A stretch of DNA of 64,000 nt from Terrilactibacillus sp. S3-3 (GTDB taxonomy: Bacteria; Bacillota; Bacilli; Bacillales; Sporolactobacillaceae): positions 1,488,001 through 1,552,000 of the forward strand of contig CP129291.1 of NCBI GenBank assembly GCA_030437565.1. The letters run 5' to 3'. Numbering within the stretch: position 1 is the first letter of the stretch; every line of letters starts with the position of its first letter. Of the stretch, positions 1 through 64,000 are shown piece after piece. A model generated the notes under the pieces. The model worked only from the letters and a program-made list of their open reading frames with translations, was not told the DNA's origin and did not search any database. The position numbers and the translations under genes were made by a program.

Positions 1-4
1 CCAT

Positions 5-358
5 GTGATGATTTCCGGCTCCGGAACTGTGTCTTTATATCCGGCTTCTTTTCATAAACTCATTAAAAATAAGAAGGGGCAATATGTGATTCAGCATTCG
101 GGCTCCTACATTGTCGGTAAACAATTTCCTCCAGGTAGTTATATTTTAAGCTGCCATGATAAGGAAAAAAATGATAAACAGGATGAACCGCTTGTGCAAA
201 TATTACCTTCATTCAATAAAAACAGTCTGTCAAGCTTATCCGTGAAACCAGGTCAACCCATCTCTTTGGATGTTGAGAAAGGCCATATTTTACAAATAGA
301 TAAAACAATTTTGGATGAGTCTGATAGCCTGACGATGTTTCTACAGAAGGACAGGTAG
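5..358 (+). CDS. Hypothetical protein, probably 5'-truncated by the window edge
   Basis: This is an open frame of about 117 codons that reaches the start of the window, so the true start may lie upstream; GTG at 5 or ATG at 8 are the first possible starts seen and no ribosome binding site is visible. The protein is polar with no obvious membrane span. Residues around 33-50 (GSYIVGKQFPPGSY) resemble the Y-x-V-G-x-D-I-P-x-G-x-Y pattern of small surface or lipoprotein repeats in Bacillales. I do not recognise a specific family and give no function. A weak small reading frame follows on the same strand. Confidence 0.5.
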   Translation: MMISGSGTVSLYPASFHKLIKNKKGQYVIQHSGSYIVGKQFPPGSYILSCHDKEKNDKQDEPLVQILPSFNKNSLSSLSVKPGQPISLDVEKGHILQIDKTILDESDSLTMFLQKDR

Positions 359-393
359 TTGCATTCGCATCGTTTTCTATTAAATCACTTAAA

Positions 394-509
394 ATGAACG
401 AGGAGAGGAATGCGCTGAAGAGAAATCATATTCATTTTATTGTTTTTTCGGAGTTATAGGTTTAATTGCCGGGTCATTTTCGCTGATTTCGGATCATTTA
501 CCTGTTTAA
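394..509 (+). CDS. Possible small membrane peptide, frameshifted
   Basis: An ATG at 394 opens a basic N-terminus (MNEERNALKRN) and the frame runs into a T6 run near 452-458. If one T is added it continues as a hydrophobic stretch (FFGVIGLIAGSFSLIS) and stops at 507-509, giving about 38 residues with a single membrane span. As written, the frame stops early. No strong ribosome binding site is seen, so this is tentative. The pattern of a T-run indel restoring a sensible hydrophobic peptide matches the other breaks in the window. Confidence 0.25.
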
Positions 510-570
510 ATGATTTGATTGAGTTTACCGCCCGCCAAAAAAAGGTTCATTTATTTTCTCATCGAATAGA

Positions 571-756
571 CTAATCATTTAATCCCTTTCCATCGAGAAT
601 TTGCTGCAAACACTTTTCAACCCTTGACTCTCGGGTTTTGGAATGTTTGGGTTTAGAAAAATAAAGAATGTATGCTCGTTGTCTTCCCAGTGTCAACGCT
701 TCAAAAGCAGTTTTCAGGGCAGGGATTTCAGCAAATTTATTCCGCTCGCTTTTGGC
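571..756 (-). pseudogene. C-terminal fragment of a YdeI/OmdA-family protein
   Basis: On the minus strand an open frame of about 61 codons ends at the TAG at 571-573. It reads as the C-terminal signature of YdeI/OmpD-associated (OmdA) proteins: AERNKFAEIPALKTAF, then a GRQRAYILYFS block, then a TRESRVEKC...ILDGKGLND ending. Members of that family are usually close to 200 residues. Here an in-frame TAA at 757-759 cuts the similarity and nothing recognisable lies upstream, so only the last third survives. I infer a decayed gene. The plus-strand frame across the same bases is a shadow. Confidence 0.6.
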
Positions 757-885
757 TTAATAGGATATATTTTGACGGTGCAAAAAAAGGAAAAGAGGAG
801 AAAAAAAGCAAGCGCGGATCGCTGATCGGCGCCTAAAAAATGTTAAAGTTTAAACAAGACAAAACAACCTTGAAAAGTTGGCCGA

Positions 886-1542
886 TTAGCAGCCTTTGTC
901 TTTATCATGGCAGCAGCTGCAGGCATCTTCCTTGCCGCGCGCCTCCTGAACCGCTTCCCAGCCTTCATTAACAACAAAATAAGTCAGGGCTAAAGCGGCG
1001 ACAGAGTCGGCCCACCACCAGCCGAACCATGCGGTCAGGAGGGCGCCGGCCAGAACGGTCCAGGCCATGTAGGCGCAAACGATGCTGCAGGCGCCGTCGG
1101 CTTTCAGCGCGCTGCTGCCAATCTCAGAACCGATTTGTTTCTTGGCCCGGGAAAGGTAAGGCATAAGCAGGGCCGAGGCGGCAGCCAGGCCGATGCCCAG
1201 AAAAGTGGTCTCCGCTCCCTGACGGGTCCAAAGTTTGGCGATGGATGTGATGACAATATAGACCGCCAGCAGCAGAAGCGCGATGCCGACGACCCATGAA
1301 GAAATTTTTTCTGCCAGCTTGACTCGATCCAGGCCGGCGTTTTTTGCCTCAATCGCCAGCCGCCACAGCAAAACGAGGCCGGCCGCCAATTCAATCAGGC
1401 TGTCGGCGCCAAAGGCGATGAGGGCGACGGAATGGGCGGTCACACCGGCGCCGATCGCAACGCCGGCTTCGATGATCATCCAAATGACCGAGATGATTTC
1501 AATCTTGATGCCTTTTTTGACTGACAAAGCTTGAGAAGGCAT
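886..1542 (-). CDS. CDF-type cation transporter with Cys/His-rich tail
   Basis: A 218-residue integral membrane protein, intact. Transmembrane segments are visible at about residues 14-34, 40-60, 85-105, 115-130, 155-175 and 178-193. The acidic motifs ADSLIE (about 46-51) and ADGACS (about 148-153), each in a membrane segment, match the metal-binding D-x-x-x pattern of cation diffusion facilitator proteins, which export divalent metals by proton exchange. The C-terminus ends CSCCHDKDKGC, a probable metal-binding tail. A ribosome binding site AAGGGG precedes the ATG. It follows the dehydrogenase gene on the same strand after about 77 bp and may share its transcript. The substrate metal cannot be told from sequence. 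Confidence 0.75.
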   Translation of the reverse strand: MPSQALSVKKGIKIEIISVIWMIIEAGVAIGAGVTAHSVALIAFGADSLIELAAGLVLLWRLAIEAKNAGLDRVKLAEKISSWVVGIALLLLAVYIVITSIAKLWTRQGAETTFLGIGLAAASALLMPYLSRAKKQIGSEIGSSALKADGACSIVCAYMAWTVLAGALLTAWFGWWWADSVAALALTYFVVNEGWEAVQEARGKEDACSCCHDKDKGC

Positions 1543-1619
1543 ATCTATTCCCCTTTCATTTTCTATCTCTATATCTATTGGCTATAGAAGCCCCGCCAAG
1601 TGTGGGGCTAAAGCCCGGC

Positions 1620-2713
1620 TTATAGTCGATAAATGGCGGATAAATGCTCAGAAACGGCAGCCGTAAAGGCGGTCGTGGATGCCGTCCCGCCCATATCCGG
1701 GGTGCGGATGCCGGCCGATAGCGTCTTTAGGACTGCCTGTTCGATTGTTCTTGCAAAGCGGCGAAGATCTTCGTCGCGGTGACGTTCGGACAGCCGTTGA
1801 ACAGCATGACCGTCGATAGAAGTATCCCGACAGGATTGGCGATGTTTTTCCCGGCGATGTCGGGTGCCGATCCGTGGACGGCCTGCGCCATCGCCTGGCT
1901 GTCGTTCGTGTTAATCGAGGAAGCGAGCCCTAGGCTGCCGGTCAGTTCTCCCGCCAGGTCCGACAGAATATCGCCGAACATGTTGGTCGTGACAATGACA
2001 TCAAAATCAGCAGCGCTACGGACAAGACGGGCGGCCATTGCATCAACGTGATAATCATCGATTTGGACCTCCGGATATTGTTTACCGACTTCATAGCAAG
2101 TCTCTTTGAACAGTCCCGTTCCGAGCTGGATCACATTAGCTTTATGCACGATCGTCACTTTTTTCTGCCGCCGCTTCATCGCCAGTCGGAATGCAGAGTG
2201 GGCAATACGCTCCGCCGCTTTCCGGCTGAACACTCCTGTGACAAGGGCCAAATCGGGAGTGACCAGCACTTCGCCGCTGCCTTTGAACATGCTGCGATCA
2301 GGATAAAAGCCTTCTGTGTTTTCCCTGACAATGATCAGATCGGCCTCTGAAGCCATACATTTAACGTCCGGCAGCGCCTTATTAGGGCGGATGTTGGCGT
2401 AGAGATCAAATAAATGGCGGAGTTTTCCGCTTGGATTCAATTTTTCCCGATGCTCGGGAGGATAGGCCGCACAGTCATGCGGCCCCATTATCCAGCCGTC
2501 GCAGCTTTTCAATGTCTCTATTGTTACTTGGGGCAGGGGATCATCAAATTTTTTGATGCCGTCCCAGCCCATTGGCAGTTCGGTAAAATCAAGCGTTATG
2601 CCGCTAGCGCGGCGAAGGGCCGCTTTGACGACAGCCAGCGCCGATTGAACAATTTCCGGTCCGATACCGTCTCCGTATAAGACACCGATTTTATATGTTG
2701 TCATTTGCTTCAC
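1620..2713 (-). CDS. Isocitrate/isopropylmalate-type NAD(P)-dependent dehydrogenase, frameshifted near its end
   Basis: This belongs to the isocitrate/isopropylmalate/tartrate dehydrogenase family, which oxidatively decarboxylates 2-hydroxy acids. The N-terminus carries IGVLYGDGIGPE, the middle has the RENTEGFY substrate-binding motif and HKANVIQ, and later come TTNMFGDILSDL (metal-binding aspartates) and the HGSAPDIAGK nucleotide-binding loop. The open frame stops near 1727, but the next frame continues with the expected ending (AGIRTPDMGGTAS...) to TAA at 1620-1622, so a one-base shift lies near 1740-1750. The start is GTG at 2713 behind GAGAGG. Exact substrate is uncertain; tartrate/malate-like or isocitrate use are both possible. 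Confidence 0.75.
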
Positions 2714-2919
2714 GCGCCTCTCTGTTGTCTAACAATGATTGTGAAAAAGCCGAAAAACGGCTGTTGTTTTTCTAGTTAAAAATAATCCAACATTATATAT
2801 TCGCGGTTGATGGCTAAATTCCTGCATGAATGGGCAACAGGCTCAAAAAAAAAGAGTCATTCGATCTTCTATGTTAGCGGGTGGAAAGGTCGGCGGGTTC
2901 TGGCACAGGGCCGGCACCT

Positions 2920-3102
2920 AGCGATGCTTCGCTATATCGGCACGATGGCGGGGGTAAAGGTGAGCGGGTCGCTATTGAATCTGCTGCTGAAATATTCAGG
3001 GACCGGCCTAACCGCGACGCAGGATTTTCTCCATGCCTTTTCACTCGTGATGCTGATTGGGACAATATTCGGGCCCTCGGCACGGCCTGCACCTTTCAAT
3101 GA
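2920..3102 (+). pseudogene. Remnant of an MFS (EmrB/QacA-like) permease C-terminus
   Basis: A short plus-strand frame reads MLRYIGTMAGV.VSGSLLN followed by FLHAFSLVMLIGTIFG, which looks like the last two or three membrane segments of a 14-TM drug-proton antiporter. No upstream transporter frame is present between 2714 and 2919, where I see nothing else, and the C-terminus runs into a poly-A stretch. I infer a decayed fragment; a chance hydrophobic frame is the alternative. Confidence 0.4.
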
Positions 3103-3193
3103 CAAAAAAAAAAAATATTTGCAAAATGAAAGAGGATTTTGTCTTAAAAAGTTGAATACTTATCATTAAATCCATTTGAAAGAGGGTGTTTTA

Positions 3194-4272
3194 TTGAGTG
3201 ACTTAAGTGATGTCGAGAAGAAAGGCCGTAAAATTCTCGATGAGGCTTACAGCGTGGAAGCTTCCGATATTCATTTTCTTCCCCGCGCGGACGACACGCT
3301 GGTGGAGCTGCGCGTTGGCGGGCATCTGCTTGAGCTTGATCGGTTGTCCCCGGATTTTGCGGAACGGCTCATCGCCCACTTTAAATTTCTTTCGGGGATG
3401 GACATTGGCGACAGAAGACGGCCGCAGAGCGGTTCGATGCTTTTAGAGCTTTGCCGTTCGCCGGTCAACCTTCGCCTCTCGACACTTCCCACACCATACA
3501 ATGAGAGTCTTGTCATTCGTCTCTTGCCTCAGGGAAGCAATCTTCTCGTCGACGATCTGTCTGTTTTTAAAGAAGCAACTGTCCAGCTGTCATCCCTTCT
3601 GAATTACGATAATGGTTTGATTTTGGTTTCCGGGCCAACAGGTTCCGGAAAAAAACAACCACGCTTTATACGCTCCTTTCCGCCGCCAAAAGGCGCTACA
3701 ATGCCCGCATTATCACACTTGAAGATCCCATCGAAAAGAAAAACGATAACTTTGTCCAAATGGAAATCAATGAAAAGGCGAATTTCAGCTATGCCGACGG
3801 TTTCAAAGCGATTTTGCGCCATGATCCGGATATCATCATGGTTGGCGAAATCCGCGATCAGGAGACCGCCAAAATTGCAGTCCGAGCCGCGCTCACAGGA
3901 CATCTGGTCATGAGCACCGTGCATGCCTTTGATGCAATGGGAACGATCGAGCGGCTCGTTGAACTCGGCATTCCGCGGTTTGACTTGAAAGAGACACTGG
4001 TCGGGGTCGTAGCCGAGCGGCTTGCCACCATCCACTGTCCGGTTTGCGGGCCCGTTTGCGAGCCGGAATGTGAAAATCGCCATCATCCAAAAAGGACGGC
4101 GCTGTTCGAAATTTTAGCAGGCCGGGCGTTGCATGAGGTTTTGACACATGTCCTGCCGCGGGCGCACGCGGACTATAAGACCATCGAAGATTATATGCGC
4201 GAAGGGGTGGCGATGGGGATGATTCCCGGAGAAATGATAAAGGGGCGTGATCGCCGCCATGTTCATCCGTAA
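3194..4272 (+). CDS. comGA: ComGA, competence pseudopilus assembly ATPase (frameshifted)
   Basis: ComGA is the cytoplasmic type II/IV secretion ATPase that powers assembly of the competence pseudopilus for DNA uptake. The start is TTG at 3194 behind AAAGAGGG. The N-domain carries EASDIHFLPR, the Walker A motif GPTGSGK lies at about residue 150, and after a break come the Asp box region, DPDIIMVGEIRD (Walker B) and the ALTGHLVMSTVHA His box, with a CxxC pair (CPVCGPVC) near the C-terminus. The break sits in the A7 run directly after GSGK (about 3649-3656); in the other frame the expected TTLYTLLSA continues. comGB overlaps its 3' end. Confidence 0.88.
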
Positions 4273-5295
4273 AAAAATGGACGAAAAAAGAACGGGGTGC
4301 GAACTATTGATCAGTATCGGCGGCTGTCTCCGCGACGGTTATCCCCTTCATTTAGCCATTCAATTGCAAGCCTTCCAAAAGCAGCCTTTTATCCGCAAGC
4401 ACATCAACATGATGCTCAGTGACTTAAAAAAAGGCCGGCGTCTTCATCGCATTTTACAAACTTTGCAATTTCCAAATGATGTCTGCAGTTACGTTTATTT
4501 TGCTGAAGAAAGCGGAGAATTGGCCAAAGGTTTGAATGAAAGCGGGCAAATGCTGAAAAAGCGCGAGGAACAGAAAGAAGCCCTGCAAAAGCTGATGCGT
4601 TATCCATTGCTGCTCTTCTGGGTGTTTTCATTGATGATCTTCGTCATCGGCCATTATCTGCTGCCGAATTTTTTGAAATTATACCGTTCTTTGGCCATTG
4701 ATCTACCTCTGATTACCAAAATTTTTTTGTTTATGAGCGGGCATATTTATTATTTGCTGTTTTTTCTTGTTCTGATTTTATTGACCGCGGTTATTTTTTT
4801 CCTCTGTGTTTTCGCCGCTTCTCAATTGAAAAAAAGTTCGCCATCCTGCTTTTTCTTCCTTTTGTTGCCGACTATACGCGCCTTTATACGACTCATCAAA
4901 TTGCTTTTCATTTTGGCAGCTTGCTGCGCTCAGGCATGTCGATCTATCAGGCGGTCGATGCGTTATCGCGTCAGGGAATAACGCCGTTCTTGCGCTTTGA
5001 GGGACAGCGGCTGGAAAAGTTGCTGAGAAAAGGGGAGCGGTTTGAACAGATTATCAGCGGTCGATCGTATTATGAGGATGATTTTGCCTACGTCATCCAT
5101 CATGGCCAACTCAACGGTATGCTGGGTGAATCTCTTTATCAGTATAGCGAGGTTTTGCTGAACAAGATGACTGAAAAGGCTGAGGATTTTCTCGCTGTTT
5201 GCCAGCCGGCCATGCTTGTTGTTATCGGCGGACTCGTACTTTGCCTGTTTGCTTCGATCATGCTGCCGATTTTTCATATTGTAAATGGGTTATGA
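4247..5295 (+). CDS. comGB: ComGB, competence pseudopilus inner-membrane protein (frameshifted)
   Basis: ComGB is the polytopic GspF-like membrane protein of the competence pseudopilus machine. The likely start is ATG at 4259 (MFIRKK) or GTG at 4247, overlapping comGA. Visible features are a cytoplasmic N-half with an EESGELAKGL motif, a membrane segment near residues 125-145, two more hydrophobic stretches, and a second GspF repeat (LRSGMSIYQAVDAL) ending in a terminal membrane segment. The frame breaks around the A7 run at 4829-4835. Downstream the usual comGC, the major pseudopilin gene, is absent: only about 115 bp separates the stop from a terminator. Confidence 0.85.
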
Positions 5296-5410
5296 AAGGC
5301 ACAAAAGGGGCGAGTTAAGATTCATTTGAACGTCCCGTCATCAGGAGATCGGGCACCGCATCGAAGTTCCTAAATCGAGGCCAAAACGCATGCCTTAAAA
5401 CTAACTAGAG

Positions 5411-5455
5411 AAGGACTGCTTTGTCAAATCTTTTCATGAAAAGCAGTCCTTTTAT
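5411..5455. terminator. Bidirectional terminator between comGB and yqhG
   Basis: The inverted repeat AAGGACTGCTTT ... AAAAGCAGTCCTT is followed by a T-rich run on the plus strand and preceded by A-rich sequence, so it can serve both convergent genes. The stretch 5296-5410 between comGB and this hairpin holds no recognisable gene. Confidence 0.75.
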
Positions 5456-5536
5456 CTTTTCATATCCATTTTTTTCAAAACCAAGCTTTGGCTTTCTTGC
5501 TGAACAATCGAAACAAGTCTTAAAAATGAACCCAAA

Positions 5537-6329
5537 TTATTTCAAAAACGTTTTCGATTGCAAATAGAACAGCCCGCAGTTGATGCTATTTACATGAATT
5601 TTTGGCTCATACTGGGCTTTCAGGGCTTCCTTCTCTTGAAAATAGGCCTCCGGTTTTTCACCATTGTCGTTTTTTCTTCATAGAAAGCATCAAGCAGCTC
5701 CATATCGGAATGCCAGCGTTCAACGGCTTTTTCCGCCCAGTCCGAGGGCTCTTTTTTCAATGTCTGTTCAATAAAAGACTCGACGCGGCGGATACCGCTG
5801 ACAGGTTTGATCAGCGGGTTGAGTGTGTAGCAGAAATCCGGTATTTTCGGTGTTAAAGAAAGTTTTCAAGCACATTCTGAAAGCCGCCGACGAGCGTACC
5901 GTTGATCAGCTGCAGCCCGAGAGAAAGGATTCTGTCCTTTTTCAGATCGCATTGGTAGCTGATTTTATAATTAATCCCGAGCCATGGTTCAAGTCCCAGT
6001 TTGCCGGATTTAGGATTGACCTGCTGAAACAGACGAATATAAGGAGCGAGCTTTTTCGCAGATTGAAAAATCTGATGCAGCCGGGGCGAGCCGAAGTGAA
6101 TAAATTCTCCATCCGGCAGCGTTTCGTTGGTTCGCAATGTCAGTGCAGCTGTTTCCGCCTGGCCGCCGATCTTTTCAATATAATGCCAGTAGAAAGGCCG
6201 GTTCATCAATAATTTGTCGAGATCGACCGTGAGCTTTACTTTTAGAAAACCATTTCCATTCTCCATAATCGTGCAATCATTAGCTTTAAAATATTGAACG
6301 AGGTAGTCATGAATCGCTGCTTGCTGCAT
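5537..6329 (-). CDS. yqhG: YqhG family protein (frameshifted)
   Basis: A conserved Bacillales protein of unknown function, about 264 codons here, close to the length of B. subtilis YqhG. The first 158 residues are open (starts MQQAAIHDYLVQYF, includes NRPFYWHYIEKIGG and LEPWLGINYKISYQCD). After a break near 5850 another frame continues with TLTPKIPD-like sequence, and the end of the gene reads INCGLFYLQSKTF up to TAA at 5537-5539. At least two breaks are needed. The gene overlaps the end of yqhH by 23 bp, the same arrangement as in Bacillus, which supports the assignment. Confidence 0.75.
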
Positions 6330-7986
6330 CGCTGCTGCCTCCCAAATAGGCTTTTTCCGAATTGATCACGCTTGTCAAATTGTCGAGCTTGATTTGAATC
6401 TCGCCATCTGATTCGGACTCTTCAAAAATGTCCTCTACGTATTTATCAAGACGCTTTAGGTCAAGTCGGGCAAGGATATCATCAAGTTCGCCGATCACAT
6501 TTTCAAAGAGATGGATTTTATCGTAAAGCAGTTTTAATATGTGGCTTTCCACTGTACCTTGAGTGGCGAAATTGTAAATAAAGACATCCTTTTCCTGGCC
6601 AAGTCGATGGATCCGGCCGATCCGCTGTTCAATTCGCATCGGGTTCCAAGGCAAATCGTAATTGATGACATGGTTGCAAAATTGCAGGTTGATCCCTTCT
6701 CCGCCCGCTTCAGTGGCAATCAGCACTTGAACCCGATTTTGGAAAAGCATCCGCATCCAGTCTTTTTTGCCGCGTTTGAAGCCGCCGCGAAAAGGGACGA
6801 GAGAAATGCCGTGCTGCTGAAGGAACCATTGCAGATATAGCTGAGTAGCGCGGTATTCGGTAAAAATGATCACTTTATCATTAATTTTTTTTTTATTAGC
6901 TCAAGCGCTTTTTCGGCCTTGGCATTCTGCTTGATTTGGTTCATTTTGGAAAATATTATTTGCATGGTTTGCTCAAAATCAGGATGCAAATGGTCGGCCA
7001 TCATTTTTTTTAGTGTTAAATAAGCTGCTTCGCGGCTGCTGCAGGCTTCCCGCTGCAAAGTCAGCAAAGAAAAACCTTGAACGTGGCTGCCTTCTTTTAA
7101 AAGAGACAAGGACTCGTAAAAGTTCTTCTCTTCTTTGGACAACTTGATGTCGAACGATTGAATCACGCGCTTCGGCCAGTTAAGGCCGGTGTCTTCACGG
7201 CGATTGCGCACCATCACCTGATTGACGAGCGCTTTGAGCTTTTCTTCATTCTTTACCTCTGTTTTCCCGGACTTATATAGACGGGTAAAACTAAACTATC
7301 GCGTTACCCAAATATCCGGGCTTTAATAACGAGACGAGATAATAAATTTCGCTCAATCGATTTTGAATGGGTGTCGCGGTCAGGAGAAGACAAAATTTCT
7401 TCTTTAATAACTGGACGAATTGATAGTTTTTCGTTTTGTGATTTTTTAATTTGTGCGCTTCGTCAATGATCACTAAATCGTAATTTTGTTTAAGTATCAG
7501 GCTGCGGTGCGGCTCCCGCTTGGCCGTATCGATCGATGAGATGACGACGTCGCATTGTTCCCACACATAAGATTTTCTTTGCGGGACGGCAGGAATATAG
7601 AATTTACTTGTGAGTTCGCTTGCCCATTGCAAGACCAGCGATGCGGGAACGAGAATCAGTATTTTTTTTGCTAAACCGCGAATCATGTATTCCTTCATGA
7701 TTAAGCCGGCTTCGATCGTTTTTCCAAGCCCGACCTCATCGGCAAGAATCGCTTTGCCATGCATCTGTTCAATCACCGTCTGAGCCGTTTCGATTTGATG
7801 GTCATGGAACGTTATGTCCGGCAGATGCCGGGGAGCCACTAAACCGTTGAATGAAGGGATTAGCTGCTCCTTTTCGGCATGATAGGCCAATTTATACAGG
7901 TCCCAATTTGCCCATGGACCGTCTGCTGCTATTTGCTGAAAGAATTCGTTTTGCCACGTTCGATCAAACAGGATGTCTGGTCCCAT
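6307..7986 (-). CDS. yqhH: YqhH, SNF2-family DNA/RNA helicase-like ATPase (frameshifted)
   Basis: A SWI2/SNF2-type superfamily 2 ATPase of about 560 codons. In the N-terminal fragment I see the Q-rich entry HQIETAQTV, Walker A-like DEVGLGKTIEAGL, the DEAH box VIIDEAHKLKN and motif III LLTATPIQN. The C-terminal fragment has the helicase motif V/VI block (ATEAGGEGINLQ, NPMRIEQRIGRIHRLGQ). Breaks lie near 7217-7291 and in the T-rich run at 6870-6895. The role is not established; the family remodels nucleoprotein. It lies head-to-head with the gcv riboswitch region, as in B. subtilis. Confidence 0.85.
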
Positions 7987-8021
7987 GAAAAAGTCGCTCC
8001 TTTTCTTTCACGGATTGGTTG

Positions 8022-8358
8022 TCATCGCCTGCGGCTCACCAGTCGGCAAGTTTTCTTTACACTGATTTCCAATAAAGCAGGAAGCGAATCATAGCTGTAA
8101 AAGCTTATAAGAAACAGTGTAAGGCGGGCTAGGCCTCTGTCATCGCCTGCGGCTCGCCAGTCGGCAAGTTTTCTTTACACTGATTTCCAATAAAGCAGGA
8201 AGCGAATCATAGCTGTAAAAGCTTATAAGAAACAGTGTAAGCGGGCTAGGCCTCTGTCATCGCCTGCGGCTCGCCAGTCGGCAAGTTTTCTTTACACTGA
8301 TTTCCAATAAAGCAAGAAGCGAATCAAGTCTGCAAAAACTTATAGGAAACAGTGTAAG
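8022..8358. repeat. Three tandem 117-118 bp repeats carrying an inverted TTACACTG/CAGTGTAA core
   Basis: Units begin at 8022, 8140 and 8257, each starting TCATCGCCTGCGGCTC. Units 1 and 2 are almost identical; unit 3 differs at several places and lacks the GGCGGGCTAGGCC tail. Inside each unit, TTTACACTG and CAGTGTAA lie about 68 bp apart (for example 8056-8064 and 8115-8122), so each can fold into an imperfect hairpin. The array fills the space between the yqhH start and the glycine riboswitch. I see no coding frame in it. It could be a MITE-like element, a structured RNA or a protein-binding array. Confidence 0.9.
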
Positions 8359-8545
8359 TGCAACTAAGGCTCAGCCTGCGCTTTTAACTCTTTGAAGCTT
8401 GCCTTCGCCAAGTTTTCTATAAAATCGTATTAAATTTAATATTGCCATGAATCATGATTAGATGATAGGATAATACTTGTTAGTATGAACAAAATAACTA
8501 AGGGATAAACTTAAGGGACAATTGAATGTTTAGGGCGAATGACAG

Positions 8546-8757
8546 CATGGGGAGAGACTGTGAACAGCAGCGCCGAAGGAGCAAGCCCAAGTGGTGAATC
8601 TCTCAGGCAAAAATGACTCATGCCGGACGCACCTCTGGAGAGCGCTCATATTGAGCCACCAACGGGGATATTCCGTTCACGCGCATTGAATGAACGATAA
8701 ACTTTCAGGTTAAGGGACAGGGGAAACACATCGGTGTGTTTTCCTCTGCCTTTTTTT
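8546..8757 (+). promoter_or_regulatory. Tandem glycine riboswitch (gcvT motif) with terminator-type expression platform
   Basis: Two glycine aptamers are visible in series. The first has GGGGAGAGACTG, GCCGAAGGAGCAAG and AATCTCTCAGGCAAAAATGA. The second has CACCTCTGGAGAGC, a variant GCCACCAACGGGGA and AAACTTTCAGGTTAAGGGACAGG. It is followed by a hairpin (about 8718-8748, CAGGGGAAACACA / TGTGTTTTCCTCTG) and a T7 run, a rho-independent terminator. Glycine binding in this class normally favours read-through into glycine cleavage genes, and gcvT-gcvPA-gcvPB follow directly. Confidence 0.95.
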
Positions 8758-8803
8758 GTTTATTCCACCAAAAGCCATTTCTCACTGGGAGGGTAAAAGG
8801 ACA

Positions 8804-9898
8804 GTGTCTGAATTAAAAACAACACCGCTTTATGAAACGTACAAAGAGCAGGGAGCAAAGTTAATTGATTTCGGCGGTTTTATGCTGCCGGTCCAATTTT
8901 CCAGCATCAAAAAAGAACATCAGGCTGTCAGAACGGCTGCCGGACTTTTTGATGTTTCCCATATGGGGGAATTCACTGTCAAAGGGCAGGATGCCGAAGC
9001 ATTTTTGCAGTACATGGTAACCAATGATGTGACCAAAGCAAAACCAGGCGATACACTGTACACGGCGATGTGTTATGAAGACGGTGGCACAGTCGACGAT
9101 CTGATGATCTACCGAAAAGGTGAAAATGACTTCTTGCTGGTTGTCAATGCGGCAAATACGGAGAAAGATTTCAATTGGCTGTCGGAACATGTAAAGGGAG
9201 ACGTCAAGCTTAGCGATTTGACTTTTGATATTGCTCTTCTTGCGCTTCAAGGCCCGAAGGCTGAAACGATTTTGCAAAAGATAACAGACGAAAATTTAGA
9301 ATATCAAACATTTTAAATTTAAAGAAAATTTGGTTCTTAACGGTGTGCCGGCGATCGTGTCCAGAACCGGTTACACTGGTGAAGAAGGATTTGAAATTTA
9401 TTGCCCATGGAATAAAGCGGCGGAATTATGGGCGGCGCTCCTTGAAGCTGGAAAAGATGAAGGGCTTGTTCCATGCGGACTGGGCGCAAGAGACACCCTG
9501 CGATTTGAAGCGCGGCTGCCGCTTTACGGACAGGAACTCAGCAAAACGATTTCGCCTTTGGAGGCCGGTATCGGGTTTGCGGTGAAAACAAAAAAAACCG
9601 CTGATTTCATTGGTAAAGCGGCGTTAACAAAGCAAAGGGAAGAAGGCGTTCCGCGCAAACTGGTCGGGATTGAAATGATTGATCGCGCCATCCCGAGAAC
9701 GCATTACGCCGTTTATCATGACAGCGAGCAAGTGGGTGAAGTGACGACCGGAACGCAATCGCCCACTTTAGGGAAAAATCTGGGCCTGGCTTTAGTAAAA
9801 CGTCCAGCGCGGAGATCGGCACGATCGTCGAAGTGGATGTCAGAGGGAAACGCAAACAAGGCAAAATTGTAAAATTGCCTTTTTATAAAAAAGGTTGA
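8804..9898 (+). CDS. gcvT: GcvT, aminomethyltransferase (T protein) of the glycine cleavage system (frameshifted)
   Basis: T protein transfers the aminomethyl group from lipoylated H protein to tetrahydrofolate, releasing ammonia and methylene-THF. The start is GTG at 8804 behind GGGAGGG. Seen motifs: [29 protein letters not shown], the folate-binding region [26 protein letters not shown] and [11 protein letters not shown]. Frames break near 9310 (TTTTAAATTTAAAG) and near 9800; the true ending ([20 protein letters not shown]) stops at 9896-9898. It is the first gene after the glycine riboswitch and is 13 bp from gcvPA. Confidence 0.93.
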
Positions 9899-9911
9899 GG
9901 AGGAATTAACA

Positions 9912-11269
9912 GTGGCAACATTTCGTTATTTGCCGATGACTGAAGACGACCGGCAGGCGATGCTTCAAACCATCGGTGTGGCATCCGAAGAAGAGCTGTT
10001 TTCCGATGTGCCGGAAAACATCCGGTTCAAAGGTGAGTTGAACGTTGAAAAAACGCTGTCCGAACATGAATTATTGGCTTTCTTATCTAAATTAGCAAAA
10101 AAGAATGTTAATACGAATGATACGCCTTCGTTTTTTGGGCGCGGGTGTGTATGATCATTACATTCCGTCCGTTGTCGACAGCGTGATTTCGCGCTCCGAG
10201 TTTTATACAGCTTATACGCCTTATCAAGCCGAAATCTCGCAAGGAGAGCTGCAGGCGATCTTTGAATTTCAAACGTTAATCAGCGAAATCACCGGCATGG
10301 ACATCGCGAATTCATCGATGTATGACGGTGCGACCGCTCTCTCTGAAGCGGCTCTGTTAAGTCACAGAAATACGAAAAAATCAAAAATTGTCGTTTCCAA
10401 GGCCGTCCATCCGGAGAGCCGGCTGGTGATCAAGACTTATGCAAAAGGACAGCATCTTGACGTCGTTGAAGTGCCGGCGGCGGGCGGCGTGACCGATCTC
10501 AAGGCGCTTGCCGAAGCGGTTGATGATGAAACGGCTTCTGTCATTGTGCAGTACCCGAACTTTTACGGGCAAATTGAGCCGCTCAAAGAGATTGAGGCGA
10601 TTAGCCATTCCGGTAAAAAGACGATGTTTATTGTCAGCAGCAATCCGCTTGCGCTCGGTCTTTTGACTCCACCGGGAGCTTTCGGGGCCGATATCGTCGT
10701 CGGCGACTGCCAGCCGCTCGGCATTTCCGCTTCTTTCGGCGGCCCGCATTGCGGCTATTTTGCAACGACAAAAAAATTGATGCGGAAAGTGCCGGAGATT
10801 CGTCGGAGAAACCGTGGATGAAAACGGAAAGAGAGGCTATGTGCTGACGCTGCAGGCTCGCGAGCAGCATATTCGCCGTGATAAAGCGACATCCAATATT
10901 TGCTCGAACCAAGCGCTGAATGCGCTTGCCTCTTCAGTTGCCATGATTGCTTTTGGCAAAAAGGGCATACACGAGATAGCGGAACAAAATATCCAAAAGG
11001 CGCACTATGCGGCTGAAAAACTGCGGGAATCAGGCATAGCTGTTGCAACAGAACAGGCTTTCTTTAATGAATTTGTCATTGATTGCAAAAGACCTGTCAA
11101 AGAAATCAACCGTGAGCTGCTTGAAAAAGGATTTATCGGCGGCTATGATCTTGGCCGTGATGATGAAACGCTGGCGAATCATATGCTGATTGCCGTGACC
11201 GAAAAACGCTCCAAAGAAGAGATCGATAAATTTGTATCCGCGTTGTTAGGGGGAATCATTCGTGGCTAA
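9912..11269 (+). CDS. gcvPA: GcvPA, glycine dehydrogenase (decarboxylating) subunit 1 (frameshifted)
   Basis: The N-terminal half of the split P protein, which together with GcvPB decarboxylates glycine using pyridoxal phosphate. Start GTG at 9912 behind GAGGAGG ([14 protein letters not shown]). Recognisable blocks are [55 protein letters not shown] and [20 protein letters not shown]. Breaks occur near 10130 (T6/G4 run) and near 10805, where VPEI should continue [15 protein letters not shown]. The end overlaps the proposed GTG start of gcvPB, as in other Bacillales. Confidence 0.93.
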
Positions 11270-12758
11270 TCAAAAGCATGACCAACCGCTTATTTGAAGA
11301 AGTAAGTAAATCCGGCCGCGTCGGTTACAGCTTGCCAGAACTGGATGTGCCAAGCCAATCTGTGTCCGACATGATTCCGGAGGACTACATCCGAACAGCT
11401 GAACCGGAATGGCCGGAAGTATCTGAACTGCAGATCGTCCGTCACTATATGGCTTTATCCAAACGGAACTTCGGTGTCGATTCCGGCTTTTACCCGCTCG
11501 GATCTTGCACAATGAAATATAATCCGAAAGTCAATGAGGCTGTAGCGAGATTTGAAGGCTTTACCAGCATTCATCCTTATCAAGATGAAGAAACCGTTCA
11601 GGGTGCGCTGGAGTTGCTTTACCGGTTGCAAACGAACCTGGCGGAAATTACCGGAATGGATGAGGTGACGCTGCAGCCTGCAGCCGGTGCTCATGGCGAA
11701 TGGACAGGACTGATGATTATCCGTGCTTTCCACGAAGCGAACCACGACAGCAAGCGGACAAAAGTCATTGTTCCGGACTCGGCGCACGGCACTAACCCCG
11801 CTTCCGCTTCGGTGGCCGGCTTTGAAGCGGTAACGGTTAAATCCGATGAAAATGGTCTAGTTGACTTGGATGATTTAAGGCGTGTTGCCGATGAACATAC
11901 CGCGGCGCTGATGCTGACCAACCCGAACACGCTTGGCCTGTTTGAACAGCACATTCAGGAAATCGCCGAAATCGTTCACCAAGCTGGCGGCAAGGTTTAT
12001 TATGACGGCGCCAACATGAACGCGATTATGGGTGCCACCCGGCCGGGGGATATGGGCTATGATGTCGTCCATTTAAACCTTCACAAGACGTTCACCGGCC
12101 CGCACGGCGGCGGCGGTCCAGGCTCAGGTCCAGTCGGCGTTAAAAAAGAACTGGCGAAGTTCCTTCCGAAACCAACGATCGTCAAAAAAGGCGACAGATA
12201 TGGATTTGACTTTGATCGGCCGGAATCGATCGGGCGTGTCAAAGCTTATCATGGCAATTTCGGCATCAATGTGCGCGCCTATGCCTATATTCGGACGATG
12301 GGCGCTGAAGGGCTGAAAAAGGTTTCACAGTATGCCGTTCTGAATGCCAACTACTTGATGAAACGTTTTTATCTGATGCTTACGAAGTGCCTTTCAAACA
12401 ATATTGTAAACATGAATTTGTGCTCTCCGGAAGCCGTCAGAAGAAATTAGGCGTGCGGACTCTTGATATTGCCAAACGCCTGCTTGATTACGGTTATCAT
12501 CCGCCGACCATTTATTTCCCGCTGATCGTCGATGAAGCGATGATGATTGAGCCGACAGAAACAGAATCGAAAGAAACTCTGGATGAATTTGTCGATGCAT
12601 TAATTGAGATCGCCCATGAAGCGGAAGACGATCCGGAAAGAGTTCAGGAAGCCCCTCATCAAACAGTCGTTGGCCGGCTGGATGAGACAAAAGCGGCAAG
12701 GCATCCTGTTTTGCGTTATGAAAAGAAAGCGATCGATCTGGCGGGCCGACAAGGTTGA
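11262..12758 (+). CDS. gcvPB: GcvPB, glycine dehydrogenase (decarboxylating) subunit 2 (frameshifted)
   Basis: The C-terminal, PLP-binding half of P protein. The lysine motif is intact ([20 protein letters not shown] at about residue 260), as are [16 protein letters not shown] and [16 protein letters not shown] at 11262 overlapping the gcvPA stop gives the family N-terminus (KHDQPLI) but would need extra bases before FEEVSKSGR; the uninterrupted frame starts at ATG 11278. A second break near 12380 splits off the last 120 residues ([23 protein letters not shown]). It closes the riboswitch-controlled operon; a terminator follows. Confidence 0.93.
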
Positions 12759-12778
12759 TTTTAAATAAAGACAAGCAA

Positions 12779-12818
12779 AAAAGCGCCTCACGTGATGTGA
12801 GAGGCTTTTTTTTTTTTG
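12779..12818 (+). terminator. gcv operon terminator
   Basis: Hairpin AAGCGCCTCAC / GTGAGAGGCTT followed by a long T run, 20 bp after the gcvPB stop. Confidence 0.8.
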
Positions 12819-12825
12819 CTGCTTG

Positions 12826-13203
12826 TCAACCTTTTTTAACTTTTCCGGTCCATTTCCTGAAACCGCCTTTGAGCTGGCTGATATCTGTACATCCCAATCT
12901 TTTTAACGTTGCTGCGGCCTGTGCACTGCGAAAACCGCTGGCACAATAGAGATATATGGGTTTGTCTTTGCGTATTTCCATTTGCCTCATCTTCAACTGA
13001 GTAAGCGGAATATTTCTGGCGCCCAATATATGACCTCTTTCAAATTCATTGGGCTCGCGGACATCAATGAGCTGAGCTTTTCGGTAACCGGAACGAAATT
13101 CCTCTTCTGTCAACGTTTTTAAATAAGAACGCTGACGCAGTCTGCGAACGATAGGAAATAAAATGATGATAATTAATACAACTAGAGGAATGATCCATCC
13201 CAT
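12826..13203 (-). CDS. yqhL: YqhL, membrane-anchored rhodanese-like protein
   Basis: About 125 residues, intact. A single N-terminal membrane helix (WIIPLVVLIIIILFPIV) is followed by a rhodanese homology domain with IDVREPNEFERGHI and the active-site loop CASGFRS, so the catalytic cysteine is present. Such proteins carry sulfur transfer activity in vitro; the physiological substrate of YqhL is not known. Start ATG 13203 with GGAGAAGG upstream. The position downstream of gcvPB and convergent with it matches B. subtilis, but the lipM gene that normally sits between yqhL and mntR is not present. Confidence 0.88.
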   Translation of the reverse strand: MGWIIPLVVLIIIILFPIVRRLRQRSYLKTLTEEEFRSGYRKAQLIDVREPNEFERGHILGARNIPLTQLKMRQMEIRKDKPIYLYCASGFRSAQAAATLKRLGCTDISQLKGGFRKWTGKVKKG

Positions 13204-13263
13204 ACACAACCTTCTCCTTTAACCATTATCTATTTTAAATTATAACTTCTTGTCGTCGTCTTT

Positions 13264-13554
13264 TTAAAAGGGGGGCTGAATTCGAATAAGTGTAAAAAAG
13301 CAAAAATTGTAAAAGGCAGAAGGGGAGGGCTCTTTAGCATTGCTTGATTTGCCTATCTTGTCTATGCGTTTGAACATAGCCTTCACTGCGAATTTTTTAA
13401 GCACCCGGGCCAGCTTAAGCAAGAAACTTGACAAATGCTCAAGCGAATAAAGATAGTTGAAATATGGGTGAAAAAAACGCGGAAAATGGGATAATTTGTG
13501 ATCAAGCTCCTTGTCTTTTAGCCATTGTTGTAGTAGACTTGAGAAAGTAAACAC
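13264..13554 (-). other. Intergenic stretch with a weak 96-codon minus-strand frame
   Basis: Between yqhL and mntR (13204-13581) the only long frame is this one. It would start at GTG with no ribosome binding site, is lysine- and phenylalanine-rich, and has no motif I recognise. B. subtilis carries lipM (about 278 residues) here; this frame does not resemble it. I lean towards non-coding sequence. Confidence 0.2.
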
Positions 13555-13581
13555 GGCGTGTACTTGTTAGGGGGAGACCAG

Positions 13582-14010
13582 ATGCCGCCTACTCCGAGTA
13601 TGGAAGACTACATTGAACGTATCTATTGGCTCATTCAAGATAAAGGATATGCAAGAGTGTCCGATATTGCAGAGGCTCTTAATGTCCATCCTTCATCTGT
13701 GACCAAGATGGTGCAAAAATTAGACAAAGATCAATACCTTATATATGAAAAATACCGGGGCTTTATATTAACGGCGAAAGGTAAAAAATTGGGTAAACGG
13801 CTTGTTTACCGTCATGAACTGCTGGAAGATTTTTTAAAGATCATCGGCGTCAACAAAGAAAATATCTACCGGGATGTTGAAGGGATCGAGCATCATTTGA
13901 GCTGGGATTCCATTGATCGCATCGGCGATCTGGTTCAGTTCTTTGAGGAAGATCAGTCGAGGATCAGTCAGCTGAATGACATAAAAGATCGAAACGAAGA
14001 ATTTGACTAA
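13582..14010 (+). CDS. mntR: MntR, manganese-dependent transcriptional repressor
   Basis: A 142-residue DtxR-family regulator, intact. Start ATG 13582 behind AGGGGGAG. It opens [18 protein letters not shown], contains the winged helix ([23 protein letters not shown]) and the dimerisation helices with the metal ligands typical of MntR: Asp8-type in SMEDY, the glutamate and histidine cluster in HELLEDF and GIEHHLSW. In the family it senses Mn(II) and represses Mn importers while activating efflux genes. A terminator follows at about 14030. Confidence 0.93.
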
Positions 14011-14028
14011 TTAGATATTTGATTCGAA

Positions 14029-14060
14029 AAAAGCGACTCTTACTTGAGTGGCTTTTTTTT
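14029..14060 (+). terminator. mntR terminator
   Basis: AAGCGACTC-TTACT-TGAGTGGCTT hairpin followed by a T run, about 20 bp after the mntR stop. Confidence 0.7.
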
Positions 14061-14157
14061 TATGATCGGCAGTATTTTGTTTGAAATGAAATGAAAAAGA
14101 AGCGGTCCGCTTTTTTTTTTTCCTTTCATTAAATAATAACTGAGAGGAGGAACGAGA

Positions 14158-15047
14158 GTGTGGATAGATGTTGTTTTCTCAGGCGGCGGTGTAAAAGCCT
14201 TCGCTTTTGTCGGTGCCATTGAGGTTCTGGAAAAAGCGGGTTACCGTTTTAAACGCCTGGCTGGTACTAGTGCGGGAGCGATCGTTGCAGCACTGCTCGC
14301 AGCCGGTTACACAAGTAGTGAAATTAGAAAACACATGGAAGCTTTAGAGCCGGCCTTGCTGCTTGATCGAAAAGCCGCCGGTTTTCGCTTTCCTTTTTTT
14401 AGATGGCTAAGGCTTTACTTGCGGATGGGACTGTTCAGCGGCAATGCTTTTGAAAAATGGATGAAAGAATTGCTGCAGGCAAAAGGTGTCGAGACGTTCG
14501 CCGATTTGCCTCCCGGTACACTCAGGATCATTGTTTCCGATATATCGAGAGGGGAAATGGTCGTTCTGCCCGAAAACTTAGACCACTACGGCATCGATCA
14601 GAAAAATTTTTCGGTGGCGAGGGCAGTACGCATGAGCTGCAGCTTGCCTTTTTTCTTCGAACCGATCGCCTTGTACAATCAAAAAGGCGAAAAAAAAAAC
14701 CTGATGATTGACGGCGGAATCTTAAGCAATTTTCCGCTGTGGCTGTTCGATAATGGTGATGATCTGCCCGAAAGACCTTTTCTCGGGCTGCAGCTCAGCA
14801 ACAAGGAAAAATCATGATGCCGCGCAAAATAAAAAATGCGATTGAATTTTTCAGAGGGGTGTTAAATACAATGCGTGAGGCCCATGATGCCAAATACATT
14901 TCCAAATATAAAACATCAAATATCATCTTCATTCCTGTCAACCATGTTGAGACGGCCGACTTTAAACTCAGCAAGCAGGATCGTGAAAAGCTGGCGAGAA
15001 TCGGCAAGGAAAGGGCGGAGCGGTTCTTGAAAAAATGGACGTACTGA
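14158..15047 (+). CDS. yqhO: YqhO, patatin-like phospholipase (frameshifted)
   Basis: A patatin-family serine hydrolase, about 296 codons. The start is GTG at 14158 behind GAGGAGG. All hallmarks are visible: the oxyanion glycine motif FSGGGVKAFAFVGA at the N-terminus, the nucleophile elbow GTSAGA, and the catalytic Asp in MIDGGILSNFP (DGG motif). The frame breaks near 14810 after FLGLQLSNKEKS; the next frame continues to the stop at 15045-15047 with the family ending (FKLSKQDREKLARIGKERAERFLKKW). The substrate is probably a membrane lipid, by family. Confidence 0.85.
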
Positions 15048-15085
15048 AAAACAGCGGAAACCTGACCGGTAAATAAATAAACAAG

Positions 15086-15122
15086 AAAAAACGGTTTGGT
15101 AAACCGCCAAGCCGTTTTAAAA
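15086..15122. terminator. Terminator between yqhO and yqhP
   Basis: The inverted repeat AAAACGGTTTGG / CCAAGCCGTTTT lies between the convergent genes; A and T tracts flank both sides. Confidence 0.65.
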
Positions 15123-15166
15123 AAGAACACGTTTCCTTCTTTTATTTTTTTTGCCTTCAATAACCG

Positions 15167-15517
15167 TTAGATGCCCGTGATCTCTGGGCCGCAAATGGGA
15201 CAAGTTTTTTTTTTGGCATTGGAATCTGTCGAGATGACTTTAAGGCGAGAGGGGCGCATGACGTGGGCTTTCCAGCTTGCCGCGAAACCTTTGTGACGCT
15301 TTCTGGAAAGCCTTGCTGCTTTTCTGTAACGGCCGGTATTTTTGCTCGAGCCCGTAACCAGGCTTTTGAAAAGAAAAAGGCCGAGGGTAATGACCAGACC
15401 CAAAATGATCACTTGAACGAGCAGGGTGGCCGGATCATGCAGAATAAACGAAAGCAGTCCGAGCAGTCCGAGTCCGACAACGGCAAAGAAAATAAGGTAG
15501 TACAAAAGCCTTTTCAA
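15167..15517 (-). CDS. yqhP: YqhP, SA1362-family membrane protein
   Basis: A 116-residue protein with two N-terminal membrane segments (YLIFFAVVGLGLLGLLSFIL and VIILGLVITLGLFLF) and a basic C-terminal tail. The place in the gene order (yqhO, yqhP, yqhQ) supports the assignment to the SA1362/YqhP family, of unknown function. The final residues (KKTCPICGPEITGI) are unlike the lysine-rich end I would expect and follow a run of nine T, so the C-terminus may be frame-altered. Confidence 0.65.
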   Translation of the reverse strand: MKRLLYYLIFFAVVGLGLLGLLSFILHDPATLLVQVIILGLVITLGLFLFKSLVTGSSKNTGRYRKAARLSRKRHKGFAASWKAHVMRPSRLKVISTDSNAKKKTCPICGPEITGI

Positions 15518-15537
15518 GATTATTCACCTCCAAAAAA

Positions 15538-16510
15538 TTATAAAACGTTTGTCACCCTCTTTGCTTCTTCTAAAGTCGATTCGCGAGTTCGCATTTTTTC
15601 AAATGCACGGATGGCCACTTCGATCTGATCGCTGTCCGGATCTTTTGTAGTTAATAACTGGAGCCACAATCCGGGATAGCCCAACCAGCGCAAAAATGGA
15701 ATATCGCGAACCTTATTTGTCAGCCGCAAAACTTCATAGGCGACACCAAGGTCAACAGGGATCAATAGCACACGATAAAGGAGCCGCAGCCAGAGCGATT
15801 CGTTGGGACAAAGAAATAAAGAACAATACTGATGATCGCCGTAAAAAGGATAAAACTTGAGCCGCAGCGATAAATGCAGGCGTGAATGCTGTTTAACATT
15901 TTCGACAGTGAGCATTTCGCCGCTTTCATACGTATTGATCACTTTATGTTCCGCTCCATGGTATTGAAAAACACGTTTCATCAGCGGCGTCAAAGAGACT
16001 GCATAAATGTAACCAAGCAAAAGGACAATTTTGAAAAAACCTTCAAGCAATATTTGTGAGACATCGCCGCTCCAAATCGGCTTAAAAAAACTCGCTATAA
16101 TAGCAGGTACTAAGGTAAAAATAAACTTGGCGAAGAGAAACGAAAGAATGCCGATAGCTGCTAATCCGATGATCATGGTCAGGCTGCGGCCCTCTTTCTT
16201 ATTCATATCATGTTCGCCTTGATTCACGGAAGCTGACGGCTGCTTTGGATCTTGATCATACATTTCTGAAGCAAAATTCAGATGCTTTGTTCCGATGGCG
16301 CTAGCTAGCCTCAAGAATGCCGACAATGCCGCGAACGAAAGGAACTTTTTTGAACTTGTTCATTAAAGGGGATTGCTTTTTGGGACACTCAAAAAAATAA
16401 CTAATTGAGTGATCTTTTCGTCTCACAGCGGTAACTGTTGTGTACTTGCCGCCCATCATAACGCCCTCGATGACTGCTTGCCCGCCGTAAGCAGGTTGTT
16501 TATTTGACAT
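15538..16510 (-). CDS. yqhQ: YqhQ, DUF1385 membrane protein (frameshifted)
   Basis: Starts MSNKQPAYGGQAVIEGVMM (the conserved DUF1385 opening) at 16510. The first fragment ends at the GCTAGCTAGC stretch near 16305 and continues in another frame with membrane segments (TMIIGLAAIGILSFLFAKF, FKIVLLLGYIYAVSL) and the conserved block QYHGAEHKVINTYESGE. A short piece, SLRLKFYPFYGDHQYCSLFLC, is out of frame between two compensating shifts; the alternate frame gives RCGSSFILF. The C-terminus (ATRE/TLEEAKR) is complete. Function unknown; it lies next to yqhP and divergent to yqhR, as in Bacillus. Confidence 0.82.
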
Positions 16511-16751
16511 AAAATCACCAACCTAAAATTTACTAAAAAGCTTAGAAAAATGAAGAATCTCTCCTTATCTCCATTTTACTAGAAAATTTCTAAAAGCTCT
16601 AGGCTGGTGTCTCTAACACCACTAATAATCTTTCCCTTCTTTGCAAAAAAATACACGCTAATCTTTAATTTCCTAAGAGCAATTTTTATTCATCATTATG
16701 CCTTGAATGGGCATAATAAGAAAATGAAATATAAGGATGGGAGGCGATTCA

Positions 16752-17286
16752 ATGAGACGCTCTTCAAATTTAAAACTCAAATCAAAAAAATCAAAAGCAA
16801 TCGAATGAAAATGATGGTATCAAGTCCAATGGACGGGTGGCGTTAATCGGTTTTTTCGGCGGGCTGATTTGGGGACTGGTGGGCTATGTCGGTTACTTGT
16901 TAAACTTTTCGAAAATCGGACCTTCCATTATTCTTGATCCTTGGGTCCTTGATTCATGGAAAAACAAGGCCGGGGGCCAGTTTATAAGTATTTTTATTCT
17001 TTGTATTTTATCCGTGCTCTTTGCCCTTATCTATAAAGTAACCATGGGAAAAGTTGAGTCGATATGGATGGGCATCGGCAGCGGCTGGATCCTTTGGGTG
17101 ATCATCTTTTATATTCTGGAGCCTTGGATGCCAAAGGTGCCTAGTGTGACAGAGTTAGGAGTGAATACGCTTACAACAACACTCTGTCTTTTTACCCTGT
17201 ACGGACTATTTATCGGTTATTCCATCGCTTTCGAAATGGAAAGCGATTCGGACGGCTCAGATTCTGGGAACTATTCAAACCCATGA
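16752..17286 (+). CDS. yqhR: YqhR family membrane protein (frameshifted near its start)
   Basis: Start ATG 16752 behind GGGAGG (MRRSSNLKLKSKK). The frame breaks in an A7 run near 16785 and continues as SNENDGIKSNGRVALIGFFGGLIWGL. Four membrane segments are visible (RVALIGFFGGLIWGLVGYVGYL; FISIFILCILSVLFALIY; SIWMGIGSGWILWVIIFYI; TTLCLFTLYGLFIGYSIAF), typical of YqhR, a conserved Bacillales protein of unknown function. It is followed after 59 bp by aroQ. The 240 bp upstream holds no other gene. Confidence 0.78.
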
Positions 17287-17345
17287 TGCTGTGGTAAATA
17301 CTTTAGAGTGGCTATTAGTTACATATATTCTAAAGGGAGATAAAT

Positions 17346-17777
17346 ATGAAGCGATTTCTCGTGATAAATGGTCCCAATTTAAATGCCCTGGGTCAAAGAG
17401 AGCCTGGAATATACGGGACAGGCACTTTGAATGATTTGGAAAATGACATCAAACAGTTTGCGGACAGCCGTCATTTTCAGGCCGATTGCGTTCAATCCAA
17501 TTATGAAGGTCAAATTATTGACTGGATTCATGACGCTCCTCGAAACTATGCGGGAATGGTCATTAACCCAGGTGCTTTTACTCATTACAGTTATGCTATC
17601 AGAGATGCTTTGGCCAGCGTCCATATTCCGGCGATTGAAGTTCACCTTTCAAACATTCATACAAGGGAAGCTTTTCGGCACCGATCGGTAACAGCTCCGG
17701 CTGCAGCCGGCCAAATTGTCGGTTTAGGGTTCAAAGGGTACATTTATGCTTTGTCTTTCCTTTTAGAACAGCAATGA
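17346..17777 (+). CDS. aroQ: 3-dehydroquinate dehydratase, type II
   Basis: Complete at 143 residues, the usual length for type II dehydroquinases. It converts 3-dehydroquinate to 3-dehydroshikimate in the shikimate pathway. Motifs: NGPNLNALGQREPGIYG (with the catalytic Tyr and Arg loop), QSNYEGQIIDWIHDA, NPGAFTHYSYAIRDAL, and EVHLSNIHTREAFRHRS. Start ATG 17346 behind AAAGGGAG. Called yqhS in B. subtilis; in that genome papA follows before efp, but papA is missing here. Confidence 0.95.
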   Translation: MKRFLVINGPNLNALGQREPGIYGTGTLNDLENDIKQFADSRHFQADCVQSNYEGQIIDWIHDAPRNYAGMVINPGAFTHYSYAIRDALASVHIPAIEVHLSNIHTREAFRHRSVTAPAAAGQIVGLGFKGYIYALSFLLEQQ

Positions 17778-17824
17778 TTCATGCAAGTCTTGAGGACTTT
17801 GCACAGCATTAAAGGAGGAAAAAG

Positions 17825-18457
17825 ATGATTTCAGTAAACGATTTTCGAACGGGTTTGACAATTGAAGTAGACGGAGGCATCTGGTCCGTCATTGAATTCC
17901 AGCATGTAAAGCCAGGAAAAGGGGCGGCGTTTGTTCGTTCTAAATTAAGAAACTTAAGAACAGGTGCGATTCAGGAAAAGACATTTCGCGGCGGTGAAAA
18001 GGTTAACACGGCGCGTATTGAAACACGCAGAATGCAGTATCTGTACAACAGCGGCAGCACCTACACTTTTATGGATACGGAAACTTATGAACAAACGGAT
18101 TTGGATGAAAGCCAAATTAAAACACAGCTCAATTTCCTTAAAGAAAACATGGAAGTCAGCATTCAATCTTATCAAGGCGAAACGCTCGGTGTAGAATTGC
18201 CGAACACCGTTGTGCTGGAAGTGACGGAAACGGAACCGGGCATCAAAGGCGATACCGCTTCGGGCGGCTCAAAACCGGCAACGCTGGAAACGGGTTATGT
18301 CGTCAATGTTCCGTTTTTCGTCAATGTCGGCGATAAGCTGGTCGTTGATACCCGCTCCGGACTTTATGTATCAAGAGCTTTAACACTTGTTCAAAAAGAG
18401 CCATCATGGGTCATACTCATGGAATGGCTTTTTTTGATCCCAAAAATCACCCAGTGA
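17825..18457 (+). CDS. efp: Elongation factor P (C-terminal extension probably an indel artefact)
   Basis: EF-P relieves ribosome stalling at polyproline runs. The sequence is canonical through the last expected residues ([18 protein letters not shown]; the loop [12 protein letters not shown] with its tip lysine; ending RSGLYVSRA). EF-P is normally 185 residues and stops right after SRA. Here AGAGCTTTAAC has three T; with two T it reads GCT-TAA and stops at about 18382. The extra T adds some 25 residues translated through the terminator hairpin, so I regard the extension as false. Ribosome binding site AAAGGAGG precedes ATG 17825. Confidence 0.95.
18394..18435 (+). terminator. efp terminator
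   Basis: AAAAGAGCCATCATGGG / CTCATGGAATGGCTTTTTTT forms a strong hairpin with a T7 tail, directly after the inferred true efp stop. Confidence 0.85.
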
Positions 18458-18548
18458 AACCCCTCTGCAAGTCATCGCCTCAATCGAAACAAGAACCGGC
18501 GAGTCAGCCAAGACGGATCATAAAAGGTCCAATCCGGTGTGCAGCGTC

Positions 18549-18602
18549 TTGAATCCTCTGGGTAGCCGGGAGCCGGAAGACTTCCGAGCGGCTGCGATTC
18601 AA
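18549..18602 (+). other. Nested hairpin element upstream of the spoIIIA operon
   Basis: Three nested stems share one axis: TTGAATC (18549-18555) with GATTCAA (18596-18602), AGCCG (18564-18568) with CGGCT (18589-18593), and CGGA with TCCG around an AGACT loop. No T run follows, so it is not a simple terminator. It sits in a 300-bp gap (18458-18760) with no convincing gene; the weak minus-strand frame there has no recognisable motif. It may be a structured leader RNA or a small RNA. Confidence 0.5.
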
Positions 18603-18692
18603 ATAGCAGGTCCCCTCAGGTCCACAAAAACCCATATTAACAGCAGAAGATTGTCTGATATTGCAAAGGCCGCTGGAGGCCGCTAAGGATTC

Positions 18693-18721
18693 GCATAGAT
18701 ACGTACAAGCTTGCATATATT
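18693..18721 (+). promoter_or_regulatory. Possible sigma-E promoter for spoIIIA
   Basis: GCATAGA (18693-18699), 14 bp, then CATATATT (18714-18721) resembles the sigma-E -35 and -10 pattern, 40 bp before the spoIIIAA ATG. The operon is sigma-E dependent in Bacillus. The match is partial. Confidence 0.35.
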
Positions 18722-18760
18722 GGAGAAAGATGAGCAAGAGTTTGAAACTAAGGTGGTCCT

Positions 18761-19712
18761 ATGAAAAATATTTTGAGGTTATTGCCGGAGCACGTTCAGC
18801 GTGTCATTCATTCAATGCCCGAGAAGGAACGGGAAGAAATTGAAGAAATCAGATTGCGGGTTGGACAGCCGATTGAATTAGTGGTTCACGGGAAGCCTTG
18901 GAAACAAAAAAAACGGCACCCGGCTGCCTCTTTTTCAGATGAAAGATGCCGGGGATGTACTGCAAAAAATCAGCCATCACTCCTTATACACATTGGAAGA
19001 AGAATTAAAGCGCGGCTATGTGACGATAACGGGAGGACATCGGATTGGGCTCGCGGGACGTGTGATCACAGAAAATGGCCAAGTTAAACGAATCAGGGAT
19101 ATCGGTTCATTTAATATACGGATCGCGAAACAGAAGATCGGTGTTGCCAGTCCGCTTGTGCCGATTTTATATGAAGACGGCAGATGGAAGAGCACGTTAA
19201 TCATCGGCGCACCGCAAACAGGAAAAACGACGATTCTGAGGGATGTGGCGCGGCTTGTCAGCGAAGGAGTGGAGAGAATGCGGATTCCGTCAAAAGTGGG
19301 CATCGTGGATGAACGCTCAGAAATTGCCGGGTGCGTAAAAGGCGTTCCGCAAAATCGTTTAGGAAACCGAGTGGATGTGCTTGATGCTTGTCCCAAAGCG
19401 GAAGGCATGATGATGATGATTCGATCGATGAGCCCTGACGTTCTCATTGTGGATGAGATTGGCCGAAAGGAAGACAGCGATGCGCTCCAAGAGGCGATGA
19501 ATGCAGGCGTTTCGGTAATCGCGACGGTTCATGGGCGCGATTTTCGTCAGATTTTAAAGCGTCCATTTTTGCGGCCGCTGATTGAAACACAAATTTTTGA
19601 ACGTTTTATTGAACTGTCGAACCGCAAAATCGATTGGCCGTCCGGGAGAATGATTCACATTAGAAATGAACATGGCGGGTTATTGAAGCAAGCGGGCGGT
19701 CTGGTCCGATGA
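18761..19712 (+). CDS. spoIIIAA: SpoIIIAA, stage III sporulation ATPase (frameshifted)
   Basis: The cytoplasmic secretion-type ATPase of the SpoIIIA-SpoIIQ channel that connects mother cell and forespore. The first fragment starts MKNILRLLPEHVQRVI and breaks in the A8 run near 18910; the second carries Walker A GAPQTGKTTILRD, DERSEIAG and the Walker B block SPDVLIVDEIGR followed by VIATVHGRDF. Total about 317 codons, close to the usual length. It overlaps spoIIIAB by four bases (ATGA). Confidence 0.92.
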
Positions 19713-20224
19713 TTCGGATTATCGGCGCTATTCTCATTATAACGGCTTCTACAATGATTGGTTATCTTATTTCGAGAAAGTATCGCGACCGGCCGAAGCA
19801 ATTGCGGCAATGGCGGTCCGCTTTACAGTCTCTTGAGGCGGAAATTGTTTACGGTCTAGCTCCGATAGAAGATGTCGCCCGCCATTTATCAGAGCAGCTG
19901 CCGAGGCCTCTTTCACTTTTTTTTGCATATTTATCGGAAAGGCTGGAAGCGGGGGAAGGTTCTTTAGAGGCAATCTGGGAGGAGAGCGTTCAACAATTTT
20001 GGCCGAATACGGCTTTGGGTGCAGGGGAAAAAGAGGTGCTGCTGCAATTCGGGACGACGCTTGGAAAACAAGATGCCGGCAATCAAAAGAAGCATATCCG
20101 TTTGGCATTGTCCCACCTTGAAAGAGAGGAATTAGAAGCCAGGGAAGCACAGACGAGATATGAGAAAATGGCCAAAAGTTTGGGATTTCTAGCAGGCGTG
20201 CTCATCGTGCTTTTGCTCATTTAG
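19709..20224 (+). CDS. spoIIIAB: SpoIIIAB, stage III sporulation protein AB
   Basis: Intact, 171 residues, typical for the family. One N-terminal membrane segment (IIGAILIITASTMIGYLI), a long helical cytoplasmic domain (LRQWRSALQSLEAEIVYG; ALGAGEKEVLLQFGTTLGKQD) and a C-terminal membrane segment (SLGFLAGVLIVLLLI). GspF-like membrane component of the feeding-tube complex. Start overlaps the end of spoIIIAA, indicating translational coupling. Confidence 0.92.
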   Translation: MIRIIGAILIITASTMIGYLISRKYRDRPKQLRQWRSALQSLEAEIVYGLAPIEDVARHLSEQLPRPLSLFFAYLSERLEAGEGSLEAIWEESVQQFWPNTALGAGEKEVLLQFGTTLGKQDAGNQKKHIRLALSHLEREELEAREAQTRYEKMAKSLGFLAGVLIVLLLI

Positions 20225-20274
20225 TTCTTTGTATTTTTTAAGGGCATTAGCGATGAACCGGGAGGAGGACGCAC

Positions 20275-20478
20275 ATGTCGATAGACGTAAATACAATTTT
20301 TCAAATTGCCGGGATTGGCATTATCGTGGCGATGATTCAAACCGTCTTAAAACAGATGGGAAAAGATGACTGGGCCCAGTGGGTCACACTGATTGGTTTC
20401 GTTGTTGTCCTATATATGGTGGCAACATTAATCGACGATCTCTTTGAAAAAATAAAAAGCGTGTTTCTTTTTCAGTAA
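20275..20478 (+). CDS. spoIIIAC: SpoIIIAC, stage III sporulation protein AC
   Basis: Intact, 67 residues with two membrane segments (TIFQIAGIGIIVAMIQTVL and WVTLIGFVVVLYMVATLI). Ribosome binding site GGGAGGAGG precedes ATG 20275. In Bacillus the next gene, spoIIIAD, follows within a few bases; here about 650 bp separates them and holds an antisense gene. Confidence 0.93.
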   Translation: MSIDVNTIFQIAGIGIIVAMIQTVLKQMGKDDWAQWVTLIGFVVVLYMVATLIDDLFEKIKSVFLFQ

Positions 20479-20696
20479 CGGAAAAAAGCTAAATGATAAC
20501 GAGTAAAAACCCGCTGTCAAAAATTTTGCTTTCAAATAGCCGCGATTTTTAAATAGCCAGGGCTGTGGCAGAGAGATATAGAAGCCTTGGCGGCTCCGAA
20601 AAATCCGAATCCGGACGAAGCCAATATAGACACCCGGTGCGAGGTGCCTATAAGGGAGTGTACAGTTTATTCAGGCATTGGCACTGCGCCTGTTTA

Positions 20697-20810
20697 TTAA
20701 TACCAGAAAGCTGCACCAACAATAATCAAAAGAATGAACAATACGACCAAAAGAGCGAATCCGCTGCCGTAACCATAACCCGGGCAGCCGCAGCCGTAAG
20801 CGTATCCCAT
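20697..20810 (-). CDS. YjcZ-family small sporulation-type membrane protein
   Basis: A 37-residue protein, too short for ordinary gene finding. It reads [17 protein letters not shown] followed by a hydrophobic segment [15 protein letters not shown] and ends AAFWY, which is the YjcZ/YtzL-type signature (Gly/Tyr-rich head, single membrane span, aromatic end). A strong GGAGG lies 8 bp before its ATG at 20810. On its upstream side CATATGAT resembles a sigma-K -10. It runs antisense to spoIIIA between spoIIIAC and spoIIIAD. The function of the family is unknown. Confidence 0.88.
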
Positions 20811-21129
20811 GCCAGACACCTCCTCAACGATTGGTAATACATCATATGAAAACGCTGAATCGGTGAAATGGACAAATGACCTGGGTGATTCGCTGATTTT
20901 AAAAAAAGCTGGAATGAAAAAACACGATTGTGAAAAATTATCGGCTGCTAAAGGCTGGACAGGTTCAACTTTTTTCGCCTTAGTTGTCTGAAAATTAAAT
21001 TCACTTTTGCTTCTTTATTTATCCAGAAATACTAGTCTCTGTTTTCTCTGCTTATCTATCATATCCAAAGGTCAAACTTCATATCATGGTGATTGTAAAA
21101 AAAAAAAATAAAAGTGTTTTTCTCTTTCG

Positions 21130-21556
21130 ATGAGGGGGGAGAAACCGATTGACATCATTCAAATTGTAGGTTTAGGACTGATCGCGACATTTATCGTGCT
21201 CGTGCTTAAAGAGCAGAAGCCGGCATTCGCTTTTTTGCTGACGGTTTTTGTCGGCGGTGCCATTTTTATCATTCTTATTGACCAAATCGGCTCGTCATGG
21301 ACATGGACATGCTGGAAAAAAAATGGCGGATACTGCCCATTTAAATAGTGTATATGTGGTTACGATATTGAAAATTATCGGCATCTCATATGTGGCGGAG
21401 TTCGGTGCCCAGATTGCCAAAGATGCGGGTCAGGGATCGCTTGCCGGCAAGATTGAATTAGCCGGCAAAATCATGATTCTAGTGATGGCGATCCCAATCA
21501 TGACGGCGATCATAGAAACGGTCATGGGCTTGATACCTCAGGTAGGGGGGACATGA
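21130..21556 (+). CDS. spoIIIAD: SpoIIIAD, stage III sporulation protein AD (frameshifted)
   Basis: Multi-pass membrane component of the SpoIIIA channel, about 129 residues expected. The first fragment has IDIIQIVGLGLIATFIVLVLKEQKPAFAF; after breaks in and just before the A8 run at 21317-21324 it continues MADTAHLNSVYVVTILKIIG and ends ETVMGLIPQVGGT. The ATG at 21130 lies inside the GAGGGGGGAG ribosome binding site, so the functional start is probably the ATT at 21148 (a rare start codon), unless a base is wrong there. Confidence 0.88.
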
Positions 21557-21557
21557 T

Positions 21558-22769
21558 TTGCAGATGAAATCCAAATGGTTTTTTAAATATGGTGTGATTT
21601 TTTTTGCTTTCGTGTTGACATTCCTTCTAATGGACAAGCCGGTGTTTGCTGAGAGCAGCCAATCGAGTGAAAAATGGACGGATGAGCAGCTCACAAAAAT
21701 GGATACACAAAAGATGCAGGAGTATTGGCAAAAAGTCGTCACAGAATATCACGGTTTTTTACCGGAGAGCCAGCAACTCGACTTTAAAAGTTTCCTCAAA
21801 TCTGACAAAAGCGCATTGATGAGTGATTATGTTGCCGGTTTATTAAAATATCTTTTTCATGAAATTCTAACAAGCGGAAAACTGCTTGGTACGCTCATTT
21901 TACTCTCTGTTTTTTCGATGCTCCTTCAGACGATTCAATCGGCGTTTGAACATCAGGCGGTTTCTAAAGTAGCGTATGCTGCGGTCACCCTTGTTTTAGT
22001 CATTCTGCTCTTGAACAGCTTTAAAATAGCGATCGGCTATACGACGGATGCGGTTGATAGCATGAGCCATTTTTTAATCGCTTTAATGCCTCTGCTTTTT
22101 GCCTTGACCGCGGCGGTCGGGGGGTGTCACATCCGTCGCTTTTTTTTTCCATCCTCTTATTATTCTGCTTGCCAATACTGTCGGCCTATTTATTTCAAAA
22201 TTTGTGCTGCCGCTCTTGTTTTTATCGGCTCTGCTGCATATTGTCAGTACACTGACCGATCAATATAAATTAACCAAGCTTGCGGATTTGCTCAGAAATT
22301 TGCAATCGGGACACTCACAGCTTTTTTCGCGATTTTTTTGGGCGTGATTTCGGTTCAGGGGGCGTCGACGGCGATTTCCGATGGCGTATTTATTTATGAA
22401 GACGGCTAAATTTTTTGCGGGAAATTTTTATTCCGGTGATTGGCAGAATGTTCACCGAAGCAACCGATACGGTGGTCGGCGCATCCGTATTGTTAAAAAA
22501 TACGATCGGCATTGCCGGGCTTTTCATTCTGGTCTGCTTAATTGCCTTTCCATTATTGAAAATTCTTTCCTTAGCACTCATCTATAACATTGCCGCGGCT
22601 ATTTTACAGCCGCTCGGAGGAGGGCCGGTCATCGATTGTTTAGGCATTATGGCGAAGAGTATGATTTACATCTTTGCAGCACTAGCGATCGTGTCGCTGA
22701 TGTTTTTTTTTCTTTGCCATCACTGTGATCATTGCGTCGGGGAAAAATATATCATTGATGGTTCGATAG
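21558..22769 (+). CDS. spoIIIAE: SpoIIIAE, stage III sporulation protein AE (frameshifted)
   Basis: Large polytopic membrane protein of the SpoIIIA complex. The start is TTG at 21558 seven bases after a G6 run; a signal peptide (FFAFVLTFLLMDKPVFA) follows. Then come LLKYLFHEILTSGKLLGTL and repeated hydrophobic segments. The frame breaks near 22125 (GGTCGGGGGGTG, T9) and again near 22300-22400; later pieces FTEATDTVVGASVLLKNTIGIAG and ILQPLGGGPVIDCL are diagnostic. The last frame ends ISLMVR at TAG 22767-22769. Confidence 0.88.
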
Positions 22770-22781
22770 GAGGAGACTGCG

Positions 22782-23425
22782 CTGGCTTATTTAACACAAT
22801 GGTTATCACAGGTGGTTCTGATCATTCTGTTTGCCACTATCCTCGAGCTGCTTTTGCCTTCCGACGCTTTTCAAAAATACGTTAAATTAGTTGTTGGTCT
22901 TGTGCTGATCATCGCCCTGTTAAACCCGCTTATGAAAATATTGAATGTGAACAGCGATGATATTATCAAAGGATTGGCGAAACAAGATGACGAAAGTCAA
23001 ATAAAAAATTCAATGAAAATCCAAAAAAACGAAATAGAACGCGCACAAGCTGCATATATTCATAAACAAATGGCTGTCCAAATGAAAAACAATGTAAAGG
23101 AGGCGCTCTCTCTTCGCTACGGATTAAGTATCAAAGGCTTAGAGGTGGCGACGACCGGCCCGGCCAATCAAGACACTCCGTCTATAAAAAAGGTAGCGAT
23201 CGTCCTTGGACAAGCAAAGAAAAAACAAGGGGAAAAAAACAGGACGGCGGAGAGGATGTTCAGCCTGTAAAAGATGTGGCGATTCATGTCACGGATAAGA
23301 TGCCCGGAAATACGGAGTTAAGTGAGAAACAGAAAGAAAAGCTGAAGAAAGTCAAGGCATTTCTTGCCGATCAATGGGGTATCGCCGAACGCGTTATCTC
23401 GATTCGCATGGAAGGAGGAGATTAG
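22782..23425 (+). CDS. spoIIIAF: SpoIIIAF, stage III sporulation protein AF (frameshifted)
   Basis: Two N-terminal membrane segments (QVVLIILFATILELLLP and YVKLVVGLVLIIALLNPLM) followed by a forespore/intermembrane domain, as in SpoIIIAF. AGGAGGAGA is placed for a start at CTG 22782 (AYLTQWLSQ...), with no ATG, GTG or TTG in position; the first in-frame conventional start is GTG 22812, which would cut the first helix. The frame breaks in GGGGAAAAAAAC near 23228-23238; the remainder (AIHVTDKMPGNTELSEKQ...SIRMEGGD) stops at 23423-23425. Confidence 0.85.
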
Positions 23426-23427
23426 AA

Positions 23428-24095
23428 CTGCCCGCAAAATGGTTTGAATGGCTAAAAAACTTGTTTTTTGAAACGGACAGCCCGGAAAAAAAAAAAAAAA
23501 GCCAAAAAGCAAAAAATCATCGATGAAAGCATTGATCCTGCTGGCGATGATCGGCGCCGCACTGATGCTGACCGGGCAATTCATCACTCACAAACAGTCG
23601 AAAAGTCCTTCTGCAGACACTCAGGTTTTCGGCCGGCAAACCTCGGAAAAATTATCCGAAGTGAAATCAAAAGTCAACAAAAGCAGCTTCTCCTCCATTG
23701 ACGAATATGAGGCGTACTACGATCAAAATTTAAAAGACATACTTGAGCAAATAAGCGGTGTCTCACATGTCTCGGTTATGGTGACCCTTTCTTCTTCCGA
23801 AAAGAGTATCTATCAAGATAATGTAAAGACGCAAAATAATCAAACAAACGAGACGGACAAAAATGGCGGCAAGAGAGAAGTGAATGAGAAAAGTCAGGAC
23901 AATGAAGTGGTCATGGTCGGTGAAGGCGACAACAAGAAACCGGTTGTCGTCGGAAAAGAACAGCCCGAAGTTCGCGGTGTATTGGTGGTCGCTGATGGTG
24001 CGGATAATCCGACACTTCAATCGTGGATCATGGAAGCGGTCAGCACAGTGCTTGATATACCAACCTATAAGGTGAAAGTTTTGCCCAAAAGTTAA
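23428..24095 (+). CDS. spoIIIAG: SpoIIIAG, ring-forming stage III sporulation protein (frameshifted)
   Basis: SpoIIIAG forms a large ring in the intermembrane space during engulfment. GGAGGAG is followed by CTG 23428 and PAKWFEWLKNLFFETDSPE, then a 15-base A run where the frame is lost. The main fragment from 23523 has the membrane anchor ALILLAMIGAALMLTGQF and the ring-building domain (SIDEYEAYYDQNLKDILEQISGV, VSVMVTL...). It ends VLDIPTYKVKVLPKS. Nine bases later lies the next ribosome binding site. Confidence 0.88.
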
Positions 24096-24107
24096 GGAGG
24101 GTGTTTG

Positions 24108-24637
24108 ATGGTGTTGAAAAAACAAACGGTCTGGTTACTCACGATGCTCAGTCTTATTGTTGTTCTATCAGTCTATTATTTGACGTCCCCCGAACAATCA
24201 GCGGAAAAAGTCGTCATGAGCGATAAACAGGCCGCAAAAAAAGCCGATGCCGGGAGCGAGAAGGTTGTGACGACAACAGCGACGGAGGATAAGTTAGCTG
24301 AAACGAGCTTGAGAAAGCGAATGAAATGAGCAAACTGGAAAAGAAATATCAGGGGATTATCACGTCTGAAAAGAGTTCGACCGAGGAGGTCAGCAAAGCG
24401 TACGACAGTCTTGAGGCACTCAAAACATTAGCAAATAACGAGAAAATGCTTGAGGATGTGATCAAATCCAAAGGATTTGCCGATGCGGTTGTACAGGCCA
24501 GCGGGCATGAAGTACAAGTTTTCATTTCATCCGACAAGCTCTCCAATAAGCAGGCCAACACGATTATGAAGTTAGCCAATGAATATCTCGGGTCGGATAA
24601 GATGGTCAGTGTGGACTATGCTTTGACCGAAAAATAG
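24108..24637 (+). CDS. spoIIIAH: SpoIIIAH, stage III sporulation protein AH (frameshifted)
   Basis: SpoIIIAH crosses the mother-cell membrane and binds forespore SpoIIQ. Start ATG 24108 behind GGAGGG. An N-terminal anchor (VWLLTMLSLIVVLSVYYL) is followed by a low-complexity linker, then the YscJ-like domain (LEDVIKSKGFADAVVQASGHEVQVFISS...). One base is missing near 24309 in GCTGAAACGAGCTTGAG, which should read ETELEKANEMSKLE. The end is complete and a terminator follows. Confidence 0.9.
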
Positions 24638-24698
24638 CTGTCGTAAAAAATTTATGACCTTGAGAGAAGATTTTTTTTGAAAAAAATTAGATAAAATA

Positions 24699-24731
24699 GA
24701 GCTGTTGTGGTGAACACAGCAGTTTTTTTTA
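24699..24731 (+). terminator. spoIIIA operon terminator
   Basis: GCTGTTGTG-GTGA-ACACAGCAG hairpin followed by T8, about 60 bp after the spoIIIAH stop. Confidence 0.8.
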
Positions 24732-24816
24732 TTCGGTTTGATTAAACCAATCGGCCATTGATATCAAAACATCCGGGGAATGAAAGATGACAAAGAGAAT
24801 AGACCGATCTTTTATG

Positions 24817-24827
24817 TATGATATAAT
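24817..24827 (+). promoter_or_regulatory. Probable extended -10 promoter for accBC
   Basis: TATG-A-TATAAT, an extended -10 box, lies about 37 bp before the accB start. The -35 region is poor, which fits an extended -10 promoter. Confidence 0.5.
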
Positions 24828-24863
24828 GGTTGAAAAAGTGGTAGAGATAAAGGAGTGCTGTAT

Positions 24864-25357
24864 TTGTTAAACGTTGAAGATATTAAAGAATTGATCAAGG
24901 TAATTGACACATCTTCAATCAATGAATTTAAGTATGAAACGGAAGATACAAAGATTACGTTAAAGAAACAGGTACCAGCGGCCAGCGTACCCGTCTATGC
25001 GGCAGCATCCGCGCCGGTCCTTGGGCAGGCTGCTCCTGTACCGGCGGCACCGGCTCCGGCCGCCGTACAGGCAGCAGGAGCAAAAGAAAGCGGAAGTCCG
25101 GAAAATGATCCGTCATTACATAAAAAATTGTGGCGCCGATGGTGGGAACATTCTATGCTGCTTCTTCTCCTGACGCCGATCCGTATGTTTTGAAGGGATC
25201 AAAGGTGAACAAAGATACCGTTGTCTGCATTATTGAAGCGATGAAGCTGTTCAATGAAATCGAGGCGGATGTCAAGGGGGAAATTGTCGACGTTCTTGTT
25301 GAAAACGGACAACTCGTCGAATACGGCCAACCTTTGTTTTTGGTCAAAGAGGGATAG
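24864..25357 (+). CDS. accB: AccB, biotin carboxyl carrier protein of acetyl-CoA carboxylase (frameshifted)
   Basis: The biotin carrier in the first committed step of fatty acid synthesis. Start TTG 24864 behind AAGGAG. Layout: helical N-domain ([13 protein letters not shown]), an Ala/Pro-rich hinge at about residues 45-75, and the biotinyl domain with the biotin-accepting lysine in IEAMKLFNE. The frame breaks just before [10 protein letters not shown] (A6 near 25120). A change in such an essential gene argues for sequence error. accC follows 11 bp downstream. Confidence 0.95.
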
Positions 25358-25368
25358 GAGCATAATCA

Positions 25369-26723
25369 ATGATTAAAAAGTTGCTAATTGCCAATAGAGG
25401 AGAAATTGCGGTTAGAATTATCCGCGCCTGTAAAGAATTGAATATAGAAACGGTGGCAGTCTACTCGCAGGCGGATAAAGAAGCCCTTCATGTGCAGCTG
25501 GCGGACGAAGCTTATTGTATCGGCCCGAGTGCCGCTAAAGACAGCTATTTGAACTATGCGAATATCATGAGCATCGCCACGCTTACAGGTGCCGATGCGA
25601 TTCATCCTGGATACGGGTTTCTTGCCGAAAACGCTAATTTTGCCGAGATCTGTAAGGAATGCAATATCATTTTTGTCGGCCCGTCGCCTGAAGCGATCAG
25701 CAAAATGGGCGTTAAAGACGTTGCCAAACAGACAATGAAACTGGCGGGCGTACCCGTTGTTCCTGGATCGGACGGTGTCATTCATTCCGTGGAAGACGGG
25801 CTGAAGTGGCAGCTGATATCGGCTATCCTGTTATTATCAAAGCGACGGCAGGCGGCGGCGGCAAAGGCATTCGTGTTGCGCGGGATGAAAAAGAGCTGTG
25901 CCGCGGCATTGTGATCACCCAGCGGGAGGCGGAAACCTCTTTCGGTAATCCAGGTGTCTACATTGAAAAATATATCGAAGATTTCCGCCACGTTGAAATT
26001 CAAATATTAGCCGACAATGAAGGACGTACCATTCATTTAGGAGAGAGGGACTGCACGATTCAGCGCCGTTTGCAAAAGCTGCTTGAAGAAAGTCCGTCAC
26101 CGGCTTTGAATGAAGAAAAAAGGCAGGAAATGGGGATGGCTGCCGTCAGAGCTGCCAAAGCTGTTCATTATTCAGGTGCGGGGACGATTGAATTCATTTA
26201 TGAGCCAAATGGTGCTTTTTATTTTATGGAAATGAACACCCGAATTCAGGTTGAACATGGAGTGACCGAATACGTCACCGGCGTCGATCTGGTTAAAGAA
26301 CAAATCAGAATTGCATCGGGAGAACCCTTAAGCTTGAAACAAGAAGATGTTCACTTGACCGGACACGCGATTGAGTGCCGGATCAATGCGGAAAATCCCG
26401 ACAAGAATTTCATGCCGTCATCAGGCAGAGTGGAAACCTATCTTCCGCCGGGCGGTCCTGGGGTTCGTATTGACTCCGCCGTCTATCAAGGGTATGTCAT
26501 TCCTCCTTATTATGATTCAATGGTGGCTAAAGTACTCACGTATGGCAAAACGCGCAACGAGGCGATCAGCAAGATGCGGCGGGCACTGGGAGAATATGTG
26601 ATCGAGGGCATTTACACGACGGTGCCTTTCCATTTGCGGCTGCTGAATCATCCGGCTTTTGTAAGCGGAAAATTCAATACGAAATTTCTTGAAAATAATC
26701 CACTGACTGAACAGGGTAAATAA
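25369..26723 (+). CDS. accC: AccC, biotin carboxylase subunit of acetyl-CoA carboxylase (frameshifted)
   Basis: Carboxylates biotin on AccB using ATP and bicarbonate. Start ATG 25369 ([18 protein letters not shown]). ATP-grasp features include [15 protein letters not shown], the glycine-rich loop [24 protein letters not shown] and the catalytic region [15 protein letters not shown]. The frame shifts near 25800-25815 (VEDGLK...). Two positions differ from the strongly conserved family pattern: QRRLQKL where QRRHQKL is usual and IQVEHGVTE where IQVEHPVTE is usual. These may be base errors. Length about 451 codons is normal. Confidence 0.95.
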
Positions 26724-26741
26724 CCATGGGGGGTGAATGGT

Positions 26742-27142
26742 GTGACTGAGAGCCAAGAAGACCAAATGTATGATATCGACGAGCACCAAACAGACCTTGA
26801 AAATTTGAAATTTCACCTGAAGTGATTGAAGTGATCGCCAGCCTTGCTGCGCTAGAGGTTGTAGGCGTCAGCGGCATGCACGGAAATTTTGCTACCGGCG
26901 TGGTTGAGAAAATCAGCGGGAAAAACCGCGGCAAAGGTGTTAAAGTAGACTTGACAGACGACGGGATCATCATCGATGTGCAGCTTCATATGAATTTCGG
27001 TGTATCTATTCCCGAAGTGGCACAAGAAGTACAAGATAATATTTCACAAACATTAAAACGGATGACCGCTCTGGACATTCGTGAAATTAACATTCACGTC
27101 GTCGGTATTCAATTTGAAAAGAGCGCTTTAGAAGAAGAATAA
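26742..27142 (+). CDS. yqhY: YqhY, Asp23/Gls24-family protein (frameshifted)
   Basis: Start GTG 26742 behind GGGGGGTGA. After about 25 acidic residues the frame breaks near 26800-26820 (GAAAATTTGAAATTTCACC) and continues with the Asp23 domain: SPEVIEVIASLAALEVVGVSGMHG, VKVDLTDDGIIIDVQLHMNFGV and IPEVAQEVQDNI. Its constant position after accBC in Bacillales links it to acetyl-CoA carboxylase; YqhY is reported to influence that enzyme in B. subtilis. Terminator follows. Confidence 0.88.
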
Positions 27143-27151
27143 TTTTTGGTT

Positions 27152-27185
27152 AAGGAGGGGGAGAACACCCTCCTTTATTTTTTTC
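27152..27185 (+). terminator. accBC-yqhY terminator
   Basis: AAGGAGGGGGAGAACACCCTCCTT hairpin followed by a T-rich tail. Confidence 0.85.
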
Positions 27186-27262
27186 CTTTTTTGGGGATGA
27201 TGAAAGACAGGAATGTATGCTATCATCATGAGAGGAAGAAGTGAAAGAGAGGAAAGAATAAG

Positions 27263-27653
27263 ATGAATCGAAGAAAAGCGCGGGAAAAAGCGGTACGCTT
27301 TGTTCCAAATAGCAGTCGGGGGTACAGAAGAAAACGAGGCGATTGCTGCGATTACGGACCCTGATCAGCCAGTTGATCCGTTTTTGAAGCAACTGGTGGA
27401 TGAGACGGTAAGCCATGAGGAAGCCATCGATCGTACCATTAAGCAGCATTTGATAAACTGGAGCTTTGACCGCATCGGCAATATAGATAAAGCGATCTTG
27501 CGGCTCGCCGTATGTGAAATGCTGTTTATTGATGATGTGCCGAATAGTGTAGCGATGAATGAAGCGATTGAACTCTCGAAACGGTTCGGCGATGAAAACA
27601 CACGGAAATTTGTGAACGGCATTTTGTCCAACATTTCGAAGGAAACCAAATAA
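27263..27653 (+). CDS. nusB: NusB, transcription antitermination factor (frameshifted)
   Basis: NusB binds boxA RNA with S10 in rRNA antitermination. Start ATG 27263 behind GAGAGGAAAG (MNRRKAREKAVR). One shift near 27295-27302 separates this opening from FQIAVGGTEENEAI. The rest is standard: DRIGNIDKAILRLAVCEML, VPNSVAMNEAIELSKRFGDENTRKFVNGIL. About 130 codons in all. folD follows 24 bp later. Confidence 0.93.
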
Positions 27654-27677
27654 GAGCGATAGCGAGGGGAAAACACC

Positions 27678-28538
27678 ATGACAGCACAATTGATTAGCGG
27701 CAAAGCGGTTGCCAAAACAAAGAAAGAAGAAATGAAGGCGGTGGTCGAAAATTTAAAAGAGCAAGGTATTCATCCGGGGCTTGCCGTCATTCTTGTCGGA
27801 GAAAACCCGGCTTCGATGTCCTATGTAAAAGGAAAAATTAAAGATTGCGGGGAAGTGGGCATCCATTCTGAATTGATACGCTTTCCGGACACCATTTCAG
27901 AGTCGGAACTTCTGCAGGCCATTCGGAAATTGAATGAAGCGAACGCCATTCATGGTATTCTTGTTCAATTGCCGCTGCCAGATCATATTTCCGATCGGAA
28001 AGTGATTGAGACGATTGCGCCTGAAAAAGACGTCGACGGTTTTCACCCCATCAGTCTTGGCAAAATGATGACGAATCAGGAGACATTTGTTCCTTGCACG
28101 CCGGCGGGGATCGTTGAAATGCTCAAAGCGATTGGTTGTCCGGTTGCCGGGAAACATGTGGTGATTGTCGGCCGCAGCAATATTGTCGGCAAACCGGCGG
28201 GGCAGCTTTTCCTGAATCTTGATGCAACGGTGACAACGTGCCATTCTAAAACCAAAAACTTGTCCCAGTACACGAAACAGGCGGACATTCTTGTCGTTGC
28301 GGTCGGGCGCGCCGGACTCATCGGCGCTGAAGATGTCAAGGAAGGTGCTGTTGTGATCGACGTCGGCATGAACCGTAATGATCAAGGCAAACTCGTAGGC
28401 GACGTCAAATTTGACGAAGTAAAAGAAAAAGCAGGATTTATTACGCCGGTTCCCGGCGGTGTGGGCCCGATGACAAGAACGATGCTGCTTGAGAACACGA
28501 TTAAAGCCGCAAAATGGCTGAAGCAAAATGAAAGATAA
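27678..28538 (+). CDS. folD: FolD, methylenetetrahydrofolate dehydrogenase/cyclohydrolase
   Basis: Intact, 286 residues. The bifunctional enzyme interconverts methylene-, methenyl- and formyl-THF. Visible motifs: [14 protein letters not shown] (catalytic Tyr and Lys), [32 protein letters not shown] (nucleotide binding) and [10 protein letters not shown]. It overlaps the start of xseA by 11 bp. One-carbon units from the glycine cleavage genes in this window would feed its substrate pool. Confidence 0.97.
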
Positions 28539-29908
28539 TTCGCCGCTTCCGTCCCGTTATCTTAGTGTCACCGCACTGACTCGCTATCTCAAGCGAAAGC
28601 TGGAATCGGATGCCGGCTTGCAGGATATATGGCTCAAAGGCGAAATTTCCAATTTTAAGCGCCATTCGCGCGGCCATATGTATATGACGATTAAAGATAG
28701 AAGTGCGAGGATTCAGGCGGTCATGTTTGCCGGAAACAACCGCCGCCTGACCTTCGAACCGGAAAATGGCATGAAAGTCCTGATCCGCGGAGATATCGGT
28801 CTACGAACCTTATGGGCAATATCAGCTGTATATTAAAGAAATGGAGCAGGACGGGCTTGGCAGGCTGTATCTCGCTTTCGAAGCTTTGAAAAAAAAATTG
28901 GAAGAACGCGGCTTATTTGCTGCAGAAGCGAAAAAACCGCTTCCGGCGATTCCGTATGAAATCGGGATTGTGACGTCGCCGACGGGAGCTGCCGTTCGCG
29001 ATTTGTTTACAACAATTAAGAGACGCTTTCCGGCGGCCAGGCTGACTCTTTTTCCAGTTCTCGTTCAGGGCGAAGGAGCGGCGCCGTCGATTGTCAGCGC
29101 CATTGAACAAGCCAATCAATTGGGAGATATCGATTTGCTGATCGTCGGCCGGGGCGGCGGTTCGGTTGAAGAACTTTGGGCTTTTAATGAAGAAACCGTC
29201 GCATATGCGATACACCGCTCTGTTTTGCCGATCATTTCGGCAGTCGGCCACGAGACCGATTTTACCATCGCCGACTTTGTTGCCGATCTGCGTGCTGCCA
29301 CGCCCACTGCGGCCGGCGAGCTCGCCGTTCCCCATATCGATGATCTGACGCAGCGTATTCATGATTTGACCAGGCGGCTGCACTTTTCAGCAGCAAAAAA
29401 AAAAAAAAGCGAAAAAAAAAAGAACGGCTGAGCCATTTGCAGAGCGCTTACGCTTTTAAGTATCCCGAGCAGCTTCTTTTACGGAAAGAGCAGGAGCTTG
29501 ATCATCTCTCGGAAAGGCTGGTGAAGCAGCTAAAGCGGAATGTGGATGATTATCAGGAGAAGACGGTCATGACCACGCGCTTGCTGAAAAAGCATCATCC
29601 GGCTGCCAAAATCAATCAATGCCGTGATGGTGCAAAAGGATTAACGGAGAGATTAGAGCGAGCCATTCTTGTTTATCATAAAGGAAAAAAGGCCCGCTTC
29701 GAGCGGTCGGCCTTACAGTTGAACGCGCTAAGCCCGTTAAAAATTATGGCCCGCGGCTACAATCTCGCTTATAATCAATCCGGTCGTTTGCTGATCAACA
29801 AAAGAGGTTGAACCGGGCGACCCCATCCAGATAAAAATGAACGATGGCACACTCGATTGCCAAGTTTGGGGCATAGAGGAGATGGAGAAAAATGGTAGAA
29901 AAAAATGA
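28528..29908 (+). CDS. xseA: XseA, exodeoxyribonuclease VII large subunit (frameshifted)
   Basis: Large subunit of the single-strand exonuclease VII. The OB-fold N-domain ([27 protein letters not shown]) is followed by a break near 28800. The catalytic domain shows [18 protein letters not shown], the [14 protein letters not shown] motif and [28 protein letters not shown]. More shifts sit in the A-rich run at 29395-29422 and near 29806. The last frame ([14 protein letters not shown]...) ends at TGA 29906-29908, inside the xseB start region. About 460 codons. Confidence 0.92.
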
Positions 29909-30149
29909 AGGAGCATCAAAAGAGATTTTAACATTTGAGGATGCCATGGCAAAACTGGAGTTAATTGTAAAGCAATTGGAGGAAAACAACGTACCGTTGG
30001 AGAAAGCGATCGATCTGTTCCAAGAAGGTATGGACCTTTCCAAGTACTGTCATGACAAGCTTCAGAAAGTGGAAGAGAAAATGGATCGGCTAATCGATAA
30101 AGAGGGTCATAACCGGCCGTTTTCGATTCAGGAGGATGAAACAGAGTGA
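29892..30149 (+). CDS. xseB: XseB, exodeoxyribonuclease VII small subunit
   Basis: Intact, 85 residues. Opens [26 protein letters not shown] and has the paired-helix core with LEENNVPLEKAIDLFQEGMDLSKYC typical of Exo VII small subunits. Overlaps both xseA and ispA (GTG 30146), indicating coupled translation. Confidence 0.95.
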   Translation: MVEKNEGASKEILTFEDAMAKLELIVKQLEENNVPLEKAIDLFQEGMDLSKYCHDKLQKVEEKMDRLIDKEGHNRPFSIQEDETE

Positions 30150-31030
30150 CTCAGGATTTAAAGGATTACATGGATGAAAAGAAAGCGATGGTGGATCAGC
30201 TGCTTCCAAAGTACTTGGAAAAACGAGCGGTTCCCGAAAAATTAAAACAGGCGATGCTCTATTCATTAACTGCCGGAGGAAAGCGGATTCGGCCGATTCT
30301 TCTTTTTGCAGTGATCGAAGCATTAGAAGAAGATCCGAAAAAAGGTATGTCTCCGGCCATTGCCCTGGAAATGATCCATACATATTCCTTGATCCACGAT
30401 GATTTGCCGGCTATGGATGACGATGACCTCAGAAGAGGAAAGCCGACTAATCATAAAATGTTTGGTGAAGCGACCGCCATGCTTGCCGGCGACGGCTTAC
30501 TGACTTATGCGTTTGAAGTGATCGCCGGCGACGCTCTATTATCTGCGGAAACGAGAATCCGCCTGGTCGAAGCGCTGGCGCACGCAGCCGGCCCGGAAGG
30601 TATGGTCGGCGGGCAGCAGGATGATCTTGATGCGGAAACAAAAGTTTTAACCATTAAAGAGCTGGAGAGTGTTCATAGTAGAAAAACGGGAAAATTACTT
30701 AACTTTCCTGTGACAGCAGGCGCGCTGATCGGCGGTGCCGAAGACTCACAGATGCAGGCTTTATCCCGTTTTGCCGATCATTTAGGGCTGGCTTTTCAAA
30801 TTGGCGACGATATTTTGGATATCGAAGGGAATCCCGATGAAATCGGCAAGCCCGTCGGCAGCGACATTGCCAATCATAAAAATACGTATCCGAGTTTGCT
30901 GACAATGGATGGTGCCAAACGGAAATTGGTTCATCACGTGGATATGGCACTGAGCTATTTACACGAGTCGGCGGTAAATGACATATGGTTGAAGCAAATC
31001 GCGCAATTCATTCTTTATCGTACACATTGA
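30146..31030 (+). CDS. ispA: IspA, farnesyl diphosphate synthase
   Basis: Intact, 294 residues, start GTG 30146. A trans-prenyltransferase making farnesyl diphosphate from IPP and DMAPP. Both aspartate-rich metal motifs are present: DDLPAMDDDD (first, about residues 84-93) and GDDILD (second, about 219-224), together with GGKRIRP and KTGKL. It is followed by a promoter and the OLE RNA, the order seen in other OLE-bearing Firmicutes. Confidence 0.96.
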   Translation: MTQDLKDYMDEKKAMVDQLLPKYLEKRAVPEKLKQAMLYSLTAGGKRIRPILLFAVIEALEEDPKKGMSPAIALEMIHTYSLIHDDLPAMDDDDLRRGKPTNHKMFGEATAMLAGDGLLTYAFEVIAGDALLSAETRIRLVEALAHAAGPEGMVGGQQDDLDAETKVLTIKELESVHSRKTGKLLNFPVTAGALIGGAEDSQMQALSRFADHLGLAFQIGDDILDIEGNPDEIGKPVGSDIANHKNTYPSLLTMDGAKRKLVHHVDMALSYLHESAVNDIWLKQIAQFILYRTH

Positions 31031-31079
31031 AGTGTGAAAGCGAGTTTAGAACACAAAAAAGGAAAATTTATACAGCTAT

Positions 31080-31108
31080 TTGATATGGACAAATAAATGT
31101 GATATAAT
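31080..31108 (+). promoter_or_regulatory. Sigma-A promoter for the OLE RNA
   Basis: TTGATA (31080-31085), a 17-bp spacer and TATAAT (31103-31108) form a near-consensus promoter. Predicted +1 is about 31115, at the 5' edge of the OLE RNA. Confidence 0.8.
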
Positions 31109-31114
31109 AATATC

Positions 31115-31742
31115 AGTTTGGAATGCAGGTGGTGCAGCATTCTAGTCACTCTACTATGTTTGAAGACGGGGCTAAAAATCCGTCAAAGGGCACATCGATG
31201 AAGTTCTTAGTATCGGCTTAGGGCGCCCAGCCTTGGGTTGACACTGGGAGTAAAGGATGTAGGGCGATCCGCAACGGCATGTGGGCGACCCTGCGTCCGT
31301 GGAGACGCATCGCTATTTGCTTTTTGCAGATGGCGAGGTGGAAAACCTGTTTCGACTGTTCGAAAGACAAGTCGAGCAGCGTAGCCTGCCTTGAGTGGAG
31401 GCGAGGGGATGGCGGCATGTAACCCTTAATTGCTTGGCCGGCATTTAAGGGCGTATGTCACCTGAAATCAACTCTGCAAAAGAGGCTATGGCATAGCAAA
31501 AGAGTGCTTGAGGAAACCTCCTAGACTGCTCGCAGGTATGCGACATTTGGAAGGGATTATAGTGCGGGCTGAGTGGCGATCCAGTTCGGCGATTGGCGAC
31601 AACGCCGGCGAAGCCTCAAAAGGAAACTGCCAGGTTGGCAACGACCGGGCGGCTTTGCGGGAAAACCTACTGGACCTAAGCCGCAACGTTTACTTTCCAA
31701 ATGACCACCTTGCTTACATATTGTACGGTGGATGATTTTTTT
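31115..31742 (+). ncRNA. ole: OLE RNA (ornate, large, extremophilic)
   Basis: A non-coding stretch of about 630 bases between ispA and dxs, directly followed by the OapA-type gene, which is the defining context of OLE RNA. Sequence blocks that I recognise as OLE-like include GACGGGGCTAAAAATCCGTC (about 31165-31184), GGCTTAGGGCGCCCAGCC, GTAGGGCGATCC, and the GGGCGACCCTGCGTCCGTGG segment. Many complementary segments are present and no long real frame. It ends with a hairpin CCACC...GGTGG plus T7 at about 31707-31742. OLE RNA works at the membrane with OapA and is tied to stress tolerance and Mg2+ homeostasis. Confidence 0.9.
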
Positions 31743-31767
31743 AAAGCTTATTGCAAGGAGTGAAGAC

Positions 31768-32421
31768 TTGGCTCAATTAAACCGCAGAGCGGTTTTTCTG
31801 CGCCAAGAGATGATAGAAAAAAAATGAATTGCGAAAGTCACTGAAGTGGGCTTCTACGATAGCCGTTATCACGCTTGTGTTAGCGGCTATTTTTTCAATT
31901 ATGTCTAACGGTGTTTTACACGGTGCGGGGGCGGTTGTCGGCATCCTTGTGGTACTCGTCATTATTCTCATTCACCTTCTTTTTGATATTATAGGAGTGG
32001 CAGCAACAGCCGCTGACGAAGTCCCTTTTCACGCGATGGCCGCAAAAAAGGTGAGAGGGGCGAAACATGCTGTCTGGATTACAAAAAAACGCCGATCGTG
32101 TCTCTGTTTTTTGCAATGATGTCATCGGCGATATTTCCGGAATTATCAGCGGGACGGCGGCGGCTGTTGTGGTGATTGAACTGGTCGCACTGTTCGTCCA
32201 CCGGAATAACAGTGCATTGGAATATGCCATCTCTGTTTTATTCACCAGTTTGGTGGCGGCACTTACCGTCTTTACCAAGGCCCTCGAAAACGTTTGCGAT
32301 CAAGTATTCGACGCAGATTATTTATCGGGTGGGATACTTGTTCTATATCGCCGAAAATCGTTTTCACATTCCTATTTTGAATAAGAACGGCAAACATAAA
32401 AAGAAAAGAAATGCAGAATAA
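31768..32421 (+). CDS. oapA: OapA, OLE RNA-associated membrane protein (frameshifted)
   Basis: OapA binds OLE RNA and anchors it in the cell membrane. The most likely start is TTG 31768, seven bases after AAGGAG; ATG 31810 is in the same frame. Pieces in three frames join as: KSLKWASTIAVITLVLAAIFSIM, LVVLVIILIHLLFDIIGVAA, then the conserved DEVPFHAMAAKKVRGAKHA, FCNDVIGDISGIISGTAAAVV, and a C-terminal membrane segment ending in a basic tail (NKNGKHKKKRN). Breaks lie in the A8 run near 31816, the A7 run near 32083 and near 32290. dxs follows 15 bp later. Confidence 0.85.
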
Positions 32422-32436
32422 GGTGAGTGATCAGAA

Positions 32437-34350
32437 ATGGATGTTACATCGATAAAGAGTCCAAAATTTTTAAAGAAAATGTCTGTCCCGGAAATGGACG
32501 CTCTTGCCAAAGATATCAGAACCTTTTTGATCGAGCAACTCTCAAAAACCGGAGGACATTTAGCGCCGAACCTGGGCGTCGTTGAGCTTACCATTGCCCT
32601 TCACCGGATATTCAACAGCCCAAAAGACAAATTGATTTGGGATGTCGGCCATCAGTCATATGTTCACAAAATACTGACAGGACGCGGCAGCCAGTTTGAT
32701 CGGCTGCGCCAGTACAAAGGGCTGTGCGGCTTCCCGAAGCGCAGTGAAAGCAAACACGACGTCTGGGAAACGGGCCACAGTTCGACGTGTCGCTTTCAGC
32801 TGCAATGGGCATGGCAGCCGCAAGAGATCTGAAAAAGCAGTCTTTTGATATAGTCGCCGTGATCGGGGACGGCGCTCTCACTGGCGGAATGGCGCTGGAG
32901 GCGCTCAATCATATCGGCCATGAAAAAAAAGACATGATTATTGTTTTAAACGATAATGAAATGTCGATTGCGCCGAATGTCGGCGCTCTTCACAATATGC
33001 TTGGCCGGCTGCGAACGGCAGGAAAATATAACAAGGCAAAAGAAGATATTGAATTTTTGATGAAAAAAATTCCGGCTTTCGGCGGGAAGATTGCTTCGGT
33101 TGCCGAACGGGTCAAAGATCGGCTGAAATATATGCTTGTCTCCGGGGTGTTCTTCGAAGAACTGGGCATCACCTATTTAGGTCCGGTAGACGGCCACAAC
33201 ATCGGCGCGCTGATGGATAATTTAACATATGCCAAAAAAAGAAAAGGTCCGGTTCTTGTCCACGTTTTAACCCAAAAAGGGAAGGGATACAAAAACCGGC
33301 GGAAATGGATGCGATTGGCACATGGCACGGGCCCGGTCCTTAAAAAATCGAATCGGGTGCTTTCATAAAGCCGCTGGATGCCGCACCGGCTTACGCCAAA
33401 GTAGTGAGCGATGCTCTTCAGGCTATCGCCCGTGAAGACGAACGGGTCGTTGTAATTTCGCCGGCGATGGTGATCGGTTCTAAATTGGAAGGATTCGCTA
33501 AAGAATTTCCGGATCGGCTGTTTGATGTCGGTATCGCCGAGCAGCACGCGGCGACGATGGCCGCGGGTATGGCTACGCAATCCATGAAACCGGTGCTGTC
33601 GATTTATTCCACGTTCATGCAGCGCGCCTATGACCAAATTATTCATGATATTTGCCGGCAAAATTTGAATGTGACGATTGCGGTTGACCGGGCCGGTCTT
33701 GTCGGTGCAGATGGCGAGACCCATCAAGGTGTTTTTGATGTCGGCTTTTTAAGGAACTTGCCGAACATAACGATCATGATGGGAAAAGATGAATGAGCTG
33801 CACAACATGGTGTACACGGCTTTAAAATATGACAAAGGGCCGATCGCTTTTCGCTATCCGAGAGGAAACGGACTCGGCGTCGCGATCGACAAGGACTTTA
33901 CTCAAATTCCGATCGGAAAGTGGGAAATATTGAAAGAAGGAACGGATGCCGCCATCCTCTCTTTCGGGCCGATGCTGCAGACCGCTTTGGAAGCTGCAAA
34001 GAAACTTCAGGCGGAGGGTATACATGTTTCCGTCGTTAATGCAAGATTCCTGAAACCGCTGGATGATCAAATGCTGGAGAAATTAGCACAGCAGCGAGTG
34101 CCGCTTCTAACGGTGGAAGAAAGCGCGCTTGCCGGTGGATTTGGTTCAAGCGTGATGGAATTTTACAACGATCACGGCTTTCATGATCTGACAATCGAGC
34201 GGATGGGGATTCCCGATCGCTTTATCGAACATGGAAGTGTCAAAGAACTGCTGAAAGAGATCGGGCTGACAAGTGAACATATATACGCTCGGGATCAAGA
34301 GCATGCTGTCAAGCCACAGTCCGCGCCGCCACCAAAGGCAGAGGGCATAA
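32437..34350 (+). CDS. dxs: Dxs, 1-deoxy-D-xylulose-5-phosphate synthase (frameshifted)
   Basis: Thiamine diphosphate enzyme opening the MEP isoprenoid pathway. Motifs: [34 protein letters not shown], the TPP-binding [36 protein letters not shown] (catalytic Glu) and [16 protein letters not shown]. Frames break near 32780, 33295, 33370 and 33790. In the last frame there is no stop before tlyA: it runs straight into the tlyA ATG. A TAA at 34348-34350 in the +1 frame suggests that a final indel hides the true stop. It pairs naturally with ispA upstream. Confidence 0.93.
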
Positions 34351-34352
34351 AT

Positions 34353-35165
34353 ATGAAGGAACGTGTCGATACGCTTTTAGTAAAAAAAGGCTTGTTTCCA
34401 TCACGCGAAAAGGCACAGCGCGCTGTTATGGCCGGCATGGTCTATATCGAAAATCAGCGTGTGGATAAACCGGGCAGCAAGATTGACAGCGATTCCGCCC
34501 TTCACGTCAAAGGCGATCCCTTGCCGTATGTCGGACGCGGCGGTTTAAAACTGGAGAAAGCGCTGCGTGTTTTCCCATTTGAGCTGAATGGAAAAATCAT
34601 GCTTGATATAGGTGCCTCAACGGGCGGTTTTACGGACTGTGCTTTGCAAAACGGGGCAAGGAAAGTCTATGCACTCGACGTCGGATACAATCAACTGGCT
34701 TGGAAACTGCGCCAGGATGAGCGGGTGGTGGTCATGGAAAGAACGAATTTCCGCTACTGCACGCCCGATGATTTTCGAGAGGGACAGCCGGAAGCAGCCA
34801 CCATTGATGTTTCATTCATTTCATTAACAAAAATTCTGCCGGCACTAACCCATATTTTGTGCCGGAACGGTGATGTGATTGCTTTAATTAAACCGCAGTT
34901 TGAAGCGGGGCGGGATGAAGTCGGCAAGAAAGGCGTTGTTCGCGATCCAAAAGTGCATGAATCGGTACTTCATGGTATTTTGCACTTTGCTATTGAAACA
35001 GGCTATGATGTGCTTGGACTGGACTATTCGCCGATAACTGGCGGAGACGGCAACATCGAATTTTTGGCTTATTTGCGGCTGAAGAATGGCAAAGGGGAAA
35101 ACAGGCTGACTGAGCCGATTGAATCAATTGTTGCAAAGGCCCATCGTGAATTGAAAAAATCTTAG
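34353..35165 (+). CDS. tlyA: TlyA/YqxC, rRNA 2'-O-methyltransferase-like protein
   Basis: Intact, 271 residues from ATG 34353. An S4 RNA-binding domain ([22 protein letters not shown]) precedes an FtsJ-like methyltransferase domain with the SAM motif [17 protein letters not shown] and [23 protein letters not shown]. The family includes mycobacterial TlyA, which 2'-O-methylates 16S and 23S rRNA. In this sequence its frame is continuous with dxs. A terminator follows; argR, its usual neighbour, is missing. Confidence 0.92.
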
Positions 35166-35200
35166 AAAAGGAGCCAAATACGGCTCTTTTCTTTTTTTGC
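35166..35200 (+). terminator. dxs-tlyA operon terminator
   Basis: AAAAGGAGCC-AAATAC-GGCTCTTTT hairpin followed by a T-rich tail directly after the tlyA stop. Confidence 0.85.
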
Positions 35201-35286
35201 ACACGGGGATTGACGAATGCGAAAAAACAAGCGACAATAGAGATAGAACCTACGTTCGCTCGTAAATCTTGAAAGGGGCTTTCTGC

Positions 35287-37003
35287 ATGCTGCTAGAACT
35301 TCAAGTGGTGAATTTTGCCATCATCGAAAAATTGACGATTTCTTTCGAAGCGGGGCTGACGGTTTTTACCGGCGAGACAGGCGCCGGAAAATCAATTATT
35401 ATCGATGCGATCAGCTTGCTTATCGGGGGGCGGGGCTCGTCCGAATATGTGCGCCATGGTGCGAAAAAAGCGGAAATTGAAGCACTGTTTGAAATTGACA
35501 ATGATCATGCGGTTGTGCCGTTGTTGAATGATTTAGGGATCGATAATAATGAACAAATGCTCATTTTGAGACGGGAAATTTCAAATCAGGGAAAAAGTAT
35601 TTGCCGTGTGAACGGAAAACTGGTCACATTGGCCAACCTGCGTGAAATTGGCCAGAAGCTGATCGACATCCATGGCCAGCATGAGCATCAGGCGCTGCTT
35701 AATCCCGAGCGCCATCTGCCGCTGCTCGATCAGTTCGGCGGTGAACAATTAAAGAAATTGAAAAATGCTTATTGCAAACAATATGAAAAGACGGCCGTGA
35801 TCGCTCAGAAGTGCCGGAAAATCAATCAAAATGAACAGCAGCTCGCTCAGCGGCTCGATCTAATGCAATACCAAATCCATGAAATCGGCGCGGCCGGCCG
35901 ATTTAAAAAAAGAAGATGAGGAAGAGCAGCTGCTTGAGGAAAAGCGGAAGCTAATGAATTTTGAAAAGGTCTTTCAGGCGCTGAAAATAAGTTATGAGGC
36001 TTTGAATGGGGAGCAAAAAGGGCTGGATTATTTAAGAGAAGCCGCCGGTCAGTTGGAATCGATCCAGGCTTTGGACAAACAGTTGGAGACATTTTCCGAA
36101 TCCGTTTCAAATTGCACCTACATTCTTGAGGAACAAGCGTCTTCTCTGCGTGAATATCTTGAGCAGATGGAGTACCAGCCTGAGCGGCTGAACGATATTG
36201 AATTGCGGCTGAATGACATTCATGTTCTTAAGCGAAAATATGGACAAACCATTCATGATATTCTTCATTATTACCGGAAAATCTGCAAAAATGCGATGAT
36301 GATCTCATCCATCGCGATCAGCGATTTGACGAGCTCAGCAAAGCGTTTGAAGAAGAGTTGAATGCGCTTAGAGAAACCGGACTCGCGCTTTCAACAATGC
36401 GCAAAAAAACAGCGGGAAAATTGACCAAAGCGATCAACCGCGAATTAAAGGATCTTTATATGGAACGGTCCGTTTTTGACATTAAGATGGCTCAGACAGC
36501 TCCTCTGGAAACATTCAAAGCTTATCGTCCGGACGGCATTGATCAAGCCGAATTTTTCATTGCAACCAATCCTGGCGAACCGTTAAAACCGCTGGCCAAA
36601 ATTGCTTCGGGAGGCGAACTTTCGCGGGTAATGCTCGCCATCAAGTCTAATTTCAAAGCGATGATCGGCGTCACATCGATTGTTTTTGACGAAGTGGATA
36701 CAGGTGTAAGCGGCAGGGTTGCGCAAGCGATGGCCGAAAAAAAATATATAGTCTGTCCAAATCGTCGCAGGTTTTTTGCATCACACACTGCCGCCGCAGG
36801 TCGCGGCAATGGCTGATCATCATCTTTACATAGCAAAACGAGTGACGGCCGATAACCGGACAAAAACAAGCGTAAAAAAAAAATTGAATGAGACGGAAAA
36901 AGTCCGTGAAATCGGGCGAATGATTTCCGGGGCAGAAATGACGGATTTGACGAAACAACATGCCCGTGAATTGCTGAAATTAGCGGGAGAATCAAAGAGC
37001 TGA
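35287..37003 (+). CDS. recN: RecN, DNA repair ATPase (frameshifted)
   Basis: SMC-like protein for double-strand break repair. ATG 35287 (MLLELQVVNFAIIEKLTI) follows GAAAGGGG. Walker A is TGETGAGKSIIIDAI, followed by IDIHGQHEHQALLNP; the coiled-coil middle is rich in Glu, Gln and Leu; the ABC signature SGGELSRVMLAIK and Walker B SIVFDEVDTGVSG lie in the third fragment. Breaks lie near 35905 (A6), 36350 and 36740 (A8). The end (EMTDLTKQHARELLKLAGE) is complete. About 572 codons, the usual length. Confidence 0.93.
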
Positions 37004-37156
37004 ATGTCAATGGCGATGGGATACAGATTGGAATTGCGATCCAGTGTTGGCATCGATTTTCTCGGGGCTAAGTTATAATTCTTTTCGTCTCAGGTAACCT
37101 TAATAAATGCACACGTTAAAGTTAAGGGTGCGGGTTAGGAGCGAGGAGAGTGAATC

Positions 37157-38456
37157 ATGAAAAAGTCGGAATTGATCAGGCGCATAACCGGGTTTGTTCT
37201 TCTTGGCTTCTTAATAAGCCTTGGATTGCTTCAGCCTGTTAAAGACTATTTGAGCATACCGAAACATTATTCTCTCTTTCAAGGCGAAACACAAAGGTCG
37301 GAACAAGTTTTCCCAGAACCGCACATATTTCTGTTGACAATAAAAAAGCGGCATCTTCAAAAATGGTTCAGGGCCATCTGAATCTAAAAGGCGAAAACAT
37401 GGGAAAAAACAAATATGCTGCTGCCTGCTTTAGCCTTGCCAGCGAGAAAAGTTGACGTACGCGTTCTGCCTGATCTGCGGTTAATACCGGGAGGAGAGTC
37501 CATCGGTGTAAAACTGAACACGCTTGGTGTTCTTGTTGTAGGCTATCACCTGATTCATGCCGAGAACGGTGAAAAATCACCGGGTGAACTTGCCGGCGTG
37601 CAAGTTGGTGATGTTATTACAAAAAAATTAATAAAATAAAAATCGGCAATATGTCTGATGTCAAGCGGGTGCTGAATCAAACGGGAAGTGCTAAGCCGCT
37701 TTCAATGACCATTCTCCGCCGTAATATCAGTATTCAAAAAACGCTGGTGCCTATTAAAGATGTGAGCGACAATCACTACCGCATGGGCCTTTATATCGCG
37801 ATTCAGCAGCGGGTATCGGAACATTGACCTTTTACGACCCGAAATCCGAACGATACGGCGCACTCGGCCATGTCATTTCTGACATAGATACGGGGCAGCC
37901 TATTGTTGTCAACAGCGGAAAGATTGTCCGGTCAACTGTCAATTCAATTGACAAAGGAAAAGATGGAAACCCGGGCGAAAAAATTGCCTCTTTTCCAAAT
38001 AATGCCCAAAGTATCGGCACAATAAACAAAAATACTCCATTTGGTATTTTCGGACGGCTGAGTCAAGACTTGAATAACGGGATGATGAAAGAAGGCCTGC
38101 CGATTGCCCTTTCTAACGAGGTCAAAGAAGGTCCGGCCAAGATTCTGACGGTTTTAAATGGCAGTAAAGTACAGGCATTCGATATTAAGATTCTCAGTTC
38201 TTTACCGCAAAAATTTCCGGCTACCAAGGGTTTGGTCATCAAGATTACTGATCCGGCACTTTTGCGGGAAACAGGGGGAATTGTCCAGGGAATGAGCGGC
38301 AGCCCGATTATCCAAAACGGCAGGCTCATCGGTGCCGTCACGCATGTATTTGTAAATGATCCGACTTCGGGATACGGTGTTCATATTGAATGGATGCTTC
38401 GGGAAGCAGGAATTAATATTTATCAGAAAAAACATGATCGGAAAGCCGTGAGCTGA
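37157..38456 (+). CDS. spoIVB: SpoIVB, sporulation S55-family serine peptidase (frameshifted)
   Basis: SpoIVB is made in the forespore and triggers pro-sigma-K processing. Start ATG 37157. An N-terminal anchor ([19 protein letters not shown]) is followed, after breaks near 37340-37410, by the PDZ-like region ([30 protein letters not shown]) and the peptidase domain with catalytic His in [12 protein letters not shown] and catalytic Ser in [16 protein letters not shown]. Other breaks lie in A7 at 37621 and near 37810. About 433 codons. Immediately upstream of spo0A as in Bacillus. Confidence 0.93.
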
Positions 38457-38482
38457 TGCCCGGCTTTTCATTTATTTGACCT

Positions 38483-38530
38483 TTCCTCTACTTTTTAGAG
38501 CTTTTATCTAAAGTGGAGGATTTTTTTTTT
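38483..38530 (+). terminator. spoIVB terminator
   Basis: TCCTCTACTTTTTAGA / TCTAAAGTGGAGGA hairpin followed by T10. Confidence 0.85.
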
Positions 38531-38592
38531 GAGGAACTTTGCGTACAATGGAAATTGGGCACCTATTATGTCGCGGAAAAAGGCAAATGGAT

Positions 38593-38725
38593 TTCGACAA
38601 GGGAAGCTAAATGCTGTCGAATATTATCGATTAGAATCGAATTTTTGAGCAAATGAAAGAAATTTAGAGAAAATATTAGCAAATACACGAAAAAATAAAA
38701 GAGGGATACATTTTTCACTGTCGAA
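38593..38725 (+). promoter_or_regulatory. Three Spo0A-binding boxes upstream of spo0A
   Basis: Exact copies of the 0A box TGTCGAA occur at 38615-38621 and 38719-38725, and its complement TTCGACA at 38593-38599. They lie between the spoIVB terminator and spo0A, matching the autoregulated spo0A promoter of Bacillus. GAAT motifs nearby could belong to a sigma-H promoter. Confidence 0.75.
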
Positions 38726-38766
38726 AACATAAAGAAAGGAATACCAATGATGAGGAGGAGCCAGTT

Positions 38767-39566
38767 TTGCAAAAAATTAAGGTTTGCTTGACGGATGATA
38801 ATCAGGAACTTATATAAATAAAATTGATTGAAGAGTACTTAAGAACGCAAGAAGATATCGAAGTGGTGGGAACCGCTCATAATGGTCAGGAATGTCTGGA
38901 AATCTTGAGGAAAGTGAATCCGGATGTTCTTGTTTTGGATATTATTATGCCGCATTTAGATGGACTCGGTGTATTGGAGCAAATTCGCACGAACGCGTCA
39001 TTGCCTGATCCGAACGTCATTATGCTCACTGCATTTGGCCAGGAAGATGTAACAAAGAAGGCCGTCGATTTAGGTGCATCTTATTTTATTCTCAAGCCGT
39101 TTGATATGGATAACTTGGCTAATAATATCCGCCAAGTTGCCGGCCAAAAAACGGCCGTGCCGTCGATTCAAAGAGCACTCGTCGTTAATTCTCCGCGCAA
39201 AGCACAAAATCTCGATGCGAGTATCACCAACATCATCCATGAAATAGGCGTACCTGCCCACATTAAGGGATATATATATGTATTTGCGCGAGGCTATTTC
39301 CATGGTATATAACGATATCGAATTATTAGGGGCGATCACAAAAGTCCTTTACCCTGATATCGCCAAAAAAAAAATATAAAACCACATCCAGCCGTGTTGA
39401 AAGGGCGATTCGCCATGCAATCGAAGTGGCATGGAGCCGCGGCAACGTAGAATCCATCTCCTCCTTATTCGGTTACACAGTCTCCATGTCCAAAGCGAAG
39501 CCGACAAATTCAGAATTTATCGCCATGGTGGCCGACAAACTCAGGATCGAGAACAAAGCGGGATGA
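38767..39566 (+). CDS. spo0A: Spo0A, master regulator of sporulation (in-frame stop and frameshift as written)
   Basis: Response regulator controlling entry into sporulation. Start TTG 38767 behind AGGAGGAG. The receiver domain shows CLTDDN (acidic pocket), [14 protein letters not shown] (phosphoacceptor Asp) and [11 protein letters not shown]; the effector domain has [20 protein letters not shown], then after a break near 39265-39290, [28 protein letters not shown] and the recognition helix region [22 protein letters not shown] interrupts codon 17 (38815-38817) and a second shift lies in the A10 run near 39365. The C-terminus matches Bacillus closely. Confidence 0.93.
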
Positions 39567-39734
39567 ACATTAAAAGATGCTGATGTGACAAGGTTTTAAG
39601 GCATTTTGAAGTTTTTGGAAATCAGATGCAACTTACCAATAAACTTCTTTTTACACCCACTAATTCAAATTTGAATAATAATCACTGTTGACACCATCTA
39701 TTTGTTGGGAAACCACAATAGGAGGTGTTTTTTT

Positions 39735-40650
39735 ATGACTGGATTCGACTATGACTTGGATCAATTCATGCTTTATTGTGAATCCAAAAATTTATCTAAA
39801 AAGACTTTGTCCAGTTATGAGCAAACGTTGAAGTTGTTTTTTCTGTATTTGGAAGATGTTAAGCATATTTCCAAGTCAAAACAGATAACAGTTGAACACA
39901 TTAGAGAGTATATCAAGTATTTGAAAGAACGTGGAAAATATACTGTTCCTTCTTCAAACACAAACATTAATCACCCCGACCGCCGGACAGATTTAGGAAA
40001 ACCCGTTTCTGATACAACGATTGCAAATTATCTAAGAAACATCAAGGTTTTTTTAAATTTTATGTCGGGCGAGCGGCTGATCCCCAGAAATCCTGCTGAA
40101 AATGTTGCTAACATAAAACCTCAGCGAAAACAAAAACCATTACTCTCAGAGTCAGATTTGAAGCGAGTCTTTCAAACCTTTGATTTAACAACCTTTTTTG
40201 ATATCGAACATGGGTTCAAACAAAATTAATTTTAGATACTGGAATGCGAGCCGGTGAATGTTGCTCGTTAATACCGGAAGATGTTGATTTTAAATTAAAA
40301 TCAATTTTAGTGAAGAATCCAAAAAAAATAGACAGCAGCGTTACGTCTACTTCCAGTTTTAAGATGTCTACTGATTTAAAAAGATGGATGAAGTATCGGG
40401 ATCGTTATTGTGACAGTGAATGGCTGTTTCCGACCTAACGGGGAACAAAGTTGGATGTAAGAAATTATGAAAAAGCGCTACATGATGCAAAGGGAAAAGT
40501 GGGCGGTCAATAAAACCGCATCAATTAAGAAATAATTTTGCTAAATATTACATTCTTAATGGTGGAGATTGGGCTACGCTCTCAAGAATTTTGGGGCATT
40601 CATCAGTGGAAGTAACGCAAAAAGCATATTTAGACTTTAATGACAGATAA
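39735..40650 (+). CDS. Tyrosine recombinase/integrase (XerD-like, frameshifted)
   Basis: A phage-type integrase of about 305 codons. Start ATG 39735 behind AGGAGG. N-terminal SAM-like core-binding domain (LSKKTLSSYEQTLKLFFLYL). In the catalytic domain the first Arg is in TGMRAGE, HxxR is in HQLRNNFAKYY, the second His in LGHSSVEVTQ and the nucleophile Tyr in KAYLDF. The frame breaks near 40190 (T6) and near 40435-40510. It stands at the edge of the accessory island right after spo0A, suggesting site-specific insertion there. Confidence 0.8.
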
Positions 40651-40729
40651 ATCGGAAGAAAATACCAGCAACATAGCCCATTAGGTCATTTAAATATTTA
40701 AACTTTGAAAATATGAGGATGGGATTAAA

Positions 40730-40954
40730 TTGGTAGTTATTCAAAGTTTACAAACTGATAACGGATCAATTCTTACTAAACACAGCAAAGAAAACCTTTC
40801 ACAAGCGTATAAGCAATTCATAGAGGAACTAGAAGCACTTAATGACACCTATGACGATATCGCTAAACGTTTAGTCCTAGAGCAACGCAAACAGGGTTTT
40901 GAGTTCATTTTATTGCTGACTGGAAATCAAATCATGTTTAGGGGTGAAAAGTAA
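40730..40954 (+). CDS. Small hypothetical protein (island gene 1)
   Basis: A 74-residue acidic, helical protein (start TTG 40730; contains KENLSQAYKQFIEELEALNDTYDDIAKRL, given here only in part as KENLSQAYKQF). It ends GNQIMFRGEK and overlaps the next ATG by one base (TAATG), so the two are probably co-translated. No domain recognised. Base composition is more AT-rich than the spo0A side, as for the other island genes. Confidence 0.55.
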   Translation: MVVIQSLQTDNGSILTKHSKENLSQAYKQFIEELEALNDTYDDIAKRLVLEQRKQGFEFILLLTGNQIMFRGEK

Positions 40955-41142
40955 TGAATCAATTCGAACAAGCCGTAAAGGATTACGTGAACAAAACCTT
41001 TAAGCCACCTTATTTCCATACTGAACCTTATGGGGGGCTACCTCATGGAATACGTGTGATTAACCAATCGAATGATGAATGTCTTGTTTACTGGAATAAC
41101 TGGAAAAACGACATTGATGTTGTTTTCACTGATAAAAAATGA
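40954..41142 (+). CDS. Small hypothetical protein (island gene 2)
   Basis: A 62-residue protein, ATG 40954 behind GGGGTG. Opens MNQFEQAVKDYVNKTF and has GLPHGIRVINQSN and VYWNNWKNDIDVVF. Coupled to the preceding gene through TAATG. No domain is recognised. Together they look like accessory genes of a small plasmid or integrative element. Confidence 0.55.
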   Translation: MNQFEQAVKDYVNKTFKPPYFHTEPYGGLPHGIRVINQSNDECLVYWNNWKNDIDVVFTDKK

Positions 41143-41222
41143 GTAAAAAATTGAGGGCTGGTTGCTACAACAACAACCAAACCCTCGCGTAACTAAATAA
41201 CGATTATCATCAGATAATCACA

Positions 41223-41838
41223 GTGTATCATCCGTGTCTAAAAAATGCAAGGATGAACGCTTATTTAGTTACGTCCAAAATTATGAGAATGAGAGGGCGT
41301 ACACATGAAAACCGAACGATTATAGAGCATAGCCAGTTTAGACAAATGCTATCCTATAAGCCATACATAACAGCTAAAAAGGACAAGCAAGCCGTCAAAA
41401 ACGAATTAAAGGATTCTATTATCAATTTTTTTTATACCGATAAATGGTATCGGTTAAAAGAAGCGACAAGGGCTGCCATTGACTTTATTTGCTTTACTTC
41501 AGTAGAACGTGGGTTTTGCTACGCTTCACAGGGCTATCTCACTAATTTTGGCGTTTCAGAGCGCACAATCAGACGTATCATGAGTGAACTGCAAAAGGCG
41601 GGTATCATTTATATTGCCTATCGTCGGCTTGGGCATTTTAATATGTGCGGCAAACCCGTGTATTTTTTTTACTAACCATGCGTATTTTGACTACTAGCGT
41701 TCTTTTGTGGGGATTGATGACAATGATAATGACAAGAGTAATAGCCAAGTAGAAAACACTGGGAATGTTGATGTGACAAGGTTCGACAGCGATAATCATG
41801 TTTCTACCTATTCCATAACTGAAAAATCTATCAAATAA
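41223..41838 (+). pseudogene. Helix-turn-helix replication-type protein, N-terminal part, frameshifted
   Basis: The first 150 residues are open: a basic leader, then ATRAAIDFICFTSVERGFCYASQ and a winged-helix block (LTNFGVSERTIRRIMSELQKAG). The frame is lost in the T8 run near 41665-41672. In the next frame it continues as TNHAYFDYWR... to TAA at 41836-41838. The architecture resembles plasmid/ICE-borne HTH proteins of Bacillales that are often near replication genes. I cannot assign a precise role. Confidence 0.5.
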
Positions 41839-42357
41839 TTTCTTAAAAGATCGTTACGAAGATATTGAACTTGTTCCCGATTACATCGATCAAAATTTTG
41901 CCCATCAATATGCTTGTTATTTTGGTGGGGATGTCAAAAAGATAGACGAACTGTGAAAAATCGTTAAGCCCCAAGCATGGAAAATTAACATTGATGCTGA
42001 ACACGTTGCAGAAGGGGCAATCCATTCGCTACGGCAAAGTGGTTGGGCAAATGAAGATTAAGCCTATTAAAAATATGGTTGCCTATTTCACGGCAACTGT
42101 GAAAGGAACATTTGAACGAATATTCCATGATGAATTAAACGAAATTCTCAATTCTTAAAATGGTTAATATCGTGTTCAACCAAAATAATTTGGATAACGA
42201 CACGCGCTTAGACACGATTTTGGCCTTTAACAAGCATTGATAGGGAAATTGCTCTATAAGGCCGTCAAAAAGCCTATCTCGTATTATTATTATGGCATTC
42301 TGATGATAAAATATAATCAATTATTTCATGAAGAATTAAATGCATTGTTAGTATAGA
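41839..42357 (+). pseudogene. Two tandem degenerate C-terminal tails of the HTH protein type
   Basis: Translation gives FLKDRYEDIELVPDYIDQNF...YYFGGDVKKIDEL with an in-frame TGA at about 41956, then after a shift KPIKNMVAYFTATVKGTFERIFHDELNEIL (partly quoted: AYFTATVKGTFERIFHDELN). A second, similar tail ends KKPISYYYGILMIKYNQLFHEELNALL (partly quoted: YGILMIKYNQLFHEELNA). Both share the F-H-x-E-L-N ending, as if a gene was duplicated and then decayed. No frame is open over any useful length. Confidence 0.45.
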
Positions 42358-42501
42358 TCAAGGAATACGTCAAATTTGTCATATTATATTTCACTATATT
42401 GTAATAAATTAGATATTAAGAATTAAAAACTTTGCAAATACTAGACGTTTTCAAAACTCTAACATACAATGAATTTATTACAATTATACGGAGGAGTTTT
42501 T

Positions 42502-42919
42502 ATGGTAGATTTTTATCGGTTGTACTTATCAAGAGATGTGGAATTTTACAAAATTTCTAATGAAGAGGATGACTTATGCTACGTACTTTTAAATGATCTA
42601 CATAGAGAGAGTCAATATTCTGATTTTGGAAATATTGATAAAAATTTCTTCGAACCAGCTAAAAACCACATATCTGTAACAAAAATTGATGTAGCGGATA
42701 TTGATGACGCTGTAAACGATCAAATTTATCACTTTATTGATGGATTGTTGCAATATAAGCCGGATTGCGATTATTTTGTGCATGAAAAGAAAGCTAATTG
42801 TAAATTGATTTTGATTTTTTCCTGATGATATGGAAAATATTATCAACTTTATTAATGAAAACTTTGATTTGCGATTAACTAAAAAAGCCAGTCACTTTAA
42901 CAATTTACTTCAAGATTAG
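42502..42919 (+). CDS. Hypothetical acidic protein, possible immunity-type gene (frameshifted)
   Basis: ATG 42502 behind GGAGGAG, about 138 codons. Opens MVDFYRLYLSRDVEFYKI; middle part DIDDAVNDQIYHFIDGLLQY. The frame breaks in TTTTTCC near 42815 and continues PDDMENIINFINENF to TAG 42917-42919. Size, acidity and a strong ribosome binding site look like a real gene. I do not recognise the family. Position near a secreted-protein remnant on the other side of an IS makes an immunity-like role conceivable but unproven. Confidence 0.5.
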
Positions 42920-42939
42920 GAGGGAATTTGGTCAAGTCT

Positions 42940-44290
42940 TTTTTTATGTGTAAATTCACCTTAGCTAAGATAGAGTGATTATCCTGGATAAAGAGTTGTT
43001 ACGTTACTCGAACGATCAGGTGATTTTGGCTGTTTGGCCCTCCATTCAAAATAGTCTTCCATTTTCAGATAGTGGCGTCCTTCTATCCATTTTTTTCGTC
43101 CTTCTCCATAAGAACAGAGCCCATCAGACGAATCACAGATTGGCGGTTAGGGAAAATACGGATAACCCGTTCCCGACGGCGAAATTCCTCATTGAGCCGT
43201 TCCATCCCGTTAGTTGTCCGGAGGCGACGTCGATAGGGTTCTGGTAGAGGAAGCACCGCCGTCACGTCATCAAAGGCATCCTCCACAAGCTCCGTCACTT
43301 TTGGTGCTTTGTCCTGAAAATCCTTTAGAAAAGCATTAAGCAAGGTTCGAGCGACTTCCAGATTCGGCGCATAGAGAATCGCCTTCACTTGTTCGGTTCC
43401 TTCGCTTTTGAGAGCTTTTGGCAACCGATCATGGACATTGCGCAGGAAGTGAGCCTGACACCGCTGCCAAGTAGCCCCTTGAAACGCTTTTTGAACCGCA
43501 CTCACGAGACCGCCGTGGTCATCGCTGATCACCATGTCAACGCCTTTTAGACCGCGTGATTTCAGCCAGTCAAAATAATTTTTCCAGGCGTCGGTGCTTT
43601 CGCTGTCATCGATTTTCAGACCTAGAATCGTTCGGTATCCTTTGTCGTTGATACCGTAGCTGATCAGCACGCCACAGGAGCGGACACGCCCGTTTTCTCG
43701 TACCTTCGTATAAACCGCATCAACGAATAGGAACGGATAGTTGCCCCTCAAAGGACGGTTATTCCAGCCTTTAACCACTGGATCCAGCTGCCCGCAAAGA
43801 TCCGATACAGTCGTTTTCGAAAAGTCTGTGCCACAAAGCTCTTCAGTAATTTGACTTACGCGACGTGTGGAGACGCCGTTAATAACCATCTCCATTAGGG
43901 ATAGAACCAGCGCCTGCTCACTGCGCTGGTAACGCTTAAAGAGATCAGTAGAAAAATGGCCATTACGCAGGCGGGGAACATTGAGTGAAAGAGTACCCAC
44001 GCGCGTCTTGAGTTGACGGGGATACGAGCCGTTACGGTAGTCCGTCCGTGCCTCACTGCGTTCGTACTTTTCGGCGCTCACCTGCTCGCCGGCCTGTGCT
44101 TTTAAAACTTGATTTAAAATCGTCTCCAAAAGGATATTCATGCCCGATTCTTTAGAATTACCAAGAAATAATTGATGCAAAAAGTTGCTCATCTAGAGTA
44201 ATCTGTAATTGAGTCATCCTGAAATCTCTCCTTTAGAATTGGTTTGGTTAACTCTATTCTAACTAAGATGACGGGCTCTGGCTCATTTTC
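42940..44290 (-). mobile_element. IS256-family insertion sequence
   Basis: A transposase gene flanked by imperfect inverted ends: CACCTTAGCTAAGATAGAG on the left (about 42957-42975) and, inverted, CATCTTAGTTAGAATAGAG on the right (about 44252-44271). Exact outer boundaries and a target duplication could not be fixed by eye. It splits the accessory island. Confidence 0.75.
42979..44217 (-). CDS. IS256-family transposase (frameshifted at both ends)
   Basis: DDE mutator-type transposase, about 410 codons. The central 369 residues are open and include YRNGSYPRQLKTRVGTLSLNVP, SDLCGQLDPVV, LFVDAVY (first Asp), MVISDDHGGLV (second Asp), ATWQRCQAHFLRN and the glutamate region GMERLNEEFRRRERVI. The real start MTQLQITLDEQL lies at 44217, separated by an extra T near 44180. 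Near 43090 a shift after MEKDEK hides the end (ATLYPG-type tail, stop 42979-42981). Confidence 0.9.
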
Positions 44291-44328
44291 TATGAAAAAA
44301 ATGAAAGAGACGAGTAAATAAAATCCTG

Positions 44329-44372
44329 CTGTTTTTCTGGAGGGGGCTGGCCAGCCCCCTCCAGAAAAACAG
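44329..44372. repeat. 44-bp perfect palindrome
   Basis: Two 22-base arms are exact reverse complements with no loop: the left arm (44329-44350) begins CTGTTTTTCTGG and ends GGGGGCTGG; the right arm mirrors it. It lies outside the IS256 end in non-coding DNA. With T-rich and A-rich outer ends it could terminate transcription in both directions, or be a relic of an inverted duplication. Confidence 0.9.
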
Positions 44373-44449
44373 AAACCCGGTCTAACATTTTCTCATATTC
44401 AGATAACCCTTTTTACACAATTATACTGGCTCAACTGGGAATTTCCTTT

Positions 44450-44796
44450 ATGAAGAAAAGTTATTCTCGTTTTTTTTATTATTATTGGTGGCTTTGTTAG
44501 TAATTTTTACCGTCACTGTACCAAGTAATGCAAGTGCATCCAGTAATTGGTTGGATTGAGGAAGTGGTTGGAAAGCCAGATTCGATCCTCCGCACACTAG
44601 CAAAGGTCAATACCATGTTCATGTCTACAAAAATGGTAAACAAGTAGGCGCCCAAAATATGGATGGAAGCAAACATGATGGAAAAGACTTGTCTAAGGTT
44701 CCTAATAAAGTACAGAAAAAATTAAAGAGCAGTAGTAAATATAAGCAGTATCAAAGGTATAATTTCTTATTAAAATGGCACTTATATATTTATTGA
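44450..44796 (+). pseudogene. Small secreted protein, broken by a T-run shift and a TGA
   Basis: ATG 44450 gives MKKSYSRF; after a T8 run the correct frame encodes a clear signal peptide (LLLLVALLVIFTVTVPSNASA) and a mature domain NWLD-stop-GSGWKARFDPPHTSKGQYHVHVYKNG...KVPNKVQKKL. The HVHVY motif and small size resemble secreted proteins found near polymorphic-toxin loci in Bacillales, but I cannot name the family. The TGA at about 44556 replaces what is probably a Gly codon. Confidence 0.45.
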
Positions 44797-44874
44797 ATTA
44801 TGTGAACATTAGCGAAAACACAAATCCGTAAAATTGTATGATAAGAGGCTCATATTTTATGAGCCACTTTTTAA

Positions 44875-45645
44875 GTGCGCCGTGCATGGCGACTCACTAG
44901 ACGGTGAAAGTCCGTTATGGGGGTAGATAGCGACCAACCATTAGCCAAGAGCAAGGGTGTCCACTGCGAAGTGGAATCTGAAGGAAGCTGGAGGCAAAAT
45001 TCCGACCCGAGGAACACGAACATCATCAGGCGGAACTCATAGGGCGAGGCTGCTTAACAAGTCAAAACCCAAAAGCTATCCGGATATAGGGACGTAAATG
45101 GTGCGGGTACATGGAATGAAAGTGAATCGTCTTACTGCGGGAGGTCTTACGGACAAGCGGAAACAGAGTATGAAGCTTGGTTGAAATAAGATTTATCGTA
45201 AGAAGTCAGCCGAAGCCATAGTACGGCGATGCTCTAGACATCAAAGGAAGGGCTGAACTAAAGGAGGTGGGAGTCAATGAACGTTACCAAAGGAATACAA
45301 ACGTGCAGAAAACAAAGACACCTGCTGCCAAAGAGATACTGCGGAACAGGAAGGGTATGGCAGAGGGCACCATTCAAAGAGGGTAACTGAAAAAAACAAC
45401 ACCACCAACAGCGACAGACAGAACGAACGGATGCTTGAGCGCTTTCTATCCAAAGATAATCTGAACCGAGCGTATGTGAAGGTGATGAGAAACAAAGGAG
45501 CAGGTGGGATCGATAAGATGACAACAGATGAACTTCTGGGATATCTTAGAGAACACCGGGAGGCACTCCTTGTATCCGTTCGAAACGGGAACTATAAGTC
45601 CCAACCTGTCAGACGGGTAGAGATACCTGTATATAGTAATCTAAA
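44875..45645 (+). mobile_element. 5' part of a group II intron, truncated
   Basis: The start GTGCGCCGTGCATGGCGACT matches the GUGYG 5' end of bacterial group II introns. It is followed by the domain I-III region (AGACGGTGAAAGTCCGTTATGGGGG..., quoted in part) and a maturase start at 45277 behind AAGGAGGTGG. The element ends inside the reverse transcriptase coding region. No domain V/VI sequence was found in the window, so the intron cannot splice. Confidence 0.8.
45277..45645 (+). pseudogene. ltrA: Group II intron reverse transcriptase/maturase, N-terminal fragment
   Basis: The fragment contains the RT-0/RT-1 region: ERMLERFLSKDNLNRAYVKV, NKGAGGIDKMTTDELLGYL and YKSQPVRRVEIP. It stops matching after VEIP, where the next residues (normally KxDGxxRxLGIPT) are replaced by unrelated sequence. 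The N-terminal 50 codons are in a different frame from the rest because of the A7 run near 45390. Catalytic motifs are all missing. Confidence 0.8.
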
Positions 45646-45732
45646 AGTACCCCATCAGAGTCACTGAAAAGTCCCCCACTTAATTATAATAGACCCACAG
45701 GCAAAAGGATGTCTTACTGTGGGGAGATGGGG

Positions 45733-46059
45733 ATGATGATCCTATTGAAGCAGAAACAAGAGATTTTATTAATGTATTTAAGAGAGGGGCGATCCCAAAG
45801 AGAGATTGCGAGAGAACCGGTGTTGATCGGAAGACCATTCGGAAATATATTCGCGCTTATGAGCAGAAATTAAGCGAACTGAAAAAGACGGATGGCAGCC
45901 TTGATCGAGGAGAATTGATCCGGGAATTGGTTGAGGTTCCAAAATACCGGGTGAATAACCGGAAAAAGCGTGTGATGACTAAAGAGATTGAACAGAGGAT
46001 TCTAGACCATCTTCGAGAAAACGCGGAAAAACGGCGACACGGCGTTCGCAAACCCTAGC
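45733..46059 (+). pseudogene. istA: IstA N-terminal fragment (IS21 transposase)
   Basis: ATG 45733 opens MMILLKQKQEILLMYLREGR and SQREIARE, the helix-turn-helix of IstA. A one-base shift near 45812 then restores TGVDRKTIRKYIRAYEQKL and VPKYRVNNRKKR, ending at TAG 46057-46059. Only about 110 of some 400-500 expected residues remain; the DDE domain is missing. Confidence 0.75.
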
Positions 46060-46071
46060 CACTTGGCAGCG

Positions 46072-46120
46072 GATAGCGCGCAAGGGTCAAGCGGTTTTGG
46101 CTTGACGCTTAAGCGCTATC
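46072..46120. repeat. Two-step inverted repeat inside the IS21-like element
   Basis: GATAGCGC (46072-46079) pairs with GCGCTATC (46113-46120), and inside it GTCAAGC (46086-46092) pairs with GCTTGAC (46100-46106). It links the istA remnant to the ISL3 remnant and may mark an old IS end. Confidence 0.7.
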
Positions 46121-46300
46121 TGCTAGTCTATCCTGAGGTGAGGAAGGGACGGAGCCCGCATAATCCAACTGGGCACTGATCCTAAAATGTTCAAAATTTC
46201 GATACACCGTAAGTCTCATGCGTTTGCGAGTCTTGATTTTGGGTTCACGCCTTATGTACTTGCATGGGTGTAGGGTGCCTGAAGGTTTTAGTTATTTTAT
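46115..46300 (-). pseudogene. ISL3-family transposase C-terminal remnant, copy 1
   Basis: On the minus strand, frames give an APYTHAST-like block and then YRNFEHFRISAQLDYAGSVPSS, which is the end of ISL3 transposases (pattern YGYRNFEHFRLRI). It is about 75-80 percent identical by eye to the stretch at 53537-53710. The rest of the gene is missing. Identity of the family rests on this C-terminal motif only. Confidence 0.55.
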
Positions 46301-46454
46301 GCCCTAAATATTCGCGTTTCATGGCCAAGAATCAAAGTCAAAATAGTTTGAAAAAAGCAGGAAGATTAGATTTACTGACCCATTCCCCCATTGAAAGAGT
46401 AGATAGATGAGGTGGGGGAATTTTAAATGACTACATGGGGGATTTTTCAGTTGA

Positions 46455-46716
46455 CAAATACAGAACAAACTTTGCGGTTATTTTGACCCCAGATATAGGG
46501 CCTGCACGGACATTGGCGTTTATCGGATGAACGATGGAAAGACACGGCCGTTCTGATAGCTTCAACTTGAAAAACTATCGTTGAGGATATTTTTCTATTA
46601 TATTGGAAAGAAGAACAGACTTTGTGACAATTATTTCTTATCTGCATGATGGAAGCAATGAAAGAAACGGACGGACGACAATCCAATTGATGATAAGGCA
46701 TATTTTTGTGGCCGAT
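46455..46716. other. Intergenic region without recognisable content
   Basis: Between the IS21-like right end and the next gene. The only frame of length (minus strand, 84 codons) is Cys-rich, has no motif I recognise and no ribosome binding site. Confidence 0.4.
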
Positions 46717-47055
46717 TTATATTTTACCGATTAGTTTTAAGCGGGCAACACCAAGCGGGTTCAGATGAATATTGTCAAAACAAATAAGAACAACTTTGTT
46801 TTCAAAAGGATGATGGATTTTTTTGCGCTGTTCCAGATACGGCCTGCCGTCAAAGCGCAGCCAATTTTTCTGATACATCTCATTAATGCAAGCGGCTGCT
46901 TCAGCTGCCTGATTGAATCCGTTCTCGTTCTCATCACCTTTGAGATCAAACTGATTTAATAATATTTTCTTCCCATGTTTGTAGTCCCTTAAGTATAAAG
47001 TATATAAAATATCATCCTCTAATTTAACAAGGCTCTCCGTTTTCACTCCCATCAT
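46717..47055 (-). CDS. Hypothetical protein
   Basis: A 112-residue intact frame with GGGAG just before its ATG. Opens MMGVKTESLVKLEDDILYTL, then LRDYKHGKKILLNQFDL, and ends NPLGVARLKLIGKI. Mixed alpha/beta character, no membrane span. No family recognised. It is likely real because of the good start site and codon use; it lies between IS debris and the HPr gene, on the opposite strand from the latter. Confidence 0.55.
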   Translation of the reverse strand: MMGVKTESLVKLEDDILYTLYLRDYKHGKKILLNQFDLKGDENENGFNQAAEAAACINEMYQKNWLRFDGRPYLEQRKKIHHPFENKVVLICFDNIHLNPLGVARLKLIGKI

Positions 47056-47167
47056 CTCCCATCGATCTTTATTAATTTTTTCGACAGCGGCTTATCATTT
47101 CCTGCACTAAATATTTGTATCGTTCTTGTCAATCATTCAGAACCTTCTTCTCTCTTTGAAGAATTTT

Positions 47168-47460
47168 CAGCATTTATTGACGGATGGCTGCAGGTTGTTT
47201 GCTTGACTGTACATTTCGCCGGGATTTTGCTCCATATCCATGTTCAATGCACTTTCTTTCATGACAATGGCGACCGGGAATGTTAAAATAGGAATGACGT
47301 TTTCAGAGGTATCGGTGTTGTTCGTGCGTGCGTGAAATAAATTGAGATCCCGTTCATTTTGCAGAGGGCATTTGTTAACATTTCAGTGACATTCAAGATT
47401 CTGCAGAGTGGACAAGCGCTCGAAAAGGTACGGCTGATCAGCGGCCAGCAGATCTGAGTC
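47168..47460 (-). pseudogene. Unrecognised protein remnant in three frames
   Basis: Minus-strand pieces join as DSDLLAADQPYLFERLSTLQ, NVTEMLTNALCKMNGISIYF and TNNTDTSENVIPILTFPVAIV, then MDMEQNPGEMYSQANNLQ, ending at TGA 47168-47170. The pieces look like one gene with two single-base shifts. No start site is visible near 47460. Function unknown. Confidence 0.35.
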
Positions 47461-47498
47461 TAGATTTGTAATTTATACAGAGATTGGAGAGAATGAAT

Positions 47499-47766
47499 AT
47501 GGAAAAAGAATATGTTGTGATTGATGAAACAGGCATTCATGCCCGCCCGGCAACGATGCTGGTTAGTGAGGCAAGTAAATATCAGTCAAATATAGAAATC
47601 GAATTTAATGGCAGAAAAGCGAATCTTAAATCCATTATGGGTGTGATGGCACTGGGCGTGACGCAAGGATCTGAATTTAAAGTGATTGCTGACGGTGAAG
47701 ATGCCGAAAAAGCTGTGACGGCGCTGGACAAAGTGATCAAAGCTCAGGGTATCGGAAAAAAAATAA
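47499..47766 (+). CDS. ptsH: HPr-family phosphocarrier protein (stop hidden by an A-run indel)
   Basis: About 88 residues from ATG 47499, with GGAGAG 8 bp upstream. The phospho-accepting His is in ETGIHARPATMLV and the regulatory Ser in LKSIMGVMALG. HPr transfers phosphate in the PTS and regulates carbon catabolite control. HPr normally ends AQGIGK-K; here one extra A in GGAAAAAAAATAA moves the stop, so the written frame runs on to 47972 through the terminator. ptsI is not adjacent, so a Crh-like or second HPr is possible, but the His is present. Confidence 0.88.
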
Positions 47767-47779
47767 GTAATATAGAACT

Positions 47780-47814
47780 GAAAAACGCCGGCGTTTACGA
47801 TGCCGGTTTTTCAA
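47780..47814. terminator. Terminator between HPr gene and yidC
   Basis: GAAAAACGCCGGC-GTTTACGAT-GCCGGTTTTTC; A and T tracts on both sides suit the two convergent genes. Confidence 0.85.
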
Positions 47815-47823
47815 TATCTATAT

Positions 47824-48580
47824 CTATTGCTGTTCACTTGCAAGCTGTTCCTGTTCTTTCCTCTCAATCATCAAGCGGGCGACATAGGTTTGGACGACGA
47901 GAAAAAGTCCGCCGACCGACCAATAAAGCGGCAGTGCTGCAGGTGAGCGGAGCGAGAAGAAAACGATCATAATGGGGGAAATCAGCCCCATCCAGCGCAT
48001 GGATTGCTGCTGATCGTCCGGAAGCATGGCCTGGCTAAATTTGAACTGCAAATAATAAGCAATGCCGGCGATGATCGTCAGAATAACATCGGGATGTCCG
48101 AGACTGAACCACAGGAATGTATGGGAAGCGATCGCTTTTGACCCGCGTATGGCATAAAAGAAACCCATCAGAATCGGCATTTGAATAATAATCGGCAAGC
48201 AGCCGATCGAGAGTGGATTGATTTGATGTTTTTTGTAAAGCGCCATCATATCTATTTGCAGTTTTCGCTGTTCATCAGGATCTTTTGTTTCTTTCAATTT
48301 CTTCTGTATTCTGCATTTCCGGCTTAATGAGCTCCATTTTTTTTCTCATGTGATGCTGATTCATGTATTGTTTCATCATGAGCGGAGCCAAAACAAGCCG
48401 AATGACAAGTGTCAGTACAATAATCGCGATACCATAACTGCCGGAAAATAAAAATGCCGTGAAATGAATCAGTGAGGCAAACGGATCAACAAAATATTGT
48501 TCAAAGCCGCTCCGGCTTTGGCAGCCGGCTAATAATAACAGTGCTGCAAAACCGAGTAAAGCCAAGTAAAAACGTTTCAA
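47824..48580 (-). CDS. yidC: YidC/OxaA-family membrane protein insertase, lipoprotein type (frameshifted)
   Basis: About 252 codons. A lipoprotein signal (FAALLLLAGC) is followed by the YidC core: FLFSGSYGIAIIVLTLVIRL, PLMMKQYMNQHHMRKKMELI and, after a shift near 48285-48300, INPLSIGCLPIIIQMPILMGFFYAI, FLWFSLGHPDVIL, and ALPLYWSVGGLFLVVQTY. The conserved hydrophilic-groove Arg is in VIRLVLAP. YidC/SpoIIIJ inserts membrane proteins; in Bacillus one paralogue (SpoIIIJ) is needed for sporulation, the other is YqjG. Which one this is cannot be settled. Confidence 0.88.
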
Positions 48581-48622
48581 TTCTTTTCCTCCTTATGCTG
48601 GCGGATACCCTGTTGTAAAAGG

Positions 48623-48876
48623 CTAACCATGTTTTCGCAGAATAGCGAAAGCCCTGCTGCAAAACATCAGGAAGGAAAAGATGATCTTTGGCGTCGTCTC
48701 CCGGCCGTTCTTTACGGTCAGATAATTGGAGTCAATGCTTTTCGCATGCTGGAGCGAGTCGGAACTATAGTAATCATAAAGAAAAGGCTGTGTCATTTGA
48801 AGGAAAAGCTGATCATGATCAGTACCGTTAGATAGAAATTCGGGTCATTGATGACGTTGCATAACAGATCAACCAC
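48623..48876 (-). CDS. Possible small protein, frameshifted
   Basis: GTG 48876 with AGGGAGGGA upstream opens VVDLLCNVINDPNFYLTVL; after a shift near 48800 it continues DQLFLQMTQPFLYDYYSSDS and KNGRETTPKIIFSFLMF to TAG 48623-48625. Good start site but no family recognised. It precedes yidC on the same strand by about 40 bp. Confidence 0.35.
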
Positions 48877-48975
48877 GGCAATCCCTCCCTAAAAAATACT
48901 AGTCTATTATAGCATATGATATCTATTCTTTTTTAGGACAAGTTTTGCATATGATGCGAGGTTTTTCACTGCAGC

Positions 48976-49010
48976 TAAAAAGCCATTATCCAAAATTTTG
49001 GATAATGGCT
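48976..49010 (-). terminator. lrgAB terminator
   Basis: AGCCATTATCCAAAA and its exact complement form a 30-bp palindrome (48981-49010), followed on the minus strand by a short T run. It lies after the lrgB stop. Confidence 0.75.
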
Positions 49011-49065
49011 AGCAAAAACAAACGGGCATACGAAAACTTTTATAGCGCTGAATGACAATTTTTTT

Positions 49066-49751
49066 CTATAACAGCATGATCGGCGTGAGAACCGGTGCGA
49101 CGGCCAGTGTGAAAAAAATAGCAGCAATGACCATCGCCAGGCTGGCGGCGGCGGCTTCTTCCTGGCCGAACTCCAGCGCTTTCGATGTGCCTGTTCCGTG
49201 AGCGCCCATACCCATTAACAGCCCTTTTGCTAGTTTCTCCTGAATCCTTAAATAGCGAATGATCAGCGGGCCGACAATAATGCCGGAAATGCCGGTATAA
49301 TGACGAAGATGGCGGTCATCGTCGGCATACCGCCGATGTCGGACGAAACGGTCATCGCAATCGGTGTTGTAATCGAGCGCGGCAGCAAAGTCAGCAAGTA
49401 ATGATTCTGCAGGTGAACAAGATGGCTGTAGACGCCGGTACTGACGAAAGCGACCAGCACCCCGGTCGTCATGCTGATGGCGATGACTTTACGATATTTT
49501 TTCAGCACCGCGCGATATTTATAAAGCGGCACGGCGAAGCCGACAACGGCGGGCTGAAGCAGATTGGTCAGCCATCTGCCGCCGCTGTCATAATCGGTGT
49601 AGCTGATATGGAAGAGAAGGAGCAAAATCGACAAAATGACCGGTGTGACGATCAAAGGTGAGAGCAGCACAAATTTCACTTTTTTATACAGCCATTTGGC
49701 AAAGCAATAGACGACAACAGTCATGATGACGCAGCCAATCGCAGCAAACAA
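49066..49751 (-). CDS. lrgB: LrgB, antiholin-like membrane protein (frameshifted)
   Basis: Start TTG 49751 behind AAAGGGGG. Membrane segments follow (IGCVIMTVVVYCFA; FVLLSPLIVTPVILSILLLL; QPAVVGFAVPLYKY). The family block SITTPIAMTVSSDIGGMPTMTAIFVI is present in the first frame; after a shift near 49280 the rest reads GISGIIVGPLIIRYLRI, GMGAHGTGTSKALE and VAPVLTPIMLL (stop 49066-49068). LrgB works with LrgA in control of murein hydrolase activity or, as recently proposed, pyruvate transport. About 228 codons. Confidence 0.88.
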
Positions 49752-49754
49752 TGA

Positions 49755-50143
49755 TTACGCCCCCTTTTTTTTTTGTTTTTAGTATTTTTCTTATATTCAT
49801 AATCCGTTCGGCCACTAATCCTGTGGCCGCCATCACGGTGATGGTCCCTAAAACAATGACAATCAGGAACTGGGAACCGTGTTGAAAAAATTGATCTTTG
49901 TATTGGATGATGGCAACGACGGACGGCACAAAGAAAAGCAGCATTTCAGTCATCAGAAAACTGGCTCCAAGTTCTATTTTTGATAACTGCAGAACATTGA
50001 AGTGCAGCAAAGCGAGAACAATGAATAAGCCAACGATGCTTCCGGAAATCGGAAGGTGAAGCAACTTGGCAATAAAGCCGCCAATAATGTTAAATACATA
50101 CAAAATGGCGACTTGAATAATAGTTAAGATGATTTTTTTCAAT
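49755..50143 (-). CDS. lrgA: LrgA/CidA-family holin-like protein (end altered by A/G run)
   Basis: Start TTG 50143 with AAAGGAG upstream (KKIILTIIQVAILYVFNIIGG). Four membrane segments; conserved LHLPISGSIVGLFIVLALL and ASFLMTEMLLFFVPSVVAII. Near 49760-49770 a long A run followed by G5 shifts the frame; with one base less it stops at TAA 49755-49757, four bases before lrgB. lytSR, the usual regulator pair, is not nearby. Confidence 0.85.
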
Positions 50144-50364
50144 ACTCTGGACACTCCTTTCGAGTGCACACATCAAATTAATTTGTTATCGTCATCCTCT
50201 AGTCGCTGCTGTGCGGCTGAAATATCCATTGTAACTATTATACAGAATAATAAAAATTACGTAAAATCTTATATCGGGGATGTTTACGTCAATGTCTGTC
50301 ATTATAAGGCATTTTCTGCGATTTGCAAGATGGGTTCGCCGTTTTACCAAATCTTATGATGATT

Positions 50365-50398
50365 AGAGGCTGTCTTCTGGATTTTGAAGACAGCCTCT
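50365..50398. terminator. Hairpin downstream of opuAC
   Basis: AGAGGCTGTCTTC and GAAGACAGCCTCT form a perfect 13-bp stem with an 8-base loop, 14 bp after the inferred opuAC stop. The T run precedes rather than follows the stem on the minus strand, so termination is likely but not textbook. Confidence 0.55.
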
Positions 50399-50411
50399 AA
50401 AAACTTTAGCA

Positions 50412-51298
50412 TTAACTTTTTCATCCACTTTTGGACGAGTCTTGGATTGGCTTTGATCCATTCTTTTGTTCCTTTTTGTTGTGCCGGATTTCTTGATACT
50501 TAAAATAAGATCGCCGAGCTGCTTGTCGGACATTTGGAAACGGTTCATCCATTTGATGATTTGCGGGTTTTGTTTGCTGAATCCTTGGCGTGTCAAGTAA
50601 TAGATTGATTCCTTATGGCCATACACAGCTTTCGGATCTTTAAGATATTTTAATTTATAACTATTGAATGCCCAGTGAGGGTTCCAAAGCGTGACGACAA
50701 CGGGTTTCTTTTGTTTATAGGCTTTGTCTAGTTCACTTAGCATCGCTGATTCGGAGCTTTGGATGAGATGATAGCCAATCCCGTATGATTGATCGCCTGC
50801 TGCGTCAGTTTCATCTCGCTTGCCCCGGCGTCAATGCCGACGATCGATGGGGTCCCGTTCCGTAAAAACATGTCTTTATGTGTTTTAAGATCGTTAATGG
50901 TATGATATATTTTTCATATATTGCGGGACAACTAGCCCGAGATACGTGCCGTTGTACCAGGCGGGATGGCGTTCGAGTTTATTTTTAAATTTATCGTAGT
51001 AAGGTTTGTCGGTTGTCGGCAGCCAGACATCCATGTGAATATCGATGCTGCCGTTCGCCAGCCCGGCAAAAAGCGGGGCTTTTTCAGAGCGGACAAGCTG
51101 GACGTGATAACCTTTTTTGTCCAGCAGTTGTTCCCACAAATTTGCAACTGCAATATTTTCCACATAATTATTGTAGCCGATCTTAATCGTTTTGCCTGAG
51201 TATCCAGTTTTGTTGAATCTCGCTCCGGATGAAAAAGAAAAGGCGAGAACGATAATGGCAATGATCGTGTAAATCAGATAATCTTTTTTGCGTTTCAT
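50412..51298 (-). CDS. opuAC: OpuAC-like glycine betaine/proline-betaine binding protein (frameshifted)
   Basis: Solute-binding protein of the osmoprotectant ABC transporter encoded just upstream. Start ATG 51298 behind GGGAGATG. A signal anchor (YLIYTIIAIIVLAFSFSSG) is followed by KTIKIGYNNYVENIAVANLWEQ, IDIHMDVWLPTTDKPYY and, after shifts near 50890 and 50750, KKPVVVTLWNPHWAFNSYKL with the Trp residues that bind the trimethylammonium group. The last piece (KEWIKANPRLVQKW) needs one more shift to stop at 50412-50414. About 296 codons. Confidence 0.85.
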
Positions 51299-51352
51299 AA
51301 GGCATCTCCCTGCTTTAATCAAATTTCTGCAAAACTTGCCTGGCGAGCTGTT

Positions 51353-52190
51353 TTACTGATGTGATTTGCCGGCTCCGAAACCCTGGGTGATTCGGTCCAG
51401 TATGATAGCCAGGATCACGATGCCGAGACCGCCTTCAAATCCGGTGCCGACTTTCAACTGTGTGATCGCCTGAAGCACAATGGAACCGAGACCGCCGGCT
51501 CCGATCATCGAAGCGATGACGACCATTGATAATGAGAGCATGATCGTCTGGTTGACGCCGGCCATAATTGTCGCTTTTGCCGTCGGCAGCTGGACTTTGA
51601 TTAACTTTTGCCAAGCTGTCGAACCAAAAGCGTTAGCGGCTTCGATCATTTCTTCAGGGACTTGGCGGATGCCTAAATTTGTCAGCCTGATTGTTGGCGG
51701 CATGGCGAAGATAACCGAGGCAATCACACCCGGTACCGAGCCCAATGCAAAAAAGAAGACCGCGGGAATCAGGTAAACAAATGCAGGCAATCGTTTGCAT
51801 GAAATCAAGCAGCCAGGTGATCAGCTGATGGGAACGACGATTTTTGGCGGCCAATATACCCAAGGGGATGCCGATGATGATCGATACGATGGCAGAAGTC
51901 AGCACAAGCGCCAGCGTTTCTGCGGATTCCGTCCAAAGCCCTAGATTTTGAATCAATAGCAAACCGAAGAGTGTGAACAGTGAAACCGACAATCGTGTGG
52001 CGAAAAGCGCGATAAACCCGATAATAACAGCTGTCAGTGCCGGCGGCAGGAAGAGAAATGCTTGCTGAAAAAAGTTCACTGTCGGCTGAATCAAATGTGT
52101 AATGAACTGAAACAGCGGTCCCAAATGGTTTTGCATCCAGTCAACGAGATCATTGACCCAAACATCGAGCGGAATCTTAGGCATTGTCAT
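51353..52190 (-). CDS. opuAB: OpuAB-like glycine betaine ABC transporter permease (frameshifted)
   Basis: Inner-membrane subunit of the OpuA system. ATG 52190 lies 9-10 bp after GGAGG and inside the end of the ATPase gene. Several membrane segments; permease signature [22 protein letters not shown] (EAA loop) is intact. The frame breaks near 51780-51800: [20 protein letters not shown] resumes in the other frame. The C-terminal part ends [16 protein letters not shown]. About 279 codons, typical. Confidence 0.88.
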
Positions 52191-53410
52191 CGTTATCTGC
52201 ACCTCCGTTTTTTCCGGCTAAAACGGCAAAAATCGCCCCGCGGACAATAACGCCTTTTAACCGGCCTTCACTGTCGACCACTGCTCGGATATTGAAAATC
52301 TTTTTCCGCCATTTTCGGGAGAATATCGCTGACCGGTGTATCCATTTCTACTTGAATGGGCGGTTTGATCAGCCGATTTTGAATCTCTTCTGCGACGGAC
52401 TGGCCCTCCTTGTGCCGGGTGATCAGTTCTTTGGCGATATCGGCGGTAATAAAGCCAAGAAATTTGTTGCGGCGGTCCACCACCATCAGTCCTGATGTTC
52501 CTTTATCCCTCATCATTTTCAAAGCAACCCGCGGTCCGTCTTTGCCAAGAATCATTTTCTCCGCACGTTTCATAATCGAACTTGCGGGTAAAATTCGATT
52601 GACATTGACGTTCTCGATAAATTTTTCAACGTATTGATTGGCCGGATGAGTCAGAATTTCTTCAGGGGTGCCGACTTGCTGGATCGTTCCATCCCTTATT
52701 AGGGCGATCCGATCGCCGATTCGCAGCGCTTCATCCAAGTCGTGCGTAATGAAAACAATCGTTTTTTTCATCGTTGACTGGAGGTCGAGCATTTCGTCCT
52801 GCATGTCTTTTCGGATCAGCGGATCAAGCGCACTGAAGGCCTCATCCATTAACAAGATTTCCGGATCATTCGCCAGTGCCCGCGCCAGACCGACACGCTG
52901 TTTCATTCCCCCGGACAGATCGCCCGGCATTTGATTCGCATTCTGTTTTAGCCCAACCAGGTCGAGTGTTTCGAGCGCTTTCTTTCTCCGTTTTTCTTTA
53001 GAAATGCCCTGCACCTCCAGTCCGTATTCGACATTTTCCAGAACGGTGCGGTGAGGAAACAAGCCGAACCCTTGAAAAACCATACTGATTGTCTTGCGCC
53101 GCAACTCACGGAGCTGCCCGGGATTCATTTTGGTGACATTTTCGCCGTCAACCATCACGGAGCCGGCCGTAGGTTCAATCAGGCGGTTTATCAGGCGGAT
53201 GAGCGTGGATTTTCCGCTTCCGGACAATCCCATGATCACGAACACTTCACCGCTTTGGACGGAAAAAGAGGCCCGGTTGACACCGACTGTCATCATGCCG
53301 GTTTTTTTGAAAATCTCTTTTTTGGTCATGCCGCGTTCCAACATACCGAGCGCTCTGCCCGGGTGGGATCCAAATATTTTTGTAAGATTATTGATGCTTA
53401 TTTTTTCCAA
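52177..53410 (-). CDS. opuAA: OpuAA-like glycine betaine ABC transporter ATPase (frameshifted near the end)
   Basis: ATP-binding subunit, about 411 codons. Walker A GLSGSGKSTLIRLINRL, Q loop MVFQGFGLFPHRTVLENV, signature LSGGMKQRVGLARAL, Walker B ILLMDEAFSALDPL and the H-loop FITHDLDEAL are all present. The C-terminal CBS pair (SGLMVVDRRNKFLGFI and later) senses ionic strength in OpuA-type transporters. The frame shifts near 52285; the rest (AVVDSEGRLKGVIVRG) ends at 52177-52179, overlapping opuAB. First gene of the opuA operon. Confidence 0.93.
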
Positions 53411-53504
53411 TATTATCCTCCTTTGCTGCTGTAATTGTTTTGTGAGAGACGACCGATTCTGTCAGCCTTTGATAAATGGGTGCATCGGCAGCTTATAAAT
53501 TCTT

Positions 53505-53790
53505 TTATGGCAAGGGGGACGGAAGCGGTCTCTGCCTATCTGCTAGTCTATCCTGAAGCAAGGAAGGGACGGAGCCCGCATAATCCAATTGGACTCTGAT
53601 CCTAAAATGTTCAAGATTTCGATAACTGTAGGCCGCGCGTTTCCGAATTTTAATTTTGTGGTTTGTACTTCTGTTCTCGCATTGGTGTAGGGTGCCCGAA
53701 AGTATTCCAAAATATGAGCTTGCCAATGTCCGCGTACCAGATTCGAGGTTCTGCCGGACGAATCCATGGCTTGTCTTAAGGCTCCGGCGG
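53505..53790 (-). pseudogene. ISL3-family transposase C-terminal remnant, copy 2
   Basis: Minus-strand frames read GHWQAHILEYFRAPYTNARTE, then in another frame KRAAYSYRNLEHFRIRVQLDYAGSV, which fits the ISL3 transposase end (YF..PYTNA.TEG..NKIK..KR..YGYRN.EHFR.R). Both a shift and loss of the N-terminal part show that it is dead. It is related to the stretch at 46115-46300. Confidence 0.6.
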
Positions 53791-54127
53791 CGGGCCGTGC
53801 CGCTTCCCGATGGTTAGAACGGTCTACCGTGTCAAACTAAAAAGGCAAGGCTTCCGTCCATGTTCCTTGCCGGTCCCGATTCCCAAAGTTGAGAGACCCG
53901 CTCTTCTGTAACTTGCCTCTTTTATGCGGATATAAAAACGCACGGTTTTGAATACCTTCAATAAAAACCGCTGCCGATTCATATTGAAAAAAAGTGGGAA
54001 GTACACCGATAAAAAAAGTAGGAGAAAAAACGAAGAATAACACAAAAACCCTTTAATTGCTTATACCCGCTTTAAACGACAAATAAACCTAAAAATCGTT
54101 TTTTTTTTAAATTTATTGTGGATGTGA
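53791..54127. other. Non-coding stretch between the ISL3 remnant and the glcD leader
   Basis: Minus-strand frames here (for example FLLKVFKTVRFYIRIKEASY) have no recognisable motif; part may be older transposase sequence. I see no gene. Confidence 0.3.
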
Positions 54128-54179
54128 CGGCGGACGGGGTCTGACTTTGAGGTAAAGTCTCGATTTCAAAGTCCGCCGC
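54128..54179 (+). other. Inverted repeat in the glcD leader
   Basis: GGCGGAC (54129-54135) and GTCCGCC (54171-54177) flank a second pair GACTTTGA / TCAAAGTC, giving a stem-loop about 195 bp before the glcD start. No T run follows. Could be an attenuator, an IS end or an operator. Confidence 0.45.
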
Positions 54180-54373
54180 TATTGAGGAAGATAAAACAAG
54201 AAAATTTCGCGCCATCCATAGTTATAAAAGTTGTCGAATTTTAATATTTAAGGATAAGCTTTCGAAGCGCTAGAATATAGGTGGGGCAATCCCAACCTGT
54301 TATAGTAAAGGACAAGGAAACTTCGTACTACTTAAGTAAAATTCAAAAGGTCTATTTGAAAGGAGCGAGGGGA

Positions 54374-55742
54374 ATGGCGATACTCCAAGATTTGCAAAAT
54401 TTGTTAGATGACCCGCAGAGGGCAACAATAAACGAAACGGTTTTATTTAATCACAGCCGTGATTTAACTTATCACCAGCCCGTTTCGCCCGATGTCGTTA
54501 TTTTTCCGGTATCGGCTGGCGAGGTGAGAAAGATCATGGCCTATGCCTCCAACAACGGCATTGCAGTCACCCCTTATGGCGTTGGGAGCAGTCTTGAAGG
54601 GCATACGATTCCTGTTCATCATGGCATCAGTCTCGATTTTTCGGAAATGAACCAAATACTTGAGATCCGTCCGGATGATTTTATTGCCCGGGTTGAACCG
54701 GGAGTAACGCGCGAGCAGCTGAACCGCGCGTTAAAAAGGCATGGATTGTTTTTTCCGGTTGATCCGGGAGCGGACGCTTCGCTCGGCGCGGGATGGCCGC
54801 CACCAATGCGAGCGGAACAAGCACGGTCAAATACGGAGCGATGCGCCAAAACGTGCTCGGCTTGAAAGCCGTGCTTGCCGATGGGCGATTGATCCATACC
54901 GGCAGCATGACTTTTAAAACATCGGCAGGCTACGACCTTAAAGATTTATTTGTGGGCTCAGAGGGAACGCTTGGCGCGATAACGGAACTGACTTTGAAGC
55001 TGACCGGTATTCCGGAAACAATTAAAGCGGGCAAAGCGGTGTTTCCATCAATCGAAGCAGCGGGAGAGGCGGCACTATACATTTTAAAAGCAGGCATTCA
55101 TCCTGCCCGGATTGAACTTGTCGATAAACAGACAGTTGTCGCGGTCAATCTTAACAGCAGCACCCACTATACTGAAGCGCCTTCGCTTTTCATGGAATTT
55201 TCCGGAAACGAGACGACGGTCGATGAGGACATTCGTTTTACCAGAGAGATGCTGGAAATGGCCGGTTGTCAGTCTTTCGAATTTGCCGCGCCGATGAAAA
55301 AGAAAGAAATCAACTGTGGCATGCCCGCCATGAGGCTGGGCTTGCCGTCGTCCAATTAATGCCGGGCAGGCGCAAGGCATCTACAGATGTCTGTGTGCCG
55401 ATTTCCGAACTGACCGCTTGTTTATCGGAATCACGCCGGCTTGTCGAACAATCTCCATTTAAACTGGCTGCGATATTCGGGCACGTAGGCGATGGAAATT
55501 TTCACGTCGCATTCGGTGTCAATCCCAATGACGAGCAGGAGATAAAGGCCTACAAAGACTTGAACCGCAAAATCGTTGCTTTTGCCCTGGAAAGAGGCGG
55601 CACATGTACCGGCGAACATGGTGTCGGCCTGGGCAAAAAAGAGTACGCGCGTATGGAACATGGAGAGGCGATCGATGTGATGAAGACGATCAAAAACGCA
55701 CTTGATCCGTTAAATCTGTTAAATCCGGAAAAAATTTTTTAG
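54374..55742 (+). CDS. GlcD-type FAD-linked glycolate/D-lactate dehydrogenase (frameshifted)
   Basis: FAD-binding (PCMH-type) 2-hydroxyacid dehydrogenase, about 456 codons. Start ATG 54374 behind AGGAGCGAGGGG. FAD domain: PDVVIFPVSAGEVRKIM, TPYGVGSSLEGHTIP, VEPGVTREQLNRAL, GMAATNASGTSTVKYG, SAGYDLKDLFVGSEGTLGAI. Cap domain: AIFGHVGDGNFHVAF (metal-binding His) and TCTGEHGVGLGKKEY. Breaks near 54790 and 55280-55310. It probably oxidises D-lactate or glycolate; the electron acceptor is unclear. L-lactate dehydrogenase follows. Confidence 0.9.
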
Positions 55743-55806
55743 CGGACTTGGTCAATTCCGGGCAGGCTGCTGAAGTCATCCCCCTTTATTAACAGTAAAG
55801 GTCTAA

Positions 55807-56921
<1,115 letters not shown>

Positions 56922-56972
56922 AAATACGGCTTACTTACTTTTACCTATTATAAATATTGAATGAGGAATGGG

Positions 56973-57056
56973 ATGACATCTTATTTAGTAACGGCAAGAG
57001 GAGATGGAAAAAGTTATATCTACAAAGGTTACACACAGGGTTTCTTGTCATCTTGA
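56973..57056 (+). CDS. Possible 27-residue peptide
   Basis: ATG 56973 is preceded by GAGGAATGGG and opens MTSYLVTARGDGKSYIYKGY, ending GFLSS at TGA 57054-57056. Too short to judge, no family known. It lies between ldh and the rRNA operon in otherwise non-coding DNA (56922-57329). Confidence 0.3.
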   Translation: MTSYLVTARGDGKSYIYKGYTQGFLSS

Positions 57057-57329
57057 AAGTTGTTACATCTTTTCATCCCTTTTAAAACAACAGGATTTAA
57101 ATCTGAGGCAGGGACTCCGGTTCAAAGGCTGGGATTAACACAAAAGGTATTCACTTTTAAAGATATAATCTATATGCGATATTGGTAACAGTTTTATCTT
57201 CTTTTCGGCAGAAGACGCCCCCTTCAAGCTTGCTAAGGGGGCGATGAATGCCAACAAGCGGTTGTCATCGGTTTGAAGTCCGGCATGATTTGCCGACGAT
57301 ACTTTGTTAGAAAGTATCGAAAAAAACTG

Positions 57330-57484
57330 TTGACAATTTTCGCTGCTGTTGATATACTGGCAAAGTCGCTTCTTTGAGAAACAGTTTTTCTGTTGACATT
57401 TCACGATTGTTGTCGTAAAATGGTTATACCGCTTAAAGAAGCAAAAAAAATATTCTTGACAAATGATTTTGGATTTGATATAAT
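57330..57484 (+). promoter_or_regulatory. Three tandem sigma-A promoters of the rRNA operon
   Basis: TTGACA-17-TATACT (57330-57358), TTGACA-17-TAAAAT (57393-57421) and TTGACA-17-TATAAT (57456-57484). All three have consensus -35 boxes and exact 17-bp spacers. They precede the 16S gene by 160-315 bp. Confidence 0.9.
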
Positions 57485-57644
57485 AATTAAGTCGCTTCTG
57501 AAAAGTGATATTTTGATAGAATGAATGTTCCTTGAAAACTGAACAAAAGCCAAGCGTGATTGAAGGGCAACCTTTGATAATAAAGCTATGGATCATAAAT
57601 GTACGATGATTGTTTTAAGAAATGAGAGATTATCTCTCAAACCA

Positions 57645-59212
<1,568 letters not shown>

Positions 59213-59367
59213 ATACGATGCATAGCGAAACGTTTGGACTTTTGTTTGGTTTTGAAGGACACATTCCTTCACTGATCCTTGAAAACTGGATAACGAAAGA
59301 AAAGAAATGCCAAGACTAATTTCCTAAATAGGAGTGGCGAGCGGCAAATGCCGATCGACACACCGAT

Positions 59368-62242
<2,875 letters not shown>

Positions 62243-62345
62243 ACATTAGGAATAAGACTTTTCTTTCGTTTCCGGTTTTGAAGGTTCACCTTCAATTATA
62301 GGAGTGACGACGAGATTTGATACCCGTCGACACGCCGATACATAG

Positions 62346-62462
62346 TCTGGCGGCAATGGCGAAGAGGTCACACCCGTTCCCATCCCGAACACGGCCGTTA
62401 AGCTCTTCCGCGCCAATGGTAATTGGGGGCTGTCCCCCTGTGAGAGTAGGTCGTTGCCAGGC
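62346..62462 (+). rRNA. rrf: 5S ribosomal RNA
   Basis: TCTGGCGGCAATGGCGAAGA at the start, the central CCCATCCCGAACACGG and the closing GTTGCCAGGC pairing with the 5' end. About 117 bases. A terminator follows at once. Confidence 0.96.
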
Positions 62463-62472
62463 AAAGATAAAA

Positions 62473-62508
62473 GAGGGAGCCATCAGAAAATGATGGCTCC
62501 CTCTTTTT
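62473..62508 (+). terminator. rRNA operon terminator 1
   Basis: GAGGGAGCCATCA-GAAAA-TGATGGCTCCCTC with a T5 tail, just after the 5S gene. Confidence 0.92.
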
Positions 62509-62519
62509 GATGCGAAGGA

Positions 62520-62692
62520 CGAAGAAGACTAAGAAAGAAAGCCCAGTAAAAAGCCAAATGACCAAATGCGAGGGTTTCGATGGACAAGCAGATCGAGGAA
62601 ACAAGCAAGCGAGAACCGGAGTGTACTCTGTACACGAGGATTGGAGCGAGCGCAGTTGACGAAGAGATGCACCGTACAGCGGAAGCCGCAGC
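62520..62692 (+). other. Linker between 5S copies with a 43-codon frame
   Basis: An ATG at about 62580 opens MDKQIEETSKREPECTLYT and runs through the 5S-like tail to TAA at about 62703. The stretch also holds GTGTAC/GTACAC complementarity. It may be non-coding spacer that happens to be open; no tRNA gene is present. Confidence 0.35.
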
Positions 62693-62746
62693 CCGCCAAT
62701 GGTAATTGGGGGCGTCCCCTGTGAGAGGTGGCCCGCGCCAGGCAAA
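62693..62746 (+). pseudogene. Partial second 5S rRNA (3' half)
   Basis: CGCCAATGGTAATTGGGGGC...CCCCTGTGAGAGGTGGCC...GCCAGGCAAA closely repeats the last 55 bases of the intact 5S gene (CGCCAATGGTAATTGGGGGC at about 62412), with small changes. The 5' half is missing. Its own terminator follows. Confidence 0.8.
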
Positions 62747-62759
62747 AGTAAAAGATGAA

Positions 62760-62800
62760 ACAGGTCGCTTTTTTTATAATAGTGACCTGTTTTTTTTTTG
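62760..62800 (+). terminator. rRNA operon terminator 2
   Basis: ACAGGTCGC / GTGACCTGT hairpin with a T10 tail, after the partial 5S. Confidence 0.85.
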
Positions 62801-63029
62801 TCCTGAAGGACGAAGAAAGAAAGTCCGACTGCGACAGTCCGCGATCATTCTCAGCAAAAAATCGAACCGGATTTATCTAGTATCTAAGTCCTGACTTTCA
62901 TTGATTTATGGATAAATAGCCATGCCGGTTATGACCATAGTTGGCAATCTCAATTTTACCAATAATAAAATTTCGTCTAAAATAAAATAGGACACAAAAT
63001 CTTTTTATAAAGGTATTCAAAGTATGGTG

Positions 63030-63066
63030 CTTTCAGCCCCGTGCGTTTCACCAGCAGAGCTGAAAG
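63030..63066 (+). other. Stem-loop in the leader of the EamA-type gene
   Basis: CTTTCAGC (63030-63037) pairs with GCTGAAAG (63059-63066) around a 21-base loop, 35 bp before the start codon. No T run follows. 62801-63029 otherwise holds nothing I can name. Confidence 0.35.
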
Positions 63067-63101
63067 GCTTTCGGTTCTTTAATACAAAAGGAGACAGTGT
63101 T

Positions 63102-63996
63102 GTGAATAAACGGGCTTTCGTTCAATTAAGTTTAGCGATGATCATTTTCGGTTCGATCGGATTCTTTTCCCGGCTGACGGGGCTCCCGTCACTGGAGCTT
63201 GTTTTTATCCGCTGCGTGAGTGCCTCTGTTTTTCTTGCCAGCTACTGGGTCATAAGCGGACGATATAAACATGAGAATCTAAAAATAAAAGAATGGCCGG
63301 CTATCGCTGTCGGCGGCGTATTGCTTGTTCTGAATTGGATTTTCTTTTTTGCCTCATTTGAAAAAACGGCGATAACCGTCGCGGTTTCGATCTATAACTT
63401 GGCTCCGATTATCGCTCTTTTCATCGGCTGGATCGCTTTAAAGGAACGAGTGAAATGGCTCGGCGTTTTGGCGGTTGCTTTAGCTTTTATCGGCACCGTT
63501 TTTATTTCCGGGATCAGTCCGGCTGATTTCAAGCGTGGATTATCTGTACAGGGGCCCCTCTTTGCCTTCCTAGCTGCCTGCCTGTACGCTCTCGTTGTGA
63601 TCACAGGCAAACATATAAAACTGGCCAGCCCCTTTTGTGACGCTGATTCAAACATTTATCGGCGTGATCATACTGCTCCCATTCGTCCATTTTTCATTTT
63701 ACTTGCATTTATCGGCGGCGAACTGGTTTTACAGTATACTGACGGGTGTTGTTCACACCGGACTCGTTTACCTGTTGTTTTATGGAAGCATTCGCGCTCT
63801 TCCAGCGTCAATTATTTCTGCGCTGACCTATCTTGATCCGCTCGTCGCGATTATGCTGGATGTCTGTATAACCGGTTTTGTTCCTTCCTTTTTGCAAACA
63901 GCGGGCATTTGCATGATTCTTATCTCCCTGATTTATCCAATGACGAAAGGGTCGAAAACAGAAATGGGAGAAACACGAAATCAAGTGCCGTCTTAA
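63102..63996 (+). CDS. EamA/DMT-family transporter (frameshifted)
   Basis: A drug/metabolite transporter superfamily permease with about ten membrane segments in two EamA repeats, about 298 codons. Start GTG 63102 with AAAAGGAG upstream (NKRAFVQLSLAMIIFGSIGFF). Repeat 1 includes ISGRYKHENLK, FEKTAITVAVSIYNLAPIIALF and the typical LKERV. The frame shifts near 63630-63640; repeat 2 (TLIQTFIGVIILLPFVHF, SALTYLDPLVAIMLD) runs to the stop at 63994-63996. Substrate unknown. Confidence 0.85.
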
Positions 63997-64000
63997 TTCA

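Follow-up and report, generated by a model that had tools for sequence, protein, structure and literature searches.

Background

According to the excerpted text of PMC9723947, the OLE RNA of B. halodurans is about 630 nt long, has its own promoter and is presumably processed posttranscriptionally. OLE and the protein OapA almost always co-occur, and a DxxxD motif is a feature of OapA (excerpts of PMC11332333). Premature intrinsic terminators lying inside or early in open reading frames are known from 3' end mapping in E. coli (PMC7815308, in its excerpted text).

The locus described here lies in a 64,000-nucleotide stretch of the Terrilactibacillus sp. S3-3 genome, the whole of which we call the window. 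It resembles the known OLE/OapA/OapB/OapC system in having a full-length RNA with a predicted promoter of its own, the ispA-dxs context and an adjoining oapA, in a genome that also encodes OapB and OapC. It differs in a terminator-like element inside oapA, of a kind that the excerpts of PMC9723947 do not name for that system. The likeness to the ORF-internal terminators of E. coli is that a terminator within a coding region, or close to its beginning, yields a shorter RNA (PMC7815308, excerpts). Here, in contrast, the upstream product is a large structured non-coding RNA, and the element is nearly fixed letter by letter across the order and occurs in addition where both genes are missing. A third relation is to the MpfA/CNNM magnesium transporters (PF01595), which have weak profile similarity to OapA; OapA is without the further domains of MpfA (excerpts of PMC12265935). 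At least one PF01595 match is present in 58/58 relatives, weak matches to OapA itself being counted.

The string 'terminat' is absent from PMC12054373 and from the excerpts of PMC11332333 and PMC12265935, and 'terminator' is absent from PMC12286853. In the excerpted PMC9723947, 'terminat' occurs once, in a reference title, and the terminator passages in the excerpts of PMC10898510 concern the Mn riboswitch. Among the titles and abstracts surveyed, no report of a terminator in oapA was recognisable. We consider the terminator-like element inside oapA to be the new part of a locus of an already known kind; the founding OLE papers may hold an earlier mention.

OLE RNA and its predicted promoter

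A covariance-model scan of the whole window identifies Rfam OLE (RF01071) at 31113-31724 on the plus strand with an E-value of 1.8e-138 (gathering cut-off 50 bits). The match extends over all 616 model positions and 612 nt, for a class expectation of about 600 nt. The gene order is ispA - OLE - oapA - dxs and the isoprenoid gene context is present:

30146..31030 (+), ispA (farnesyl diphosphate synthase), upstream neighbour; Pfam polyprenyl_synt 5.9e-59, NCBIfam FPPsyn 6e-124
31080..31108 (+), predicted OLE promoter TTGATA-17-TATAAT; 11/12 consensus matches, with raised scores at the same place in relatives
31113..31724 (+), OLE RNA, full length; Rfam RF01071, 482.4 bits, model positions 1-616/616
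32437..34296 (+), dxs in several frames, downstream neighbour (end approximate); Pfam DXP_synthase_N and Transketolase_C

A sequence-only reading of this DNA had placed an OLE RNA between ispA and dxs and named the covariance model as the check; the full-length match at 482.4 bits bears this out. The locus is a further member of an already known class. Other traits by which the class is described are abundance as a membrane-bound RNA, stress phenotypes, an OapC/bS21 k-turn, OapA sites at P2 and P4a and an OapB site at P13.

The same reading had proposed the promoter TTGATA-17-TATAAT ahead of OLE. We recovered it at 31080-31108 with 11/12 matches, and a TG precedes the -10 element. The promoter scan alone barely exceeds chance (4 sites versus 2.8 expected in 1.6 kb, both strands). 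The OLE starts of the relatives also score high, with a mean best score of 9.4/12 over 49 loci including that of the window compared to 5.6 in 230 control windows. A score of at least 9 is reached by 39/49 OLE starts and by 7/230 control windows.

Among the loci compared, the best named match to the OLE and the IspA of the window is Sporolactobacillus sp. THM7-4 (81 % and 65 %, respectively), from which the suggested lactic-acid sporeformer as host is plausible. OLE in such a host had been suggested as a useful ecological data point; there is no special ecological case here, OLE being found in 26/26 genomes searched of the host's family, this genome included, and in 49/58 relatives overall. 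As for the partner proteins, the gene for OapB neighbours infA (its best match among solved structures is 7k9b, OLE-associated protein B, at 2.7e-24), and OapC/YbxF (structure match 4lck, 3.9e-24) is encoded between ORFs that by eye resemble rpoC and rpsL.

The oapA gene of this genome

Family-library searches of the window proteins gave no convincing Pfam or NCBIfam model for OapA, and for this reason we used a search profile (A1) built from 41 relatives. The profile matches oapA in three pieces and three frames, which together cover model positions 2-199:

31820..32089 (+), oapA piece 1 (model 2-91; listed ORF 31829-32119); profile A1, E 1.2e-39
32055..32294 (+), oapA piece 2 (model 80-159) in another frame, with the DxxxD motif (DVIGD); profile A1, E 3.9e-30
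32284..32412 (+), oapA piece 3 (model 157-199) in the third frame; profile A1, E 9.4e-11

The gene after OLE had been called oapA from its OapA block DEVPFHAMAAKK, with a profile search as the check. The block sits in piece 1 and all three pieces match the profile, which confirms the assignment.

A single open frame for oapA was not found at this locus, the reading spanning three frames. The neighbouring dxs (identified by Pfam) is also split across frames and is fused to the next gene, and further split frames are presumably xseA, named by eye. The completeness score of this one-contig assembly is 76 % compared to 98-100 % for the other 25 family members. Because dxs and xseA are split too, dxs is fused and the assembly is 76 % complete, the breaks in oapA are likely sequencing indels. 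We doubt that oapA is instead a true pseudogene here, comparable to the lost OLE-adjacent copy of two genomes of the host's family (G003 and G009): the three frames of oapA and the loss in these two genomes, which have a diverged OapA elsewhere, speak for it, and the splitting of dxs and, by eye, of xseA, the fusion of dxs, the low completeness relative to the 25 other family members and the survival of all three pieces as profile matches speak against it.

One open frame at 33789-35165 (+) joins the dxs C-terminus to an S4/FtsJ-type methyltransferase, which is probably an assembly indel.

Diverged OapA proteins (about 150-180 bits) are encoded away from OLE at L054:4328-4963 + (G009) and L055:4061-4678 - (G003), and also in L052 (G010) and L053 (G002). 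They are the sole copy in G009 and G003, and G010 and G002 have both copies. A CNNM-type protein is encoded near the diverged OapA of G003 (L055:2037-3383). The idea that G003 and G009 carry OLE without any OapA was dropped, since the diverged OapA is present elsewhere in both. Another genome of the set, G057, has a second, split oapA-like gene (L056, G057:C1:467991-468579) besides the OLE-adjacent one.

A terminator-like hairpin within oapA

Codons 16-27 of oapA (consensus numbering, peptide AVITLVLAAIFS) double as a hairpin followed by a U-tract at window positions 31862-31896. The hairpin folds with -18.8 kcal/mol (z -5.0), and 0/200 shuffled sequences are as stable. Its parts are:

31862..31887 (+), hairpin core GCCGTTATCAC-GCTT-GTGTTAGCGGC in oapA, with an extended stem at 31858-31891; fold and conservation
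31888..31896 (+), U-tract (TATTTTTTC) after the hairpin, predicted OLE termination site; terminator scoring

The element has the form of an intrinsic terminator, a stable G+C-rich hairpin with a U-tract following at once, and its pattern has a single match in the 64-kb window. A simple terminator scan missed the hairpin because the stem has a mismatch, and purpose-made terminator scorers were used. In the window they gave no terminator-like site above threshold between OLE and oapA. The strong terminator-like site lies inside oapA, a position that the sequence-only reading had missed.

The arrangement recurs in the relatives. Scanning downstream of OLE in 46 loci that have oapA placed the hairpin within the coding sequence in 43. 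The exceptions are L002, L006 and L049; L046, in which the hairpin is rearranged, is counted among the 43, and there the scorers disagree, one finding the site and the other not. A counter-example is G002, a genome outside the order-wide draw of 299: OLE and oapA are both present, but the hairpin is absent and no clear substitute is found. Where the OLE-adjacent oapA is gone, in G003 and G009, a short remnant between OLE and dxs is the very stretch that in OapA encodes AVITLVLAAIFS, with hairpin and U-tract.

Our best explanation, which we regard as likely given the sequence, is that a full-length OLE gene, with a predicted promoter of its own, stands ahead of oapA, whose first 27 codons would contain the predicted intrinsic terminator of OLE as a hairpin and U-tract. 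RNA polymerase starting at the OLE promoter would mostly stop at 31890-31896, inside oapA. The resulting precursor of about 780 nt would carry the start of oapA and would be trimmed to about 610-630 nt, a model that fits the presumed posttranscriptional processing published for B. halodurans OLE (excerpts of PMC9723947). A minority of read-through transcripts would be the mRNA of oapA and dxs. Early initiation of oapA translation would put a ribosome over the hairpin and so favour read-through, and the element may in this way set the OLE:OapA ratio.

A terminator within oapA offers a testable answer to how the OLE 3' end arises and how OLE is balanced with OapA. Deletions of oapA or codon changes made in genetic studies may also alter OLE transcription.

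Codon use in the hairpin

Codon use was compared in 44 oapA genes (the 46 minus 2 near-duplicates) that had been found via OLE or OapA and not via the hairpin. Between genes with the same residue, codon sharing is 1.00 for V17, 0.90 for I18, 1.00 for V21, 0.91 for A23, 0.91 for A24, 1.00 for I25 and 1.00 for F26. It drops to 0.34 for T19 and 0.38 for L20, the loop codons, in which the letters free to vary are those of the loop. Values in between are found for A16 (0.64) and L22 (0.52), both of which carry one-sided changes. Over the whole hairpin window the value is 0.78 compared to a median of 0.40 over all 12-codon windows. Most codons of the hairpin stem are nearly frozen and the loop codons are free to vary.

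Shuffling synonymous codons gives a similar picture, with the provision that the genes are related, so that the trials are not independent, and that the sets of 46 and 80 genes used overlap through shared species. The native fold energy is lower than in synonymous shuffles at p <= 0.05 in 43/46 genes and at p <= 0.01 in 22/46. For the terminator score over codons 4-48, p <= 0.05 is reached in 42/46 and 71/80 genes; the same test on control stretches gives 4 (of 46) and 2 (of 80) genes for codons 61-105, and 3 and 3 for codons 111-155.

The larger set consists of 80 named loci found by OapA, of which 75 carry the hairpin block; all 75 fold, with energies of -12.2 to -17.0. The five without the block are four Paenibacillus loci and one Bacilli MAG. 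Within oapA, two of the five Paenibacillus-type loci have a different, weaker terminator-like site (-8.1); in the other three, no such site lies inside oapA or before it. Outside the order the terminator excess is weak, 15/106 loci at p <= 0.05 versus 5 and 8 in the control stretches, and the OLE 3' motif is found in only 35/106 of these phylum loci. One locus, L114 (JAGGRA010000014.1, titled Pseudomonas sp. ISL-84), looks mislabelled: its oapA shares the hairpin codons and the 52 % identity to the query with the Cytobacillus locus L115.

It is conceivable that a conserved peptide merely fixes the codons and that the hairpin is a by-product, and the residues are indeed strongly conserved. We give this reading almost no credence, since synonymous positions stay fixed through most of the stem and vary in the loop and since the element is also present where no oapA was found around it.

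Occurrence across the order

We searched 299 genomes of the order for the hairpin pattern anywhere in the genome, allowing at most 3 mismatches in the 22 arm letters. The pattern is present in 218/299 genomes and a reversed control pattern in 7/299. OLE was found in 174/299 genomes and OapA in 177/299, the three OapA matches beyond the OLE genomes being G211 and G365 (weak matches) and, at a contig edge, G375; the only reason to class G375 as OLE-less is that its contig starts just before oapA.

The pattern is present in 168/174 OLE genomes. Where OLE genomes do not have it (6 genomes), a different terminator-like site was seen directly downstream of OLE in 4/4 examined (G047, G050, G420 and G458); G237 and G270 are the remaining two, outside these four. 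Of the 125 OLE-less genomes, 50 have the pattern and 75 do not, and 48 of the 50 have no OapA match at all.

These 48 genomes bear on a further reading, that the hairpin is an mRNA structure tuning only the translation of oapA. Its position near the oapA start would suit such a role, and its presence in genomes with neither OLE nor OapA match makes the reading very improbable.

Hairpins in genomes without OLE and OapA

Of the 50 OLE-less hairpin genomes, 41 were examined in place (G340, G365 and G411 are among the 9 left out). The hairpin sits in the ispA-dxs interval in 38 and by dxs at a contig end in 1; the other two (G342 and G036), with the hairpin away from dxs, were left out of the pair counts. 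No oapA was detected within about 1.1 kb of the hairpin in the 37 OLE-less genomes tested, and in two OLE-bearing controls it was detected.

The copies thus freed from oapA keep more than the stem. Taking one representative from each of ten families, the 8-base tail is 0.79 alike, whereas the loop reaches 0.29 and the flanks 0.28-0.33, and each of the 39 freed copies has 5-7 T among the 8 tail bases. Neither the position nor the tail belonged to the search pattern. The arms are 0.90 and 0.88 alike, a figure inflated by the search because the pattern allowed at most 3 mismatches. In nine OLE-less relatives picked without the pattern, the hairpin is present in 2, another terminator-like site in 2 and a weak one in 1; 3 are without any terminator-like site, and G042, with a split dxs, gave no measurement.

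Species with the hairpin alone have probably lost OLE and OapA. Several separate losses of OLE are likely because in each of four families (f11, f14, f19 and f123) genomes with OLE occur beside OLE-less ones that have the hairpin; this estimate relies on kinship labels instead of a tree, and the f11 cases lie outside those examined in place. In the OLE-less species the same hairpin would close the ispA operon ahead of dxs. The hairpin-only species are a natural experiment.

Two codes on the same bases

In the copies embedded in oapA, pair 5/22 of the stem is U.G and pair 8/19 is mismatched, each in 40/40 distinct copies, because the amino acids of OapA demand these letters. Among the distinct freed copies, 8/23 improve one or both of these pairs (5/22 in 5 and 8/19 in 4). 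In three of the 8 a neighbouring pair is lost as well, and a single genus supplies three others; a further freed copy breaks two pairs with no gain. In freed copies that improve pairs forbidden by the protein code, the competition of two codes for one set of bases becomes visible.

The G009 copy has its outermost pair changed on both sides, from G-C to A-U. The 40 distinct embedded copies have one-sided stem changes only and no full compensatory swap. The letters of the embedded stem are more fixed than pairing needs, and because only one-sided changes are seen, a protein could be reading the sequence of the stem.

Taken further, the hairpin might be mainly a sequence-specific site, for an RNA- or DNA-binding protein or for a nuclease that trims OLE, with the U-tract being secondary. 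The embedded arms, which were not chosen by the hairpin, are fixed beyond the needs of pairing and protein, and the U-tracts are interrupted in two OLE-less families (TTTCTTT and TTCTTTTT), as such a site would allow. Against it, the tail of the freed copies is conserved too, other terminator-like sites replace the hairpin in all four OLE genomes examined without it, and a search for exact matches in 58 genomes never gives more than one site in a genome, so that no regulon shows at that stringency. We consider a primarily sequence-specific site unlikely. The hairpin as a regulon motif was rejected on the same count.

Returning to the terminator within oapA, we tentatively propose a wider role, which we think less likely than not. 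A nucleic-acid element would hold the highly conserved peptide AVITLVLAAIFS of the first membrane helix of OapA in place, namely a terminator coupled to translation, which sets the OLE:OapA ratio, makes an OLE precursor containing the oapA start and gates dxs. The element might also have a sequence-specific role of its own and so have been kept for the control of dxs after the loss of OLE and OapA.

Other features of the window

Tandem glycine riboswitch aptamers lie at 8539-8723 (+), with 65.8 and 32.8 bits. ARAGORN found no tRNA genes in the window. Two group II intron pieces stand side by side at 44960-45253 (+), D1-D4-3 with 137.7 bits and D1-D4-1 with 43.6 bits, and an rRNA operon in the order 16S-23S-5S occupies 57646-62462 (+).
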